In this document: positions 1 to 64,000 of the stretch, piece by piece
Layout: every line of letters begins with the position of its first letter
Position numbering within the stretch: the stretch's first letter is position 1
Source of the DNA: Bartonella sp. M0177
GTDB taxonomy: Bacteria > Pseudomonadota > Alphaproteobacteria > Rhizobiales > Rhizobiaceae
NCBI RefSeq assembly: GCF_016102285.1
Contig: NZ_JACFOY010000002.1
Coordinates: 62,001-126,000 of the forward strand
Reading direction: 5' to 3'
DNA: 64,000 nucleotides
Made by a program: the position numbers and the translations under genes
Notes under the pieces: model-generated
What the model saw: the letters and a program-made list of their open reading frames with translations, nothing else
What the model was told of the DNA's origin: nothing
Databases searched by the model: none

Positions 1-2
1 CG

Positions 3-752
3 GCACCGGAAGCAAAACTCGGCAATGTCACTCTCAATAATCTTGCTGCCGCTATCCAGATCAGAAATGGAAAAGGCATATTCGATCTTGGTAATGCCAA
101 CGCTTTTGGCGGAGCCATACAATCAAATATCCAGATCAGTCACGAAAATGACAAAGCCAGTATTGAAGGGCGCATATCGGGAAACTCGCTTGATCTCCAG
201 TCAATAGCCCAAGCATTTCAACGCCCCTTTCCGGTCAATGCCAAAACCGGTTTCATATTGACAATGCATGCGCCATTCACCCGTTGGCCGGACGTACTCT
301 CCAAAATGCAGGGGCATTTGACGTTGAATATGTCATCGGGAACTCTTAAAGGTTATGACATTCATTCGATCCGCACAGCCATAAGCTCTGACGATAAAAC
401 CCACATAGAAAAATCCGATAATGTTTCCACCGGTTTCGACCGCTGGGATATCGAGTCAGAAATTACCGATGAAAATCTGCTTATCGACAAATCTTCTATG
501 TCTATCGGCAACTGGCGACTTCTGGCAAAAGGAAAAGCCGATCTGCAACATGATGACGGTAATAAAAAGGGCTATCAGGTCAAGCTTTATTCGGTACTTG
601 AAAAAGTTCCCCGTTCCGACGCCGCATGTCAGGATGTCACCTGCGTTGCAAATAGCTTGGTTAAACCTCTGAATTTTGTGTTATCGGGAAATGATTTTCC
701 TGATAACGGGATTGATCTTAAAAAAGATAACGAAATCGATGAAGATCGATAA
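3..752 (+). CDS. AsmA-family protein, C-terminal part (5' end outside window)
   Basis: The reading frame is open from the first bases of the window, so this is the last 249 residues of a larger protein. The sequence is repetitive, beta-strand-like and polar (patterns such as GNVTLNNLAAAI, GRISGNSLDLQSIA, GHLTLNMSSGTLKGYDI), typical of the C-terminal domain of AsmA/YhjG-like envelope proteins. These sit in the inner membrane, span the periplasm and affect outer-membrane lipid homeostasis. The C-terminus is polar and acidic (ends DLKKDNEIDEDR). The next gene starts 55 bases downstream on the same strand. An internal ATG at 258 is not the true start because the homologous pattern continues upstream. 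The family call is moderately sure; the exact paralogue is unknown. Confidence 0.7.
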   Translation, partial: APEAKLGNVTLNNLAAAIQIRNGKGIFDLGNANAFGGAIQSNIQISHENDKASIEGRISGNSLDLQSIAQAFQRPFPVNAKTGFILTMHAPFTRWPDVLSKMQGHLTLNMSSGTLKGYDIHSIRTAISSDDKTHIEKSDNVSTGFDRWDIESEITDENLLIDKSSMSIGNWRLLAKGKADLQHDDGNKKGYQVKLYSVLEKVPRSDAACQDVTCVANSLVKPLNFVLSGNDFPDNGIDLKKDNEIDEDR

Positions 753-807
753 ACCGCACTATCGGGCTTGTTAAAAGGCCTTTTTACGGAATTGGCGGGG
801 TTAAAAA

Positions 808-1491
808 ATGGTAAAACTTTTGGCACTCTCTGTCGGCCCAATCAAGTCTATCGGGCCGGACAATTTACAAAGCGGAATTGACAAAAAACCGATCGACAGG
901 CCGCTTTTGCTCACCAAAACCGGTTTTGTCGGTGATGAGCAGGCAGACAAGAAACATCATGGTGGTCCGGAAAAGGCAGTCCATCATTATGATTTCGACC
1001 ATTATGCATATTGGAAGAAGGAATTGGGGCATAAAGCGGTGTTTGACACGCCGACTGCCTTTGGAGAAAACCTTTCAACGTCAGGCTTGAGTGAAAAAAA
1101 TATTGCCGTCGGTGATATTTATCGTCTCGGAAATGCGATTATCGAGGTTTCTCAAGGGAGACAACCGTGTTTTCGGCTCAATGTAAGGTTCGGCGTTCCG
1201 GATATGTCACTGCGCACACAAAAGAGCGGGCGAACAGGCTGGTATTATCGGGTTTTAGAGGAGGGTGAAGTCACGCTGCAAGACGAGCTTGAACTCCTCG
1301 AACGACGTCACGAAGATTGGACTATTTACCGGCTATGGAAAGCTTTTTACGTGACCCGCAATGATTATGATGAATTATCACAAATTGCGTCCCTTGAAGA
1401 ATTATCGCCGAGCTGGCGATCTCTTGCACAAAAGCGGTTGGATAGCCATGAGATAGAAGACTGGACGAAAAGATTGACCGGAGCAGCATGA
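808..1491 (+). CDS. MOSC domain protein, YiiM-like
   Basis: The 227-residue protein has the MOSC-domain pattern: an N-terminal beta region, TKTGFVGDEQADKKHHGGPEKAVHHY, FGENLSTSGL and the conserved cysteine in QGRQPCFRLN (Cys121). The C-terminal ~60 residues form the short helical domain found in YiiM. Length matches E. coli YiiM (224 residues), a molybdenum-cofactor-dependent reductase of N-hydroxylated purines such as 6-hydroxylaminopurine. MOSC proteins carry the cofactor through the conserved cysteine. Start ATG 808 follows a GGCGGGG-like site. It may be cotranscribed with the AsmA-like gene. The domain call is strong; the substrate is inferred from the YiiM resemblance. Confidence 0.85.
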   Translation: MVKLLALSVGPIKSIGPDNLQSGIDKKPIDRPLLLTKTGFVGDEQADKKHHGGPEKAVHHYDFDHYAYWKKELGHKAVFDTPTAFGENLSTSGLSEKNIAVGDIYRLGNAIIEVSQGRQPCFRLNVRFGVPDMSLRTQKSGRTGWYYRVLEEGEVTLQDELELLERRHEDWTIYRLWKAFYVTRNDYDELSQIASLEELSPSWRSLAQKRLDSHEIEDWTKRLTGAA

Positions 1492-1893
1492 GAAGCTCAT
1501 TCCGGCTTTTGACGAAGCTCGGTTAAGTCTTCTAGGCAGTTTTCCAAAAATTCCCGGTTTTATGATTGTTTGTGTCAGGCTTTAATGGCTGTCACTGCAA
1601 ATAGGTCCAAGAATTCCGGTATTGATAAAAACTATCGATGGTCACCGGCAATATGTGCAATTTGATAATTGCCATAAATATCCTTCCAGAAATAAGTTCC
1701 TTTCAGAAATATTGGCGCGTGCCATTTTGAAAGGGCGTTTATATCAGCTTTGTTATCGACCCGTTGTCGCAACCGGATAAATGATTTTGCCGGTAAAGTA
1801 GCTCCGGCAGAAAATAAACGGATTGGTGCGATTTTTCGAATTTGAATTGATTGTTAGAGCTTTTTGAAATCAGGCTTTGAAGCCCTTCAGAAG
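1492..1893. other. Intergenic stretch without recognised gene
   Basis: This 400-base gap lies between the convergent MOSC gene and histidine kinase gene. I see no convincing ORF with a ribosome site, no RNA gene and no strong terminator. A weak 6-bp inverted repeat (GGCAAT/ATTGCC) near 1650-1677 is the only structure noted. Confidence 0.6.
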
Positions 1894-3264
1894 TCAAGGG
1901 CAAGCAAGTGGAAATTCGATTTCGACACAAAAACCGGCAGGATGATCGATGTCTTCAAACTTTATCGTGCCGCCATGGGCTTTGACAACCTGAAGTGCAA
2001 TGGCAAGCCCCAAGCCCGAACCGATGGATTTTCCGGCGGTACTGCCACGCTGGAAACGCTGAAAAACGATTTCCCGCTCGCTTTTCTTGATACCGGGGCC
2101 GGAATCGATAATTCTGATTGATAGGCGGCTAGAATTAACAGTCGGGGCTATGGTGACATCACCATCCGAATATCTGAGCGCATTGTCGACGAGATTATGT
2201 AACATTTCTCTCAAGGCAATACGGTCGCCAATCATGATTGCAGATTTTATCGAAGCGTCGGCCTTGATGTGAATACGCTCCTGTTCCGCCGATTGGATCC
2301 GGTTTATAACATCATCAAGCAGGTTTTCGATATTGATCGTGCTATCCGATTTTTGTTCAAGACGATGGGCAATTGTGGCGTCCATCAATAACTGGTTTAC
2401 AAGCCGGCTTGCCTGAATAGCACTTCTTTCAACCTTGAGCAGTTGTTCATGGCGTTTCAATTCATTGCGCTCATGAATGGCGACCTCGATTTGCGACAAA
2501 AGCGAGGCTAACGGTGTGCGGATTTGATGGGCGGCATCGGCAACCAATGTGCGCATACGTTCGGAAGCAAGTTTCAATCTTTCCATAAACACATTGAGCG
2601 CAATGACCAGTGCATTGACTTCATTCGGCGAGGGGCTTTCCAAGGGTGAAAGGTCGGAAAAAGAACGGTTTTGCAATTCATTTTCAAGCTTTTTGAGAGG
2701 AAAAAAGGTCAAGCCGATTGCAAGCCAAATTGTACACAATGCAACAAACATGAGTGCCACAACGGCTATCGTTTCGTGATATAAAATACTGTTTTTCAAT
2801 GATTGTTGTTCGCGTCGGGTTTGTCCGACGCGAATTGTTACCCATCCGGTTTTATTTCCGGCGGCAATCAGGCGGCCAACAGTGACCAGCCTGACCGGTT
2901 CATTATTAAAGAATGTGGTTTGGAAAGTGCCACCGGTCTTCTCCGCAAGCGCCATACCGGTGTCGAAGTTTTCATAACCGGTTACATAATGTCCGTCGGC
3001 GTCGCGAATGACGTAAAATATACGGTCTTCACCCGGAAACATGGAAAATGCCGCTCCGGGAATTTCCACGGCGACTTTGCCTTTTTCGGTCTGTACAGCA
3101 TTGGCAATTGTGCGGGCGGATGCAAGGAGCAACCGGTCATAGGCGCTCTCGGTTGCGTGTTCGATACTGTTTTGCGTGAAATAAAGAATAATGCCGCCGG
3201 TTAACAACATCAGCGACAATGCAATCAGAAAAATCCTTCGGCGTAAGGAAAAATGTGATTTCAC
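1894..3264 (-). CDS. Sensor histidine kinase, TctE/QseC type
   Basis: This 456-residue membrane kinase has an N-terminal TM helix (about residues 11-30), a ~130-residue periplasmic sensor of the 2CSK_N type, a second TM (about 164-188), a HAMP-like linker, and a HisKA phosphoacceptor box DAAHQIRTPLASL (His246). The ATPase domain shows LHNLVDNALRYS (N box), DSGPGI (G1) and GSGLGLAI (G2). The GTG start overlaps the TGA of the upstream binding-protein gene (GTGA), so the two are translationally coupled. Third gene of a regulator/binding-protein/kinase operon. By analogy with systems such as HptRSA or PgtABC, it probably reads ligand occupancy of the partner binding protein. The kinase call is very sure; the signal is unknown. 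Confidence 0.95.
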   Translation of the reverse strand: MKSHFSLRRRIFLIALSLMLLTGGIILYFTQNSIEHATESAYDRLLLASARTIANAVQTEKGKVAVEIPGAAFSMFPGEDRIFYVIRDADGHYVTGYENFDTGMALAEKTGGTFQTTFFNNEPVRLVTVGRLIAAGNKTGWVTIRVGQTRREQQSLKNSILYHETIAVVALMFVALCTIWLAIGLTFFPLKKLENELQNRSFSDLSPLESPSPNEVNALVIALNVFMERLKLASERMRTLVADAAHQIRTPLASLLSQIEVAIHERNELKRHEQLLKVERSAIQASRLVNQLLMDATIAHRLEQKSDSTINIENLLDDVINRIQSAEQERIHIKADASIKSAIMIGDRIALREMLHNLVDNALRYSDGDVTIAPTVNSSRLSIRIIDSGPGIKKSEREIVFQRFQRGSTAGKSIGSGLGLAIALQVVKAHGGTIKFEDIDHPAGFCVEIEFPLACP

Positions 3265-4394
3265 TTCTTTCCCCCGTCGGATTTTGTTTCATGGCTGTTT
3301 AAAATATCGCCAGTGGTTCTATTGCCATTGATAATGTCGAGCCAGACACGTAAAAACTGCCCGCGTTTCTGCCCGTCGTAATTGACCAATAAGGCAGGTG
3401 TCATGGCTATGGGCTGCACTGTTCCGCGTGTGTTTTTCATAATTGAAGAAATGCTGAATTGCCCCTCTATGCCCGGCATTATCGCTCCGAAACCGGTATT
3501 TCCGGCGGCTATTTTCTGACCATCGGGGGACAAAAGGAAGTCGATAAATTCTTTGGCAATTTCGGGTTCTGTCGAATGGCGCGGGATAAGCGCAGACCGC
3601 GCTATAACCAAAGCATAATCACTTGGAATAACAACCACTATATCGGGATTTGTCAAAGCGCGGGCAAAAGCATAGGATCCCAGAAGATTATAGGCGATGA
3701 TGATGTCTCCCTTTTCGAGAGAATCAAGAACTTCGGGAGATGAAGCGCTCAGTTTTGCCTTTCCACTTGCTAAAGCATTTGTCAGCCGCCAGAAGTTTGA
3801 CGAAATGAATTCGTCCTGCGTTGCCAATACATAACCGACACCCGATGTCGCAATATTATAGGTTCCGATTTTTCCATAAAGCTGTTGTTTGTTTTCTTCT
3901 ATCAATTTGGCAAGGCCGAGATGGGTCGTGGGAACATCAATTGAACCGATAAGTTTCCGGTTATAGGCAATAACAGCCGGTTCAAAGGTAAAACCGATAA
4001 CCTCGTTATGCCACTGCGCCCAATCCGGCAATTGTTGAAGATAAGGTGAAAAATAATCGGCTGCATAACCGTCATTGGCGAGTTTTATTTGCAAATCGAC
4101 AGCCGAGGAAATGATAAGATCAGGCGGTGGTGTCAAACTGTCATGGACGACACCTTGAAAAATTTCACCGCTTTCCAGTTCTTTATATCGAACCGGAATA
4201 TCGGGGTGGAGTTTTTTGAATTCCTTGATGAACTCCTGAAACAACAGGGCATCCGTTGTCCCGTAAATATTGAAGGTTTCTGCCGTTCCGGTTCTTTTTG
4301 GTGCAGCATAATGATTGATTGTTGCGTTTCTCGCCAAAACGACCAAAACTATAATCACAACCAAAAATATAAGTCGGCTAGTTAGACGGGGCAT
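3261..4394 (-). CDS. Solute-binding protein, probable sensory partner of the adjacent kinase
   Basis: This is a 377-residue periplasmic binding protein (type 2 fold, iron/phospho-sugar-type cluster) with an N-terminal hydrophobic segment (MPRLTSRLIFLVVIIVLVVL) that looks like an uncleaved anchor. ATG 4394 is preferred over the upstream in-frame TTG at 4442 because the hydrophobic segment begins there; it overlaps the regulator's stop by 17 bases. It aligns along most of its length with the binding protein at 5293-6381: YGTTD/YSTTD, SSAVDLQIKLANDGY/SSAMDLQLKLASEGY, LPDWA/IPDWA, GSYA, IPR, LLSPDGQ/MLSKEGQ. Neither has the adjacent tyrosine pair that binds iron in FbpA. Its place between regulator and kinase, with no permease in its operon, argues for signal sensing rather than uptake. 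Hexose phosphate is one possible ligand. Confidence 0.85.
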   Translation of the reverse strand: MPRLTSRLIFLVVIIVLVVLARNATINHYAAPKRTGTAETFNIYGTTDALLFQEFIKEFKKLHPDIPVRYKELESGEIFQGVVHDSLTPPPDLIISSAVDLQIKLANDGYAADYFSPYLQQLPDWAQWHNEVIGFTFEPAVIAYNRKLIGSIDVPTTHLGLAKLIEENKQQLYGKIGTYNIATSGVGYVLATQDEFISSNFWRLTNALASGKAKLSASSPEVLDSLEKGDIIIAYNLLGSYAFARALTNPDIVVVIPSDYALVIARSALIPRHSTEPEIAKEFIDFLLSPDGQKIAAGNTGFGAIMPGIEGQFSISSIMKNTRGTVQPIAMTPALLVNYDGQKRGQFLRVWLDIINGNRTTGDILNSHETKSDGGKK

Positions 4395-5058
4395 TTTTTG
4401 TCTGCACCCGATAACCGAAGCCCCGCAAAGTGGAGATTTCAATATCGGCTTTGCGAAGTTTTCGCCTTAACCGTGAAATATAGACTTCAAGAGCATTGAA
4501 AGAGACTTCATCATCAATATCGAAAAGGCGGTTCATCAATATTTCTTTGGCAACTGCTTTATCAAGATGATTGACAAGGATTTGCAACAAACTGAATTCG
4601 CGCCTGTTACATTCAACAATTTCACCGCCAATAACAAGCTTATGGGCGGCCATATCGATACTGGCATTGCCGATATGAACGGTATTGCTGGCAATGCCGT
4701 TTGTCCGGCGGATTGTTGCGGTCAAACGCGCAACAAGTTCGCGTACGTCGAAAGGTTTCACCAGATAATCATCTGCTCCCAAATCGAAAAGGCTCACCTT
4801 ATCGTCAATTTCCGAACGGGCTGTGATAACAACAATTGGAAGGGACGATCCATGGCCACGCAAGTGTCGGATAATTTCAAGACCGCTTTTGTTGGGGAGC
4901 ATGAGGTCGAGTACCAATGCATCGAAATGATAAAGCGGCATTGTTGCAACAACATCATCACCGTCTTGTAACCATATCACGCTATGGCCAAGCTGTTTGA
5001 GCCTCGCAGCAACGGCTTCGCCCAAGTCTTGATTGTCTTCGACAAGAAGAATATTCAT
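4378..5058 (-). CDS. OmpR/PhoB-family response regulator
   Basis: The 226-residue regulator has a receiver domain (MNILLVEDN with the acidic pair, phosphoacceptor Asp51 in VLDLMLPN, switch Thr in VITARSE, Lys in VKPFDVREL). A winged-helix DNA-binding domain follows (NRREFSLLQILVNHLDKAV, VYISRLRRKLRKADIEISTLRGFGYRV). ATG 5058 fits the family N-terminus; ATG 5061 is adjacent, and both follow a GGAGGGGGGAAGA ribosome site. First gene of the minus-strand operon with the binding protein and kinase. The gap to the divergent transporter operon holds an 11-bp-phased repeat (5161-5189) that fits the tandem-dimer binding mode of this family, so the transporter is the likely target. Confidence 0.95.
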   Translation of the reverse strand: MNILLVEDNQDLGEAVAARLKQLGHSVIWLQDGDDVVATMPLYHFDALVLDLMLPNKSGLEIIRHLRGHGSSLPIVVITARSEIDDKVSLFDLGADDYLVKPFDVRELVARLTATIRRTNGIASNTVHIGNASIDMAAHKLVIGGEIVECNRREFSLLQILVNHLDKAVAKEILMNRLFDIDDEVSFNALEVYISRLRRKLRKADIEISTLRGFGYRVQTKNAPSN

Positions 5059-5160
5059 CATTCTTCCCCCCTCCATATGATAAGGAAGACCGTTTTATTC
5101 TATTTCTCCTCTATTTATCTATAGAGCCATAAGCAACAGGTTATGTCAAAAATAGTTTTC

Positions 5161-5189
5161 TTGACAGCTTCCTGTCAGCTTTCTGTGCC
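5161..5189 (+). promoter_or_regulatory. Three 7-mers at 11-bp phase: putative response-regulator operator
   Basis: TTGACAG, CTGTCAG and CTGTGCC start at 5161, 5172 and 5183, exactly 11 bp apart, with 4-bp spacers CTTC and CTTT. Seen as a direct repeat, CAGCTTnCTGT occurs at 5165-5175 and 5176-5186. TGACAG/CTGTCA (5162-5177) also forms a perfect inverted repeat. The 7+4 layout with CTGTCA cores is the architecture of PhoB-type boxes. It lies 100 bp ahead of the transporter binding-protein start and 103 bp ahead of the divergent regulator gene. TTGACA could also serve as a -35 element; I could not place a convincing -10. Confidence 0.6.
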
Positions 5190-5292
5190 ATGCTAAAAAA
5201 ACGGTCGTCCATTTTATGAGGAAATCATGGTTGACCGGAAAAATAAAACATCCGTTTTGCGCCGGTGTTTTATCTCGTGGAGGAGGAAACGC

Positions 5293-6381
5293 ATGAAATT
5301 CAAATCTATTCTATTCGGTTTTTTAGGGCTGGTAATCGTTGATACATTACCGGCAGCAAGTGAAGATTTGCCACAAGGATATCCATCAAACTATTCCGAC
5401 ATCATAACCAAGGCCAAGAGCGAAGGTCGTCTTTCACTTTATTCGACCACTGATGAGGAATTGGCGAAAGAGCTTATCGACGATTTCAAAAAGAAATATT
5501 CGATAGAAGTCGATTTTACCGACATGGGAACCAATAATGCCTATAGTCGTACAGTCGCCGAAGCGGAAGCCAAACAGATGGGAGCCGACATTGTCTGGAG
5601 CTCGGCTATGGATTTGCAGTTGAAGCTTGCATCCGAAGGATATGTCGAAACCTATCAATCTCCCGAAAAGAAAAACATTCCCGATTGGGCAAGCTACAAG
5701 GATAGCGTCTATGCGACAACAGTCGAGCCAATCGGTGTCATTTACAATACCAAGGCATTTCCCGACGGGTCATTTCCCAAGACGCGCGCTGGCCTTATTG
5801 ACTATATGAAATCGCATGTCGAAGAATTAAAAGGTAAAGTTGCTACATTCGATCCGGAAAAAAGCGGCATCGGTTTTTTAATGCAAACCAATGATGCGGC
5901 TTCCAGCGATAATTTTTGGGAATTGGCGAAGGCTATGGGGGCTGTCAAAGTCAAATCCTACACAGCAACAGGAACAATGCGTGAGACTGTTGTCTCCGGC
6001 GAAAATGTCATAGCAATCAATGTCATCGGTTCTTATGCGCTCGATTGGGTAAAGACTACGCCCAATCTCGGCGTTGCTTTCGGTCAGGATTATACGGCTG
6101 CGTTCTCGCGTCCGGCGGTCATACCGCGTGGTGCGCCTCACCCCAATGCTGCACGCCTCTTCATGGATTTTATGTTATCCAAAGAAGGGCAGACAGCATT
6201 GTCCAAACACGGATTACCCTCGGTTAGAACCGATATTGAAGGCGGGCTTGATCTTGATTCATTGACGGCAATGGTGGGAGGAAACCTCAAACCTATTGCA
6301 CTTGATGACCAGCTTTTATCCAACCTCAAGCCACAAAACCGCATCAAGTTTTTTCGCGAGTGGAATCAATACACGAAATAA
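5293..6381 (+). CDS. ABC transporter solute-binding protein (FbpA/AfuA type)
   Basis: This is a 362-residue exported binding protein with a signal peptide (MKFKSILFGFLGLVIVDTLPAAS) cleaved near residue 22. ATG 5293 has a strong GGAGGAGG site 7-12 bases upstream; the longer frame from ATG 5227 lacks one and would bury the signal peptide. The fold is type 2 periplasmic, with YSTTDEELAKELIDDF, SSAMDLQLKLASEGY and RPAVIPRGAPHPNAARLFMDFMLSKEGQ. No adjacent tyrosine pair is present, which argues against ferric-ion binding of the classical FbpA kind. AfuA-type binding of hexose phosphates is an alternative. First gene of a three-gene import operon (permease, ATPase follow), opposite the two-component operon that carries its paralogue. 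Confidence 0.85.
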   Translation: MKFKSILFGFLGLVIVDTLPAASEDLPQGYPSNYSDIITKAKSEGRLSLYSTTDEELAKELIDDFKKKYSIEVDFTDMGTNNAYSRTVAEAEAKQMGADIVWSSAMDLQLKLASEGYVETYQSPEKKNIPDWASYKDSVYATTVEPIGVIYNTKAFPDGSFPKTRAGLIDYMKSHVEELKGKVATFDPEKSGIGFLMQTNDAASSDNFWELAKAMGAVKVKSYTATGTMRETVVSGENVIAINVIGSYALDWVKTTPNLGVAFGQDYTAAFSRPAVIPRGAPHPNAARLFMDFMLSKEGQTALSKHGLPSVRTDIEGGLDLDSLTAMVGGNLKPIALDDQLLSNLKPQNRIKFFREWNQYTK

Positions 6382-6389
6382 TGAGCTTT

Positions 6390-6526
6390 CTTGAAAATCT
6401 GGCGACGGACGGTCCTCATTGAACGGTTCAACCGACCGGTATGACTTCTTCCGCTCCGTCGCAATTTCAAGCAATCCATTGCCGTTAATGGCAGTGCAAA
6501 AGTGCTCCGGCTTATCCACGCCGGAG
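6390..6526 (+). other. Intercistronic stem-loops between binding protein and permease genes
   Basis: Two stem-loops fill the gap after the binding-protein stop. The first pairs CTTGAAA (6390-6396) plus GCGACGGA (6402-6409) with TCCGTCGC (6455-6462) plus TTTCAAG (6465-6471), enclosing the small palindrome TTGAACGGTTCAA. The second is CTCCGGC (6505-6511) with GCCGGAG (6520-6526). Neither has a T-run, so they are not classical terminators. In ABC operons such structures usually protect the upstream mRNA and give excess binding protein over permease; that role is inferred. Confidence 0.5.
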
Positions 6527-6605
6527 AGACAGGATTTGCACCCTGCATTTAGCGGCTTCAACACATTTCACTCTTTTTTTGAATAATGATTATCGGAAAA
6601 TAAAA

Positions 6606-8333
6606 ATGGAACAGAATAGTGCTCCTCCACCGAGGAGATTTTCCTGGCAAAGATTGCGTGCCGATGCGGTGATTTACCGCACAACGGTCATTTTCCTTCT
6701 TGCAATCATGGTTCTCTCTCCGGTCGGGCTTATTGTCTATCAGAGTTTTCTCGACGATGCCTTTTTCACCGCGAATGTTGCATTCAGTCTGGATGCCTAT
6801 CGTTTTGTCCTGACAGACTATGATTTTTACCGTGCATTGATAACAACAATTATCATTTCGCTTGGTATGGTTGTTATTTCGGTACCGACAGGGGGAATTC
6901 TTGCTTTTCTTCTGGCGCGCACCGATTTGAAATTCCGCAAGACATTGGAAATCCTTGTTCTGGTACCAATGTTTATTTCCTCGATCGTGCTGGCTTTCGG
7001 CTACACAGTGGCACTCGGGCCGTCCGGATTTATCAGCATATTAATGGCAAAAATATTCGGCTTCGTTCCCTGGAACATGAATTCGGTCGGCGGAATCATT
7101 CTGGTGACGGCCTTAAGTCATGTGCCTTATGTTTATCTTTATGTGAGTGCTTCCATGCATAATTTGCCGTCGGATCTGGAAGAGGCGGCAAGAACCACGG
7201 GCGCAACTATTTTCCGCGTTTCTCGTGATGTTACACTTCCTATGGTGTTACCGGCTCTGGTCTTTTCGGCAGCGCTCAATCTGTTACTGGGATTTGAACA
7301 ATTCGGCATTCCGCTTGTGCTCGGAGATCCGAGCGGTATTCTGGTGCTGACAACATATATCTACAAGTTGACAACATTGTTCGGCGCGCCGACCTATCAA
7401 CTTATGGCTGTCGTTGCCATGGTGCTTATTGTCTTGATCCTTCCACTCATTTTTGCGCAACGCAAAATTCTCAAAGCCAGTCGCCGTTATGCCGCTTTGG
7501 GTGGTAAAGGTGCAAGAGCGACGCCCTTGAAATTGGGAACCAAAGGCCAGATTATTGCTTTGACGATTATAGCACTCTGGTTGTTGGTTGCCGTTATCAT
7601 TCCTATCGGTGGCATTGCATTGCGTGCTTTTGTCACTGCGTGGGGACAAGGTGTCAACGTATTCGACCATTTAACCCTGTCGAATTTTTCCCGTCTGATC
7701 GAGGTGCGCAATCTTTCTACCGGTATCATCAATACGGTTATTCTGGGTGTATTCGGTGCACTCGTTGCAGTCTTTATCTATCTGCTTATCGGATTGGCAG
7801 GACATCGCAATTATGGCTTCAGCGGTTGGTTGCTTGACTATATTGTGTTGCTACCACGTGCTTTACCCGGCCTTATTATTGGTCTTGCCGTTTATTGGGT
7901 TTTCCTTTTTGTACCCTTTTTGACGCCGTTAAGGCCGACGCTTTTCTCGCTTCTCATTGCTTATATTGTTGTGGGACTTGCTTATGGTTTGCGCTTGTTA
8001 CAAGGCACACTCTTACAAGTTTCTCCGGAACTCGAAGAAGCCGCCCGAGTAAGTGGTGCGACCATCGGCAAAACATGGCGCGATATCGTTGTGCCATTGG
8101 TGCGCCCCGGACTAACCGGTGCATGGGCGCTCATCATGATCCTGTTTTTGCGCGATTATGCAACCGGTGTTTATCTGATGAGCTCGAATACAGGTGTGAT
8201 CGGTTCGCTCATTGTCCAACAATTTGAAACCGGCGCCATGGATACAATTGCTGCACTGGCCTTTGTCAGTGTCATCCTGACTGCCTCTGCTTTGGCTCTA
8301 GCCCTGAAATTGGGAGCGAAAATCAATGAATAA
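6606..8333 (+). CDS. ABC transporter permease with two fused MetI-type domains
   Basis: The ~575-residue inner-membrane protein has two copies of the binding-protein-dependent permease domain. Each has its EAA-loop (LEEAARTTGATIFRVSRDVTLPMVLPAL near the middle of the first half; LEEAARVSGATIGKTWRDIVVPLVRPGL in the second). This fused form, with about twelve TM segments, is typical of FbpB/SfuB/AfuB permeases. ATG 6606 is preferred over an in-frame TTG at 6579. Its last bases overlap the ATPase start by 8 bp, so the two are coupled. It forms the channel for the ligand delivered by the protein at 5293-6381. Function strong; substrate unresolved. Confidence 0.93.
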   Translation: MEQNSAPPPRRFSWQRLRADAVIYRTTVIFLLAIMVLSPVGLIVYQSFLDDAFFTANVAFSLDAYRFVLTDYDFYRALITTIIISLGMVVISVPTGGILAFLLARTDLKFRKTLEILVLVPMFISSIVLAFGYTVALGPSGFISILMAKIFGFVPWNMNSVGGIILVTALSHVPYVYLYVSASMHNLPSDLEEAARTTGATIFRVSRDVTLPMVLPALVFSAALNLLLGFEQFGIPLVLGDPSGILVLTTYIYKLTTLFGAPTYQLMAVVAMVLIVLILPLIFAQRKILKASRRYAALGGKGARATPLKLGTKGQIIALTIIALWLLVAVIIPIGGIALRAFVTAWGQGVNVFDHLTLSNFSRLIEVRNLSTGIINTVILGVFGALVAVFIYLLIGLAGHRNYGFSGWLLDYIVLLPRALPGLIIGLAVYWVFLFVPFLTPLRPTLFSLLIAYIVVGLAYGLRLLQGTLLQVSPELEEAARVSGATIGKTWRDIVVPLVRPGLTGAWALIMILFLRDYATGVYLMSSNTGVIGSLIVQQFETGAMDTIAALAFVSVILTASALALALKLGAKINE

Positions 8334-9408
8334 TGAACATAATGTCGAACTCGTTGTCGAAAACCTCGAAAAGTGGCTTGGTGGTTTGCAAATTTTGAAA
8401 GGGGTCAATTTTACCGCTGAACGTGGCTCGATCGTGGCTCTGCTTGGCGGTTCCGGTTCCGGAAAAACAACACTTCTGCGCTCGATAGCAGGACTGGAAA
8501 ATCCGGAAGTCGGACGCATCAGAATTGGCGATAAAATTGCCCGTGACAGCGAAACCAATATCCAGCTTCCTCCCGAACAACGCGATATCGGGCTTGTTTT
8601 CCAGTCCTACGCTTTATGGCCGCATCGGACAGTGCGTGAAAATGTAGCCTATGGTTTGAAATTACGTCATGTTGACACCGCCGAAATAAAAAAACGCGTT
8701 GACCGGATCCTTGAAACAATGGGGCTTTCCCATCTCGCCGACCGTTATCCGAGCGAGCTTTCCGGAGGCCAACAACAACGTGTTTCAATTTGCAGGGCAG
8801 TGGTCTATGAACCGCGTGTCTTGTTGCTTGATGAACCACTATCCAATCTTGACGCGAAATTGCGTGAAGAAGCGCGCTATTGGATAAGAAAGCTCATTCT
8901 TGAACTTGATATATGTGCAATTCTGGTAACCCATGACCAGACAGAAGCTCTTGCGGCGGCTGACCATATTCTTTTGTTACAAAATGGACGGATTGTCCAA
9001 CATGGTAGCCCGATTGAAATTTATTCCAATCCGAATTGCTTTTATGCTGCAGAATTTCTTGGCGCCAACAACATAGCTCACGGACAAATATTGCAAAAAA
9101 ACGGTGCGTTTATCACTTTCGGCGCTGAAAACTGGTCTTTGACCGGAATGTTGCGGGAAGGCGAGGATGCGAAGATAGGAGAGCCTGTCAAAGCTGTTAT
9201 TCGCCTTGAACATATCAAGGTCAGCCAACAACCGGTTCCCGAAGCAATACCGATGCATCTGGATGCCAGCCTTTATCTTGGCGACCGTTGGGAATACCGT
9301 CTTCATTACGGGACATTGGAATTAAAGGCGAGTGGTCCGGAAAAACTCGAAACAGGTGAAGTTTATATTATTGTCAAACCGGAAGATGTCTGGTTATTTC
9401 GCGATTGA
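8326..9408 (+). CDS. ABC transporter ATPase, FbpC/MalK-like
   Basis: The 360-residue ATP-binding subunit has Walker A GGSGSGKTTLL, Q-loop VFQSYALWPH, signature LSGGQQQR, Walker B VLLLDEPLSNLD and H-loop VTHDQTEA, followed by a ~120-residue TOBE-type C-terminal region. The start ATG overlaps the permease stop. It energises import by the two-domain permease. Third and last gene of the operon, followed by a strong terminator at 9450-9488. The Q-loop SYALWPH sequence is of the kind found in iron/thiamine/phospho-sugar-type importers. Family sure; substrate inferred only from context. Confidence 0.95.
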   Translation: MNNEHNVELVVENLEKWLGGLQILKGVNFTAERGSIVALLGGSGSGKTTLLRSIAGLENPEVGRIRIGDKIARDSETNIQLPPEQRDIGLVFQSYALWPHRTVRENVAYGLKLRHVDTAEIKKRVDRILETMGLSHLADRYPSELSGGQQQRVSICRAVVYEPRVLLLDEPLSNLDAKLREEARYWIRKLILELDICAILVTHDQTEALAAADHILLLQNGRIVQHGSPIEIYSNPNCFYAAEFLGANNIAHGQILQKNGAFITFGAENWSLTGMLREGEDAKIGEPVKAVIRLEHIKVSQQPVPEAIPMHLDASLYLGDRWEYRLHYGTLELKASGPEKLETGEVYIIVKPEDVWLFRD

Positions 9409-9449
9409 ACAACATTTTACAGTCACACCCTGAAAAATAATTCACCGAA

Positions 9450-9488
9450 ACCGGAAAGATTTGGCTTTATCAATCTTTCCGGTTTTTT
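9450..9488 (+). terminator. Rho-independent terminator of the ABC import operon
   Basis: The 11-bp stem ACCGGAAAGAT / ATCTTTCCGGT (arms 9450-9460 and 9473-9483) has a 12-base loop and is followed by a run of T. It is 41 bases after the ATPase stop. Confidence 0.9.
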
Positions 9489-9666
9489 TAAAAAAAATAA
9501 TTTAAAACCAAAAAATTCCTTTTATAAATAAAATTAAACGATTGAAATGCGATCTATTACTTGAAAAAATCCAGTTTAAACTTTTTTTGACACACCGGAC
9601 ACCATGTAGTTGATTGACATTCAATCACGTTGAAGCGCATCATAGAAAAAATTGAACTTGATTTAG

Positions 9667-9690
9667 AATATCATCTTTATACATGATATT
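9667..9690 (+). promoter_or_regulatory. Inverted repeat upstream of aldo/keto reductase, possible operator
   Basis: AATATCAT (9667-9674) and ATGATATT (9683-9690) form a perfect 8-bp inverted repeat with an 8-base spacer, about 85 bp ahead of the aldo/keto reductase start. No regulator is encoded next to it. Operator function is a guess from position and symmetry; in an AT-rich region chance occurrence is possible. Confidence 0.3.
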
Positions 9691-9773
9691 TTGATAATAT
9701 GTCGGGTAATAAGCTTGTCCGTTAAAACCGGAGAAGAAACAATTTATTTTTAATGGATTACCAAGGAGAATAG

Positions 9774-10622
9774 ATGCCAGAATTATCACAAAAAATATCG
9801 GTTCCCTTGCTTAAGATGAATGATGGCTTGTCCATTCCACAATTGGGCTTCGGGGTTTTTAAAATTCCCGAACAAGATACCAGAGACGCTGTTAAACAGG
9901 CAATAAAGACAGGCTACCGGCACGTTGATACGGCCAAAGCTTATGACAATGAAGAAGGTGTCGGGCTTGGTGTTGCTGATTCAGGTATCGACCGGAAAAA
10001 TATTTTTATTACCACCAAAGTGTGGAATAGCGACCAAGGCTATGACAATACGATGCGGGCTTTTGAAGAAAGCGCCAAACGCCTGCATATGAATGCAATT
10101 GATCTTTATCTTATTCATTGGCCGTTGCCAGCACGTGATCTTTTTGTAGAAACGTGGAAAGCTTTAATCAGACTCAAACAGGAAAACCGCGTACGTTCAA
10201 TCGGCGTTTGCAATTTCCGTATTGTCGATCTTGAGCGCCTCATCAAGGAAACCGGCGTTGCTCCTGCGGTCAATCAGGTGGAACTGCACCCGCATTTTCA
10301 ACAAAAGCAATTACGCATATTTCACGACAAGAATAATATTTTGACAGAAGCATGGGCGCCACTCGGTCGGGGACAATTTTTTGATGATCCGGTGTTGAAA
10401 AAGATTGCGGCAGAACATCACAAGACTGTCGCACAAATTATTTTGCGCTGGCATATGGAAATGGGCACAATCGCTATTCCGAAATCGCAATCACCGGAAC
10501 GTATGGCCGAGAATTTCAATATTTTCGATTTTGCGCTAACTGCTGCCAATCATGACGCAATTGCAGGCCTTGATAAAGTCGATGGCCGATTGGGACCAAA
10601 TCCGGCTGAGTTTCAAGGTTGA
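9774..10622 (+). CDS. Aldo/keto reductase (2,5-diketo-gluconate reductase-like)
   Basis: This 282-residue NADPH-dependent (beta/alpha)8 barrel has the full catalytic tetrad: Asp52 and Tyr57 in GYRHVDTAKAYDNE, Lys81 in ITTKVWNS and His114 in YLIHWPLP. The AKR5-type signature MNDGLSIPQLGFGVFKI and the C-terminal IPKSQSPERMAENFNIFDF (cofactor phosphate loop) are also present. The ATG follows AAGGAGAATAG. It stands alone, with its own terminator at 10648-10677. Family members reduce diketo sugars, methylglyoxal and other aldehydes; the physiological substrate cannot be told from sequence. Confidence 0.93.
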   Translation: MPELSQKISVPLLKMNDGLSIPQLGFGVFKIPEQDTRDAVKQAIKTGYRHVDTAKAYDNEEGVGLGVADSGIDRKNIFITTKVWNSDQGYDNTMRAFEESAKRLHMNAIDLYLIHWPLPARDLFVETWKALIRLKQENRVRSIGVCNFRIVDLERLIKETGVAPAVNQVELHPHFQQKQLRIFHDKNNILTEAWAPLGRGQFFDDPVLKKIAAEHHKTVAQIILRWHMEMGTIAIPKSQSPERMAENFNIFDFALTAANHDAIAGLDKVDGRLGPNPAEFQG

Positions 10623-10647
10623 AATTTTCACCTTGTTGACATGATAG

Positions 10648-10677
10648 AAGTGGCGCCTTTTGTGGCGCCGCTTTGTT
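10648..10677 (+). terminator. Terminator of the aldo/keto reductase gene
   Basis: AAGTGGCGCC (10648-10657) pairs with GGCGCCGCTT (10664-10673), a 10-bp stem with one G-U pair and a 6-base loop, then TGTT. It is 25 bases past the stop. Confidence 0.7.
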
Positions 10678-11355
10678 AAACGGGGTTTAACGGGCTTAAA
10701 TATCGTTGTTTCTACTGTTTTGACGTTATCCGTATCCGTGGTGTTTTTTACCAAAAAATTTATTTGAATAGGTTCTTCCTGCTTATGAATGCTCTTTCCT
10801 ATTTCGCTTTTCCCGATTAGGAGAAGGAACGAACAGAAAAGCCGGAAATCTTAAGCACTATCTTGCTGTTCGGGCTGAATATCTGTAAGCGTTTTCTCTC
10901 TTGCGGGGGCTTTTCCACACTGTTACCGGATTGGCTCCGGTGACACGGAAATTAACTTGAAGCAAGTACGGACGAGCCTGAAACGGCTTTGGAAAATGGC
11001 ATAAATTAAAAAGGCTATTTCAAAACCATGATAGGGTTCTAACGAGACAGCATAACGTTGTGATGAAAAAATTTAACCGGAAATGTGGGAAGCGGGAGCC
11101 TTCTATCTGCGGTTTTGAAAAAAACGTCTCATAAACATAGATAGCGTTATCTGAACATTCAGCCACACAATCCGGAATCATTCTTCCCGTTCATTCAAGC
11201 TTGCCTGCCTGCACGTTCAAGTTTGAGCGGTCGTGGCTTAGATCTCCTTATCGAGGGGAATTTATTATTCTGGATGGGGATTGAAGACCGTTTTCATCAG
11301 GATTTTCTCAAAACGAAAAGACAAATACGAAGATCAAGCGCGATATATGAAAAAG

Positions 11356-11380
11356 AAGGGGCCAGAAGGCCCCTTTTTCA
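11356..11380 (-). terminator. Bidirectional terminator after the 48-residue gene
   Basis: A perfect 8-bp GC-rich stem AAGGGGCC / GGCCCCTT (11356-11363, 11368-11375) has an AGAA loop, with T-runs on both strands. On the minus strand it follows the small gene at 11425-11571 by about 50 bases. Confidence 0.8.
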
Positions 11381-11424
11381 AATTCTCTTCATCCGGATAG
11401 AGTTCATTCCGGAAATTCATTTCG

Positions 11425-11571
11425 TCATTGGTGCATGGTGCTATGAACACCATAGCCGTCTTTGGTCATAAATTCGTTATTTCCGGCACCTACCGAACCA
11501 ATACCTGCAGCGACAACAATAAATGTGAAAAGAGCTGCAACAGTCACCAGAGTGGCTCTCTTGGCTGACAT
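11425..11571 (-). CDS. Small single-pass membrane protein, 48 residues
   Basis: This short gene begins at ATG 11571, preceded by a GGAGAG ribosome site, and ends at TGA 11425-11427. The product starts MSAKRATLVTVAALFTFIVV, so it has a basic N-terminus and one TM helix or signal anchor, then AAGIGSVGAGNNEFMTKDG and a His-containing tail ending STMHQ. A strong hairpin terminator follows about 50 bases downstream. Ribosome site, coherent hydrophobic profile and terminator together support a real gene. It lies 177 bases downstream of the efflux adaptor gene on the same strand. I do not recognise the family; it could be a small stress-related envelope protein. Confidence 0.6.
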   Translation of the reverse strand: MSAKRATLVTVAALFTFIVVAAGIGSVGAGNNEFMTKDGYGVHSTMHQ

Positions 11572-11748
11572 TTTATCTCTCCGATCAAATGTGATTAGTA
11601 AATATCAAATTGTGTGTTTTCATATAGCGAAGTTTATTACTCGACAATGAAAGAACAGCACTTTGACAAACCTTTTCCATGATTAAAGTAAAAAAAAGTT
11701 AAATCTGTTGCAGTTAAGTGACGAAAAATCTTGACGAAAATCAACCGG

Positions 11749-12624
11749 TTATTGCTTCTTTTCTTCAATAGCGACACTGATCGTACGCCCCGATACCAAA
11801 TGGACACTGTCAGGGACCGGATCAAGCTTGATACGGACCGGTATACGTTGGGCAAGGCGAACCCAGTTGAAAGTTGGTGCAACATTGGCAAGAAGGCTTG
11901 TCGTCTGTGTGCGCTCACGGTCTTCGATACCGGCCGCAAAACCTTCAACAACACCGGTCAAAACAGTGCTTGAACCCATAATGTGGATCGTTGCACGACT
12001 GCCGATGTGGATACGGTCAAGTTTATTTTCTTCAAAATATCCGGAAGCATAAAACGAATCGGTGTCAACAAGCGCTGTAACCGGTTTACCTTGCGTGACA
12101 TATTCTCCGGGTTGAAGTGAGAAATTGGTCAGTTTGCCATTCACAGCAGCACGAACTGTCGAACGTTCAAGATCAAGTTTTGCTGTATCAAGCTGGACAA
12201 TTGCCTTACGCAAAGTGGCGGCAGTTTGTAATTCCTGCATAGCGGCAGTTTCCAATTGTTGGCGGGTGATGGTTTTGTCATCAAGTTTTTCGTCGCGTTC
12301 AAGATCGCGTTTTGCCTGATCGTGAGCCGCTTTGGCATTGTCAACCATCGCTTGAGCATCTTCCAGAGCCAAAGAAAAACGCGCCTGATCGATCGTAAAA
12401 AGAACATCGCCCTGTTTGACAAGCTGGTTATCAACCACATGGACTTCGGTTACAAAACCGGAAACATCAGGTGCGACACGAACAACATCGGCACTGATTT
12501 TGCCATCTCTCGTCCATGGGTCGTTCATGTAGTAGTTCCATAACTGCCAGAGAAGAAGTCCGGCTACCAGAGCCATGACAAGGGTGAAAAATATACGACC
12601 GGAATTGGCTATAAGCTTGTTCAT
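11749..12624 (-). CDS. aaeA: HlyD-family efflux adaptor, AaeA-like
   Basis: The 291-residue periplasmic adaptor has an N-terminal TM (FFTLVMALVAGLLLWQLW). A lipoyl-like half motif GKISADVVRVAPDVSGFVTEVHVVDNQLVKQGDVLFTID follows, then a coiled-coil hairpin rich in A/E/K/Q, the second half-lipoyl (RAAVNGKLTNFSLQPGEYVTQGKPV) and a beta-barrel region. ATG 12624 fits the family N-terminus; the longer frame to 12891 overlaps the two upstream genes and is not real. It lies 5 bases after the DUF1656 gene in an aaeB-aaeX-aaeA order. With the FUSC protein it should export aromatic acids or similar weak acids. No LysR regulator (aaeR) is adjacent. Confidence 0.88.
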   Translation of the reverse strand: MNKLIANSGRIFFTLVMALVAGLLLWQLWNYYMNDPWTRDGKISADVVRVAPDVSGFVTEVHVVDNQLVKQGDVLFTIDQARFSLALEDAQAMVDNAKAAHDQAKRDLERDEKLDDKTITRQQLETAAMQELQTAATLRKAIVQLDTAKLDLERSTVRAAVNGKLTNFSLQPGEYVTQGKPVTALVDTDSFYASGYFEENKLDRIHIGSRATIHIMGSSTVLTGVVEGFAAGIEDRERTQTTSLLANVAPTFNWVRLAQRIPVRIKLDPVPDSVHLVSGRTISVAIEEKKQ

Positions 12625-12629
12625 ATCCG

Positions 12630-12833
12630 TTAGATCCGCGTTACAATGAAAGAAAGAATACTCAAAATGATGAAATAGCTTGCCGCCGCAAAAAGCGCGT
12701 GGTGCCAGATGAAGCGTTGCAGCCCTTTTCGTAAGATGAAACGTTGGAGGGCAACATTCAAAAAGTAGCTGACGAGTGCCAGAATTCCGATTGTCGGAAT
12801 ATAGACACCATAAATATCGACCTCGGGGTTCAT
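12630..12833 (-). CDS. aaeX: DUF1656 (AaeX-like) small membrane protein
   Basis: The 67-residue protein begins MNPEVDIYGVYIPTIGILALVSYFL, with two predicted TM helices and the conserved EvDiyGVYiP start of DUF1656. Its ATG overlaps the stop of the FUSC gene by four bases (ATGA). Small proteins of this kind always accompany AaeA/AaeB-type efflux pairs; their biochemical role is unknown. Symbol given by operon analogy. Confidence 0.88.
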   Translation of the reverse strand: MNPEVDIYGVYIPTIGILALVSYFLNVALQRFILRKGLQRFIWHHALFAAASYFIILSILSFIVTRI

Positions 12834-14920
12834 GAGTCATGTCCTTTGAAGATTGGAGGCAAGACTGCTTTGTAAGGTTCGGCATCACCAAACAAATTTT
12901 GCCGCAAACCGGTTAATGCAAACGAGATCTTCTGATGGTCTTCCGAATCAGGAAGTGCCAGTGTCCAATCGAGTGTTGTGTCAATTGCTTCCAGCAATTC
13001 TTTGCCGTCGGGCACATCGGTGCTGTTTACTCTTACCCGGTAATAGAATGCCAATTCCTCCAGAACATTGGCAAGATTTTGGCGATTGGTCGGTCCTTGC
13101 GAGTCTTTTAAATGTTGGAGTTCAATTGTATCAAGTCCGACACGGACATCTTTGAGAATGTCGGTCTGACGAACAACTGAATGAATTGGTATCAAGGCAT
13201 AACGGGGAGCAATCAAGCCATAGCGATAAAGCATACGGTGTAAAAGTTCGTTATAGGCTTTGGTATTTGTCGGCCGTTCGGCAACTTCAATAATGTCAAT
13301 CCAGCTTGCACGGATAAGACGAAAAGCACTCCATTCGGCACCAACAGAACGCACAATGGAAGCTGTTGCAGCAGCGACAATAATTCCTAGAATCATTGCC
13401 GTGTTGATATTGATGAAATTATAAAAATCGCCACTCAAGCGGGATTGCAGCAATAACAGATTAGGCAGGTTCACCGCCATTGTCATGCCCATGGCAAATT
13501 TTGACGGAATAGCCATCATGACACCGGCAGGTATCAGCACAAGTGCCAGACTAAGCATCAGCGGCAAATAGCCGTCGACAAGCGGTAAAATACCGAATTG
13601 AAGAACAAAGGCGATGACAAGAACAAGAAGAATTTGCTTGAGCATTCCGCGAATTGCCGGAACGGGGTCGTCTTTCGTAGCAAAGAGGCTGCTAAAAATA
13701 CCGGTCATCATGGCAGCGGTAGCGCCTTGTGTCCATTCGGTCATACGCCACAAAGTGACAATAATAAAAATGGCAAGAATTGCAGAAAAAGCGGAAAGAA
13801 ACGCAATGCCGAAATCGTAGTGAATTGACCTTGCTTCCCCTAAAAAATCAAAACGGTGCCAACGCAATTTGTGTTGGGTACCGTTGACGATGTCATTGCG
13901 CAAATGCAGACAGTCGGAATAGATTTCCATAATATCGACAAGACGCAATGTCAGATTGCGCGAAACAAGATCAAGCCATACTTTCGAATGGCCAATGTCA
14001 TCCAATATGGCTTGTTTCAAAGCTTTGACGCGGGCAATGCCTTCCGGCTTCATCGGTTCATGGGTTTGTAACCATGCAGATGTTTCGTCAATAAGTTCGT
14101 CTAGTTTGGTGTTGTTGCTCTTGCCGCCAAATTCATCTGCAATCAATTTGTTGCGCCGGTTGATAAGGTCGTTACAGCTTGCAACCATTGGCAATAGTGA
14201 AACCATGCGGCTTTGTAAAACACGCATGGCATTAACAGTGGACGGCAATGTCGAGGAGTCATAAGTGACATGTGTGGTAAAGGCGCGCAAATCGACGGCA
14301 TCAATTGCGAGCTTTTGCCGTCTGTGCAATGCGTCTTCGCTTTTGCCCTGTCCTTTAATGTAAATAATTGCAAGATCGGCACTGTTTTTCAGCCATTTAT
14401 CAATACGATCGGCAAGAACCGGCCCTGCATGGCGGGGGAAAATAAGGCGCCCGACAAGCGCGGCAGAAATAATGCCGACGCTGATTTCTTCAACACGACT
14501 TGCCGAATAATCAAAAACGGTTTCCGGAGCGTCGACAACCATAAATCCGATAATGCCGACGCTATAGCCGGCAAGCATGGAAACATAAGCGCGCGGGCTG
14601 CGATCCAATACACTGACAAACAAACAGCCGCCAAGCCAGAGGGCAAGCCCTAAAGTTGTGAGTTCCGGCGAAGGAATAAGCTGCGGTAACATAATGACTG
14701 TTGCCATGCCGCCGATTACCGTCCCAAGAAGTCGATAAAATGCTTTAGATGTCAAAGCCCCCGATAGCGGGTTGGCAACAATATAGACGGCTGTCATCGT
14801 CCAATAAGGATTAGGCAGGTCGCATAAAAAAGCGATATAAAGAGCCAGTGCCGCTGCTGCGAAAGTTTTTAACGAGAAGACGACATCCCAGCCAGTCGGT
14901 TGTTTAACGCTAACAGTCAT
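12830..14920 (-). CDS. aaeB: FUSC-family efflux protein, AaeB-like
   Basis: The 696-residue inner-membrane protein has two blocks of TM helices (about residues 15-165 and 360-520), separated and followed by soluble domains, the layout of the FUSC/fusaric acid resistance family. The first block shows AAALALYIAFLCDLPNPYWTMTAVYIVANPLSG, the family signature. First gene of the aaeB-aaeX-aaeA operon, translationally coupled to aaeX. The likely role is relief from aromatic carboxylic acids or other weak acids, using the adaptor at 11749-12624. The ATG at 14920 has no clear Shine-Dalgarno. Confidence 0.9.
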   Translation of the reverse strand: MTVSVKQPTGWDVVFSLKTFAAAALALYIAFLCDLPNPYWTMTAVYIVANPLSGALTSKAFYRLLGTVIGGMATVIMLPQLIPSPELTTLGLALWLGGCLFVSVLDRSPRAYVSMLAGYSVGIIGFMVVDAPETVFDYSASRVEEISVGIISAALVGRLIFPRHAGPVLADRIDKWLKNSADLAIIYIKGQGKSEDALHRRQKLAIDAVDLRAFTTHVTYDSSTLPSTVNAMRVLQSRMVSLLPMVASCNDLINRRNKLIADEFGGKSNNTKLDELIDETSAWLQTHEPMKPEGIARVKALKQAILDDIGHSKVWLDLVSRNLTLRLVDIMEIYSDCLHLRNDIVNGTQHKLRWHRFDFLGEARSIHYDFGIAFLSAFSAILAIFIIVTLWRMTEWTQGATAAMMTGIFSSLFATKDDPVPAIRGMLKQILLVLVIAFVLQFGILPLVDGYLPLMLSLALVLIPAGVMMAIPSKFAMGMTMAVNLPNLLLLQSRLSGDFYNFININTAMILGIIVAAATASIVRSVGAEWSAFRLIRASWIDIIEVAERPTNTKAYNELLHRMLYRYGLIAPRYALIPIHSVVRQTDILKDVRVGLDTIELQHLKDSQGPTNRQNLANVLEELAFYYRVRVNSTDVPDGKELLEAIDTTLDWTLALPDSEDHQKISFALTGLRQNLFGDAEPYKAVLPPIFKGHDS

Positions 14921-15285
14921 ATATTTTCAAACAAGCACAATAAGCGGGCAAAAAGATAATTCTCCTTTGTCCGGAATAACACAGTAAAGCTGCTTTCCTA
15001 CGAGATCACCAATTTGACAGCGTTGAGAGAAGGTAGTTTCTTCTCATATTTAGTTTTATTTTTAGAAAAGTTCTAGTCACCTTTCTGTAAAAAGTGACTA
15101 CGAATTTTGATGTTCATGCTTTATTTTTTGATCTTGATTTTTCAAAATGGCTAGAAAACCGGCTTGAATGTTCAAATCGGGCCGATATTTCATGAAGAAT
15201 ATAAAGCGTGGATAAATAGGACATTGTCAGGCCATTCCCGAATTTGAACAGAATTTGAAAAAAACTGCCAGGAAAGTTAGAAGTG
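14921..15285. other. Divergent promoter region between aaeB and rsmE
   Basis: This 365-base gap separates the two divergent genes. It contains an inverted repeat TAGTCAC (15074-15080) / GTGACTA (15094-15100) with a 13-base spacer, which could be a regulator site for either side. No gene seen. Confidence 0.5.
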
Positions 15286-16044
15286 ATGCGCGCCAATTAC
15301 AAATTACAAAGACTTTTTGTCGAACAACCGTTGTCAGCCGGTATGAAACTGGATCTTGATGAAACCCGGTCGCATTATCTCAAAAATGTATTGCGGATGA
15401 GAGAGGGAAGCGAAGTTCTCCTGTTCAACGGGAACGATGGGGAATGGCGTGCCAAAATTCATGAAATCAAAAAGAAAATTGTGGTGCTCGAACTTGTTCT
15501 TAAAGAGCGCGAGCAGACGGAACCTGCCGATCTCGTCTATTGTTTTGCGCCGCTCAAACATGCCCGCCTCGACTATATGATACAAAAGGCGGTAGAAATG
15601 GGGGCTTCTGTTTTACAGCCGGTGATGACCCATTTCACACAAGTGACCCGCCTAAATGAAGACCGCATTCGAGCCAATATTATTGAAGCGTGCGAACAAT
15701 GCGGCATTTTGTCGATAAGTTCTTGTCGTTCACCGGTTACGTTACCGGCACTTCTCGATAACTGGCAAAAGGAGCGCTATCTCATCTTTTGTGATGAGGC
15801 AGCAGAAACACAAAATCCGCTTGAAATTCTGAGAAGCTTACCACCGGCTCCTCTTGCTGTTCTTATTGGTCCGGAGGGCGGTTTTAGCGACGAGGAACGC
15901 TCGCAACTCAAACATTGTTCTTTTGTTCACGCTATTCCATTGGGGCCCAGAATTTTGCGTGCAGATACTGCGGCGGTTGCTGCCCTTGCGGTTATCAATG
16001 CGACATTGGGAGATTGGCGTGACGACTGGCAAAACCGAATGTGA
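15286..16044 (+). CDS. rsmE: 16S rRNA m3U1498 methyltransferase
   Basis: The 252-residue SPOUT-class enzyme has an N-terminal PUA-like domain (HYLKNVLRMREGSEVLLFNGNDGEW). The SAM-binding knot follows, with CFAPLKHARLDYMIQKAVEMGASVLQPVMT, LIGPEGGFSDEER and LGPRILRADTAAVAAL, all diagnostic of RsmE. It methylates N3 of U1498 in 16S rRNA. ATG 15286 is preferred to GTG 15283 because GGAAAG is 9 bases upstream. It is followed 76 bases later by gshA in the same direction, a common rhizobial pairing. Confidence 0.96.
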   Translation: MRANYKLQRLFVEQPLSAGMKLDLDETRSHYLKNVLRMREGSEVLLFNGNDGEWRAKIHEIKKKIVVLELVLKEREQTEPADLVYCFAPLKHARLDYMIQKAVEMGASVLQPVMTHFTQVTRLNEDRIRANIIEACEQCGILSISSCRSPVTLPALLDNWQKERYLIFCDEAAETQNPLEILRSLPPAPLAVLIGPEGGFSDEERSQLKHCSFVHAIPLGPRILRADTAAVAALAVINATLGDWRDDWQNRM

Positions 16045-16120
16045 GGCAGGCGGTACTTGAAAGAGCAATGAAAACAGTTCAATGATGAGTTAAATCAAGA
16101 CAAATTGGAAATTGTGAGTT

Positions 16121-17494
16121 ATGGCGCGCGATATTGAAGATGAAACAACAATCAACGGTTTTGAAGATCTGGTAAATTATCTTGCTGCGGGCTCGAAAGA
16201 ACCCGACAAATGGCGAATCGGCACCGAACACGAAAAATTTCCGTTTTTTGTCGAGGGTAACCGCCCTGTTCCTTATGAAGGGAAGAGAAGTATCCGTGCC
16301 TTGCTTGAGGGAATGCAAGCGATGCTCGGGTGGGAACCCATATTGGATGAAGGAAAAATTATCGGTTTGCTTGAGCCGACAGGCGCTGGTGCCATTTCAC
16401 TGGAGCCTGGCGGACAATTCGAACTTTCAGGCGCACCACTCAAAACAATTCATCAGACTTGCCGTGAGGTAAATGCCCATCTTGCACAGGTCAAGGAAAT
16501 TGCAGCCCCACTCGGCATCGGTTTTTTAGGCCTTGGTGGCAGCCCCAAATGGCGTCTTGATGAAACCCCGCAAATGCCGAAATCACGTTACCATATTATG
16601 ACCAACTATATGCCCAAAGTGGGCAAGCACGGTCTTGATATGATGTATCGGACCTGCACAATTCAGGTCAATCTCGACTTTTCATCGGAAACCGATATGC
16701 GCCGCAAAATGCAGGTTTCGATGAAGTTGCAGTCCATTGCTACCGCACTTTTTGCGACCTCGCCTTTCACCGAAGAAAAACCCAACGGTTTTATGTCATG
16801 GCGTTCCGAAATATGGCGCGACACCGATAACCGGCGTTCGGGTGTTCTTCCCTTTGTATTCAATGAAAATTTCGGCTTTGCCGATTATGCAAAATGGGCG
16901 CTCGATGTTCCGATGTATTTCATTGTCCGCGACGGGCATTACCATGATTGCACCAACATAACATTCCGCCAGTTCATGGACGGTGCGCTCAAGGGAAAAA
17001 TTGACGATTATCGTGCCAATATGGGCGATTGGGTTAATCACCTTTCAACATTATTTCCCGAAGTGAGATTGAAACGTTTTCTGGAAATGCGCGGTGCCGA
17101 TGGCGGTCCATGGCGGCGTATTTGTGCATTGCCGGCTTTCTGGGTCGGCCTCCTTTATGATAAAGAAGCGCTTGATAGCGCCTATGAGATGACAAAAGAT
17201 TGGGGCTATGAAGAAGTTCTTGCTATGCGCAATCTTGTTCCGGTCAAAGGATTGAAGACGCCTTTCCGGAATACGACCATTCTTGAAATTGCCCGTCAGG
17301 CTCTGGAAATTTCGCGCAAAGGTCTCGCGAACCGGAAAAAACTCAATGTCGATGGCGATGATGAAACGCGTTTTCTGGATCCGCTTTTCGAAGTTGCAAT
17401 GACAGGCAAATGTGATTCGGAACGGCTATTATCGAAATTCCATTCGGTTTGGGGTGGTTCTGTCGATCCGGTTTTTTTGGAATACGCCTATTAG
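16121..17494 (+). CDS. gshA: Glutamate-cysteine ligase
   Basis: The 457-residue protein belongs to the alphaproteobacterial/plant-type GCS2 group: RIGTEHEKFPF, GLLEPTGAGAISLEPGGQFELSGAPLKTIHQTC, GLGGSPKWRLDETPQMPKSRY, and RTCTIQVNLDFSSETDMRRKMQVSMKLQSIATALFATSPF. It makes gamma-glutamylcysteine, the first and rate-limiting step of glutathione synthesis, from Glu, Cys and ATP. Length matches the family. Probably cotranscribed with rsmE. No gshB in the window. Confidence 0.96.
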   Translation: MARDIEDETTINGFEDLVNYLAAGSKEPDKWRIGTEHEKFPFFVEGNRPVPYEGKRSIRALLEGMQAMLGWEPILDEGKIIGLLEPTGAGAISLEPGGQFELSGAPLKTIHQTCREVNAHLAQVKEIAAPLGIGFLGLGGSPKWRLDETPQMPKSRYHIMTNYMPKVGKHGLDMMYRTCTIQVNLDFSSETDMRRKMQVSMKLQSIATALFATSPFTEEKPNGFMSWRSEIWRDTDNRRSGVLPFVFNENFGFADYAKWALDVPMYFIVRDGHYHDCTNITFRQFMDGALKGKIDDYRANMGDWVNHLSTLFPEVRLKRFLEMRGADGGPWRRICALPAFWVGLLYDKEALDSAYEMTKDWGYEEVLAMRNLVPVKGLKTPFRNTTILEIARQALEISRKGLANRKKLNVDGDDETRFLDPLFEVAMTGKCDSERLLSKFHSVWGGSVDPVFLEYAY

Positions 17495-17890
17495 CCTTTT
17501 TCTCGACACTTAGCCTTTGCGCAACACTATGAGAGGCAAGGTAAAACGGCTTGTTTCCAACAGGCCGGATTGGTGCTCCTCTTGATCACAACGCGCGGGC
17601 AGGCAACACCTGCTTAAAAAAATAGCGGGTTCAAAAAGCTCCGTTTTTGATTTTGAAAAATCCGGAACTATTTTCCTATGGCTTATCAAGCTTTTCAAAA
17701 TACGAGGCTCCTTTAAAAAAGCTTCATCAAGAAAATTCTATTGTCCAATTCCGTGTCGAATAGACTTTGGCTCCGGAAAAGTTGTGTAATTTTCAATAAA
17801 AGTAAAATTAAAATCCTGATTGTCTTGTTTTTGGACATATCGAGTGCCCATATCAGTAATGAGTAAACAAAAGAGGAAAGGGATTTCTCA
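17495..17890. other. Intergenic region without recognised gene
   Basis: The 395-base, A/T-rich gap between gshA and the baeRF-like gene holds no convincing ORF, terminator or RNA. The only ordered feature is the AAGAGGAAAGGG ribosome site just before 17891. Confidence 0.6.
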
Positions 17891-18979
17891 ATGCAGCATG
17901 TCGATATTCCATCAATGTCGGATTTTAACAAATTACGAGAGGTGCGCGCCGATGCATGTGTATCAATATACTTGCCAACGACACCGATTACATCCGAAAT
18001 TGGTGCCAGTAAAATTGAGTATGCCAATCAAGTGAAGGAGGCATTGGCACAATCCCAATCCCTTACAGATAAACGGCGTCTGGCAAATCTGGAAACGCTT
18101 TTAACCGGACTTTCCGATTACGAAGAGTTCTGGTTGAAACAGGCACGTAGTCTTGCCGTTCTTGCTACCCCGGATCGTATGTGGACTTTCCGGCTTGCAA
18201 ACCGTTTGAAATCATTTGTTGAAATTGCAGACCGGTTCATGTTGAGCCCGCTTCTTCGTTCGATTACCTTTGCCCATACGGCTCATGTGGTGGTTATTGC
18301 AGAATCAAAAGTCCGGCTCATCGAAATTGCAAGTGATATCGAGCCATTCGAAGTCAAAGTGCCGGATATGCCCAAGGACATCAATAGCGCTGTCGGCACC
18401 AGTAATGAGAAAATCAGTTCCAATAGTGCAGTGCGGTTGACCCAATATTGCCGTCTGATTGATTCAGCTTTGCGTCGTTATCTGACGAGGCCGGATGTTC
18501 CTTTGATTATTGGCGGAAATGAAGCAATGATCAATGCGTTCCGTTCGGTCTATGGCGGCAACAACCTTATCGGAGAAATTGTCAATGCAGGACTCGATCG
18601 GGCAAACCCGACAGAAATCGGGGACCTCGCTCGTCCTGTTCTTGATCGTTATTATGAACGGCAAGTGGCCGATATCCGGTCGCGTTTCGAACATCTGACA
18701 GCTGAAGGGCGTACCACAACAGATATTGCGCTTGCAGCCCGTGCAGCTACGATCGGTCAGATTGATACATTGCTTGCCGATATGGACGAAATCGTTCACG
18801 GGACTGTTGATGAAACAACCGGAGCCGTCACTTTCGGTAAAGAGGGGCCGGATACCTATAATGTGGTCGACGAGATTGCAAGCCGCGTTCTTGCCAATGG
18901 TGGACATGTGCTGGCCGTTCGCAAGAGCGACATTCCTAACCATCAGTCTCTCGCTGCTATATTCCGTTTCAGAATGTAG
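17891..18979 (+). CDS. baeRF-like (bacterial eRF1-related) protein
   Basis: This 362-residue soluble protein has the overall pattern of bacterial eRF1-like (baeRF) families. The N-terminal region is ACVSIYLPTTP...EYANQVKEAL. The middle domain carries PLLRSITFAHTAHVVVIAESKVRLIEI, and the C-terminal L7Ae-like end is VVDEIASRVLANGGHVLAVRKSDIP...LAAIFRFRM. The archaeal/eukaryal family releases peptides from ribosomes; bacterial members are proposed to act in ribosome rescue or hibernation, without firm proof. The start follows a purine-rich AAGAGGAAAGGG site. It stands alone and ends in two successive terminators. The family call rests on memory of the C-terminal motif. Confidence 0.65.
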   Translation: MQHVDIPSMSDFNKLREVRADACVSIYLPTTPITSEIGASKIEYANQVKEALAQSQSLTDKRRLANLETLLTGLSDYEEFWLKQARSLAVLATPDRMWTFRLANRLKSFVEIADRFMLSPLLRSITFAHTAHVVVIAESKVRLIEIASDIEPFEVKVPDMPKDINSAVGTSNEKISSNSAVRLTQYCRLIDSALRRYLTRPDVPLIIGGNEAMINAFRSVYGGNNLIGEIVNAGLDRANPTEIGDLARPVLDRYYERQVADIRSRFEHLTAEGRTTTDIALAARAATIGQIDTLLADMDEIVHGTVDETTGAVTFGKEGPDTYNVVDEIASRVLANGGHVLAVRKSDIPNHQSLAAIFRFRM

Positions 18980-18995
18980 GAAAGCTTCGTTTTGT

Positions 18996-19030
18996 TGATG
19001 CCACTTTTAAAACGAGTGGCATCATTTAAA
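18996..19030 (+). terminator. Terminator of the baeRF-like gene
   Basis: A perfect 10-bp stem TGATGCCACT / AGTGGCATCA (18996-19005, 19015-19024) is followed by TTTAAA, 17 bases past the stop. Confidence 0.8.
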
Positions 19031-19063
19031 AAAAGCGAAGATTTTGGCAATAAATATTAAACG

Positions 19064-19099
19064 AAAGCCCGCAACAAATATTGTTCGGGCTTTTGTTTT
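19064..19099 (+). terminator. Second terminator, shared by convergent genes
   Basis: AAAGCCCG plus AACAA (19064-19077) pairs with TTGTT plus CGGGCTTT (19081-19093) with a one-base bulge, followed by TGTTTTTT on the plus strand. It lies between the convergent baeRF-like and TPR lipoprotein genes and may serve both. Confidence 0.75.
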
Positions 19100-19118
19100 T
19101 TAAAACTTGCGTTTTTTT

Positions 19119-19165
19119 GTAACCACAGACCTATTCGAATTTTATGTAACCATAGGCCTATTCGA
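19119..19165. repeat. 21-bp imperfect direct repeat
   Basis: TGTAACCACAGACCTATTCGA (19119-19139) and a copy at 19145-19165 agree at 19 of 21 positions, 26 bp apart start to start. They lie between the terminator at 19064-19093 and the end of the TPR lipoprotein gene. Function unknown. Confidence 0.7.
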
Positions 19166-19184
19166 TATGAAAAGCGGGCAATGG

Positions 19185-19994
19185 TTAGCCGCGTGTGCGG
19201 CTTTGGCCTTCCCTTGCCGGTTTGAAACTCGGGTCAAGACTGACGGCTTTTGTATAAGAAGCATAAGCTTTTTTCTTGTCGCCACGATGTTCATAAACCA
19301 TTGCCTGATTTGACCAGCTTTCAGCATTACTGCCATCCAATCGTATGGCAGCGTTGAAATCGTCAAAAGCATTATCCCAGTCGCCAAGCGCTGCGTAGGA
19401 GAGACCACGTCCATTATAGGGGGCAGGGGCATTGGGTTGACGCGACATGGCTGCACCGAAATCGGCAATGGCCTGTTGCTGGTCACCACGCGCCTGTTCG
19501 ATCAGTGCGCGATTATGCCAGGCACGTCCGTCGGTTGTGCCAGCCTGAATGGCACTGTTAAAATCATTATAGGCAAGATCAAGTTTGCCACTCAAACGAT
19601 AGACATTGCCGCGCCCGATCAATGCAACATCATAATTCGGATTGATTGCCAAAGCGCGATTGTAATCGGCAATAGCAGCCGACATATTTCCCGTATTGCG
19701 ATAGATCAAAGCACGATTGGCATAGGCTTTATAGAAATTGGGGTCGAGCGCTATAGCGGAAGTAAAATCGGCAATTGCTTCCTTGCTGCGTCCGGCGCGC
19801 CCATAAGCCGAGCCGCGTACATTGTAACCGTCAGGGTCGCGCGGATTGGCTTTAATAACGGCCGTCAGAGAAGAGATATTCTCATGCGAGCCTTGGGCAA
19901 CATCTTCAGGATCAAGCACACTATTGGTCGTGCTGCACCCCGCCAAAACAACAGCACCTAAAAGAAAGAAAGCGGATAGGTTCAATTTTTTCAT
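19185..19994 (-). CDS. TPR-repeat lipoprotein, NlpI-like
   Basis: The 269-residue protein has a lipoprotein signal (MKKLNLSAFFLLGAVVLAGCST; lipobox LAGC). About six tetratricopeptide repeats follow, recognisable as GYNVRGSAYGRAGRSKEAIADFTSAIALDPN, AYANRALIYRNTGNMSAAIADYNRALAINPN and similar units at 34-residue spacing. ATG 19994 gives the lipobox near residue 20; a longer frame to 20024 would displace the signal. TPR lipoproteins of this type are periplasmic scaffolds, for example for peptidoglycan hydrolases or proteases. Downstream of rpsU but separated from it by a terminator. Confidence 0.9.
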   Translation of the reverse strand: MKKLNLSAFFLLGAVVLAGCSTTNSVLDPEDVAQGSHENISSLTAVIKANPRDPDGYNVRGSAYGRAGRSKEAIADFTSAIALDPNFYKAYANRALIYRNTGNMSAAIADYNRALAINPNYDVALIGRGNVYRLSGKLDLAYNDFNSAIQAGTTDGRAWHNRALIEQARGDQQQAIADFGAAMSRQPNAPAPYNGRGLSYAALGDWDNAFDDFNAAIRLDGSNAESWSNQAMVYEHRGDKKKAYASYTKAVSLDPSFKPAREGQSRTRG

Positions 19995-20060
19995 GGGGCA
20001 CGATCCTGATACAGACAATTCCACGGGGTCAAATGCGTCATGTCTGACGACTTAGATATA

Positions 20061-20095
20061 ACAAAAAAGTGGAAATGCACGGCGCATCTCCACTT
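20061..20095 (-). terminator. Terminator of rpsU
   Basis: On the minus strand AAGTGGA-x-ATGC / GCAT-x-TCCACTT (20067-20078, 20084-20095) forms a hairpin followed by six T, about 110 bases after the rpsU stop and before the TPR lipoprotein start. Confidence 0.75.
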
Positions 20096-20206
20096 GAAGC
20101 CAGGCGAAATTCAGTTTCGCATAAATTGGTCTTTCCTGAAACAAATCAAACCATACGAGAGTAAACTCTACAAATCTGGCAAAAAATTTCAGCAAAGTTG
20201 CGAATA

Positions 20207-20434
20207 TCAATGAGCAGAACCGCGCCCGCTCACCAAGCCTTCACGTTGTGCACGCTTGCGTGCCAACTTACGGGCACGCCGAACAGCCTCGGCCTTTTCA
20301 CGGGCACGCTTTTCCGACGGCTTTTCATAATGGCCGCGCATCTTCATTTCACGGAAGATGCCTTCACGTTGCATTTTCTTTTTGAGCGCACGGAGCGCCT
20401 GGTCAACATTATTATCGCGAACGAGTACTTGCAC
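20207..20434 (-). CDS. rpsU: 30S ribosomal protein S21
   Basis: The 75-residue basic protein starts (M)[20 protein letters not shown], followed by [39 protein letters not shown], the S21 signature. The start is GTG at 20434, six bases after an AGGA site; the longer frame to 20494 only adds non-conserved residues. S21 assists initiation on the 30S subunit. Single gene with its own terminator. Confidence 0.97.
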
Positions 20435-21185
20435 GTTTAATCCTGCTTTGTTTTTACTATCTCTGTTAAATGGGAATATCCCAAAAATGACCAAACCTTC
20501 TCAGGCAAGGTTTTAAATGATTGTGGTGCCAATACCATAAAAAAGGTTCGCTTGTCTATATTGGTTTTCCAAAAGCTGTGTTTTTTAAAAAAATAGCTGT
20601 TTTTTTATTTTTCTATTCACGTTTTTCGATAAAAAACTGGCAAAACAACGCGAAAATGACGTTAAAATTGGCGGCATTGCTATAATAATTCTCCCCATAA
20701 CAGATATGTAAATAAAAATTGTGGTGGGGCTGACCATATCCCGATTGAAAAGAATAAAAAACGACTCGCTTTGGTGAGTTTTTTTGCGCGGGATGAGGCG
20801 ATGAAAAATAATCGCATCCGTAAAAAATTTATCCGGCCGCAATAGAACCGACCATACTATATCCGGTCCAAAAGAGTTGAAGCGGAAAACGGGAAAAACG
20901 GCAAGAGGGGCCGTAAAAAGGAGAAGGAAAATATCGGCAAATACCCCGTGCCACGGGATTGATCAAAACCCTTTTCGTCAATGATCTTGCAAGATGGCAA
21001 GCCATTTTAACATGTCGAGACAGCAGTGCTTCACCTTTGCAAGTCCGGAAAAGACCTGTTGTTCAAACGGCACCGGCTATTGTTTCCGGCGAACAAAGAT
21101 GCCCCGTTCAAAATAAAAACAAGTCCGCACATATGCGCTGCTTAAGGTTATAAATAGGTCGCTATCAATCTATGCCGCTTAAAAA
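20435..21185. other. Intergenic region containing a possible sRNA
   Basis: This 750-base gap lies between rpsU (minus) and the MaoC gene (minus). Apart from the promoter/terminator pair at 20678-20786 I see no feature. Open frames at 20585-20842 (minus) and 20959-21153 (plus) have no ribosome site and no recognisable protein pattern. Confidence 0.55.
20678..20787 (+). ncRNA. Candidate small RNA of about 90 nt with own promoter and terminator
   Basis: An extended -10 promoter TGCTATAAT (20678-20686) is followed about 80 bases later by a terminator: ACTCGC (20764-20769), loop TTTG, GTGAGT (20774-20779) and a T-run. The predicted transcript starts near 20692. Close to its 5' end is the pairing CCCCA..ACA / TGT..TGGGG, which would fold the first ~45 nt. 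The unit has no ORF with a ribosome site. The next plus-strand gene is over 1.1 kb away, so the promoter is not explained by a coding gene. The -35 region (TGACGT, 18-bp spacing) is poor, as often with extended -10 promoters. Confidence 0.4.
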
Positions 21186-21659
21186 TTACGAAGCCTTTGG
21201 CGGAACCATGGCAATTGTAATCCAGTCGGCAGTCAAAGCCGGTTTTTTCACATTTTCGATTTCAAGAGTGACAGCGTAATGAAAAACAATTCTTCCCGAT
21301 GGGCGAATTTCGGCATCGCTTAACACAAAATGGGCGCGAACTTTTGCACCGGTTTTGACGGGGCTCATCAAACGTACTTTGTCAAAACCGTAATTGATAC
21401 CCATCGTTGTCCCCTCAAGCTCGGGGAGGGCTTCATAAGCCAAAGTCGACAGCAGTGAAAGGGTTAGAAAACCATGGGCAATTGTTCCGCCAAAGGGAGT
21501 TTCTTTGGCACGTTTTTCGTCAACATGAATCCATTGATGGTCATCGGTTGCATCGGCAAACTGGTTAATCATTTCCTGCGTGACAATACGCCAATTCGAA
21601 ACACCTACTTCTTTGCCGATTGAAGCGGGAATATCGTCAACAGTCACTTTGCCGGGCAT
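21186..21659 (-). CDS. MaoC-family (R)-specific enoyl-CoA hydratase-like protein
   Basis: The 157-residue hot-dog-fold protein has the hydratase-2 motif FADATDDHQWIHVDEKRAKETPFGGTIAHGFLTLSLL, containing the catalytic Asp/His pair. The family hydrates trans-2-enoyl-CoA to (R)-3-hydroxyacyl-CoA or acts on related thioesters. Single gene divergent from the SAF-domain oxidoreductase; no phaC or fatty-acid genes adjacent, so the pathway is open. Confidence 0.9.
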   Translation of the reverse strand: MPGKVTVDDIPASIGKEVGVSNWRIVTQEMINQFADATDDHQWIHVDEKRAKETPFGGTIAHGFLTLSLLSTLAYEALPELEGTTMGINYGFDKVRLMSPVKTGAKVRAHFVLSDAEIRPSGRIVFHYAVTLEIENVKKPALTADWITIAMVPPKAS

Positions 21660-21963
21660 GAGTGTTTTTCCTTATCAATATTTTTGCGGTCGCCTCTTAT
21701 TGGCGAAAGAACGCTTATGTCATGAATTCAAGCTGCTTATACAGGTCAAATAATTTTCACGCAAATTTTTGTTTGGAAAACGTTGAGTTTTGTATTCGGC
21801 TCTTGGCTCTCTGTCTTCAATCAATGACGAGCCTTGCAATTCTTTAGCGTTGTTATTAGACCTTTGAAGAAAGGATTATGCGCTGAACGACTGGCAAAAC
21901 CCGATGATAGAAATATTTTGTCGGGTTGATGAATGATCGTTTTTTACCGGAGAATTTTTTGAA
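21660..21963. other. Divergent intergenic region
   Basis: The 304 bases between the divergent MaoC and SAF-oxidoreductase genes show no ORF or clear operator. A GGAG site lies 11 bases before the plus-strand start. Confidence 0.5.
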
Positions 21964-23280
21964 ATGACAAGCAATGTAGCCCTTATCGGTTTGGCCCGCG
22001 ACCTTAAAAAACGCGAAGACAGTGGCAAGCCTATCCGCATAGGGCTGGTAGGTTGCGGGGAAATGGGAACCGACCTTTTAACAGGCGTCGCCCATATGGA
22101 TGGTATCGAGGTTGCAGCGGTTTCAACACGCACACCCGAACGGGTACTTGATGCTGCAAAAATTGCCTATGACGAAACGGGGCATGCAAAGGAAGTTTCC
22201 AACGCGTCGGAAATGACAGCAGCAATTGAAGAGGGAAAAATTGCCGCCACTGACGATCTTGATATGTTGCTAAAAAACGAGCTCGTCGATGTTATTGTCG
22301 ATGCAACAGGCTATCCCGAGGCAGGCGCGGAAATCGGCTATAAAACACTACAAAACAACAAGCACGTCGTTATGATGAATGTCGAGGCCGATGTCACAAT
22401 TGGCCCTTATCTTAAACATGAAGCCGAAAAACGCGGCCTTATCTACACACTTGGAGCCGGAGACGAGCCGTCTTCCTGCATGGAGCTTATCGAATTTGTT
22501 TCGGCACTCGGGCACAATGTTGTTGCTGCCGGAAAGGGCAAAAACAACCCGCTCGATTTTGATGCAATTCCCGATCATTATGAAGAAGAGGCACGTAAGC
22601 GCAATATGAATGTGCGTATGCTTGTCGAATTCATCGACGGCTCAAAAACCATGGTCGAAATGACAGCCATTGCCAATGCAACCGGACTTGTTCCCGATTG
22701 TCCCGGCATGCATGGCCCGAAAGCCGACATAGACCGCTTGAACAAAGTGCTTATTCCGGAAAAAGATGGTGGCGTTTTGTCAAAATCCGGTGTTGTCGAC
22801 TATTCGATCGGGCGGGGTGTTTCACCGGGAGTTTTCGTGGTTGCAGAAATGCGCCACCCCCGCGTTTGGGAACGTATGGAAGACCTGAAAATTGGTGAAG
22901 GGCCTTATTTTACTTTCCATCGTCCTTATCATCTCACAGCTATGGAAGTGCCGCTCACTTGCGCACGGGTCATGCTCTATGGAAAGGCCGATATGGTACC
23001 GCTTGATCGGCCGGTTGCAGAAGTGTGTGCCGTTGCCAAAAAAGATTTGAAACCTGGTGACAAGCTCGATTTTATCGGACTTTATACTTATCGCGCATGG
23101 AATATGACAGTCGAGGATGCACGGAAGCACGAAGCAATTCCCTGTGGTCTGCTTGAAGGGGCAACAGTCACCGCACCGATCAAGAAAAATGAACTCATCA
23201 CTGCAAAAAATGCTGCAATCAATGAAGACCAGTGGATTGCCCGCTTGCGTAAAAAACAGGATAAGCTCATTTACGGCTGA
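21964..23280 (+). CDS. NAD(P)-dependent oxidoreductase with C-terminal SAF domain
   Basis: The 438-residue protein has a Rossmann N-terminus (IRIGLVGCGEMGTDLLTGV) and a homoserine-dehydrogenase-like middle (VDVIVDATGYPEAGAEIGYKTLQNNKHVVMMNVEADVTIGP; ATGLVPDCPGMHGP). A C-terminal SAF domain (VCAVAKKDLKPGDKLDFIGLYTYR...VTAPIKKNELITAKNAAI) follows. This architecture is a known but sparsely characterised family, in some cases linked to branched-sugar or polyol catabolism. No pathway partners are adjacent. A homoserine dehydrogenase role in threonine synthesis is unlikely, because the ACT domain is absent and the middle domain differs. Confidence 0.8.
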   Translation: MTSNVALIGLARDLKKREDSGKPIRIGLVGCGEMGTDLLTGVAHMDGIEVAAVSTRTPERVLDAAKIAYDETGHAKEVSNASEMTAAIEEGKIAATDDLDMLLKNELVDVIVDATGYPEAGAEIGYKTLQNNKHVVMMNVEADVTIGPYLKHEAEKRGLIYTLGAGDEPSSCMELIEFVSALGHNVVAAGKGKNNPLDFDAIPDHYEEEARKRNMNVRMLVEFIDGSKTMVEMTAIANATGLVPDCPGMHGPKADIDRLNKVLIPEKDGGVLSKSGVVDYSIGRGVSPGVFVVAEMRHPRVWERMEDLKIGEGPYFTFHRPYHLTAMEVPLTCARVMLYGKADMVPLDRPVAEVCAVAKKDLKPGDKLDFIGLYTYRAWNMTVEDARKHEAIPCGLLEGATVTAPIKKNELITAKNAAINEDQWIARLRKKQDKLIYG

Positions 23281-23419
23281 TCGGGATTTTTAAAAAATCG
23301 GTCATTCATAACCGTTCCAATTGCAATCTTTATTGATCGAAAGTTTTGAAATTGCCAGTTTTGCAAAAGTTGCCCGTTGCAAAAAGATGATTGCGACGGG
23401 TATTTTCCTATCATCAATG

Positions 23420-24622
23420 TCAATTCGGAACGCGGGGTTTGCGCGGTTTGGTAAGGACATTCCAGTAGAGAACGACGAAACCCAAAAAAGCCAGAATCCA
23501 TAAAGTTCCGGCAAGGTGAAGTGTCGGCAGATTGTTATTGGCGATGCCGGCAAAAAGCCGCAGCCAGACCGATAGAAAAAGTGCAAGATAAACCAGCACA
23601 ACAGGCCAGGAAACCGTAAGCGGGCGACCGGCGTGACCAAGGCTTGCGCGTGTCATAACGGCCATTGTCATCATCCCGATGCCACCGGCCATCCATAAAT
23701 GCTGCACAGGTGCGCGGGCCCCCGGAATAATTCCGAATGTGCCGAGCGCCAAAGCGATAAACCCTAGCGGAATAAACAGAAAGCCGACATGAAGCACAAA
23801 AACCAGCGGTTCTTTCAAAGTTGCCAAACCGCGCCAACGTTGAAGCCGATAAAGATTGGCAATGCCGCAAAGCCCGCATAATAGGGCGGTCAATTTTGTA
23901 TCGGGAAAAACTATCCACAGAACAAGGCAAATAGCCGTAAAGATCATAATGGTTTGGTCGACGCGCCCGTGTGGAGCAGGCAGTTTTGTTTCCCCGCGTT
24001 TGGCAAGCCAATTGCGTGTAAAGCTCGGGACAATCCGTCCACCGATAATGGCAATAAGGAAAACCGCAATGGCAAGGGCAAGACGTGCTCCATAACCATC
24101 GGCAGCATAACCATTATTAAAGGCTTCCCAATCAAAAATCAGATTGGCGCAAAAAAGCAGAACAAGCAGAATAAGCACTTTGAGATTGCGCCAGTTTTTT
24201 CCATATATAATTTCGCGCCCGATTGCGATGGTGAAAAGAAGCGGAAACAGCAAATCAAGGCTGACTGTTACAGTCGCCGGCAAATCGGATGAAAGCACCA
24301 TGGCAATGCGCCCGATAACCCAGATGGATACGAGGCCCAAAAGCGGCCAGCCGACAATGGGCAAACGACCGGTCCAATTGGGAACGGCAGTCATTAAAAA
24401 ACCGGCAATGACAGCCCATAAATAACCGAAGAGAAAGCTGTGGGCATGCCAGGAAAACGGGTCAATCCCGATTGCCAGCACATCTTTGCCGGAAAAAAGG
24501 AAAATCCAGATAAACAGACTGAATACAGCCCAGATACTTGCGAACAAAAAAAATGGCCGGTAACCATAACTCAAAAGTGCCGGGCCTTGCCATGCTCTCA
24601 TCTGTTCGGCCGAACTTGCCAT
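23420..24622 (-). CDS. nnrS: NnrS-family membrane protein
   Basis: The 400-residue protein has about twelve TM helices and the NnrS start GPALLSYGYRPFFLFASIWAVFSLFIW, with further family stretches FSWHAHSFLFGYLWAVIAGFLMTAVPNWTGR and HLWMAGGIGMMTMAVMTRASLGHAGRPL. NnrS is a haem- and copper-containing membrane protein that relieves nitric oxide stress. ATG 24622 has AGAGG eight bases upstream; that site begins right at the T-run of the pntB terminator. No NO reductase or NnrR-type regulator is nearby. Confidence 0.93.
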   Translation of the reverse strand: MASSAEQMRAWQGPALLSYGYRPFFLFASIWAVFSLFIWIFLFSGKDVLAIGIDPFSWHAHSFLFGYLWAVIAGFLMTAVPNWTGRLPIVGWPLLGLVSIWVIGRIAMVLSSDLPATVTVSLDLLFPLLFTIAIGREIIYGKNWRNLKVLILLVLLFCANLIFDWEAFNNGYAADGYGARLALAIAVFLIAIIGGRIVPSFTRNWLAKRGETKLPAPHGRVDQTIMIFTAICLVLWIVFPDTKLTALLCGLCGIANLYRLQRWRGLATLKEPLVFVLHVGFLFIPLGFIALALGTFGIIPGARAPVQHLWMAGGIGMMTMAVMTRASLGHAGRPLTVSWPVVLVYLALFLSVWLRLFAGIANNNLPTLHLAGTLWILAFLGFVVLYWNVLTKPRKPRVPN

Positions 24623-24633
24623 GATTATTCCTC

Positions 24634-24662
24634 TAAAAAAATGCCGCCTTGATGGCGGCATC
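24634..24662 (-). terminator. Terminator of the pnt operon, abutting the nnrS ribosome site
   Basis: On the minus strand ATGCCGCC / GGCGGCAT (24641-24648 with 24654-24661) has a 5-base loop and is followed by six T (24635-24640). The pntB stop is only 8 bases before it, and the nnrS Shine-Dalgarno starts directly after the T-run. Confidence 0.92.
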
Positions 24663-24669
24663 TTAAGGT

Positions 24670-26070
24670 TTATTCCATGGCTTTGACAATGCTTTCGACC
24701 ATTTTTTTGGCATCGCCAAAAAGCATCATGGTGTTGTCACGGAAAAACAGCTCGTTTTCAACGCCCGAATAGCCTGTTCCCATGCCACGTTTCAGGAACA
24801 GAACTGTTCCCGCCTTAGATACGTCAAGAATCGGCATGCCATAAATCGGCGAAGATGGATCCGATTTGGCAGCAGGGTTGGTCACGTCATTGGCACCAAT
24901 GACAAAAGCAACATCTGCTTCGGCAAATTCGGAATTGATATCATCAAGCTCGAAGACTTCGTCATAGGGCACATTGGCTTCGGCAAGCAGCACATTCATG
25001 TGACCGGGCATACGACCGGCAACCGGATGAATGGCATATTTGACTTCGACGCCGTTTTCCTTGAGCTTGTCGGCCATTTCACGGAGTGCATGCTGAGCCT
25101 GTGCAACAGCCATGCCATATCCCGGTACGATAATGACCTTGTTGGCATTTTTCATAATGAACGCCGCATCGTCAGCCGACCCCTGTTTGACAGGACGGCG
25201 CTCGACTTCGTTATGTCCGGCAGGGCCGGCACTTTCACCACCGAATCCGCCAAGGATCACGGAAATGAACGAGCGGTTCATGCCTTTACACATAATGTAG
25301 GAAAGAATAGCGCCCGATGAACCAACCAGCGCACCGGTGATGATCAAAGCCATATTTCCGAGCGTAAAGCCGATACCGGCGGCAGCCCATCCCGAATAGG
25401 AATTGAGCATAGAAACAACAACCGGCATATCCGCGCCACCAATCGGAACAATCAGTGTGACACCGATAACGAGCGACAAAAGCACAATGAGCCAGAAAAC
25501 CAGATGGCTTTCGGTTCCGACAAGTGCGGCGATGAGAACAACGATTGCCACTGCAAGAACAATATTGATCAAGTGACGGTTCGGCAAAATAATCGGTTTG
25601 CCGGACATGCGCCCATCAAGTTTCAGGAACGCAATGATAGAACCGGTAAAGGTTATCGCACCGATTGCGACACCGATTGCCATTTCAACAAGTGCCCGCC
25701 CGTGGATAGAGCCGATTTCGCCGATACCGAAGGAATGCGGCGAATAAAGTGCACCGGCGGCCACCATAACGGCAGCAAGACCGACAAGTGAATGGAAAGA
25801 GGCAACAAGTTGCGGCATTGCTGTCATGGCAATACGGCGGGCAATGACTGCGCCGATCGCACCACCAATGGCAAGACCGATAATAATTAGGACAAGGCCG
25901 CCAAAGCTTGGACGGGCAAGCAGCAATGTTGTGATGATGGCAACAGCCATGCCGACCATGCCATAGGCATTGCCTTTGCGGCTTGTTGTCGGATGGGAAA
26001 GTCCGCGCAGTGCCATGATGAACAGGACACCGGAGACGAGATAAAGAAAGGCTGCAAAATTAACACTCAT
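24670..26070 (-). CDS. pntB: NAD(P) transhydrogenase subunit beta
   Basis: The 466-residue subunit has about nine TM helices followed by the NADP(H)-binding domain III. The signatures are KVIIVPGYGMAVAQAQHALREMADKL, YAIHPVAGRMPGHMNVLLAEANVPYDEVFELDDINSEFAEADVAFVIGANDVTNPAAK and ILDVSKAGTVLFLKRGMGTGYSGVENELFF. It couples proton entry to hydride transfer from NADH to NADP+. ATG 26070 has TGAGG upstream and is preferred to a GTG at 26085 that overlaps pntAb. Last gene of the pntAa-pntAb-pntB operon. Confidence 0.97.
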   Translation of the reverse strand: MSVNFAAFLYLVSGVLFIMALRGLSHPTTSRKGNAYGMVGMAVAIITTLLLARPSFGGLVLIIIGLAIGGAIGAVIARRIAMTAMPQLVASFHSLVGLAAVMVAAGALYSPHSFGIGEIGSIHGRALVEMAIGVAIGAITFTGSIIAFLKLDGRMSGKPIILPNRHLINIVLAVAIVVLIAALVGTESHLVFWLIVLLSLVIGVTLIVPIGGADMPVVVSMLNSYSGWAAAGIGFTLGNMALIITGALVGSSGAILSYIMCKGMNRSFISVILGGFGGESAGPAGHNEVERRPVKQGSADDAAFIMKNANKVIIVPGYGMAVAQAQHALREMADKLKENGVEVKYAIHPVAGRMPGHMNVLLAEANVPYDEVFELDDINSEFAEADVAFVIGANDVTNPAAKSDPSSPIYGMPILDVSKAGTVLFLKRGMGTGYSGVENELFFRDNTMMLFGDAKKMVESIVKAME

Positions 26071-26081
26071 AGGTTCAAGCC

Positions 26082-26492
26082 TCACTTATCTTTTTTCTTG
26101 TACATGGCAAGCATGCGCTGGGTAACGAGAAAGCCGCCAAAAATATTGACGCTTGCAAGTACCAAAGCGATGAAACCGAAAGTGCTTGCCAGACCTGAAG
26201 CCGAAAGGCCGACAGCAAGCAGCGCACCAACGACGATAACCGAAGAAATCGCATTGGTAACAGCCATCAGCGGTGTGTGAAGAGCCGGTGTGACGGCCCA
26301 GACAACATAATAGCCGACAAAAATTGCCAGTACGAAGATCGCAAACTGGAAAATGAACGGGTCAATAACACCGCCTGTCGCATTGTGGACGGCTTCAACC
26401 GCATTATTGGAAATTTGGCCGCCAGCTTCGCGCACAGCGGCAATGGCCTGATCGAGACCTTGAAGGGCTTTGTCGAGAGCCTCGTTAGACAT
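26082..26492 (-). CDS. pntAb: NAD(P) transhydrogenase subunit alpha 2 (membrane part)
   Basis: The 136-residue protein has a Q/A-rich N-terminal helix and three to four TM helices ([72 protein letters not shown]). This is the membrane domain that is fused to PntA in E. coli but separate in Rhodospirillum and rhizobia. The start touches the stop of pntAa (shared base 26492). Part of the proton channel. Confidence 0.96.
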
Positions 26493-27769
26493 TATTTGGC
26501 TCCTTTTTCATCTGTTTTCTTATCCGCTTTTGCGGCTGGTTCTTTAGATTTCGAGGATGTACGCTTTGCCGGTTTTTCAGCCTTTTCATCGGCTTTTTTT
26601 GCCGGAGCCGGTTTTTTATCGGCTTCTTTTTTTACAGTTTCTTCTGCAAAGCGGGGATGAACAACTTGACCGTCGAAAGTGAGCAAAGTTGCTTTGACGA
26701 GCTCGTCATTCCGGTCGATGGTAAACGCCTTCGTCTCCTTGTTTGTCATGATATCGACAAAGGCATAAAGATTGCGCGCATAAAGCTGGGAAGCGGTAGC
26801 GGCAATGCGGCCCGGGACATTGGTAAAGCCGATAATCTTCACCCCTTCGACTTCAACAACCTTATTGGCAACGGCACCTTCGACATTGCCACCTCTTTCA
26901 ACGGCAAGATCAACCACGACCGAACCTTGACGCATGGTTTTGAGCATCGCTTTTGTGATAAGGCGTGGTGCCGGACGACCGGGAATCAACGCGGTTGTAA
27001 TGACAATATCCTGTTTGGCAATATGCTCGGCAGTCAAAGCCGCCTGCTTTTGCTGGTATTCCTTCGACATTTCCTTGGCATAGCCGCCAGCCGTTTCAGC
27101 AGCTTTGAATTCATCATCCTCGACGGCGATAAATTTTGCACCAAGGGAAGCGACCTGCTCTTTTGCCGCAGGACGTACATCATTTGCCGTAACCGATGCA
27201 CCGAGACGCCGCGCGGTGGCAATGGCCTGAAGACCGGCAACACCGGCGCCCATAACGAAAACCTTGGAAGCCGGAACGGTTCCGGCAGCGGTCATCATCA
27301 TGGGAAGGGCGCGGTCATAATATTCGGCTGCATCAATCACTGCCTGATAACCGGCAAGATTTGCCTGTGATGACAGGACATCCATGACTTGCGCACGCGT
27401 AATGCGCGGCATGAATTCCATTGAAAAAGCATTCAATCCGGCTTTGGCCATGGCTTTGACATCATCCTCGTGGCCGAATGGATCAAGAATGCCGATGAGA
27501 TTCGCACCCTTTTTATAGAGGGATATTTCCTTGGCACTTGGACGGCGCAATTTCAAAATGATGTCGGCTTTATTTGCCTCGTTCTCACCAACGATTTTTG
27601 CACCGGCTTCCTTATAGTCCTCGTCACTTATTAAGGACTGGAGACCGGCACCTTTCTCGACCGACACATCATAGCCGAGATTGATAAGCTTTTTGACAGT
27701 TTCCGGAGACGCGGCAACGCGCGTTTCCCCTTCGGCTGTTTCTTTGGCAACAAAAACTGTTTGACCCAA
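26492..27769 (-). CDS. pntAa: NAD(P) transhydrogenase subunit alpha 1 (NAD-binding)
   Basis: The 425-residue soluble domain I has [24 protein letters not shown], the alanine dehydrogenase/PntA Rossmann motif [36 protein letters not shown] and [13 protein letters not shown]. The start is TTG at 27769, seven bases after GGAG; no better start exists in frame. The last ~45 residues are a Lys/Ala/Glu/Pro-rich tail not found in the ~384-residue Rhodospirillum protein. First gene of the pnt operon; supplies NADPH for biosynthesis and glutathione reduction. Confidence 0.95.
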
Positions 27770-28055
27770 ATGTTATCTCCTTGAGTTTCAGGGAAGACAG
27801 GCTGCCTATCGACAGTCTCTTCTCCCCGCTTATTCACAATGCCGGATTATTTCAGAAAAATCGAAACGATTTAGTAGTAACGGTAAAAGCACATTATTTC
27901 CAGTGGTTTTGCCTAAAATTTCGTTTTTCACACGTCTGACCGTGGATAGTTCAGAAAAAACTTTTTCAAATGTGGCCGTTTTAATGAAAACCGGTCATTT
28001 GACAAAAGCCTGTTTTCCTTAAATATTGACCCGATAATATAAAAAGGGAACACAA

Positions 28056-28832
28056 ATGGCTGAACATTTAAAACCGCTTATTGCGGTACCTGCCGATTGT
28101 CCTGCTTTTGACGGTTATGTCTGGCATGGTGCGCCTCAACAATATCTTGAGGCCGCCTCAAAAGTGGCCGATGTTGCCCCCCTTATTGTGCCCTCGCTTG
28201 GGGCCGAAGCCGATGTCCAGTCTATCCTTGCGGTGGTTGACGGTGTTCTCATTACCGGCGCAAAATCCAACGTAAATCCCGCACGTTATGGTGAAAAAGC
28301 AACGGCCGACCATGAACCGTTCGATTTTGCCCGCGATGAAACATCTTTTTTTCTTATCCATGCTGCCATCAGGCAAGGTTTGCCGCTTCTTGCCATTTGT
28401 CGCGGCATACAGGAACTTAATGTCGCTCTTGGAGGAACACTCTCACCGGCCTTACAAAAAATACCCGGAAAGCTTGACCATAGAGCCAATGATAAAAGTG
28501 ACAGTGACAAAAAATTTGCCATCAGACAACCTGTTCATGTGAGCGAGAATACGTTGCTTTCAAAAATTGTAGGGACTGGCGAAATCATGGTGAATTCTGT
28601 TCACCAACAGGGAATCAACAAGCTTGCGCCGCGTCTTGTTGCCGAAGCAACAGCTCCCGATGGCACAATTGAAGCTGTCAGCGTGAAAGATGCAAAAGGC
28701 TTTGCCCTCGGCGTCCAATGGCATCCCGAATATTGGGCAACAAGCGATATACCATCAAACAAAATATTCAAAGCATTCGGCGCGGCAGTGCATCATCATA
28801 AAGATCAGCGCCTTGAAAAAACGGTGCCGTGA
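28056..28832 (+). CDS. Class I glutamine amidotransferase-like hydrolase (PuuD-like)
   Basis: The 258-residue peptidase C26-type protein has the nucleophile elbow LAICRGIQELNVALGGTL, MVNSVHQQGINKL and the His-Glu pair GVQWHPEYW. This group includes gamma-glutamyl-GABA hydrolase PuuD of putrescine breakdown. No puuA/B/C genes are adjacent, so the substrate is open. Start ATG 28056. Divergent from pntAa, convergent with the LacI-type gene. Confidence 0.9.
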   Translation: MAEHLKPLIAVPADCPAFDGYVWHGAPQQYLEAASKVADVAPLIVPSLGAEADVQSILAVVDGVLITGAKSNVNPARYGEKATADHEPFDFARDETSFFLIHAAIRQGLPLLAICRGIQELNVALGGTLSPALQKIPGKLDHRANDKSDSDKKFAIRQPVHVSENTLLSKIVGTGEIMVNSVHQQGINKLAPRLVAEATAPDGTIEAVSVKDAKGFALGVQWHPEYWATSDIPSNKIFKAFGAAVHHHKDQRLEKTVP

Positions 28833-28954
28833 AAAAACAGCTCCCTCAAAAACGGGTATTTTGAAAAAAGCGTTTTGGAAAAAAGAGAAAACAGTTAAAA
28901 AACGAAACCCGTCTTATGATGCCGGAATGACAGGATATCATAAATTAAAAGTTT

Positions 28955-29980
28955 TCAGATTTTTCGCGGTACCATACGACCGGTTGACTGGCGAATGCGC
29001 AATTCCGGTTTAATGAGATCATGACCATTTTTGACTTCTATGCCGTTTAAAAGGTCAATGAGTGCACGCGCTGCACGCCTTCCCACTTCCCTCTGACCGT
29101 TCCAGACTGTCGTGAGCGAGGGGGTGGCAATTTCGGCTTCCTCAAGATCGTCATAGCCGGTCACAGAAATATCCCGTCCTGCAACAAGGCCGGCACGAGC
29201 AATTCCGTTCATCAAACCGATTGCGGCAAGGTCATTGAAACAGACGGCAGCAGTCGGTTTATCTTTGAGAGCCAGAAATTGCGGTGCAATCTCGAAGCCT
29301 GCCTGTTTTGTCCGCGGTCCTTCAAGGCGCCATTCCGGTTTGACCTCAAGTCCGGCAAGTTGCATGGCATGGCGATAGCCTTCATAACGGTCATGTCCGG
29401 TCGAGGTATAGTCGGTACCGCCAACCATAGCGATGCATTTATGCCCGAGCGAAATAAGATGGTTTGTGGCAAGAGAAATACCGTAAGTATCGTCACCGCG
29501 GAAAACCGGTACGTCCACTCCTTCAACATGGCGGGCAACAAAGACAACAGGCAAACCGTTATTTTGTGCCATTTCAATGTCTTTTGCAGGGGTTCCGATT
29601 GCCGGTGACATGATAACGCCATCAGCTCCGAGCTGGAGAAGCGTTTCCAGAAAATTGCGTTGCTTGTCCAACTGGTCATAATGGTTGGAAAGGATAAAAG
29701 TTTGCCGTGACCGGTCGAGTTCCGTTTCGATCGAGCGCAATATTTCGGCAAAAAACGGATTCATAATGTCGTGGACAACAACACCCACAATGCCGGAGCG
29801 CGATGTGCGCAAGCTTGCTGCACGGCGGTTATAGATATAGCCGATATTACGAGCGTAATCCTTGATTTTTTCACGTGTATCATCTGCTACCAGCGGGCTG
29901 TCACGCAGTGCCAACGAAACTGTGGCTGTCGAAACATTTAACGCATCAGCAATCGTGGAAAGTTTAATTTTTTGCGCCAA
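28955..29980 (-). CDS. LacI-family transcriptional regulator
   Basis: The 341-residue repressor has an N-terminal HTH (KLSTIADALNVSTATVSLALRDSPLVADDTREKI), the hinge GYIYNRRAASLRTSRSGIVGVVVHDIMNPFF and a periplasmic-binding-like sugar domain (ATNHLISLGHKCIAMVGGT, AAVCFNDLAAIGLMNGIARAGL, VTGYDDLEEAEIATPSLTTV). The start is TTG at 29980 with AAGGA about ten bases upstream. No sugar-use operon is adjacent, so its target is unknown. Confidence 0.94.
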   Translation of the reverse strand: MAQKIKLSTIADALNVSTATVSLALRDSPLVADDTREKIKDYARNIGYIYNRRAASLRTSRSGIVGVVVHDIMNPFFAEILRSIETELDRSRQTFILSNHYDQLDKQRNFLETLLQLGADGVIMSPAIGTPAKDIEMAQNNGLPVVFVARHVEGVDVPVFRGDDTYGISLATNHLISLGHKCIAMVGGTDYTSTGHDRYEGYRHAMQLAGLEVKPEWRLEGPRTKQAGFEIAPQFLALKDKPTAAVCFNDLAAIGLMNGIARAGLVAGRDISVTGYDDLEEAEIATPSLTTVWNGQREVGRRAARALIDLLNGIEVKNGHDLIKPELRIRQSTGRMVPRKI

Positions 29981-30346
29981 TGCTCATTATTCCTTGAAAA
30001 TGAATTAAATTTTAGAGTTTAAACCGTCAGATCGGAAGAATGGGAATTTCCCCGATTGGTTCGAGAAAAGGCCAAGCTTCAGGAGTGATTGATAAACGTC
30101 TATTTTAAAGAAAACTATAGTCATTTTAAACTGTTTAGTTCAATGAACAATTCATTGGAATAAGGAAAAACGGTGTATTTTTTAAAAATTCGCTTCGCCA
30201 TTTTATCGATTATTTAAAAATCGATCATTTGAAAGAGGTGGGAAATTTTGTTCTTCCACCTCCCTATAATCGTGTGAAATTCGACTATTAGTTTTTGTGC
30301 CAAGTGGTTCTTAACTAATGCCGGTTCTTGAATAATGCAGGCGTAT
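29981..30346. other. Intergenic region upstream of the LacI-type gene
   Basis: The 366 bases between the MarR gene end and the LacI-type start hold the MarR terminator (30231-30264). Nearby are the short palindromes GTTTAAAC (about 30017-30024) and two ATCGAT copies (about 30205 and 30220). These could be regulator sites but are too short to call. Confidence 0.5.
30231..30264 (-). terminator. Probable terminator of the MarR-type gene
   Basis: GAGGTGG (30235-30241) / CCACCTC (30256-30262) is extended by two base pairs past a bulge. The minus-strand tail CTTTC is weak. It lies about 85 bases after the MarR stop. Confidence 0.5.
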
Positions 30347-30805
30347 TCATCGGTATGTATCGGTTAAAAGCGATTGCTGCTGCTCAAGATTTTTATGGAT
30401 TCTGTCCATGAGTGTGAGCAAAGTAAATTGCTCTTGTTCATCAAGAACACCGGTCACTTCCCGCTCGGTCTCTTCAAGCGCCCTTTCGATGAGGTCAACA
30501 ATGTTATGGCCGTCTTTCGTAAGAAAAACATGAAGTTTGCGCTGGTCTTTGTGTGATCCACGTTTGGTAACAAAACCTTGTTCCTGAAGACGCGCTATAG
30601 TTTTTGTGACTGTGGGAAGTTTTACGCCCAAGCGTTTGGCCATACTTCCGGGTGATTGCCCGTCTTTCATTGCCAACAACAAAATTATTCTATCTTGACC
30701 GGCATATAAACCAAATTCATAAAGACGACGGGCCAATAAAGTCTTCATCATTCTTGCTGTTGATTGGACGATCTCCAACGCGGGTATCCGAGTTTTGTCT
30801 GGCAT
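30347..30805 (-). CDS. MarR-family transcriptional regulator
   Basis: The 152-residue winged-helix protein carries FGLYAGQDRIILLLAMKDGQSPGSMAKRLGVKLPTVTKTIARLQEQGFVTKRGSHKDQRKLHVFLTKDG, with the recognition helix LPTVTKTIARL and the wing DQRKLHVFLT, typical of MarR. ATG 30805 follows GGGGAG; a GTG at 30853 is less likely. Divergent from the creatininase-like gene. The 170-base gap contains TTCAC (30885-30889) / GTGAA (30896-30900), a possible MarR-type operator. Confidence 0.93.
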   Translation of the reverse strand: MPDKTRIPALEIVQSTARMMKTLLARRLYEFGLYAGQDRIILLLAMKDGQSPGSMAKRLGVKLPTVTKTIARLQEQGFVTKRGSHKDQRKLHVFLTKDGHNIVDLIERALEETEREVTGVLDEQEQFTLLTLMDRIHKNLEQQQSLLTDTYR

Positions 30806-30973
30806 TATATCTTTGTCTCCCCGAAGACGTTTTTGGAAGAAATAACTATTCACTTGTCTAGTATATCAACCTGATTCGTTAATTTTCACAAAATGGTGAA
30901 TTTATCTATAACATGTAAAGGCAACAAAATCTGTGTATAGCCAAATAAAAATAATTCGATAAGGATTAAAATA

Positions 30974-31720
30974 GTGAAAAAAGAAGATCAAATAATAGCA
31001 ATTTTGCCTTTGGGTGCCCATGAATATCATGGTCCTCATTTGTCGCCAACGACTGATGCTGTCATTGCTGGGGCTTTTGCTGAACGTCTTGCATCTTTGT
31101 TTCCAACTACCCCGAAACGTTTGACTCCACTGGAGGTCGAATCTGTCGGCTACTCAATCGAACATAAAGGTCGGCCGTTTACAAAAACATTAGGATATTC
31201 AGAAGCAATTGAACGTTGGATTTCGATTGGTGCCGATTGTTATAAAAAGGGAATAAAAAAAATTCTCGTTCTCAACGCTCATGGCGGCAACTCGCCATTG
31301 ATGAATATTGTTATCACCGAATTGCGTTGTCGTTTCAAAATGCTTGCCGTTGCGACCAGTTGGGGACGCTTTGGTTTGCCGGAAGGTTTGATTACTCCGA
31401 AAGACAAACAACTGGATATTCATGCGGGCTTTATCGAAACGTCACTCATGCTTTATTTTGCGCCTGAAAAGGTGGAAATGGAAAAAGCACAAAATTTTTC
31501 CAACTGGCAAAAAGAATTACAAGAAAAATTCAAATATCTCCGGGCTTACGGGCCATTTCCCTTCGGCTGGAAAATGGCGGATATCAATAGACTGGGTGCC
31601 GCAGGAAATGCACTTGCCGCAAATAGAGAGGCAGGAAAAGCGATATTCGATCATGCAATTGAAGGTTTTCGCGGCCTTGTTGAGGATATGTTCGCTTTTG
31701 ATATTGACGAACTCTCCTAG
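30974..31720 (+). CDS. Creatininase-family amidohydrolase
   Basis: The 248-residue protein has all metal ligands of the creatininase fold: Glu and His in [15 protein letters not shown], the Asp of that motif, His in [11 protein letters not shown] and Glu in [10 protein letters not shown]. Family members include creatininase and the mycofactocin/riboflavin-pathway amidohydrolases. The start is GTG at 30974 (AAGG upstream), giving a rather short N-terminus before the first metal motif; an in-frame TAG at 30938 rules out a much longer one. Opposite a MarR regulator that probably controls it. Substrate unknown. Confidence 0.85.
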
Positions 31721-31744
31721 AAAGCCTTTTTCCAAAGCTAGAAA

Positions 31745-31775
31745 TTGTTAGCGACATTGCTTATATCGACAACAG
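31745..31775 (+). promoter_or_regulatory. Imperfect inverted repeat before the COG0523 gene
   Basis: TTGTTAGCGA (31745-31754) and TCGACAACAG (31766-31775) match as an inverted repeat at 7 of 10 positions with an 11-base spacer, 32 bp upstream of the GTPase start. It does not match the Zur box as I recall it, so this is only a candidate operator. Confidence 0.2.
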
Positions 31776-31806
31776 TAAAAATTCCCGTCATTTGAAAGGT
31801 CATGCT

Positions 31807-32907
31807 ATGAGCGAGACTGAAAACACTCCCCGCAAAATTCCGGTAACTGTTCTGACCGGCTATCTGGGGGCAGGAAAGACCACACTTCTCAACCGGATTT
31901 TGACAGAAAATCACGGCAAACATTACGCTGTTATTGTCAATGAATTCGGCGAGATCGGCATCGACAATGATCTGATTGTCGAATCCGACGAAGAAATTTA
32001 CGAGATGAATAATGGTTGTATCTGCTGCACAGTGCGCGGCGATCTTGTCCGTGTTGTCGACGGTTTGATGCGACGTCCCGGCCGGTTTGACGGCATCATT
32101 ATCGAAACCACCGGTCTTGCCGATCCGGTTCCTGTTGCACAGACATTTTTCATGGATGATGATGTGAGAGCAAAATCGCAACTCGATGCTGTTGTGGCGC
32201 TGGTTGACGCAAAACATTTGCCGCTAGAGTTGAAGGACAGCCGCGAAGCAGAAGACCAGATTGCTTTCGCCGATGTTGTCCTTTTGAACAAGACCGATCT
32301 TGTCAGCCCGCAGGAACTTGCCGATGTCGAAGCAACAATACGCGCGATCAATCCTTCTGCTGTTATCTTTCGCACCCAACGTTCCAATGTCGATTTGAAC
32401 GAAGTGCTTGATCGCGGTGCATTCGATTTGAGCCGTGCGCTGGAAAATGATCCGCATTTCCTTGATCATGACGAGGAAGAGGAAGAACATGTTTGCGGGC
32501 CGGAATGCGACCACGACCACGATCATGATCACCACCACCATCATCATCATGACCATGACCACGATCATCACCACCATGACGGGGAGGAGCATGTCCATGG
32601 GGCAGCCCTCCATGATGTGACGGTGAAATCCGTTTCGTTACGCGCTGGCGAGCTTGATCCGGGCAAGTTTTTCCCGTGGATCCAGCAGATTACCCAGACA
32701 CAGGGGCCGGATATTTTAAGACTGAAAGGCATTATTGCTTTCAAAGGCGATAAAGACCGTTATGTCGTACAAGGTGTCCATATGATTTTGGAAGGCGACA
32801 GCCAGAGACCTTGGAAAGAAGGCGAAAAGCATGAAAGCCGTCTGGTCTTTATCGGCCGTAAACTTGATGCCGAAAAGCTCAAAGCCGGCTTCGAGAAGTG
32901 TGCCTGA
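31807..32907 (+). CDS. COG0523 (CobW/ZNG1-type) GTPase metallochaperone with His-rich loop
   Basis: The 366-residue G3E GTPase has P-loop [11 protein letters not shown], the metal-binding CxCC motif GCICCTV (Cys71, Cys73, Cys74) and NKTDL guanine specificity. A histidine/aspartate-rich insert lies at about residues 227-265 (runs of HDHDH and HHHHHH), followed by a CobW C-terminal domain. ATG 31807 with AAAGG is preferred to an in-frame TTG at 31792. The family delivers zinc (or cobalt) to client enzymes; the His-rich loop suggests zinc storage. Operon with a WD40 protein 16 bases downstream, a pairing usual in rhizobial zinc-responsive loci. Confidence 0.93.
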
Positions 32908-32923
32908 GTTTTGAGAGGAACCT

Positions 32924-33895
32924 ATGCCGACAATTGCACATTGTGACCTCGACAGCTATTGCCTGTTGGCGGGGTTTTTGGATGACCAGCCGGTCTTTGT
33001 GACAGCAAATGGTGAAATCACCCTGCTTGGCGAAAAACAAAAAGTGGTCGAAGCGCATGAAGGAATTGCTTCTGTTGCTTTATCGAGAGACAAGAAATCG
33101 GTGATTACCGGCGGTGAAGACGGCCGGATTTGCCGAACAACCAGTGCTCTTCAGTGTAGCGAGCTTGCCCGCCATGAAAAAAAGTGGATCACCTCGGTTG
33201 CAGCCGGTCCTGACAATTCTTACGCCTTTGCCTTTTCACGTACGGCATGGGCTGATGACGGTAAAGGGCTTCAGGAGTTTGATCACGAGCGCAGTGTTGA
33301 AGATCTTGCTTTTGCACCAAAAGGCCTAAGATTTGCGGTGGCACGATATAATGGCGTGACATTGCATTGGCTTGGTGCCGACACCAAGCCTACCGACCTT
33401 ACATGGAAAGGCGCACATTTTGCCGTTACATTTTCGCCCGATGGCCGTTATGTCATTTCGTCAATGCAGGAAAATGCCTTGCATGGCTGGCGGTTGAGTG
33501 ACGAACAGCATTTGCGCATGAGCGGCTATCCGGCAAAGGTCAAAAGTTGGTCATGGAGTGCCAAAGGTAAGTGGCTTGCCACTTCCGGCGCTCCGGCTGC
33601 TATTGTCTGGCCGTTTCAAGCGAAAGATGGCCCGATGGGAAAAGCACCCCTTGAACTTGGCACCCGTGCCGATGCCATGGTGACATGTGTGTGCTGTCAT
33701 CCGGAAGAAGACATTGTTGCTGCCGGTTTTAATGACGGCATGATTTTGTTCATCCGTTTTGCCGATGCAAAGGAAGTGCTTTTGCGCCGTCCCGGAAAAG
33801 GTGCCATTTCAACCATGGCCTGGGATGATAAGGGGTATCGGCTGGCATTCGGTTCGGAAAGTGGTGAAGCAGGCATTATCGATATTTCTGCCTGA
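32924..33895 (+). CDS. WD40-repeat protein
   Basis: The 323-residue beta-propeller protein has repeats such as VVEAHEGIASVALSRDKKSVITGGEDGRICR, FAVTFSPDGRYVISSMQENALHGW and VTCVCCHPEEDIVAAGFNDGMILFIRFAD. No enzyme motif and no signal peptide, so probably cytosolic. It lies 16 bases after the His-rich COG0523 GTPase and is presumably cotranscribed; an accessory role in metal delivery is inferred from this conserved pairing only. Ends at a strong bidirectional terminator. Confidence 0.88.
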   Translation: MPTIAHCDLDSYCLLAGFLDDQPVFVTANGEITLLGEKQKVVEAHEGIASVALSRDKKSVITGGEDGRICRTTSALQCSELARHEKKWITSVAAGPDNSYAFAFSRTAWADDGKGLQEFDHERSVEDLAFAPKGLRFAVARYNGVTLHWLGADTKPTDLTWKGAHFAVTFSPDGRYVISSMQENALHGWRLSDEQHLRMSGYPAKVKSWSWSAKGKWLATSGAPAAIVWPFQAKDGPMGKAPLELGTRADAMVTCVCCHPEEDIVAAGFNDGMILFIRFADAKEVLLRRPGKGAISTMAWDDKGYRLAFGSESGEAGIIDISA

Positions 33896-33927
33896 GAGCC
33901 GGAACATAATTTTTCTGAATAAAAATA

Positions 33928-33956
33928 AAACCACCTGCTTTGTGCAGGTGGTTTTT
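33928..33956. terminator. Bidirectional terminator between WD40 and alkene reductase genes
   Basis: A perfect 11-bp stem AAACCACCTGC / GCAGGTGGTTT (33928-33938, 33944-33954) has A- and T-runs on both sides and is centred between two convergent genes. Confidence 0.95.
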
Positions 33957-33977
33957 TGATTGAAAGGCTTGAACCAA

Positions 33978-35093
33978 TCAGCCCAAAGTCGGGTAATCGG
34001 TATAGCCTTTTTCATTGCCGCCATAGAGCGTTGTCTGGTCAACCTCATTCCATGGAGCATGCTCTTTGATACGACGGACAAGATCGGGATTGGCAATAAA
34101 CGGACGGCCGAAAGATACAATATCGGCATAGCCGGACCCGACAGCTTTTTCAGCCATTTCGGCGGTATAGCCATTATTAACCATCCACGCACCATTGCCA
34201 CCGGCATCGCGATAGACGTGTTTCAAACGTTTATAGTCGAATGCATAATCAGCTTCCGTATAATTGCGGTCGCCTCCGGTTGCGCCTTCAATGAGGTGAA
34301 TGAAAGCAAGCTCATAGGCTGCCAAAGCATCGACATAAAAATCAAAAAGCGGCTGCGGGTCCGGATCATGGGCATCATTGGCGGGGGTTACCGGAGAAAT
34401 GCGGATACCTGTTCTGCCACCGCCGATTTCTTTTGCAACGGCTTCGGCAACAAGGAGCGGAAAACGGCAACGGTTTTCAATCGAACCGCCGAATTCATCG
34501 GTGCGATGGTTCGATTCGGAGCGCAAGAACTGATCGAGCAAATAGCCATTGGCCGAGTGAATTTCCACGCCGTCAAAACCTGCAATATCGACAGCATTGC
34601 GTGCGGCTTTGCGATAATCGTCGATAATGCCGGGAATTTCCGATGCGTCCAATGCACGTGGTGTCGATGTTTGTACAAATTCGCCCTGACCATTCTTGTC
34701 TTTGATATAGGTTCGGGCTTTTGCCTGAAGGGCAGAGGGGGCAACAGGCGGTTTACCTCCAGGTTGCAGTGAACTGTGGGAAATACGTCCCGTGTGCCAA
34801 AGCTGGGCAACAATTTTGCCGCCTTCTTCATGAACAGCATCGGTTACTTTTTTCCAGCCGGCAAGCTGGGCTTTTTCGTAAAGTCCCGGAACGTCGATAT
34901 TGCCTTGTCCCTGTTGTGAAATGGCCGTACCTTCAGAGACGATAAGGCCGGCGGTCGAGCGTTGGCGATAATAGATAACATTCAAATCATTGGGTGTTGC
35001 ATTGGGCGAGCGAGCGCGTGTCAGCGGCGCCATGGCAATGCGGTTTTTTAGAACAAGGTCTCCTGCCTTGATCGGGTCAAAAAGTGATGTCAT
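33978..35093 (-). CDS. nemA: Alkene reductase, old yellow enzyme family (NemA-like)
   Basis: The 371-residue FMN-dependent barrel begins LFDPIKAGDLVLKNRIAMAPLTRARSPNATPNDL. It has QLWHTGRISH, GVEIHSANGYLLDQFLRSESNHRTDEFGGSIENRCRF and IVSFGRPFIANPDLVRRI, all typical of N-ethylmaleimide/xenobiotic reductases. It reduces activated C=C bonds using NADPH, part of electrophile defence. No TetR-type NemR regulator adjacent. The divergent gap to tex holds its promoter. Family certain; symbol by similarity. Confidence 0.93.
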   Translation of the reverse strand: MTSLFDPIKAGDLVLKNRIAMAPLTRARSPNATPNDLNVIYYRQRSTAGLIVSEGTAISQQGQGNIDVPGLYEKAQLAGWKKVTDAVHEEGGKIVAQLWHTGRISHSSLQPGGKPPVAPSALQAKARTYIKDKNGQGEFVQTSTPRALDASEIPGIIDDYRKAARNAVDIAGFDGVEIHSANGYLLDQFLRSESNHRTDEFGGSIENRCRFPLLVAEAVAKEIGGGRTGIRISPVTPANDAHDPDPQPLFDFYVDALAAYELAFIHLIEGATGGDRNYTEADYAFDYKRLKHVYRDAGGNGAWMVNNGYTAEMAEKAVGSGYADIVSFGRPFIANPDLVRRIKEHAPWNEVDQTTLYGGNEKGYTDYPTLG

Positions 35094-35250
35094 GAAAAGT
35101 CCCTTTCATATTGGCTGCAAATTTAAACATAAGGTGAAGGCGGCCGTTTAAAAAGGGCTTGATTAATTTTTATGAGGGGAAGAATTACGGTTGCGTTCTG
35201 GTTTGTGATCCGTAATCTCTCCTCAAAATTGAAAGAATCTGGTAAATAGA

Positions 35251-37560
35251 ATGACGACAATTGCGCAATCAATCTGCCAAACAATTGCTGGTGATATCAA
35301 GGCAAGTCAATCTCAGGTTGCTGCCGCCATCGGCCTCATTGACGAGGGGGCAACCATTCCCTTCATTGCCCGCTATCGCAAGGAAGTAACCGGTGGCCTT
35401 GATGATGGCCAATTGCGCCTGTTGTCGGAACGGCTCATTTATCTTCGTGAAATGGAAGCGCGTCGCGAAGCGATTATTCAAGCAATCCGCGAACAGAACA
35501 AGCTTACTCCGGAACTGGAAGAATCTTTAAGAAAAGCAAGCTCGAAGGCAGAATTGGAAGACCTTTATCTGCCGTTCAAACCAAAGCGGCGCACCCGTGC
35601 CGAAATTGCCAAAGAAAACGGCTTATTGCCGCTTGCCGAGGAAATTCTAAAAAACCGGAACGAAGAGCCGGAACTTCTTGCCAAAGATTATATCAATGAC
35701 AAAATTGCCGATGTCAAAGCTGCTCTTGACGGTGTTCGCGATATTATTTCGGAAAACATGGCGGAAAATGCCGAACTGGTCGGGAATTTACGTCACTATA
35801 TGCAATCACATGCTTTTATCCATGCCAAAGTTGTTGCCGGTAAAGAGCAGGAAGGTGCGAAATTTTCCGATTATTTCGACCATAGAGAAAAATGGTCAAC
35901 CGTGCCAAGCCATCGCGCATTGGCAATGTTTCGTGGGCGTAATGAAGAAATTCTGAATGTCGATATTGAAGTCGACGAAGATATTCCAAATGGCGAAAAA
36001 CCGGTTATAAAGCTGATCAAACAGGCCTATCAAATCGGCGATCAGCTTCCCGGAGATATTTTTCTTGTGAGTGTCGCCTTATGGGCATGGCGGGTAAAGC
36101 TATCTTTACATCTTTCGCTTGATCTCATGCGCGATTTGCATGAGCGCGCCGATGAAGAAGCAATTTCTGTTTTTGCCCGTAATCTCAAAGCGCTTTTATT
36201 GGCTGCACCGGCGGGTGAAAGAGCAACAATGGGGCTTGATCCGGGTATCCGCACCGGTGTCAAGGTTGCAGTGGTCGATAAAACCGGAAAGCTCAAGGAA
36301 ACCGCAACCATTTATCCGTTCCCGCCGAAAAATGATGTTCGCGGTGCAGAGGCGGTGCTTGCCGCCCTCATTAAAAAACATCAGGTTGATCTCATCGCTA
36401 TCGGTAACGGCACAGCAAGCCGCGAGACGGAAAAACTTGTTGGCGATTTGTTGAAACATATGCCAGCGCCGCGTCCGACAAAGGTCATTGTTTCAGAAGC
36501 CGGTGCTTCTGTCTATTCGGCGTCCGAGCTTGCCGCAAACGAATTTCCCGATCTTGATGTGTCATTGCGCGGTGCCGTGTCGATTGCACGGCGCTTGCAG
36601 GATCCGCTTGCCGAATTGGTTAAAATCGAACCGAAATCTATCGGTGTCGGGCAATATCAGCATGATGTCGACCAGTTCGAGCTCATGCGGGCTTTGGATG
36701 GTGTTGTCGAAGATGCGGTGAATGCTGTTGGCGTTGACCTTAACACCGCTTCGCCATCTCTGCTTGCCCGTGTTTCGGGGGTGGGGGCATCATTGGCCGA
36801 TGCAATTGTTGCTTATCGCGATGAAAATGGCCCTTTCAAAAATCGTAACGGGTTGAAGTCGGTACCGCGGCTCGGTGCAAAAACATTCGAGCAATGTGCA
36901 GGTTTCCTGCGTATCCAGAATGGCGATGAACCGCTTGATGCTTCGGCAGTGCATCCGGAAGCCTATAGCGTTGCACGCAAGATTGTTGCTGCATGTGGGC
37001 GTGACTTGCGTTCATTGATGGGCGATAGTGCTGCTTTGAAAAAACTCGACCCGAAAACATTTATTGACGAGCGGTTCGGCCTGCCGACTGTTAAAGATAT
37101 TTTGAGCGAATTGGAAAAACCCGGCCGTGACCCGCGGCCGGAATTCAAAACAGCAACTTTTGCCGAAGGTGTCGACGAGATTTCGGATCTCAAACCGGGG
37201 ATGAAGCTTGAAGGAACAGTGACCAATGTCGCGAATTTTGGTGCATTTGTCGATATAGGTGTGCATCAGGACGGGCTTGTCCATATTTCGCAACTTGCCG
37301 ACACTTATGTGAGCGATCCGCATAAAGTGGTGAAAGCCGGAGATATTGTTTCTGTGACAGTGCTTGATGTCGATCCAGCACGCAAACGCATCTCGCTAAG
37401 TATGAAAAAACATCCCGACAATCCGGATAGTCGCGCAAAAGCCGCTTCTTCGGAAAATTCGGGACGCAATCATCCGCATCAGATGAAAAATAAAAAGCCG
37501 GTTTCCGAAGAGGGTAGTTTCGGTTCGGCTCTTGCTGAAGCATTGCGCAAACGCAATTAA
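35251..37560 (+). CDS. tex: Tex-family transcription accessory / RNA-binding protein
   Basis: The 769-residue protein has the Tex domain order: N-terminal helical/HTH region with [23 protein letters not shown], and a YqgF RNase-H-like domain ([47 protein letters not shown]). Helix-hairpin-helix motifs follow ([47 protein letters not shown]), then a C-terminal S1 domain ([31 protein letters not shown]). It binds nucleic acids and affects transcription and toxin or virulence gene expression in other bacteria. Stands alone. Confidence 0.97.
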
Positions 37561-37857
37561 AATTGCGCAAATGCTATCAAATGTTGAGGTGTGAAGGGAG
37601 CAAATGCGGAAGTTTGCAAGATGCTCTCTTTGCCGAACGTTGAATAAACCTGACTTGATAGAAATTACCTGCTTTGGAAACGGCAATATAACAATATCGG
37701 GCAAGGCCTGAATCATCATCGGGAAAGGCTGGCTTTCTGGCTTTTATACCGAAAGGCATTTGTCTTGTTTATCAGAGCTTGTGAAGAGACAGGTTAATGA
37801 AATCGTTTTCATGTTAAAGATTTGAAAGCTGCAATCGGGATAAACACTAAAGAAACC

Positions 37858-37924
37858 GGAAAGGCGGATAGGCACGCGCTTAAACGTGTCTTCGGGCGCG
37901 CTTGTATGCGTCCCGAAACTTTCC
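37858..37924. other. GC-rich segment foldable as three-way junction
   Basis: An outer stem GGAAAG (37858-37863) / CTTTCC (37919-37924) encloses two hairpins: GGCACG (37871-37876) / CGTGTC (37885-37890), and CGGG plus CGC / GCG plus CCCG (37893-37915). Its GC content is higher than that of the flanks. It could be a small structured RNA element or chance; nothing else marks it as a gene. Confidence 0.25.
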
Positions 37925-38060
37925 AGACCATGATGAAAATTGATATCGTTTCAAGAAAAACGAATTTCTATTTATAAAGCTGGTGTCTGTTCTTTTGCCC
38001 GTTTTGTTGCATTCCGATAGCAAAACATTATGGGCAATCGTGAACAAATACGAGTGCAAT

Positions 38061-38094
38061 AAAAACAAAAAGCCGGTTTAACCGGCCTTTTATT
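38061..38094. terminator. Terminator downstream of the lipoprotein gene
   Basis: The hairpin AAAAGCCGG / CCGGCCTTTT has one bulge (38067-38091). A minus-strand T-run follows the stem, and the plus-strand arm ends in TTTTATT. It is about 20 bases after the lipoprotein stop at 38115. Confidence 0.8.
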
Positions 38095-38114
38095 ATCAAC
38101 AATTTGTTTTCCGT

Positions 38115-38564
38115 TTATTTCTTTTGGGGTTTGGACGCTTTTTGGCTGTCAAGCTGTTTATAGGCTTCCGTCAATTCCGATTGCATGGGAGCACAGTTTT
38201 TGGTGCGTGCGATTTCCTGTAACACGCCGTTACGGTTGCGCAATGCATCAATTTCCACTCTTTCCGGCGATTTCGGGTCCATAAAAAACCACGCAGGAAA
38301 GAAGAAAATACCGGCTGCCCCCAATGCAACATTCTTTCCTTGTGCATTTGTACGCTCATGGATGACTGCTTTAATCTGGCGCTCATTGGCGTGGAATTCA
38401 CGCGAAATACCCGCACAATCCATGACACTATCGTTCGGATTGGTCAAAGCAACCGGATGCGGGTCGCGTCCGCCACAGCCCGAAAGCAGCATGGAAACGG
38501 CAATTAAAGTGGCAATTGGAGCCACAGACACAAATTTTGTTATCCGGCTTTTAGTATCTTTCAT
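38115..38564 (-). CDS. Small lipoprotein of unknown function
   Basis: The 149-residue protein has a lipoprotein signal ending LIAVSMLLSGCGGRD. The conserved-looking segment DCAGISREFHANERQIKAVIHE follows, then a hydrophobic stretch ALGAAGIFFFPAWFFMD and a Lys-rich tail. GGGGAGGAAGA precedes two adjacent ATGs (38567 and 38564); the second gives better spacing. It begins 32 bases after the metI stop on the same strand, so it may be the last gene of that operon. Similar lipoproteins occur in other Rhizobiales, but I know of no function. Confidence 0.75.
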   Translation of the reverse strand: MKDTKSRITKFVSVAPIATLIAVSMLLSGCGGRDPHPVALTNPNDSVMDCAGISREFHANERQIKAVIHERTNAQGKNVALGAAGIFFFPAWFFMDPKSPERVEIDALRNRNGVLQEIARTKNCAPMQSELTEAYKQLDSQKASKPQKK

Positions 38565-38595
38565 CATTCTTCCTCCCCTTTTCCAAGTGAAATGG

Positions 38596-39255
38596 CTAAC
38601 GTTTCGAGTGGTCAAGCTTGCGGGCCAACCGGTCACCACAAGATTGCACGACCAGATTCATGATAATCAGAACACCGATAACGATGTTCATAATCTCCGG
38701 ATTATAGCGTTGGTAGCCATAGCGGATAGCCATATCACCAAGGCCGCCACCTCCCAGAAAACCGGCAAGCGACGTTGCACTGATAATTGAAATAACCATC
38801 ACAGTAAAGCCGGTCACAAGGCTTGAAAATGATTCCGGTACAATGACATTGGTAACAATTTGTATCCGTGAAGCACCCATCGAGCGGATAGCTTCGACAA
38901 GTCCCTTGTCAACTCCACGAAATGACAGTTCTGCCAAACGCGCATAAAGCGGTGTCGCCGATAATATCAGCACAAAGATAACAGATCTGATGCCGACACC
39001 GGTTCCGACAACAACGCGCGTCACGGGAAGAAGATAGAAAGCAAAAATGATAAACGGAATGGCGCGCACACAATTGACAAGGAAGCTCAGTAACCTGTTG
39101 AGATTTTCCTTTGGAAACAGGCTTCCCTTTGCCGTCATGTAAAGGATAAGGCCGATCGGCAGCCCCAGAATGAGCGCCATAAGAGAAGAACTCACCGTCA
39201 TGATGATGGTGTCTATAATTGCTTTTGGCAATTCTTTTGAAAGTACATCATACAT
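38596..39255 (-). CDS. metI: Methionine ABC transporter permease
   Basis: The 219-residue permease has five to six TM helices and the EAA loop GLVEAIRSMGASRIQIVTNVIVPESFSSLVTGF. The end, ATSLAGFLGGGGLGDMAIRYGYQRYNPEIM, is diagnostic of MetI. ATG 39255 overlaps the metN stop by 8 bases; the longer frame to 39312 runs into metN. Imports methionine with MetN and the binding protein. Confidence 0.95.
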   Translation of the reverse strand: MYDVLSKELPKAIIDTIIMTVSSSLMALILGLPIGLILYMTAKGSLFPKENLNRLLSFLVNCVRAIPFIIFAFYLLPVTRVVVGTGVGIRSVIFVLILSATPLYARLAELSFRGVDKGLVEAIRSMGASRIQIVTNVIVPESFSSLVTGFTVMVISIISATSLAGFLGGGGLGDMAIRYGYQRYNPEIMNIVIGVLIIMNLVVQSCGDRLARKLDHSKR

Positions 39256-40294
39256 AACCGAGAACCTCGCAATAGCGGCCATGCTTGATAAGCCAGGAAA
39301 CCGCCTTGTCAAGTTTGTCTTTGTCTTTTGCCGGAAGGCCTAGAAAGAAACGGCCGACCGGTTCACCCTGAATCGTATCAATGCCGCCGTGAAGAATACG
39401 CGGGATCAATCCGCTTTCATATTCGATGAGGTGCAGGAATGGCTCTCTTGCCACGTCACCTGCAATATTAAGTTCGATAACGGCTTCATCCCCTTCAGGC
39501 TTTAACCTTTTGGCAAATTCGGCCGGTAATTGCGGAGTAACAATGCGAAGCATCGCAATGGTGGTGTCATCTTGCGGAGAGGCAAAAATATCTCTTACCC
39601 GACCTTCTTCGACAATTTTTCCCTTGTTCAGCACAACAACCCTGTTGGCAATGGAGCTTACAACTTCCATTTCGTGGGTAATCAGAACGACGGTGAGGTT
39701 GAGCCTTTTATTGATATCGGCAATCAATTCAAGAATGGATTGGGTTGTTTCCGGATCGAGTGCCGAGGTTGCCTCGTCGGATAGGAGCACTTTCGGATTT
39801 GCCGCCAATGCTCTGGCAATGCCGACGCGCTGTTTTTGCCCACCGGAAAGCTCGGCCGGAAAATGCAGCTCTTTACCTTTGAGGCTCACAAGCTCGATAA
39901 GTTCCATCGCCCGTTCGCGGCGTTTTTCCTTCGGAACACCGGCAAGCTTTAGCGGCAATGCGATATTGTCGATCACACGTTTCGATGACAACAGGTTGAA
40001 ATGCTGGAAAATCATGCTGATGCGTTGACGATAGGGCGCCCATTCGCTTTCGCTCAAATGCGAAACGTCATGGCCTTCAAAGAAGATTTGTCCTTCATCA
40101 ATACGTTCAAGACCATTGAGACAGCGGATAAGCGTGGATTTACCGGCGCCGCTGCGCCCGATAATTCCAAGAATTTCGCCTTTTTCAATATCGAGTGACA
40201 AATGGTCAACGGCCGCCGTTTGGGAAAAACGGCGGCTGATATTTTTAAGTGATATGATTGGTTCGGATGCTGAACCCATGTTTGAATTTACCAT
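39248..40294 (-). CDS. metN: Methionine ABC transporter ATPase
   Basis: The 348-residue ATPase has Walker A GRSGAGKSTLIRCLNGLERID, signature LSGGQKQRVGIARAL, Walker B VLLSDEATSALDPETT, H-loop ITHEMEVV and the C-terminal NIL domain (about residues 265-345; GLIPRILHGGIDTIQGEPVGRFFLGL) that senses methionine and shuts down transport. The ATG at 40294 overlaps the metQ stop; ATG 40279 is an alternative. Confidence 0.96.
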   Translation of the reverse strand: MVNSNMGSASEPIISLKNISRRFSQTAAVDHLSLDIEKGEILGIIGRSGAGKSTLIRCLNGLERIDEGQIFFEGHDVSHLSESEWAPYRQRISMIFQHFNLLSSKRVIDNIALPLKLAGVPKEKRRERAMELIELVSLKGKELHFPAELSGGQKQRVGIARALAANPKVLLSDEATSALDPETTQSILELIADINKRLNLTVVLITHEMEVVSSIANRVVVLNKGKIVEEGRVRDIFASPQDDTTIAMLRIVTPQLPAEFAKRLKPEGDEAVIELNIAGDVAREPFLHLIEYESGLIPRILHGGIDTIQGEPVGRFFLGLPAKDKDKLDKAVSWLIKHGRYCEVLGYV

Positions 40295-41118
40295 AATGGC
40301 TGGGCAGTTACGCCAAACACTTCCTTGATTTTTGCGCGAACCGGTTCCGAATTATAGGCAGCAACGAGTTTTTTCACCCATGGCTCGTCTTTATCGGCGG
40401 TACGTACGACAATAATATTGTTATAGGGGTTGTTTTCGGACTTTTCCCAGGCAATCGCATCTTTATCGGGTTTGAGGCCAGTGGTCAAAGCCCAGTTGGT
40501 ATTGACAATGGCAATGTCGAAATCATCAATGGCACGACCGAGCATACCGGCATCAAGCTCGCGAATTTCGAGTTTTTTGGGGTTTTCGACAATATCAAGT
40601 TTGGAGGCAAGAACATTCTTCGGGTCTTTGAGCTTGATAAAACCCATATCGTTCAAAAGCCGCAAGGCGCGACCGCCATTTGACGGGTCATTGGGAACGC
40701 CGACGACAGCACCGTCACGAAGGTCTTTCAAGTCTTTGATTTTGTGGGAATAGACACCCATCGGGAAAAGCACTGTATAGCCTACGACCGAAAGCTTGTA
40801 TCCGCGCTGTTCGACTTGTGCGTCGAGATAGGGCTTATGCTGGAATGAATTTGCGTCAATATCACCGGCATTGACCGCTTCATTTGGCAAGGCATAATCG
40901 GAGAAAAAAACAAGATCAATGTTTAGGCCCTGTTTTTTGGCTTCCTGAGCGGCAACCTTCCAGACTTCCGATTCTTCACCTTCCATTGTTCCGAGCTTAA
41001 TACTTGTTTTATCTTCGGCATGAGCGAGAACCGGTGCAAAAGCTGAGACACTTGCAAAAGTGGCAAAAGAAAAAGCGAGCCCGAGAACTGTACGTCTTTT
41101 GATTTTATCAAGAAACAT
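40288..41118 (-). CDS. metQ: Methionine ABC transporter binding protein (NLPA family)
   Basis: The 276-residue protein has a signal peptide (MFLDKIKRRTVLGLAFSFATFASVSA...VLAHA). The NLPA pattern follows: IKLGTMEGEESEVWKVAAQEAKKQGL, FSDYALPNEAVNAGDIDANSFQHKPYLDAQVEQRGYKL and VGVPNDPSNGGRALRLL. There is no lipobox cysteine, so the mature protein should be soluble periplasmic rather than a lipoprotein as in E. coli. ATG 41118 follows AAGGG. First gene of metQ-metN-metI. I saw no SAM-II motif upstream. Confidence 0.94.
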   Translation of the reverse strand: MFLDKIKRRTVLGLAFSFATFASVSAFAPVLAHAEDKTSIKLGTMEGEESEVWKVAAQEAKKQGLNIDLVFFSDYALPNEAVNAGDIDANSFQHKPYLDAQVEQRGYKLSVVGYTVLFPMGVYSHKIKDLKDLRDGAVVGVPNDPSNGGRALRLLNDMGFIKLKDPKNVLASKLDIVENPKKLEIRELDAGMLGRAIDDFDIAIVNTNWALTTGLKPDKDAIAWEKSENNPYNNIIVVRTADKDEPWVKKLVAAYNSEPVRAKIKEVFGVTAQPLW

Positions 41119-41370
41119 TATTGAAACCCTTCATGTTAATTTTCAGAATGTTTCATCTCAAAACATAGGCTGAAAAATTTCCGTTCATTCATTGGTTTTA
41201 AAAATTCTGAATGCCGGTTCTAACAGGGCCCAAGATTTTCTAACCAATATGCCGATCAGTTTTACCGGAAGTGGTATAAAAACCAAGCAACATTTTCAAT
41301 AGATATCAGTTATGTAGCAGGATGATTTTTTTATAAAAAGCCAAATAAATGGAAATAATTTTTTCGTATA

Positions 41371-41556
41371 TCAGCGAGAGCGCTTGCCTTTATGGAAAAG
41401 TTGGGGTAGCAGCCAGCACAAAATCGAGAAGAAAATCAACATCATTAATGCGACGCCCATGCGGATGAAGTCAAAATTCGTTGCGTCTTCAGGAATAAAA
41501 AGTGCGGTGATATAACCGGCACAATCTAGTATAGCCTGTGCAACAGCACGTATCAT
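41371..41556 (-). CDS. Small membrane protein, 61 residues
   Basis: The product starts MIRAVAQAILDCAGYITALFIPED and contains one clear TM helix (FIRMGVALMMLIFFSILCWLLPQLF), ending in a basic tail HKGKRSR. ATG 41556 is six bases after a strong GGAGG site, which is the main evidence for a real gene. The longer frame to 41568 lacks a site. Not cotranscribed with metQ in any obvious way (252-base gap). Family not recognised. Confidence 0.65.
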   Translation of the reverse strand: MIRAVAQAILDCAGYITALFIPEDATNFDFIRMGVALMMLIFFSILCWLLPQLFHKGKRSR

Positions 41557-41667
41557 TTTTGCCTCCACATATTACCGGAAGATAGACCGGTATTTCTGCA
41601 TGGTTTTCTTTATTTTGTTTTATATACAATCATGAATGTTGCAAAGATAAAAAACTATCTTTTGGTA

Positions 41668-41692
41668 AAAAAGGCCGATTCGCCGCCTTTTT
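41668..41692. terminator. Hairpin with T-runs on both strands
   Basis: AAAAAGGC (41668-41675) pairs with GCCTTTTT (41685-41692). It sits between the asd terminator and the 61-residue membrane protein gene, and is compatible with termination in either direction. Confidence 0.6.
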
Positions 41693-41789
41693 GTTATTTA
41701 AAATGGTTTTAGATTATCTTTCAAATGCAATTCATTCCTGAAAACGTAGTTTCACTGCAATTTTTTCTCCATCTTCGTCAGTTTTCATG

Positions 41790-41945
41790 AGTCGCTGGAA
41801 TCTTGCGATATGTGTTCCTGTCCGAAATCTGCCATTCAATCACGAGACCGTATGTGTGCTTAAAAACGCTTCCATAGAAGCCGAAAAAATTGCGGCCAAG
41901 TGCTTTATTAGTTTTTTAGGCTTTTAGCTTCTGCAGGATTCATGA
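41790..41945 (-). pseudogene. Possible remnant of a VOC/PhnB-like (glyoxalase fold) gene
   Basis: Minus-strand frames give MNPAEAKSLKN then a stop and, in a shifted frame, NFFGFYGSVFKHTYGL followed by VIEWQIS. This resembles the end of PhnB-like VOC proteins, which read roughly AEAKxLFxAL...FFGxxYGxVxDxYGxxWQI. Stops and a deletion break the frame and there is no ribosome site. The match is short and judged by eye, so this is tentative. Confidence 0.25.
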
Positions 41946-42016
41946 CGGTGCTCATTCCTGTTTTATGTTTGAAACCGAAGTAAATAGCTCTCATTATCGA
42001 ATGATAATTTAGTCTT

Positions 42017-42050
42017 AAAAAACACCCCTGCGAGAAGTCTCGACAGGGGC
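42017..42050 (-). terminator. Terminator of asd
   Basis: On the minus strand CCCCTG plus CGAGA / TCTCG plus CAGGGG (one bulge; outer arms 42025-42030 and 42044-42049) is followed by TGTTTTTT, about 65 bases after the asd stop. Confidence 0.9.
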
Positions 42051-42114
42051 ATTTTCCTTTTCAAAACGGCTTTAAAGCTCGCAAAGTCAAAATATTGCTT
42101 TAGCTGACAAGCGT

Positions 42115-43149
42115 TTATGCTTTGGCTTTTTTAGGTGTAATCAGATTGCGGGCGATCAGAAGTTCGGCAATCTGCACCGCATTAAGCGCTGCACCTTTGC
42201 GCAAATTATCGGCAACAACCCAGAAAGACAGGCCATTTTCAACGGTAATATCCTCGCGGATACGGCTGACAAAGGTGTCATCTTCTCCGGCTGATTCATA
42301 AGGTGTCATATAGCCGCCATCCTCATGCTTGTCGACAACCTGACAGCCTGGAGCATTGCGCAGGATTTCGCGTGCTTCATCGGCACTGATGGGTTTTTCA
42401 AACTCGACATTGACTGCCTCGCCATGGCCGATGAAAACCGGAACACGAACGGCAGTTGCCGTAAGCTTGATTTTCGGGTCGAGCATTTTCTTGGTTTCGG
42501 CAACCATTTTCCATTCTTCTTTGGTGTAGCCGTCTTCCATGAATACGTCGATATGGGGAATAACGTTGAAAGCAATACGCTTGGTGAATTTGCGCACCGT
42601 AATAGGGTCTGCCACAAAAACCGCGCGCGATTGCTCGAAAAGCTCGTCCATTCCGGCCTTTCCGGCACCCGAAACCGATTGATAGGTTGCAACCACAACA
42701 CGCTTGATGGTTGCGGCATCGTGCAACGGCTTTAGAGCAACCAGAAGCTGGGCTGTCGAACAGTTCGGATTGGCAATAATATTATGTGTTTTGAAGCCGT
42801 CGATTGCATCCGGATTGACTTCCGGAACAATGAGCGGAACATCAATATCGTAACGCCAGGCCGAAGAATTATCGATAACGACAGCGCCGGCCGCGCCGAT
42901 TTTCGGTGCCCATTCTTTGGAAACATTGCCACCGGCCGACATCAGGCAAATATCTGTGTCGGAAAAATCGTAATTATCAAGAACTTTGACCTTCAGTGTT
43001 TTGTCACCGAAGGAAACTTCTGTTCCCAATGACCGATGCGAGGCGAGTGGTACAACTTCATCAGCCGGAAAACCGCGCTCTTCGAGAATATTGAGCATTT
43101 CTCGTCCAACATTTCCCGTGGCACCTACAACAGCAACCTTAAAACCCAT
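42115..43149 (-). CDS. asd: Aspartate-semialdehyde dehydrogenase
   Basis: The 344-residue enzyme has the NADP-binding start MGFKVAVVGATGNVGREMLNIL, catalytic Cys130 in IIANPNCSTAQLL and the family stretch VVATYQSVSGAGKAGMDELFEQS. It reduces aspartyl phosphate to aspartate semialdehyde, the branch point for lysine/diaminopimelate, threonine, isoleucine and methionine. The ATG at 43149 follows AGGAG (43160-43164). That site is part of a long pairing with the upstream leader (43229-43240), and the leader encodes a Thr/Ile/Lys-rich peptide; see the leader entries. Single gene with its own terminator. Confidence 0.97.
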   Translation of the reverse strand: MGFKVAVVGATGNVGREMLNILEERGFPADEVVPLASHRSLGTEVSFGDKTLKVKVLDNYDFSDTDICLMSAGGNVSKEWAPKIGAAGAVVIDNSSAWRYDIDVPLIVPEVNPDAIDGFKTHNIIANPNCSTAQLLVALKPLHDAATIKRVVVATYQSVSGAGKAGMDELFEQSRAVFVADPITVRKFTKRIAFNVIPHIDVFMEDGYTKEEWKMVAETKKMLDPKIKLTATAVRVPVFIGHGEAVNVEFEKPISADEAREILRNAPGCQVVDKHEDGGYMTPYESAGEDDTFVSRIREDITVENGLSFWVVADNLRKGAALNAVQIAELLIARNLITPKKAKA

Positions 43150-43161
43150 TTAATCAGAACT

Positions 43162-43289
43162 CCTGTCTCTCTCCGTGTTTTGTGAAGAAGCCCGGCGGCC
43201 GTCAGGCTTACCCCCCGGGCCGCACCCGGGAGAGAGCAGGTTGGCCAAGGGACGTCAGATAATTTTCTTTGTCGTTTTTTTGTGGCCAA
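43162..43289 (-). promoter_or_regulatory. Attenuator structures of the asd leader
   Basis: Read on the minus strand, the elements are: TTGGCCA (43289-43283) complementary to TGGCCAA (43247-43241), which loops out the Lys/Thr/Lys/Ile codons of the leader peptide; CCTGCTCTCTCC (43240-43229) complementary with one bulge to GGAGAGAGACAGG (43174-43162), which includes the start of the asd Shine-Dalgarno; CCCGGG (43230-43225) complementary to CCCGGG (43219-43214); and, as alternative, GCCCGG (43220-43215) with CCGGGC (43195-43190). The CCCGGG pairs exclude each other, as in classical attenuators. No long T-run follows the last GC stem, so control of asd translation is at least as likely as transcription termination. 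Confidence 0.6.
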
Positions 43290-43371
43290 TAATTGTCAAG
43301 GATGCGCAGCAGTCATCAAAGCCGCAATTGTAGCTCGAAAACCGATCGATATGGAACCGAGAAAAGTCCAT
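43255..43371 (-). CDS. Leader peptide of asd, 38 residues
   Basis: The short ORF starts at ATG 43371, seven bases after a strong AAGGAG site (43384-43379), and ends at TGA 43257-43255. A sigma70-like promoter is just ahead. The peptide starts MDFSRFHIDRFSS and ends TIIGHKKTTKKII, so the last 13 codons hold four Ile, four Lys and three Thr. These are the amino acids made from aspartate semialdehyde. Self-complementary GC-rich sequence follows within 20 bases of the stop. Layout and codon content are those of an attenuation leader peptide. I do not recall a published description for asd. Confidence 0.7.
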   Translation of the reverse strand: MDFSRFHIDRFSSYNCGFDDCCASLTIIGHKKTTKKII

Positions 43372-43394
43372 TGTTAAACTCCTTGATCGCATTG

Positions 43395-43422
43395 GTTTTA
43401 GCTTATTTTCAACCTCTGTCAA
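43395..43422 (-). promoter_or_regulatory. Promoter of the asd leader
   Basis: On the minus strand TTGACA (43422-43417) and TAAAAC (43400-43395) are 16 bp apart. The predicted start site is near 43388, just before the AAGGAG of the leader ORF. The -35 is perfect, the -10 matches 4 of 6. Confidence 0.6.
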
Positions 43423-43656
43423 GAAACACAATAATAATCGGTTATTTTTTCATGTTGAATTTTTTTGGGCTCGACAAGTTCCATAAGAAAAATAGGTCAT
43501 TTTATCAGAATTAAGGACAAAATTTTTCTCCTCAACAAAGCTTGAATTTCACGCAATTGAAAGAGGAAGTTTTGAGCAGCAAAAACTTTCGGCATTTTCA
43601 ATGCCTATAAAATCGGGTGTTCAATATCCAATTGCAATAGAGCCCTTTAGAAATGC

Positions 43657-43687
43657 ACAAAAAGCGGTGTTTTCCCACCGCTTTTCG
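43657..43687 (-). terminator. Terminator of leuB
   Basis: A perfect 10-bp stem AAAAGCGGTG / CACCGCTTTT (43660-43669, 43676-43685) has five T on the minus-strand side, about 130 bases after the leuB stop. Confidence 0.85.
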
Positions 43688-43741
43688 GGACTGATCTTCA
43701 TTCAAAGAACAAATTGATAAATGTTTTTGGCAGCATTCGAG

Positions 43742-43770
43742 CTTGACCGGTTTTAATCCGGTCAAGTTTT
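43742..43770. terminator. Inverted repeat just after leuB
   Basis: CTTGACCGG (43742-43750) / CCGGTCAAG (43758-43766) is a perfect 9-bp stem. The T-run is on the plus strand (TTTTATT), away from leuB, so for leuB it may act only as a 3'-end structure. Confidence 0.5.
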
Positions 43771-43813
43771 ATTCACGAAAGTCTATTCATTAATCCTGTC
43801 AGGAAAGCCGGTT

Positions 43814-44926
43814 TCAAGCAACCATCGTTTTGAACTTTTGCAAAATGGCATCACCCATTTCACTGGTGGAAACTTTTTTCATGCCTTCCGAATAAATGTC
43901 GGCTGTGCGTACACCATCATCAAGAACGGCAGAAATCGCTTTTTCCAACCGGTCGGCTTCCGCACCCATGAGGAAAGAATAGCGCAGGCACATAGCAAGT
44001 GACGCTATCATTGCGATAGGATTGGCAATGCCTTTTCCGGCAATGTCGGGAGCAGAGCCATGAACCGGTTCGTAAAGCGCATGGCGTTTACCGGTTTTCT
44101 TGTCTTCTTCGCCAAGAGAGGCAGAAGGCAACATGCCGAGCGACCCCGTAAGCATGGCGGCAATATCGGAGAAAATATCGCCGAATAGATTATCGGTTAC
44201 AATAACATCGAACTGCTTGGGCGCGCGCACCAATTGCATGCCGCCGGAATCGGCCAGCATGTGTTCAAGCGTTACATCCTTATAGTCTTTGTCATGAACC
44301 TCTGTAACGACTTCGTTCCAGAGAATGCCGGTTTTCATGACATTGTGTTTTTCAAGAGAAGTCACTTTGTTTTTGCGGGTGCGGGCAAGGTCGAAAGCAA
44401 CTCTTGCAATGCGGTCGATCTCGTAAGTATCGTAAATCTGGGTATCGATTGCGCGTTTTTGCCCATGGCCGAGGTCGATAATTTCTTTCGGTTCGCCAAA
44501 ATAGACGCCGCCAGTGAGTTCTCGTACAATCAATATATCAAGCCCGTCAACAAGCTCACGTTTGAGCGAGGAGGCAGACGCAAGCGAGGGGTAGCAAATG
44601 GCCGGTCGCAAATTGGCAAACAGACCGAGATCTTTACGCAACCGCAACAACCCCGCTTCGGGTCTTACCTCATAAGGAACCTTTGCCCATTTCGGGCCAC
44701 CAACAGCACCAAAAAGCACAGCATCGGCTGCCAAAGCCCGTTTCATATCTTCTTCCGAAATGGCCGTGCCATAAGCATCATAAGCCGATCCGCCAACAAG
44801 CCCTTCTTCACACTCGAAATCAAGCCCGAGTTCTTTATCCATATAAGCAATGATTTTTTTAACTTCGGCCATCGACTCAACGCCGATTCCATCTCCGGGA
44901 AGAAGAAAGAGTTTTCTGGAAGCCAT
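43814..44926 (-). CDS. leuB: 3-isopropylmalate dehydrogenase
   Basis: The 370-residue enzyme starts [21 protein letters not shown] and contains [73 protein letters not shown] and [24 protein letters not shown], the full leucine-type isocitrate/isopropylmalate signature. It performs oxidative decarboxylation in leucine synthesis. leuC/leuD are not in the window. An AT-rich inverted repeat CTTTATA/TATAAAG lies upstream (44984-45001). Confidence 0.97.
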
Positions 44927-45084
44927 GATGATTGTGCCCTCTCAAATAATCAAAACAATCGGACAACAAAATTCCAAAGGTTCTTTATAACAATATAAAG
45001 GTTCACCCGCATGAATTGGAATAATGTGACCATTATTTCCGTTATAGCATGGTCTTTCGAAAGCGAAACAAGGTTTTGGAAAAA

Positions 45085-45276
45085 TTATATTTCGTTTTCT
45101 TCCAACGGGCGCGCTTCAGAGGCGAGCATAATCGGTATACCGTCACGAATAGGAAAAGCGAGCCGCGCCTTTTTGGAAACGAGTTCCTGCCTTTCTTTGT
45201 CAAAGTGGAGCTCTCCGCCCGTTACCGGACAGACCAGAAGTTCGAGCATTTTCGGGTCGGTAGTATATTTGACCAT
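45085..45276 (-). CDS. Trm112-family protein
   Basis: The 63-residue protein contains [54 protein letters not shown], the bacterial Trm112/UPF0434 pattern ([19 protein letters not shown]-like). In eukaryotes Trm112 activates methyltransferases; bacterial versions are presumed zinc-ribbon partners but here only one Cys remains. ATG 45276 is preferred to TTG 45279. Last of three genes CnoX - LON-domain - Trm112 in one direction. Confidence 0.92.
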
Positions 45277-45319
45277 CAATCCACGTCCAATCCTTCGAAC
45301 CGCTAACGGCTAACGACGT

Positions 45320-45985
45320 TCAATTGAGCGGTTTATCATCACCATTGTGTTCCATGAGCGAGCGTTCTGTCAAAGCAACGAGGGTCGCAGCACGGGCAAC
45401 AATATCGGGTGCTTCAAGAAGTGCCTGCTTTTCGGCAGTGCCGAAAGGCGCCATGATAGCAAGCGCATTGACAAGCGATTCTGTCGGTGCCTGCATGATC
45501 GAATCCCAATCGGCTTCCATTTGGTGGGCATCAAGAAATTTTTCAAAAGTATCAAGAAGCTCTTCCCGATTGATTTTATCGCCTGCATCCGGTTGCTCGA
45601 CGAGGTCATTTTCATCAATCGTAATTTTGGCAATCCGGTAAGGTTTGTCACTTGCAATTTCTTTTTCAAGTTTGAAACGACAAACACCTTGTAAGCCGAT
45701 CATCAGCCGGCCATCTCCCGTTTCGGCAAAACTTGTGATGCGCCCGATACAGCCGGTTTTATAAAGCTCCGGCTTTTCGGCATTCTTTGGTTCCGGTTCC
45801 GGCTGGATAATGCCGATCAACCGGTTACCTTTTATTGCATCTTCAACAAGTTCAAGATAACGCGGCTCGAAAACATTAAGCGGCAAATAGCCATTCGGTA
45901 AAAGCAGAACCCCTTCGAGCGGAAACAGACCGATTTCGTCGGGCAGGTCTTTCACCTGAATATAGTGGGCATTTCCAGCTTTCAT
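45320..45985 (-). CDS. LON N-terminal (substrate-binding) domain protein
   Basis: The 221-residue protein consists of the LON N-domain alone: DEIGLFPLEGVLLLPNGYLPLNVFEPRYLELVEDAIKGNRLIGIIQP and GCIGRITSFAETGDGRLMIGLQGVCRFKL. A helical C-terminus follows, with no AAA+ or protease part. Free-standing versions are common in Rhizobiales, exact function unknown; binding of unfolded protein is likely. Second gene of the CnoX - LON - Trm112 group. Confidence 0.93.
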   Translation of the reverse strand: MKAGNAHYIQVKDLPDEIGLFPLEGVLLLPNGYLPLNVFEPRYLELVEDAIKGNRLIGIIQPEPEPKNAEKPELYKTGCIGRITSFAETGDGRLMIGLQGVCRFKLEKEIASDKPYRIAKITIDENDLVEQPDAGDKINREELLDTFEKFLDAHQMEADWDSIMQAPTESLVNALAIMAPFGTAEKQALLEAPDIVARAATLVALTERSLMEHNGDDKPLN

Positions 45986-46090
45986 TGTTTTTTATCGTCC
46001 AGAGCCATAACAGGTTACAAAATCTTGAGGAGATGTATTTCTATCGTCCCGATGGTGGTGAAAACTTGAGGGGAGCATAAAAGCACATCA

Positions 46091-47041
46091 TCAAGAAAAC
46101 AATAATGATGACAGTTTTCTACGCGCGGTCAATGTCGCCGGATCCATTGCACCCCAGGCTTCAAAAAACTGCAATAATTGCTTTCTTGCGCCGTCATCAT
46201 TCCACGTTCTATCCGCTTTCATGATACCGAGTAGCAAATCGGCCGCATCATCCCGTTTGTTTTCAGCATTATAAACAAGAGCAAGGTCATAGGCCGCCTG
46301 ATAATCTTTCGGATTTTCGGCAATACGTTTTTTCAATGCCGTCGGGTCGCCCAATTTGGCGGTTTCTTCTTTAAGAGCAATTTTCGCTTCGACAGCGCGA
46401 ATGGCAGGGTCGGACTTTTTGGCATCCGGCACAGCTTTGAGAATGCCTTTTGCCTGATCAAGTTCGCCATGTTCGACAAGCATATCGGCAAAAGCGGCAA
46501 TAACCGTGACGTTATCAGGTGACTGTTTCAGAATTTGCGCATAAAAAGTAGCAGCCCCCGTCACATCGCCACTTTTGCGCAATTCATTGGCTGTCTCCAA
46601 AGCTTCGTCAATTGCTGCTTCTTTTTCGTTACCCGTTAGTTTTGCAACAAATTTCTTGACTTCGCTTTCCGGCACTGCCCCCATAAAACCGTCAACAGGG
46701 TGGCCGTCAACAAAAGCAATGACGGCAGGCACCGAGCGTATTCCCATCTGTCCGGGAATGGCCGGATGTTTATCAATGTCAAGTTTGACGAGTTTGACAG
46801 CGCCTTTTGCTCCCCTGACGACTTTTTCAAGAACAGGCCCCAATTGTTTGCACGGGTTGCACCATGTTGCCCAAAAATCAACGATAACAGGTTGTTTTTT
46901 TGATTCGACAAGGACATCCTTTGAAAAATCGGCCGTTGTTGTATCCTTGATGACAGAATTATCTGCCCCGCCTGTTTGATTGGCCAAATTTACATTTGCA
47001 TTCATTTGCCCGCCTTGTGGCGCAAAAGGATTGTCACTCAT
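46091..47041 (-). CDS. cnoX: Thioredoxin-TPR co-chaperone, CnoX/YbbN type
   Basis: The 316-residue protein has a ~40-residue flexible N-terminus and a thioredoxin domain with active site FWATWCNPCKQL and cis-Pro loop IRSVPAVIAF. A C-terminal TPR-like helical domain (about residues 150-310; NELRKSGDVTGAATFYAQIL..., LALVYNAENKRDDAADLLL) completes the CnoX architecture. It keeps both active-site cysteines, unlike E. coli YbbN. CnoX proteins protect substrates from oxidation and hand them to GroEL. ATG 47041 with AGGA upstream. Confidence 0.92.
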   Translation of the reverse strand: MSDNPFAPQGGQMNANVNLANQTGGADNSVIKDTTTADFSKDVLVESKKQPVIVDFWATWCNPCKQLGPVLEKVVRGAKGAVKLVKLDIDKHPAIPGQMGIRSVPAVIAFVDGHPVDGFMGAVPESEVKKFVAKLTGNEKEAAIDEALETANELRKSGDVTGAATFYAQILKQSPDNVTVIAAFADMLVEHGELDQAKGILKAVPDAKKSDPAIRAVEAKIALKEETAKLGDPTALKKRIAENPKDYQAAYDLALVYNAENKRDDAADLLLGIMKADRTWNDDGARKQLLQFFEAWGAMDPATLTARRKLSSLLFS

Positions 47042-47111
47042 TATCAAGTCCTGTTTCTTACGAAATGTCTATTCGTTTCTATTCTCAAAATCGTGCCTTT
47101 GGATACGAATT

Positions 47112-47618
47112 TCAACCCTCTTCCTCTGAAACCTGAATAATAAGCGGTTCGTGATTTGTGGCGCGAACAAATTTTACAAGATCTTCTCGCGCAATCGATG
47201 TGGTCGCCTCGTTGGTCATCGGGTGGCAATTGATAACGGGCTGATCATAAAGGGCCTCATCAAGAATAAATGTCACATGATTTTCCTTGTCATTTATCAG
47301 GCCGAAAACGCTGACAGCCCCCGGATAAAGGCCGAGATATTCGGAAAGTTTTTCAGGGCTGCCAAAGGAAAGGCGCCCCGATGCACCGATTTTATCATGA
47401 AGATGCTTAAGGTCGACAACCGAATGTGCGCCGAGTGTCACCAGAAAATAATGCCCCTTCTTATCTTTCAGAAACAGATTCTTGGTATGGGCGCCGGGAA
47501 TATTTTGTTTAATATTTTCGCCTTCTTTAACGGTAAAGACCGCCGGATGGGTTGTTGTTTTGACATGAATGCCAAGTGTTTTTAGAAAATCCAATAATTC
47601 CTGTTTTCCTGCTGGCAT
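47112..47618 (-). CDS. Prolyl-tRNA editing-type deacylase, PrdX/YbaK-like
   Basis: The 168-residue protein contains HPAVFTVKEGENIKQNIPGAHTKNLFLKDKKGHYFLVTLGAHSVVDLKHLHDKIGASGRLSFGSPEKLSEYLGLYPGAVSVFGLIND, matching the stand-alone ProX/PrdX deacylase (conserved K in KNLFLKD and the GAVSVFGL motif). It should hydrolyse mischarged Ala-tRNAPro. Single-domain protein; divergent from crcB. Confidence 0.93.
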   Translation of the reverse strand: MPAGKQELLDFLKTLGIHVKTTTHPAVFTVKEGENIKQNIPGAHTKNLFLKDKKGHYFLVTLGAHSVVDLKHLHDKIGASGRLSFGSPEKLSEYLGLYPGAVSVFGLINDKENHVTFILDEALYDQPVINCHPMTNEATTSIAREDLVKFVRATNHEPLIIQVSEEEG

Positions 47619-47754
47619 TTTTAGTCCTTTATTTTGTTTTTTTGGGCATTCTGTTTTAAATCGCCATGTTAATTTATGGCATGAAATTTTTATGTCGGCA
47701 TTTTATTTGATGCTCGAATTGAAATAGTTTTCCTTCCTTTAAGGGGATTATCCG

Positions 47755-48138
47755 ATGACTGCAACATTATGGGTGGCTTTTGGCGGTGCACTGGGCACAG
47801 TTTTACGTTACTGGTTATCGCTTCTCATGGTTCCGGTCAGCAAAAATCTGCCATGGGGAACAATTCTTATCAATATTGTCGGGTCTTTTGTGATCGCATT
47901 TTTTGGCGTTATCACTCTTGCAGAGGCAAAATGGCCGGTGAGCGAGAACATCCGGCTCTTTGTCATGGTGGGGATTTGCGGCGGCTTTACAACCTTTTCT
48001 TCCTTCAGCTTGCAAAGCTTCGAACTTTTGAAAAAAGGCGCAGTCGGTGAGGCCTTTTTCAATATTATTGTTTCTGTCGTCTTTTGTCTTTTCGCGACAG
48101 CTTTGGGATTTTATCTTGGCAGCAAGATCAATCATTAG
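47755..48138 (+). CDS. crcB: Fluoride exporter CrcB (Fluc)
   Basis: The 127-residue protein has four TM helices and all Fluc hallmarks: GALGTVLRYWLS, PWGTILINIVGSFVIAFF and GICGGFTTFSSFSLQSFEL. It forms dual-topology dimers that release fluoride. The ATG follows AAGGGG. Only one crcB copy is visible. No fluoride riboswitch is recognisable in the 136-base upstream gap. Confidence 0.95.
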   Translation: MTATLWVAFGGALGTVLRYWLSLLMVPVSKNLPWGTILINIVGSFVIAFFGVITLAEAKWPVSENIRLFVMVGICGGFTTFSSFSLQSFELLKKGAVGEAFFNIIVSVVFCLFATALGFYLGSKINH

Positions 48139-48311
48139 AAAATTACAAAAACAAAACGGCTTTACAGTGATTATCACAATTAATTGTCATGAACATATGG
48201 GCTAAATATTCCGACTTAGTCGGGGGAAATGATTTTTTGAGGATGACTTCACTTTGAAGATCGGCTAGAACCGGTGCCATGTCAGGGAGGGGTAAATTAA
48301 CCTTTCCCATC

Positions 48312-48500
48312 TTTTTGCGGGAGAGTGTAAAAATACAGTCAACCGTGTTTTGGCCGCCGAAGGGGAAAACAGCCCGTAATCTCTCAGGCACAAGGAACCG
48401 TAAAAAGATCAAGACAGCTCTGGAAAGTCGGGTTTATCCCGCGCCGAAGGTGTAAGTGGAGGGGAGAGCTTTCCACAAGTCTCTCAGGCTCAAGACAGAG
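48312..48500 (+). promoter_or_regulatory. Tandem glycine riboswitch
   Basis: Two glycine aptamers are in series. Aptamer 1: P1 TTTTTGCGG (48312-48320) with CCGTAAAAA (48398-48406), then the conserved GGGAGAGTG, GCCGCCGAAGGGG and CTCTCAGGCA segments. Aptamer 2: P1 CTCTG (48418-48422) with CAGAG (48496-48500), and conserved GCGCCGAAGGTG and CTCTCAGGCTCAAG. Order and spacing match the classical gcv riboswitch, which turns the glycine cleavage operon on when glycine binds. Confidence 0.96.
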
Positions 48501-48508
48501 GGGTGTGA

Positions 48509-48531
48509 AATAGATACATTGTGTATCTATT
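48509..48531 (+). promoter_or_regulatory. Hairpin in the riboswitch expression platform
   Basis: A perfect 10-bp stem AATAGATACA / TGTATCTATT has a 3-base loop and sits 9 bases after the second aptamer and 21 bases before the gcvT ATG. No T-run follows, so it is not a normal terminator. It may shape access to the CGGAG ribosome site of gcvT. Confidence 0.6.
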
Positions 48532-48552
48532 GGCGCAACCTCGGAGCAATTT

Positions 48553-49659
48553 ATGGGCAACTCTCAAGAAGACCTTAAAACTTTGCCGCTTTTTCATATG
48601 CATGAAAAAGCCGGAGCCAAATTCGGCAATTTTGCCGGATGGAACATGCCGCTCACTTACCCGCTCGGTGTTATGAAAGAGCATTTGCATACGCGTGCCC
48701 ATGCGGGTCTGTTCGATATTTCTCATATGAAACTGATACTGGTTGAAGGAAATGGTGCAGCCGACTTTCTGTCAAAAGCCCTGCCGCTTGATGCCGAAGC
48801 ACTGCAAATCGGCCAGTCGCGTTATAACTACCTTTTGAATGAAGAGGCCGGCATCCTTGACGATCTCATTGTCACCCGCCTTGGCGAAAAACGTTTTATG
48901 GTTGTTGCCAATGCCGGTAATGCGAACGCCGACATCGCCGAACTTCAAAAACGTTCCCACGGGTTTGACTGCACTATCGAACCGCTTGAACGCGTGTTTC
49001 TGGCGTTACAAGGGCCAGAAGCTGCCGATGTCATCAAAAAAGCCGGTTTACCCGGTAACGAACTTCAGTTCATGCATGGTTTTGAGCCAAAGAAAAACTG
49101 GTTTATGACTCGTTCGGGCTATACCGGCGAAGATGGATTTGAAATCGGCCTGCCGGTTAATGAAGCTGAAACACTTGCCGAAAAACTGTTGAACGACCCG
49201 CGCGTGACATGGATCGGCCTTGCCGCACGCGACAGTCTGCGACTTGAAGCGGGCTTGTGTCTCCATGGCAATGACATTACCGCAAAAACCAATCCGGTTG
49301 AAGCGGCAATTACCTGGGCGGTTACCAAACCGGTGCGTGAGAAGGGTGAATTTTTCGGTGCCAAGGCTTTTCTTGAAGCGTTGAAAAATGGTGCAACACG
49401 CCGCCGCGTCGGTTTGATGCCGGAAACACGCCAGCCGGTGCGCGCCGGTGCAGAAATTTTTGACAAGTCGGGCAAACTTGTCGGTCACGTTACATCAGGT
49501 GGCTTCGGCCCGTCATTCAATGGTCCGGTTGCAATGGGTTATGTTGCAATCGACCTAGCAAAAGCCGGAACCGAGCTTGAAACAGAAGTTCGCGGTAAGA
49601 AAATACCGCTTGTTGTCCACACACTTCCCTTTGTCGAACATCGTTATTTTAAAGGATAA
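48553..49659 (+). CDS. gcvT: Glycine cleavage system T protein (aminomethyltransferase)
   Basis: The 368-residue protein has [45 protein letters not shown]-like N-terminal motifs, the folate-binding [29 protein letters not shown] and [21 protein letters not shown]. It transfers the methylene group from the H-protein-bound intermediate to tetrahydrofolate and releases ammonia. First gene of gcvTHP under the glycine riboswitch; gcvH starts 5 bases after its stop. Confidence 0.97.
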
Positions 49660-49664
49660 AACAC

Positions 49665-50033
49665 ATGGTTAAACTGTATTTCACCGAAGATCATGAATGG
49701 ATCAGTCTTGATGGTGATCTTGCAACGGTCGGTATCACAAACCATGCTCAGGAGCAGCTTGGCGACCTGGTTTTCGTCGAATTGCCGGAAGTCGGTAGCA
49801 CTGTCAAAAAGGGCGACTCTGTTGCCGTTGTCGAATCGGTCAAGGCTGCATCCGACGTTTTTTCACCGGTTGATGGCACGATCAGCGAAGTCAACGAAGC
49901 TTTGAGCGATGATCCGGCACTCGTTAACCAGAAGGCAGAAAAAGAAGGCTGGTTGTGGAAGATGAAAATTTCCGACGCAAGCCAGCTTGATAACCTGATG
50001 GATGAAGCCGGCTATATCGCAATGATTGGATAA
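49665..50033 (+). CDS. gcvH: Glycine cleavage system H protein
   Basis: The 122-residue lipoyl carrier contains [42 protein letters not shown] and lipoyl-lysine Lys60 in [17 protein letters not shown]. It shuttles the aminomethyl group between P, T and L proteins. It lies 5 bases after gcvT and 4 bases before gcvP. Confidence 0.98.
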
Positions 50034-50037
50034 TAAA

Positions 50038-52833
50038 ATGCAGGAACTTCCATTTTCATCACGCCATATCGGGCCGCGGCCCGAAGAGGCAAAGGCAATG
50101 CTGCATAAATTGGGGCTCGGTTCTCTTGAGGAACTGGTCGAGCAGGCAGTGCCGAACGCAATCAGGCTTCAACACCCGCTTCAATTGCCAAAAGCTGTAA
50201 GTGAAGGGGCAGCTCTTCACGAGCTTCACGCTATGATGGAACAGAACCGTCTCCATAAAAGCTTTATCGGGCAAGGCTATTATGGCACTTTTGTTCCCTC
50301 TGTTATTTTACGCAATCTTTTTGAAAATCCGGCCTGGTACACTGCCTATACGCCCTATCAGGCAGAAATCAGTCAGGGGCGGCTTGAAATGTTGTTCAAT
50401 TTCCAGACTCTTGTCTGCGAATTGACAGGCTTGCCGATTGCGGCAGCCTCGCTTCTTGATGAGGCGACATCACTTGCCGAAGCAAACGCCGTTGCCGTGC
50501 GCTTTTCGCGCAATAAAAAAACCGCGATTTCTGTATTTGGCGAACTTCACCCGCAAACTTTGGCAGTAGCCCAGACAAGGGCTGAAACGCAAGGTTACGA
50601 GATCGGGTTAGAGAGCGAGATTACCGACAAGACAGCGGCAATCGTTTTGCCATGGCCCGACACAAAGGGGCGTTTTATCGATCATAGCGATGTCATCAAA
50701 AAGGCCAAAGCCAAAGGTGCATTGGTTATCGTTGTGGCTGATCCTCTGGCTTTGACAATCATGGAAGCGCCTGCCCTTTGGGGAGCCGATATGGTTGTGG
50801 GCTCGATGCAACGTTTCGGCGTGCCAATGGGATTTGGCGGTCCACATGCCGGTTATCTGGCGGTATCCGAAGCCCTGACACGTATGATTCCGGGGCGCAT
50901 TGTCGGACAGTCGATTGATACAAAAGGGCGGGTTGCCTACCGTCTTGCTTTGCAGACACGTGAACAACATATCCGCCGCGACAAAGCAACGTCGAATATT
51001 TGTACCGCTCAGGCACTCCTTGCCAATATGGCAACAGCTTTTGCTGTCTGGCATGGTCCGGAAGGTTTGCAGGCGATTGCCAACCGCGTTCATGATCTTG
51101 CAAGCCGGTTCGGTGACAGTGTCAAAGATGCGGGCTTTTCTCTTGCCGGTGAGCATTATTTCGATTGTGTAACCGTCAATGTTTCCGGCAAAGCGGATGA
51201 ACTGCAACAAAAGGCGGAAAGTGATGGCCGTCTCATACGCGTTATCGACAAGGATACGGTTTCCATCAATTTTGATGAACTATCCGATGAAGAAGACGCA
51301 AAAGCACTTGCCAAGCTTTTCGGTGCAACGCTCAGTGATAAAGCTCCGTCGAAACTCTTGGGCAAAAAACGCGATGGTTCCTTTTTAAGCCAGCCGTTTT
51401 TCCATGCTGTGCAATCGGAAACCGAAATGATGCGCTTTTTGCGCCGCCTTGCCGATAAAGATCTGGCACTTGACCGCGCTATGATTCCGCTCGGTTCCTG
51501 CACCATGAAATTGAATGCTGCCGCCGAGATGATGCCTTTAAGCTGGCCGAAGGTTGCAAATCTTCATCCCTTTGCCCCGAAGACCGATAGTCGCGGCTAT
51601 CAGCAGCTTATTTCCGAACTTGAAAAATGGTTGTGTGAAATTACCGGCTTCAGCGCCATTTCATTCCAGCCCAATTCCGGCGCACAAGGTGAATATACCG
51701 GTCTTCTTGCCATTCGCCGTTATCATGACAAAAACGGCGAACATAATCGCAATATCTGTCTTATTCCGGCTTCTGCCCATGGCACAAATCCGGCTTCGGC
51801 ACATATGGCCGGTATGGAAGTGGTTGTGGTCGATTGTCTGGGTGACGGTGACGTTGATGTCGAGGATTTGCGCAAAAAAGCCGTCGAACACAAAGACAAT
51901 CTTGCTGCTTTGATGATTACCTATCCGTCAACCCACGGGGTTTATGAAGAAAGTATCAAAGAGATTTGCAAGATTATCCATGAGAATGGCGGGCAAGTCT
52001 ATTTTGACGGTGCAAATCTCAATGCGTTGGTTGCTCTCGCCCGTCCGGCTGATGTCGGCGCGGATGTTTGCCACATGAATTTGCATAAAACTTTTGCCAT
52101 TCCTCATGGCGGCGGTGGTCCGGGTGTCGGACCGATCGGTGTTTCAAAACATCTTCAACCTTTCGTTCCCGGTCACGCACTGTTTTCGACAAGCCATGCC
52201 GTTTCGGCAGCACCTTTCGGCAGCGCTTCAATTCTCACAATCACATGGATGTATATCCGTATGATGGGCGCCGAAGGGCTGAAACTTGCGACCGAAAACG
52301 CAATTTTGAATGCAAACTACATTGCAGAACAGCTTTCTGCGGCCTATCCGATCCTTTACAAAGGAAAAAGAGGGCGTGTTGCGCATGAATGTATTGTCGA
52401 TACGCGTGTCCTCAAGGATAATTACGGCATCACCGTCGACGATGTCGCCAAACGTCTGATTGATTATGGTTTTCATGCTCCGACGATGTCGTTTCCGGTT
52501 CCCGGAACATTGATGATCGAACCCACAGAATCCGAACCGAAATCGGAAATTGACAGGCTGTGCAACGCCCTTCTTGCCATTTCCGAAGAAGCCAAAAAAG
52601 TGGGTGAGGGTGTCTGGCCGAAGGATGATAATCCGCTCGTCAATGCGCCGCATGTCCTGGCCGATACCATTGATGACAACTGGTCACATGCTTATTCGCG
52701 CAAAATTGCGGCACTTCCCGATCCTGCTCAGGATCCGGCAGATAAATATTGGCCGCCGGTTTCACGCATTGATAATGTGGCCGGTGACAGGCACCTTATT
52801 TGTTCCTGTCCGCCACTTTCCAATTATCGTTAA
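50038..52833 (+). CDS. gcvP: Glycine dehydrogenase (decarboxylating), P protein
   Basis: The 931-residue single-chain P protein starts [22 protein letters not shown]. It contains [16 protein letters not shown], the PLP-lysine region [16 protein letters not shown] and [19 protein letters not shown] 50038 is used, since the in-frame TTG at 50026 lies inside gcvH. It decarboxylates glycine and loads the H protein. The operon ends in a strong terminator that overlaps the stop codon. Confidence 0.98.
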
Positions 52834-52858
52834 AAAAACCGGCTTCGGCCGGTTTTTT
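52833..52858 (+). terminator. Terminator of the gcv operon
   Basis: AAAAAACCGGC (52833-52843), tetraloop TTCG, GCCGGTTTTTT (52848-52858). It starts on the last base of the gcvP stop codon. Confidence 0.96.
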
Positions 52859-53336
52859 ATTTGGTTTTCTATTCGGATTTTTATTCTTTTTGGTTTTGGG
52901 GCGCCATCTTCGGCATTACCGCAATGATAATTGGTTATCGGTGAAATGGCCAAATCGGGAAGACGAAAACAGTCATCTTTTCGGCTCGTCTATCTTTGTT
53001 TATTTTTCATAAAATTTCCGGACGTTCCGGAAGCGATGAAGAGAATATTTTTAAAAAACGAAGGGTATGTCGAGCACTGAAAAGAGTGAGGACTGGGAAC
53101 AAAAGAACAAACGAAAGTCCGAAACGGAAAAACTGGATAACCGGCCGTAATATTAAACCCGAAGAACGAAAAGCCCCTAAAGAGGAAATACATAATCCGC
53201 AAAATGCAATTCATGAGCGAGAAAAGGCAAACCTGATAGAGCACACATGAAAGGCTGCAACAGGCTCCTTTTTCGGGGGGAAGGAGAGCTGTTGCAGCGT
53301 ATAAGCTTTTCAATTGTCTTTTAGTTGATCGAAAAA
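52834..53336. other. Intergenic region between gcvP and dadA
   Basis: The 500 bases hold the gcv terminator, a small hairpin TTCCGG/CCGGAA (53016-53032) and the long stem-loop at 53254-53298. An open frame 52996-53250 (plus) is highly charged, has no ribosome site and resembles no family, so it is not called. Confidence 0.55.
53254..53298 (-). terminator. Long stem-loop, probable 3' end of the alr-dadA operon
   Basis: GCTGCAACAG (53254-53263) pairs perfectly with CTGTTGCAGC (53289-53298), and the stem continues inward with CTCCTT / AAGGAG. On the minus strand it begins 38 bases after the dadA stop; the tail CTTTC is T-poor, so termination may be weak. Confidence 0.6.
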
Positions 53337-54593
53337 TTATTGATACCGGCTGATGTCCAGTCCTGTCGGGTCAATTTCGGGTTTGTTGCCGCTGATAATA
53401 TCGGCAATCAAATGGCCGCTTCCGGTCGACATTGTCCAACCCAAAGTACCATGTCCGGAATTGATAAACAGGTTTTCATATTTTGTTTTACCGATAATGG
53501 GTACGCTATCGGGCGTCACCGGCCGTAACCCTGACCAGAGCTGAGGCTTGAAGTCTTTATCATAGGAGCCGGAAAACATCATTTCCAAAGCTTCTTGCAA
53601 GGTTTTCAAACGCGGTTCACTGAGCTTAATTTCATAGCCTGAAACTTCTGCCATGCCGCCGACGCGGATACGCTTACCTAATCTTGTAACAGCAACTTTG
53701 TAAATATCGTCAATAACAGTTGAAACCGGTGCTTTCGCCTCGTCGGTAATCGGCACTGTAATGGAATAGCCTTTCACCGGATAGATTGGCGCATGAAGTC
53801 CGAGATCGCGAATAAGAAAAGGCGTAAAAGACCCCATTGAAACAAGATAGGCATCGGCACTCATCACGCCGCGTGACGTTTCAACGCCGGTAATTTTACC
53901 GCCTTCAACATGAAGTTTATTGATTACTGTATTATAGGAAAATTCAACCCCTTTATCGGCCGCGAGCTTTGCAAGCTTGGTTGTAAACATCTGGCAATCG
54001 CCGGTTTCATCTTCAGGGGTTTGTAATCCACCAACGATTTTATCTTTTAACGGCGCCAATCCGGGTTCGGCAGCAACGCAACCGGCACTATCGAGCATCT
54101 TATAGGCAATGCCATCTGCTTTGAGAACTTCGACATCCTTGTTTGCCGCTTCAAGCTGGTGAGGATCGCGGAAAAGCTGTATCGTGCCCTTCATGCGTTC
54201 GTCATAATGGATAGATGTTTCTTCGCGTAAATCCTGAAGGCATTTGGCGGCATAGTCGGAGACGCGCACCATCAGGGATTTGTTTTTCTTGTACCGGTTT
54301 TCATTGCAATTGATAAACATTGCAAAGAGCCACTTCATCTGGTCGAGGCTGAAAGTCGGGCGAATAATAAGTGGCGGATTGGCTTGCCGCATCATTTTCA
54401 ATGCTTTGAGGGTGAGCCCCGGCTGTGCCCACGGGGTTGTATATCCGAACGAAACCTGACCTGCATTGGCAAAGCTTGTTTCCAATGCAGGCCCTTCTTC
54501 GCGATCAATGACCGTGACTTCATGGCCTGCTTTGTTGAGATACCAAGCCGAGGTTACACCAACGACACCACTTCCCAGAACAAGCACTTTCAT
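53337..54593 (-). CDS. dadA: D-amino acid dehydrogenase
   Basis: The 418-residue flavoprotein starts MKVLVLGSGVVGVTSAWYLNKAGHEVTVID (FAD dinucleotide motif). It carries the DadA pattern FANAGQVSFGYTTPWAQPG, LWSGLRPVTPDSVPIIG and the C-terminal NLFINSGHGTLGWTMSTGSGHLIADIISG. It oxidises D-alanine and other D-amino acids at the membrane, giving pyruvate and ammonia. Its ATG overlaps the alr stop by four bases (ATGA). Confidence 0.96.
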   Translation of the reverse strand: MKVLVLGSGVVGVTSAWYLNKAGHEVTVIDREEGPALETSFANAGQVSFGYTTPWAQPGLTLKALKMMRQANPPLIIRPTFSLDQMKWLFAMFINCNENRYKKNKSLMVRVSDYAAKCLQDLREETSIHYDERMKGTIQLFRDPHQLEAANKDVEVLKADGIAYKMLDSAGCVAAEPGLAPLKDKIVGGLQTPEDETGDCQMFTTKLAKLAADKGVEFSYNTVINKLHVEGGKITGVETSRGVMSADAYLVSMGSFTPFLIRDLGLHAPIYPVKGYSITVPITDEAKAPVSTVIDDIYKVAVTRLGKRIRVGGMAEVSGYEIKLSEPRLKTLQEALEMMFSGSYDKDFKPQLWSGLRPVTPDSVPIIGKTKYENLFINSGHGTLGWTMSTGSGHLIADIISGNKPEIDPTGLDISRYQ

Positions 54594-55735
54594 TTTTTGT
54601 TTCCCTCGCGGTTTTTCACATAGATGCGCTCGTAACGATGACCGAGCGATGTTAGAATTTCATAAGGAATTGTGCCGGCATCGCGTGCAACATCGTCAAG
54701 CGATTGGTGTTTGCCGATCAATTCGACAAGATCACCGGCTTTTGGTGCATTTTCACCAAGATGGGTGGTGTCGAGTGTAATTGAATCCATTGAAACGCGG
54801 CCAATAATCGGCACGCGCTCTCCTTTGAAATAAACCGAACCTTTATTGCCAAGTGACCTTAGCCAACCATCCGCATAGCCCACCGATATTGTTGTGATCG
54901 TGCTTGGCCGTTCGGTTATAAATGTTCCGCCGTAGCCGATTGCCGAACCAGCGGGAACATGGCGTGTCTGGATGACATGGGCATCAAGGCTCACAACCGG
55001 TTTGATTGCCGTCGGGCTTTTGCCGAGCGGGTCTACACCGTAAAGAGCAATTCCGGGGCGCACCATGTTGAAATGATAACCGGTGTTCAAGAAAATTCCA
55101 CCCGAAGCAGCAAGGGCAACTTTTGAAGCGGGAAGTTTCTCAAGTGCCTTCTTCATTGCTTCAAGCTGGGCAGGATTGGCAGGGCTATTTTCCTCATCGC
55201 TTTTCGCCAAATGGCTGATGACTAATTTTATATCCGCGTCGTTAAAAATCGACGGGTCGGCGACAAGGCGGTAAAGCTCGCTATTATCAAGCCCCAAGCG
55301 GCACATGCCGGTGTCAATCTGGATAATTGCGGGTAAACGCTTTGCTTTACTCGCGCATAATCTTTGCCAGTCAAGAATAGCGTCCCATGAATTCAGTACC
55401 GGAATGATTCCGGCCTCTGCCGTTAATTTTTCAGCCCCCGGTAAAATGCCATTCAAAACAGCAATGGAAGCATCTGCCGGCAATTGATCTTTGAGCCGGA
55501 ATGCCTCGACAAGTTCGGCTACAAAGAAAAACCTGCATCCGGCTTCATAAAGTAGAGGCGCTATTTTTTTTGCACCAAGGCCATAGGAGTCGGCTTTGAC
55601 AACGGCAGCACTTTGTGCCGGAGCAACCATTTTTTTTATCGTGTTGTAATTTTCGACAATGGCATCAAGATCGATTGTGAGAATTGCCCCATAGGCTAAT
55701 GTTGGAATTTTATTGTTGTTTTGAATTTCACCCAT
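54590..55735 (-). CDS. alr: Alanine racemase (catabolic type by context)
   Basis: The 381-residue PLP enzyme has GAILTIDLDAIVENYNTI, PLP-lysine Lys47 in AAVVKADSYGLGA, QIDTGMCRLGLD, HLAKSDEENSPANPAQLE, MVRPGIALYGVDP, and the catalytic tyrosine region AIGYGGTFITERPS followed by VGYADGW. It interconverts L- and D-alanine. Coupled to dadA and opposite an Lrp regulator, so this is most likely the alanine-catabolic copy, although it could also supply D-alanine for the wall. Confidence 0.96.
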   Translation of the reverse strand: MGEIQNNNKIPTLAYGAILTIDLDAIVENYNTIKKMVAPAQSAAVVKADSYGLGAKKIAPLLYEAGCRFFFVAELVEAFRLKDQLPADASIAVLNGILPGAEKLTAEAGIIPVLNSWDAILDWQRLCASKAKRLPAIIQIDTGMCRLGLDNSELYRLVADPSIFNDADIKLVISHLAKSDEENSPANPAQLEAMKKALEKLPASKVALAASGGIFLNTGYHFNMVRPGIALYGVDPLGKSPTAIKPVVSLDAHVIQTRHVPAGSAIGYGGTFITERPSTITTISVGYADGWLRSLGNKGSVYFKGERVPIIGRVSMDSITLDTTHLGENAPKAGDLVELIGKHQSLDDVARDAGTIPYEILTSLGHRYERIYVKNREGNKK

Positions 55736-55928
55736 TTCGTTATTTCCCAGATAAATCCGTTCGCAAATCCGGATGTCCGCATTGTTTCCCCGTCATTGTT
55801 CCCATGGCTTTTTGCCATTTCAGGTTGTGTATCATATGTGAAGAGCATTCGAATGTTGTATCTATTTTTGAAATATTATAGATATTTATCGTTGAATATT
55901 GAGCGTAAATCCGACAAATTGAAATATT

Positions 55929-56378
55929 ATGCAAAACCTTGATGCAATAGATCGTAATATCATCCGCCTGTTGCGCCGTGACGGGCGCATGAGCAATGCA
56001 AATCTTGCAGCCGAAGTCGGGCTTTCCCCCTCGGCATGTTTGAGGCGTGTAAAATTATTGGAAGAAAGCGGTGTTATTCGCGGGTTTACCGCCATATTGG
56101 GAAGTGTTGAAGGAGAAGACCGGCTTATTGCCATTATCCAGATTACACTTGAAAAACAGACGGAAGAATATTTGAACCGCTTCGAGGCAGCCGTGCGCCG
56201 CCATCCGGAAATCAAGGAATGCTATTTGATGACGGGGGATGCTGATTATTGGCTGCGCGCGGAAGCAGAAAATGCCGCCGCTTATGAAACCATTCACAAG
56301 GAAATATTATCACGTCTTCCCGGTGTCGCGCGCATCCATTCGGCTTTTTCCATCCGCTCTGTTCTGATGCAGCGGTGA
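55929..56378 (+). CDS. Lrp/AsnC-family regulator
   Basis: The 149-residue protein has an N-terminal HTH (LDAIDRNIIRLLRRDGRMSNANLAAEVGLSPSACLRRVKLLEESGVIRGF) and a C-terminal RAM/ACT-like effector domain (RHPEIKECYLMTGDADYWLRAE). It is divergent from alr-dadA with a 193-base gap, the arrangement of DadR-like activators that respond to alanine. Regulation of alr-dadA is inferred from position. Confidence 0.93.
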   Translation: MQNLDAIDRNIIRLLRRDGRMSNANLAAEVGLSPSACLRRVKLLEESGVIRGFTAILGSVEGEDRLIAIIQITLEKQTEEYLNRFEAAVRRHPEIKECYLMTGDADYWLRAEAENAAAYETIHKEILSRLPGVARIHSAFSIRSVLMQR

Positions 56379-56698
56379 GGGGGGCTGCCGTTTGTTTAGG
56401 TTTATTGGCTTTTTGACAAATAAAAGCATTTGTTCGATGAAGATAAGTATTGGCCGTCGCACTTTTTTTAATACGTTAAAAATCAGCCTGTTTTGCCTGA
56501 ATTGACCTTGTGGGTCTTGGACAAAAATCTGGCACAAAATATCATAAAAGACGTTCTGCAATAGGGGCGCGATGTTTTATATCTTTTGAAATCCGCTTGC
56601 CACCAACACCGGTAGATCATCTGTTTTTAACAAAGCAAAAGCATTGAAAAAGCCGGGCATTTTGCCCGGCTTATCGAATAGTCCATTATATTGCTTTT
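56379..56698. other. Convergent intergenic region
   Basis: The 320 bases between the Lrp gene and lldD contain the lldD terminator (56646-56673). No ORF or RNA gene recognised in the rest. Confidence 0.6.
56646..56673 (-). terminator. Terminator of lldD
   Basis: A perfect 10-bp stem AAGCCGGGCA / TGCCCGGCTT (56650-56659, 56663-56672) has a 3-base loop and T-rich minus-strand tail, about 27 bases after the lldD stop. Confidence 0.93.
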
Positions 56699-57859
56699 TT
56701 AAAGTTTCGGTTTTGACGGCCTGAAATCATAAAGGACCTCATGGGTGAGGTCGGCAATTTTCTTCTTGCCGCAAAGTGCCATCGAAATATCAAGCTCGTT
56801 ACGGATAATTTCCAAGGCTTTGGTGACGCCGGGTTTACCCAAAGCACCAAGCCCGTAGAGGAACGGACGGCCGATAAATGTGCCTTTGGCGCCAAGCGCC
56901 AAAGCCTTCAAAACATCCTGACCGGAACGGATACCACCATCAACATGGATTTCTATCATATCTCCGACAGCATCAACAATTTCAGGCAAAACAGAAATGG
57001 TTGAAGGAGCACCGTCAAGCTGGCGGCCACCGTGGTTTGAAACCAGAATGGCATCGGCACCGGTTTTGACAGCCATTTTGGCGTCTTCGACATCAAGAAT
57101 ACCTTTCAGAATGAGCTTGCCACCCCAAATTTTCTTGATCCATTCGACATCGTTCCAGTTGAGCTTCGGGTCGAATTGCGAGGCCGTCCACAAACTCAAC
57201 GAAGACAAATCCGTTACGTTTTTGGCGTGTCCTGCGATATTGCGGAATGTTCTTCTATTGGTCTGCAACATCTCCATACACCATTTCGGGCATGTCATCA
57301 TTTGCCAGAGATTTTTCAAAGTGAATTTTGGCGGGGCAGACAGGTTGTTGCGCAAATCCTTATGGCGCTGTCCTAAAATCTGCAAATCCAGCGTCAGAAC
57401 CAATGCTCCGCATTTGGCTGCTTTTGCACGATTGATAAGGTCGGCGATAAAGTCGCGATCTTTCATCACATAAAGCTGGAACCAGAACGGTTTTTTGGTC
57501 ACCGATGCGACATCTTCAATCGAGCAAATGCTCATTGTCGACAATGTAAAAGGCACGCCGAATTCTTCGGCAGCCTGCGCTGCCAACATTTCTCCATTGG
57601 CGTGTTGCATTCCGGTCAAACCGGTGGGTGACAAAGCAACCGGCATAGATACTTTCTGGCCGATCATTTCGCTTTCAAGCGAACGATTGGTCATATCGAC
57701 CAGAACACGCTGGCGCAGCTTTATTTTTTTGAAGTCTTCTTCATTGGCGCGATAAGTGCTTTCTGTCCATGCTCCGGAATCGGCATAGTCAAAAAACATC
57801 TTGGGTACGCGACGTTTGGCAAGTTTTTTAAGATCGTTGATCTCAAGTATTTTACGCAT
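56699..57859 (-). CDS. lldD: L-lactate dehydrogenase (FMN-dependent)
   Basis: The 386-residue alpha-hydroxy acid oxidase family enzyme starts INDLKKLAKRRVPKMFFDYADSGAWTESTYRANEEDF. It carries VALSPTGLTGMQHANGE, PFTLSTMSICSIEDVA and the active-site segment ILVSNHGGRQLDGAPSTI, then VDGGIRSGQDVLKALALGAKGTFIGRPFLYGL. It oxidises L-lactate to pyruvate and passes electrons to the respiratory chain. Single gene; no lldR regulator or lldP permease adjacent. Confidence 0.95.
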   Translation of the reverse strand: MRKILEINDLKKLAKRRVPKMFFDYADSGAWTESTYRANEEDFKKIKLRQRVLVDMTNRSLESEMIGQKVSMPVALSPTGLTGMQHANGEMLAAQAAEEFGVPFTLSTMSICSIEDVASVTKKPFWFQLYVMKDRDFIADLINRAKAAKCGALVLTLDLQILGQRHKDLRNNLSAPPKFTLKNLWQMMTCPKWCMEMLQTNRRTFRNIAGHAKNVTDLSSLSLWTASQFDPKLNWNDVEWIKKIWGGKLILKGILDVEDAKMAVKTGADAILVSNHGGRQLDGAPSTISVLPEIVDAVGDMIEIHVDGGIRSGQDVLKALALGAKGTFIGRPFLYGLGALGKPGVTKALEIIRNELDISMALCGKKKIADLTHEVLYDFRPSKPKL

Positions 57860-58055
57860 TTCAAATTCCGTTTATTCTTATTGTGTTATGTGTAGTATTC
57901 TTCAGCCACAATAAAAAGTGTTTTCTTTAAAATCGCTAAATTGTGACAAACAAGCATGGTATTTTTTTAAGCTTCGCAAGATTTTCCGCGCTCAAAATAG
58001 CATGAACCGATTTGCCAAAAGTGAACTTTTTTTAAAAATATAACAGCGGGTTTCA

Positions 58056-58457
58056 TCAGTGGCAATGACTGCACCCTGCAAGATCTTCCAGAATCGGACA
58101 GTCCGGCCTGTCATCACCATGGCAGTGATGGACAAGGTGGTCGAGTGTATTAATCATCACCTGAAGAGAATCCATTTTTTCCTGCAAAGCCTTGATATGG
58201 GAAAGTGCGAGTTTTTTAACCTCGCTTGAAGCACGGCTATGATCTTTCCATAATCCGAGGAGCACGCGGATATCTTCGGAAGAAAAACCGAGCAGTCGCG
58301 AGCGGCGGATGAAGCGCAAGGTTTGAATATCGTCATCGGTATAAACGCGATAGCCGTTTTCGCTACGATGGGCTGGTGAAATAAGTCCTGTTTCCTCATA
58401 ATGACGGATCATTTTTGCACTAAGACCCGATTGTTTTGCTGCTTCACCAATATTCAT
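58056..58457 (-). CDS. MerR-family regulator, CueR/HmrR-like
   Basis: The 133-residue protein starts MNIGEAAKQSGLSAKMIRHYEETGLISPAHRSENGYRVY (MerR winged helix) and has the dimer helix ALQEKMDSLQVMINTL. The metal-binding loop has two cysteines eight residues apart (CHGDDRPDC), as in the Cu(I) sensor CueR (Cys112/Cys120). An extra C-terminal CSHCH follows. No copper ATPase, oxidase or chaperone is adjacent, so this is an orphan. Copper, silver or gold sensing is inferred from the loop. Confidence 0.9.
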   Translation of the reverse strand: MNIGEAAKQSGLSAKMIRHYEETGLISPAHRSENGYRVYTDDDIQTLRFIRRSRLLGFSSEDIRVLLGLWKDHSRASSEVKKLALSHIKALQEKMDSLQVMINTLDHLVHHCHGDDRPDCPILEDLAGCSHCH

Positions 58458-58772
58458 TTTTCTCGTCCAATCCGGATTTTATAGAAACGCGTTTCCGGTT
58501 TTTTGTTCAATGCCGTTATTGCATATAATTGTTGTTTTAAAGCCAACAAGATGTCTTCTTGCAAGAAGCGTGCGCTTAAATCTTGAGAGAGATTCGTATC
58601 ATCGCGGGATTGTTATAAGAGTTATATATTGAAATGGCCTTGGTTGCTGGTGGATAAATGCTTCTCACCGTCAAATAGGCTTGACCTTTCTTTATCAATC
58701 CTCAACTAGAACGTTAACTTGAAAATTTCCCTTCAATTTTCACGTATCATGTTGTGCTGATGGAGAAAGCCG
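58458..58772. other. Divergent gap between CueR-like and NCS2 permease genes
   Basis: The 315 bases hold no gene. They contain a perfect 14-bp palindrome at 58555-58568. No CueR-type dyad (CCTTnnC...GnnAAGG) is visible. Confidence 0.55.
58555..58568. promoter_or_regulatory. Perfect 14-bp palindrome, possible operator
   Basis: CTTCTTGCAAGAAG equals its own reverse complement. It lies 98 bp ahead of the CueR-like start and 205 bp ahead of the permease start. A dimeric regulator site is plausible; which gene it controls is unknown. Confidence 0.35.
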
Positions 58773-60149
58773 ATGGAGACCTATAAAACGCATAAAAAAT
58801 CGGGTGATCTCGTTTTCGAGATGAATGACCATCCGCACGCACCTGTCGCGTTTTTGGCCGCTCTCCAACATTTATTGGCAATTATTGTGCCGATCATTAC
58901 GCCGGGATTTATTATTTGTAGTGCTGCCGGTGTATCGCCTGAAGATACAGCCATGGTTTTATCCATGTCGCTGATCATTTCCGGCGTTGCGACCTTTGTA
59001 CAATGCAAAAAAATCGGCCCCTTCGGTGCCGGTTTGCTGATTGTGCAGGGGACAAGTTTCAATTTTGTCGGGCCGCTTTCGGCCGGTTCTGCGGCCATGG
59101 TTGCAAGCGGTATTCCGGCAAACGAGGTCATGTCGGCCGTCTTCGGTGTGGTGATTGCCGGTTCTTTTATCGAAATGTCGGTTTCGCGCATTCTCCCCTT
59201 TATCAGCCGTATGATTACGCCGCTTGTCACCGGCATTGTGGTTTTATTGATCGGCCTTACTCTTATTAAAGAAGGGCTTATCAGTATGGGGGGCGGTTAT
59301 GCGTCACTGGGCGAAAAGGGAAGTTTTGCCAGTTTACAAAATCTCGCTTTGTCATGCACAGTCTTTGCGCTGATTATTCTTTTAAACCGTGTGACGATCA
59401 CGTGGGTGCGCTCCAGTGCTATTATTCTTGCCCTTGCTGTCGGTTATGTCATGGCGGGTTTTATGGGCAGGCTCGATTTTTCCGGTTTTGAACATTCCGC
59501 ACTTTTTGCTTTGCCAAGGCCGCTCCATTTCGGACTGTCTTTTTCGTGGTCGCTTTTTATTCCGCTCATCATGATCTATCTTGTTACCTCTCTTGAAGCG
59601 GTTGGCGACATTACAGCAACAAGCAAAATTTCAAGCGAACCTGTTTCGGGGCCATTATGGATGAAGAGGATAAAGGGCGGTGTGCTTGTCAATGGTGCGA
59701 ATTCTCTTCTTGCCGGTTTCTTCAATACATTTCCAAGTTCGGTCTTTGCGCAAAATAACGGCATTATCCAGTTGACCGGCGTTGCAAGCCGCTATGTCGG
59801 CTTGTGGATTGCTGTCATTCTTGTTGTTCTTGGTCTTTTTCCGAAGATTGCCGCCCTCATACAAGCAATGCCCGAACCGGTTCTTGGAGGAGCTGCCATG
59901 ATCATGTTCGGCTCGGTTGCGGCTTCCGGAATCAACATCCTTTCGTCAATCAAGCTTGACCGGCGGGCACTTCTCATCATTGCAATTGCCTTGAGCGTTG
60001 GCGTTGGTGTGCCACAAGTACCGGCTTTTGTGAGCCATCTTCCGGCATTTATCGCCGATATTATGAAATCCGGCCTTGCTGCCGGTGGTATTACGGCAAT
60101 CATCCTCAATCTGCTTTTGCCTGAACAGCAACAGATCGACGACGAATAG
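58773..60149 (+). CDS. NCS2/NAT-family nucleobase permease, XanQ-like
   Basis: The 458-residue permease has about fourteen TM segments, the conserved TM1 motif AALQHLLAI and the NAT signature FAQNNGIIQLTGVASRYVG. It also has the TM8 motif IYLVTSLEAVGDITATSKIS with the substrate-binding Glu. The signature closely resembles E. coli XanQ/XanP and uric acid transporters (QNNGxIQxTG), so xanthine or urate is the probable cargo, taken up with protons. No purine catabolic genes are adjacent. The start ATG 58773 has GGAG upstream. Confidence 0.9.
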   Translation: METYKTHKKSGDLVFEMNDHPHAPVAFLAALQHLLAIIVPIITPGFIICSAAGVSPEDTAMVLSMSLIISGVATFVQCKKIGPFGAGLLIVQGTSFNFVGPLSAGSAAMVASGIPANEVMSAVFGVVIAGSFIEMSVSRILPFISRMITPLVTGIVVLLIGLTLIKEGLISMGGGYASLGEKGSFASLQNLALSCTVFALIILLNRVTITWVRSSAIILALAVGYVMAGFMGRLDFSGFEHSALFALPRPLHFGLSFSWSLFIPLIMIYLVTSLEAVGDITATSKISSEPVSGPLWMKRIKGGVLVNGANSLLAGFFNTFPSSVFAQNNGIIQLTGVASRYVGLWIAVILVVLGLFPKIAALIQAMPEPVLGGAAMIMFGSVAASGINILSSIKLDRRALLIIAIALSVGVGVPQVPAFVSHLPAFIADIMKSGLAAGGITAIILNLLLPEQQQIDDE

Positions 60150-60305
60150 ACTTATCTTTCAATAAACTGATATGTGAAAAGACAATTTGAAACGAGAATA
60201 GTTTTGAAGCGACAATAATTTCCGCGGCTCAATATCCGCGTAAAAGCAGAAAATAATCATTCCCGATGCGCGTCAAAGTACGACTTAAATCAAAGCTCGT
60301 GAACA

Positions 60306-60352
60306 AAGAAAAAGCAGCATCAACATGAGATTTGCAAATGCTGCTTTTGTCT
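60306..60352 (-). terminator. Terminator of the phosphohexomutase/ABM operon
   Basis: A perfect 11-bp stem AAAAGCAGCAT / ATGCTGCTTTT (60310-60320, 60338-60348) has a 17-base loop. The minus-strand tail continues TTCTTTG. It is about 25 bases after the ABM gene stop and may also stop transcription from the permease. Confidence 0.85.
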
Positions 60353-60373
60353 TTGAAAAAGCTAGTTTGATTG

Positions 60374-60661
60374 TCACAGCTTCTGGGTCATGACAGTAAC
60401 GAGCGCTTCCTTATAGCTCATCGTTGTCAATTCATCGATAATACGGACAAAATGTTCGGTTTTGCTATGCGCATCAAGAGCGTTTTTGTCTTTCCATGTT
60501 TCGATGAAAACCATGTGACCGGTATCGCCTTGAACTTCAAACAGTTCGTAGGAAATACAGCCTTTTTCTTTACGGGATTTTTCGACGAGTTCTTTGAACA
60601 GACTTTCCGTCTTTTCAACAAATTCGGGCTTGATATAGAAATGTGCAATAACCTTTATCAT
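60374..60661 (-). CDS. ABM-domain protein, putative quinol monooxygenase (YgiN-like)
   Basis: The 95-residue ferredoxin-like alpha/beta protein contains MIKVIAHFYIKPEFVEKTESLFKELVEKSRKEKGCISYELFEVQGDTGHMVFIETWKDKNALDAHSKTEHF, typical of the antibiotic biosynthesis monooxygenase (ABM) superfamily, including YgiN. It probably acts as a dimer on quinols or similar compounds. Its ATG overlaps the stop of the phosphohexomutase gene by four bases, so the two are coupled, an unusual pair. Confidence 0.9.
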   Translation of the reverse strand: MIKVIAHFYIKPEFVEKTESLFKELVEKSRKEKGCISYELFEVQGDTGHMVFIETWKDKNALDAHSKTEHFVRIIDELTTMSYKEALVTVMTQKL

Positions 60662-62115
60662 GATGTTTTCTCCAAGGTTCGAGCAATGTTTTCAAGCCCC
60701 CATTCGAGAAGCTTGTCGGCCTGTTTTTGCGAGGCCGCTTCGCTGTAACACCGCAATTCCGGCGCGTTGCCGGAAAGGCGGAAATGCACAATATCACCAT
60801 TGTCCATAATGACACGTAAACCGTCAATCATATCCCAATGTTTGATTGTTCCGAGCGGATGGAAAAAATGTATGCGTGTTGCAGCATCTTCAAGATCATG
60901 CAGAATTTCTTTGGCTTTCTCCGTGTCGATATTGGAAAGCCGGTTGCTGGCAGTAAAACGTTTGGGAAGTCCGCTCGAAAGTGCCTGAACGGATGAGCCG
61001 CGCAATTGCGCAAACCCCAACAAAGCGAGAATAGGCAGCATTGCATCGCGTGTTGCCAATTTCTTCAATTCGCAGGTTTCGCTTGAAATATCGCTTCCCA
61101 GAAGAACGCCGCCATTGGCTTCAAAACCGACAATCGTATGATAACCGTCGTTTAACGCCTGTTTCATGCCGGCAATAACATAGGGCGAGCCGACAGAGGT
61201 GCGGTAGACATGTTCGAAAAAATGGCTTGTCTCGACGGCCGAGGTGGAGGTGACGGGGGTGACCACAGCATCGGCAAAAAGATATTTTGCGGTGAGCATT
61301 CCGACCACATCACCTTTTAGAAATATCCCGTCAGAACCGGCAATTAACGGCCGGTCTGCGTCGCCATCGGTCGACACCAGTGCATCAAGCCCGTATTGGC
61401 GAACTGCATCAAGAGCGAGCTTGCGGTCGAAATCGCGTAATGCTTCAGTATCGACAGGAACAAAATGGTCGGCCCGACCGATTGCGACAGTCTTGGCGCC
61501 GAGAGCTGATAAAACTTCAACGAGAAAATCGCGAACAATGGAACTGTGCTGATAGACACCGATTTTCATATCCTGAAGTGCCGATTTCGGCAAAATGGAA
61601 AGGCAGCGTTTCCGGTAAAGTTCAAGAACATCCGGAACAACAGGAGGGGATTGATAGTTTGCGGCAAGGTGATAGGGCGTGTCATTTCCTGAAAGTCCGT
61701 CTTTGCCAGCTTTATCAAGTTCGCCGACAATAGCACACTCGTCTTGCTTGGTTATTTCTCCATCGGGACGATAGAATTTCAACCCGTTGCGGTCGTCGGG
61801 AATGTGACTTCCTGTAACCATAATTGCCGGATAGCGAAAGTTGAGTGAATAAAGCGCAAGGGCAGGGGTTGGCACTTCACCGGCATTGACAACAGAATAA
61901 CCCTGATCTTCGATTGTTTTAACGACAACGTTTTTGATATGCGGGCTTGACGAGCGCAGATCATAGCCGACAATCACACTTGCTTCTTTATTGATCTTGC
62001 CGATTTTTTCCAAATGTCGCAAGAAGGCGCAAGTGTAGCGCATGATAATATCATCGGTTAAATCGCTCACCAGACCGCGCAAGCCGCTTGTTCCGAATTT
62101 GAGTTGTTCTGTCAT
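60658..62115 (-). CDS. Phosphohexomutase (phosphomannomutase/phosphoglucomutase family)
   Basis: The 485-residue four-domain phosphohexomutase starts LKFGTSGLRGLVSDLTDD (sugar-phosphate mutase N-motif). It has the active-site serine loop VTGSHIPDDRNGLKFYRPDGEI, the metal loop STDGDADRPLIAG and the sugar-specificity loop VGFEANGGVLLGSDI. It resembles the Brucella/Bartonella ManB-like enzyme that makes mannose-1-phosphate for cell-surface glycans. The serine loop is TGSHIP rather than the usual TASHNP. Coupled to the downstream ABM gene. Confidence 0.9.
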   Translation of the reverse strand: MTEQLKFGTSGLRGLVSDLTDDIIMRYTCAFLRHLEKIGKINKEASVIVGYDLRSSSPHIKNVVVKTIEDQGYSVVNAGEVPTPALALYSLNFRYPAIMVTGSHIPDDRNGLKFYRPDGEITKQDECAIVGELDKAGKDGLSGNDTPYHLAANYQSPPVVPDVLELYRKRCLSILPKSALQDMKIGVYQHSSIVRDFLVEVLSALGAKTVAIGRADHFVPVDTEALRDFDRKLALDAVRQYGLDALVSTDGDADRPLIAGSDGIFLKGDVVGMLTAKYLFADAVVTPVTSTSAVETSHFFEHVYRTSVGSPYVIAGMKQALNDGYHTIVGFEANGGVLLGSDISSETCELKKLATRDAMLPILALLGFAQLRGSSVQALSSGLPKRFTASNRLSNIDTEKAKEILHDLEDAATRIHFFHPLGTIKHWDMIDGLRVIMDNGDIVHFRLSGNAPELRCYSEAASQKQADKLLEWGLENIARTLEKTS

Positions 62116-62234
62116 AATATGGTTTTGTTCCCGAACGGCCTTCCGATTTTCTATATGTGGTCACAATAGCCGTTTTGTCTATCGGTTTTGAAGCAATTAT
62201 TTTGCATAACCAACAGACTATCTACAACTGTCAT

Positions 62235-62262
62235 TTGACGAAAACAAATTTGTTATTATAAA
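62235..62262 (+). promoter_or_regulatory. Promoter of fpr with palindrome in spacer
   Basis: TTGACG (62235-62240) and TATAAA (62257-62262) are 16 bp apart, about 100 bp before the fpr start. The palindrome ACAAATTTGT (62244-62253) fills the spacer and could be an operator. Confidence 0.5.
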
Positions 62263-62362
62263 GAAACTTCGCTTTATGATGTTGGCAGATCAACCGTTTG
62301 GCATTATATCATGCCTGAATTTGTCAAGTTTATCTGCTAAAGTTTATTAAGGAAGAATTCCG

Positions 62363-63193
62363 ATGACTACGCCTGTCGACAATGCAGCCTCGAATGCGAC
62401 TGCCACGCCGTCTTCATTTCCGATACCGGCAAATGTTTTTGCTTTGACTGTGCAGGATGTCAAACATTATACTGATAGGCTTTTCCGTTTCCGCCTGAAC
62501 CGGCCGGATAGTTTCCGTTTCCGGTCGGGCGAGTTTGTGATGATCGGCTTACCCAATGCCGAAAAACCGGTCTTCCGCGCCTATTCTATTGCAAGCCCGT
62601 TCTGGAGCGAGCAATTGGAGTTTTTTTCTATCAAGGTTCCGAATGGCCCGTTGACCGAGCATTTGCAAAAAATCAAAGTGGGCGACACCGTGCTGATGCG
62701 CAAAAAAGCCACTGGCACTCTGGTGCTGGACGCGCTTTTACCGGGTAAGCGGCTTTATCTCTTTTCGACAGGAACAGGTGTTGCACCTTTTGCAAGCCTT
62801 ATTCGTGATCCGGAAACTTATGAAAAATTCGAAGAAGTTATTCTTATCCAGACAACACGGCTTGTTGCCGAACTCGATTATGCGCGCGAACTTGTTGCGG
62901 ACTTAAGAAATGATCCTCTCATTGGCGAATTTTCCAGTCAGTTGAAATTCTATCCGATGACCACACGCGAACAATCCGAGCATATGGGGAGAATTACCGA
63001 CACAATGCGCAGTGGCGAGTTTTTCAAGCGTACCGGTTTGAAAAAGCTTGATCCGGAAACCGACCGCGCGATGATTTGCGGCTCGATGGCAATGCTCAAA
63101 GATTGTGCTGCTATGTGTCGTGATTTCGGCCTTGTCGAAGGCGCAAATAACGCCCCCGCTACCTATGTGGTTGAACGCGCTTTTGTCGATTGA
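62363..63193 (+). CDS. fpr: Ferredoxin/flavodoxin-NADP+ reductase
   Basis: The 276-residue FAD/NADP enzyme has FAD motif FRAYSIASPFWSEQLEFFSIKVPNGPLTEHL, NADP-binding STGTGVAPFASLIRDPETY and ICGSMAMLKDCAAMC, with the C-terminal Tyr/Val-rich end YVVERAFVD of the bacterial (alphaproteobacterial) FPR subclass. It moves electrons between NADPH and ferredoxin or flavodoxin, for example in oxidative stress and iron-sulfur supply. ATG 62363 follows AAGGAAG. A perfect octamer repeat array starts 28 bases after its stop. Confidence 0.95.
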   Translation: MTTPVDNAASNATATPSSFPIPANVFALTVQDVKHYTDRLFRFRLNRPDSFRFRSGEFVMIGLPNAEKPVFRAYSIASPFWSEQLEFFSIKVPNGPLTEHLQKIKVGDTVLMRKKATGTLVLDALLPGKRLYLFSTGTGVAPFASLIRDPETYEKFEEVILIQTTRLVAELDYARELVADLRNDPLIGEFSSQLKFYPMTTREQSEHMGRITDTMRSGEFFKRTGLKKLDPETDRAMICGSMAMLKDCAAMCRDFGLVEGANNAPATYVVERAFVD

Positions 63194-63220
63194 CAAAAGA
63201 ATAAAACTGTTTTTGGACAG

Positions 63221-63303
63221 GCTCGAAGGCTCGAAGGCTCGAAGGCTCGAAGGCTCGAAGGCTCGAAGGCTCGAAGGCTCGAAGGCTCGAAGGCTCGAAG
63301 GCT
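63221..63303. repeat. Perfect tandem repeat: ten copies of an 8-bp unit
   Basis: GCTCGAAG is repeated ten times without error from 63221 to 63300, followed by a partial GCT. It lies between the convergent fpr and eda genes, outside both coding regions. The unit contains the palindrome TTCGAA only as overlap TCGA, so single copies can form short hairpins. Such arrays change copy number by slipped-strand replication. Confidence 0.98.
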
Positions 63304-63391
63304 TTCCGTTATTGGCAATTCCGGTTGGTTTTTGCAAGGCTTTTATATTTTTTTGCCAAGCCCTTATATTTCAAGGGGCTTGACCGGTTTT

Positions 63392-64000
63392 TCAGGCAGC
63401 CAACTTTGATGCGTTTTTCGCAAGTTCGGTAATGGCTTTAAAATCACCGGCATCAATCAGTTTTTTCGGTGCAACCCACGAACCGCCAATACAAACGACA
63501 TTGGGTAGTTTCAGCCAATCTGCGGCGTTATTTTGCGAAATACCGCCTGTCGGGCAAAATTTGACCTCGGCAAAGGGGGAAGCCAGCGATTTGACGAAAT
63601 CAATGCTGCCGGCCGCCGTTGCAGGGAAAAATTTCAAACATTGGTAGCCTTCTTCGAGTGCGCCCATTAATTCGCTCGGTGTGACTGCTCCGGGAAGGAG
63701 CGGAATATCGCTATCCTCGGCAGCGTCGATGAGTTCGCCGGTTAGTCCCGGGCTCACAATAAATTTTGCCCCCGCACTTTCAGCGGATACATATTGATCG
63801 CTGTTCAAAATCGTACCAGCACCGACAATGGCATCAGGCACATCTTCCGAGACTGCATGGATGGCATCAAGCGCTGCGGGAGTGCGCAATGTGATTTCGA
63901 TCGCTTTCAGTCCCCCTTCGACAAGGGCGCGTGCAACCGGCACTGCATCTCCCAACCGTTCAATAACAAGAACCGGAATAACACTTTGTCCAAGCAGAAT
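63392..64000 (-). CDS. eda: KDPG/KHG aldolase (5' end outside window)
   Basis: The frame is open to the right edge, so the N-terminus is missing; 202 residues are visible. Motifs: LLGQSVIPVLVIERLGDAVPVARALVEGGLKAIEITLRTPAAL (catalytic Glu), AIVGAGTILN, FIVSPGLTGELI, LLPGAVTPSELM, Schiff-base lysine in CLKFFPAT and CPTGGISQNNA. It cleaves 2-keto-3-deoxy-6-phosphogluconate to pyruvate and glyceraldehyde-3-phosphate (Entner-Doudoroff) and/or 4-hydroxy-2-ketoglutarate. The TTG near 63955 is only an internal codon. Confidence 0.95.
   Translation of the reverse strand: MLLGQSVIPVLVIERLGDAVPVARALVEGGLKAIEITLRTPAALDAIHAVSEDVPDAIVGAGTILNSDQYVSAESAGAKFIVSPGLTGELIDAAEDSDIPLLPGAVTPSELMGALEEGYQCLKFFPATAAGSIDFVKSLASPFAEVKFCPTGGISQNNAADWLKLPNVVCIGGSWVAPKKLIDAGDFKAITELAKNASKLAA

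Follow-up and report, generated by a model that had tools for sequence, protein, structure and literature searches.

What does the DNA between the promoter and the asd gene of this Bartonella encode, and how might it act on the gene? The window, i.e., the whole stretch of 64,000 nucleotides that was analyzed, comes from a 2.6-Mb genome, and the closest named relative among the matches listed is an uncultured Bartonella whose Asd protein is 99% identical. The pathway of Asd leads to lysine (Lys) and threonine (Thr), and ahead of the gene lies a short open reading frame (ORF) with codons for both amino acids at its end. From sequence comparisons, we propose with high confidence that this leader is a cis-acting leader-peptide attenuator, which reads charged lysyl- and threonyl-tRNA and sets the expression of asd. 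The elements concerned are as follows:

43395..43422, minus strand: promoter TTGACA-N16-TAAAAC (TTGACA 43422-43417, 16-nt spacer, TAAAAC 43400-43395), from the sequence
43379..43384, minus strand: leader Shine-Dalgarno AAGGAG, 7 nt before the ATG at 43371, from the sequence
43255..43371, minus strand: leader ORF, 38 aa, MDFSRFHIDRFSSYNCGFDDCCASLTIIGHKKTTKKII, from its translation and the Lys/Thr-rich ends in relatives
43255..43281, minus strand: codon run KKTTKKII plus stop, putative stalling site, from the sequence and the codon use of relatives
43283..43289, minus strand: arm A, TTGGCCA, within the leader codons, from GGCC counts in relatives
43241..43248, minus strand: arm B, TTGGCCAA, 3' of the leader stop, from GGCC counts in relatives
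43229..43239, minus strand: arm C, CTGCTCTCTCC, complementary to the region of the asd Shine-Dalgarno, from C:F pairing in relatives
43214..43230, minus strand: hairpin D, CCCGGG-loop-CCCGGG, from pairing in relatives
43188..43209, minus strand: hairpin E, terminator-like, AAGCCTG/CGGGCTT with GGCC in the loop and a weak T-run, from changes in relatives
43163..43174, minus strand: arm F, GGAGAGAGACAG, overlapping the asd Shine-Dalgarno AGGAG (43164-43160), from the sequence and relatives
42115..43149, minus strand: asd, aspartate-semialdehyde dehydrogenase, 344 aa, the candidate regulated gene, from NCBIfam NF011456 and TIGR01296 (asd_B), both above their cut-offs

The promoter, the AAGGAG, the 38-codon ORF, and the TTGGCCA/TGGCCAA pair had been reported ahead of asd by an initial annotation of this DNA, and we confirmed them on the minus strand. 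The 3' end of the leader ORF in the window reads TIIGHKKTTKKII, and TTGGCCA (43289-43283) and TGGCCAA (43247-43241) are perfect complements that flank the Lys/Thr/Ile codons. Arm B has two pairing options, namely, arm A or the loop GGCC of hairpin E, and hairpin D and arm C have two bases in common. The helix that had been described as a 12-bp complement to the asd Shine-Dalgarno does exist, but it consists of 8 bp (CTCTCTCC, 43236-43229, with GGAGAGAG, 43174-43167) followed, past one bulged A, by 3 bp (CTG, 43239-43237, with CAG, 43165-43163), and it overlaps the asd AGGAG by its two leading bases. The T-run was rightly called weak, as the sequence directly after hairpin E (43209-43188), CTTCACAAA, shows.

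Could all this be a chance ORF in AT-rich DNA? Folding of the single sequence would fit such an explanation, being unremarkable (z = -1.3 for 273 nt, with 21 of 200 shuffles equally stable), so the window alone proves little and the evidence beyond chance is comparative. That evidence, i.e., the conservation in relatives of the leader ends, the AAA use, the structure, the distribution, and the promoter, refutes the chance explanation, to which we assign practically no probability. At 171 of the 210 asd loci examined in the family, an ORF with at least 6 Lys/Thr in its last 12 codons stops 70 to 130 nt before asd. Dinucleotide shuffles gave such an ORF in 8 of 4200 cases and reverse complements in 0 of 210; when at least 8 Lys/Thr are required, the numbers are 134 of 210 loci and 0 of 4200 shuffles. 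The 210 loci, which are not independent of each other, comprise the 80 best and 30 best asd matches of two listings plus 100 other family genomes, covering 130 of the 151 genomes of the family. In a wide-window screen (5 or more Lys/Thr among the 12 final codons), 182 of the 210 loci were retrieved: 157 of a long class, 19 short, and 6 elsewhere. Three Bartonella loci among these 182, L020, L028, and L039, have their ORF at -223 to -238 and were not counted as leaders. Taking one leader per group at 90% identity yielded 98 nonredundant leaders.

The consensus leader end at the family loci is K-T-T-T/A-K-T-V-stop. Across the 98 leaders, Lys and Thr make up 25.3% and 43.4% of the last 12 codons (percentages that are inflated because these leaders were selected for K+T of at least 5 in that very stretch) versus 1.5% and 4.8% of the preceding 24 codons. 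Isoleucine (Ile), which the initial annotation had named as a third sensed residue, accounts for 2.6% of the last 12 codons versus 4.7% of the preceding 24, much like methionine (1.4% versus 2.9%), and the final codon is Val in 89 of 98 main-class leaders. With Ile not enriched near the stop and Val ends dominating, we rejected Ile as a sensed residue for the main class. The proposed Lys/Thr/Ile attenuator on asd thus narrows to a Lys/Thr attenuator, for which the ends and arms of relatives speak; the conserved shared signal is Lys plus Thr. Ile ends do recur among Bartonella leaders close to that of the window and in a group with short leaders. All 12 leaders of the close relatives (L339 to L350) end in TTKKII, and 11 of them share identical end codons, so that selection on amino acids and selection on RNA are not separable there. 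Among these 12, all from the genus of the window, the leaders differ in their first part and retain their end. Across the family loci, Thr positions mix ACG and ACC and some positions interchange Lys and Thr, which points to selection on amino acids.

A strong codon bias accompanies these ends. At 48 loci, 133 of the 143 leader Lys codons are AAA and 10 are AAG; within asd at the same loci, 62 of 1133 Lys codons are AAA and 1071 are AAG. The use of AAA in the leader may confer greater sensitivity to tRNA shortage, or it may serve RNA pairing. The leader Shine-Dalgarno is less regular: a 5-of-6 match was found in just 27 of 98 relatives, the window itself having AAGGAG. At nine loci (L145, L162, L175, L177, L183, L185, L186, L190, and L196) we noted very short possible leaders of about 11 to 13 codons that end in IKTAII, IKTSIS, IKTTII, and similar, with Ile frequent and the stem region arranged differently; these were scored as misses in the count of 171. 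Two further loci (L064 and L154) have the leader stop 165 nt before asd, compared to the usual distance of about 105 nt, with extra intervening sequence.

The promoter is conserved as well. In 94 of 98 relatives, TTGAC is found 100 to 260 nt ahead of the stop codon of the leader, versus 780 of 4900 shuffles, and the fuller motif TTGAC-N15-19-TAnAA in 50 of 98 versus 11 of 4900; in 61 of the 81 distances listed, TTGAC lies 50 to 59 nt before the predicted leader start. A consensus promoter scan of the window did not have the TTGACA-N16-TAAAAC promoter among its listed results. Given this conservation of a promoter ahead of the leader, a transcript start downstream of 43255 appears unlikely. The order promoter, leader ORF, structured RNA, asd is fixed in relatives. 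Two hallmarks of an attenuator are present, namely, a small ORF, equipped with start signals, that lies between promoter and gene, and a string of codons specifying pathway end products, here Lys and Thr. Overall, the asd leader is real and conserved rather than a product of chance, comparative evidence lends strong support to Lys/Thr sensing, and the leader is very probably a leader-peptide attenuator; for the sensing part, i.e., Lys/Thr codons in a cis leader on asd, we consider this very likely.

How widely does the leader occur? With a covariance model (R1), a single strong match is obtained in the window's genome (E = 4.9e-25; next best, E = 0.997). Across 199 genomes of the order, 32 have a match at E up to 0.01, in searches whose size called for stricter filters, by which weak matches are lost. 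Of the 30 loci examined, 6 belong to the window's own family; 29 adjoin asd and all 29 carry Lys/Thr-rich ends (e.g., TTTKTTV, RKTTA, and TKTTKTT), a result that is not fully independent of the Lys/Thr end because R1 includes 36 nt of leader codons, and the remaining locus (L236) lies on a stretch without asd. A model-free criterion (an ORF with at least 6 Lys/Thr in its last 12 codons that ends 40 to 200 nt before asd) identified such ends at 36 of 69 asd loci at the order level, sampled out of 119 genomes with a match and including 3 loci from the window's family, and at 1 of 28 loci from other orders of the class, sampled out of 88. The sole one of these 28 loci with such an end, L317, has TTTKKTKTVA before asd.

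The same data bear on whether the peptide, rather than its translation, could be the active product. The leader ORF might encode a peptide that functions in trans, by analogy with peTrpL of Sinorhizobium meliloti (described in passages of PMC7298713), and a fusion of SEP5, a small ORF (sORF) product of S. meliloti, was detected in the soluble fraction according to a passage of PMC10117765. We consider a trans-acting peptide very improbable: the Lys/Thr end is kept while the remainder of the peptide is variable even among close relatives, and 29 of the 30 model matches examined adjoin asd.

Within the genus of the window, many Bartonella are without the leader, which counts against the attenuator reading. 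In eight named Bartonella and in genome G091, both the leader and hairpin E are absent, and traces of B, C, and F survive in most of the eight. At L020, L024, L028, L029, L034, L039, and L044, and less clearly at L021, where leader and hairpin E are gone, arm B and the former D stretch resemble in several cases TTGACC, about 18 nt, TATAGC; by eye, this looks as if a dead attenuator became a promoter. Another locus of the genus, L352, in a 1.6-Mb genome, has an R1 match (E = 5.8e-8) and a short ORF that ends in MKSMKPTI; sequences resembling arms B, C, and F are still recognizable there, and it may be an intermediate of leader decay. We also considered the idea that loss of the leader tracks loss of threonine synthesis, as marked by homoserine dehydrogenase (PF00742). 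PF00742 is missing from 4 of 151 family genomes, three of which (G091, G005, and G076) showed no leader and the fourth of which (G001, 85% complete) has one; PF00742 is present in all the genomes that hold the 8 named Bartonella loci with no leader in the customary position. Among 61 genomes of the genus, searched with the same stricter filters that lose weak matches, all 13 strong R1 matches (E below 1e-19) fall in PF00742-positive genomes, and the 10 PF00742-negative ones have no strong match and two weak ones. This pattern is one-directional and confounded by descent, and the idea is therefore not established.

We next consider the RNA between the leader and asd. Alignment with relatives, which the initial annotation had set in advance as a test of its proposal, came out in its favor, with the Lys/Thr end kept and compensatory changes in the arms. 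In alignment A1, which holds 33 relatives at less than 80% identity after 16 were left out by eye and may thus favor structure, 79.3% of cells are paired in the whole structure, versus 36.6 to 54.3% when the structure is slid along the alignment, and the covariation score is 0.200 versus a shuffled mean of 0.147, with 0 of 500 shuffles as high. The whole structure surpasses 500 of 500 shuffles and every slid version in covariation score, cells paired, and double-change cells. The number of pairs with double changes in A1, 11, is not unusual (shuffled mean 7.9, 42 of 500 shuffles as high, slid versions 8 to 15). Automatic folding of A1 with RNAalifold returned 5 pairs only, as length differences blur the alignment; folds of subgroups and the named pairs reveal more.

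The individual elements differ in how well they are kept. The best-kept helix is C:F, with pairs retained in 88.8% of cells in the 33 relatives and compensatory changes (for one pair, 13 relatives have UA and 12 have CG). Hairpin D is paired in 88.5% of cells, one of its pairs being GC in 11, CG in 10, and unpaired in 10. Hairpin E is paired in 81.4% of cells, and in 6 of its 7 pairs both partners have changed. For E and A:B we further used 85 leaders, i.e., the 98 minus 13 divergent ones removed by eye. The best hairpin of the E stretch lies below the shuffle mean in 77 of these 85 relatives, on average by 3.8 kcal/mol, and 159 of 1020 shuffles of the stretch are as stable as the real best hairpin. 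A:B is paired in only 58.0% of cells in the fixed alignment of the 33 relatives; because its place shifts with codon number, we tested it without a fixed alignment and found GGCC both in the leader end and in the 18 nt past the stop in 71 of 85 leaders versus 27.1 expected from codon-order shuffles. GGCC occurs within 18 nt past the leader stop (arm B) in 80 of 98 leaders, and the loop GGCC of hairpin E is matched by arm B in 84.8% of cells; B:E displays no covariation beyond shuffles in the 33 relatives. In 27 leaders that we label "Rhizobium-type" by a motif near the asd start, the equivalent of C:F pairs GCUCUCU with AGAGAGC there. GGCC in E is found in 42 of 58 non-Rhizobium leaders and 10 of 27 Rhizobium-type ones, and at least 4 T in the 8 nt after the E core, by rough automatic placement, in 27 of 58 and 6 of 27, respectively.

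These elements suggest how the attenuator might switch. With Lys and Thr plentiful, the ribosome would run to the stop and cover arm B, whereupon hairpin E and C:F would form and asd would stay low. With Lys or Thr short, the ribosome would stall on AAA/ACN codons and cover arm A, leaving arm B free to pair with hairpin E, and asd would be raised. The output could be transcription termination, translation initiation through C:F, or both.

We modeled ribosome positions by equilibrium folding, which ignores kinetics, and hence the modeling neither proves nor refutes a switch. The initial annotation had held that stalling opens the asd ribosome site. Folding with and without a placed ribosome did not bear this out: in the 98 leaders, the openness of the asd Shine-Dalgarno averages 0.40 on ribosome-free RNA, 0.46 when a ribosome sits at the stop, and 0.45 when it is stalled, and thus shows no average opening on stalling; it rises by more than 0.1 in 11 of 98 leaders and falls in 18. 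In the window, it is 0.27 with the ribosome at the stop and 0.30 stalled. This bears on a version of the attenuator in which the output is translational only, with stalling breaking C:F and opening the asd ribosome site, and no termination. We consider this version rather unlikely. It accords with C:F as the best-kept helix with compensatory changes, with the pairing near the asd start in the 27 Rhizobium-type leaders, and with T-runs after E that are weak in the window and scarce in Rhizobium-type leaders, but equilibrium folding yields no gain in openness on stalling, the conserved arm B and hairpin E would be left without a clear role, and, as first stated with Ile, it conflicts with the lack of Ile enrichment.

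Hairpin E, which the model defines as the most stable hairpin that its stretch can form (-1.9 to -21.8 kcal/mol), responded differently. In the window, its probability, P(E), falls from 0.77 with the ribosome at the stop to 0.00-0.01 with it stalled; in the 58 non-Rhizobium leaders, mean P(E) goes from 0.62 to 0.50 on stalling, with 30 leaders down and 9 up by more than 0.1. For the 27 Rhizobium-type leaders, P(E) does not drop on stalling (0.86 to 0.90). As a control, we shuffled the segment exposed by the stalled ribosome: the real segment has no stronger effect than the shuffled ones in the 58 leaders (0.51 versus 0.47), P(E) being lower by more than 0.2 than with the shuffled segment in 13 of 58 and higher in 15 of 58, and in the window, 5 of 30 shuffled segments do as well as the real one. 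A terminator switch in the window is thus suggested by the model, in a manner not specific versus shuffles. Such behavior is what one would look for if the output were transcriptional only, with E as an intrinsic or Rho-assisted terminator, B:E as the antiterminator, and C:F tuning translation. We regard this version of the attenuator as quite possible, if somewhat short of even chances. The changes on both sides of E and its stability relative to shuffles argue for it, as do the GGCC in E and the T-rich tracts of non-Rhizobium leaders and the response of P(E) in the window and among the 58; the weak T-run of the window, the Rhizobium-type leaders that do not switch in the model, the lack of specificity versus shuffled exposed segments, and the absence of covariation in B:E argue against it.

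A more tentative reading, which we would call possible yet doubtful, is that of a two-input attenuator, in which one leader would sense Lys and Thr jointly at the enzyme common to their pathways, the rare AAA codon would act as a sensitive Lys reporter, and sensing would stay constant with an output that depends on the clade: termination at E with a T-run, or, in Rhizobium-type leaders, control of translation via the helix at the asd ribosome site. If so, an element found order-wide would have changed its output and kept its input. For the leader-peptide attenuator as such, the mixing of two end products means that the leader can show how an attenuator adds two signals, and its preference for AAA over AAG as the Lys codon offers a clear mutational handle. 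The leader is likely a control point for the lysine, diaminopimelate, and threonine pathway in a large group of plant- and animal-associated bacteria.

How does the asd leader relate to known systems? No family of Rfam release 15 covers it in the window at the gathering score; the only match there at that score is a glycine riboswitch aptamer at 48410-48508 on the plus strand (54 bits). Four asd loci compared with Rfam at E up to 1 gave two subthreshold matches only. One of the two, to ctRNA_pGA1, overlaps the window's leader (25.4 bits versus a cut-off of 45, E = 0.2) and was read as chance. For 3 leader peptides, Pfam and NCBIfam returned no families at E up to 10, such short peptides being hard for these filters. 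Among known attenuators, that of Escherichia coli thrL has Thr and Ile codons and an intrinsic terminator. Like thrL, the asd leader precedes an aspartate-family gene, encodes a peptide containing runs of end-product residues, and has alternative stems predicted, but it differs in its use of Lys plus Thr, in its lone asd gene, and in the helix at the asd Shine-Dalgarno. Closer in phylogeny, leader-peptide attenuation is described within the same bacterial class for an ilv leader peptide of alphaproteobacteria (Vitreschak et al. 2004, cited in a passage of PMC1273637) and for the trp attenuator of S. meliloti (passages of PMC10117765 and PMC7298713); as described there, these concern other operons and other codons.

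The nearest counterpart is SEP5 of S. meliloti. The initial annotation knew of no multi-amino-acid leader on asd, and one instance is indeed in print, as a suggestion: in passages of Hadjeras et al. 2023 (PMC10117765), SEP5 is an sORF whose 3' region contains six Thr and three Lys codons and that lies in the 5'-UTR of a gene called aspartate dehydrogenase there, and its authors describe it as "possibly a leader peptide" and "conserved only in Sinorhizobium." Besides SEP5, we found no asd leader of the Lys/Thr kind among the papers listed for the open-licence part of PubMed Central. Leaders ending in STTKAKTTTKTV (L071 and L155) have exactly the Thr and Lys count given for SEP5 in that text; these codon counts fit the idea that SEP5 is the asd leader, and if it is, it counts in favor of the attenuator reading. 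The lone S. meliloti suggestion would then become a widespread, testable element that lies outside all family libraries searched here. Compared to SEP5 as portrayed in those passages, which is said to be confined to Sinorhizobium and is presented without RNA structure or mechanism, the asd leader extends across the family and into other families of the order, and it comes with defined arms and hairpins.
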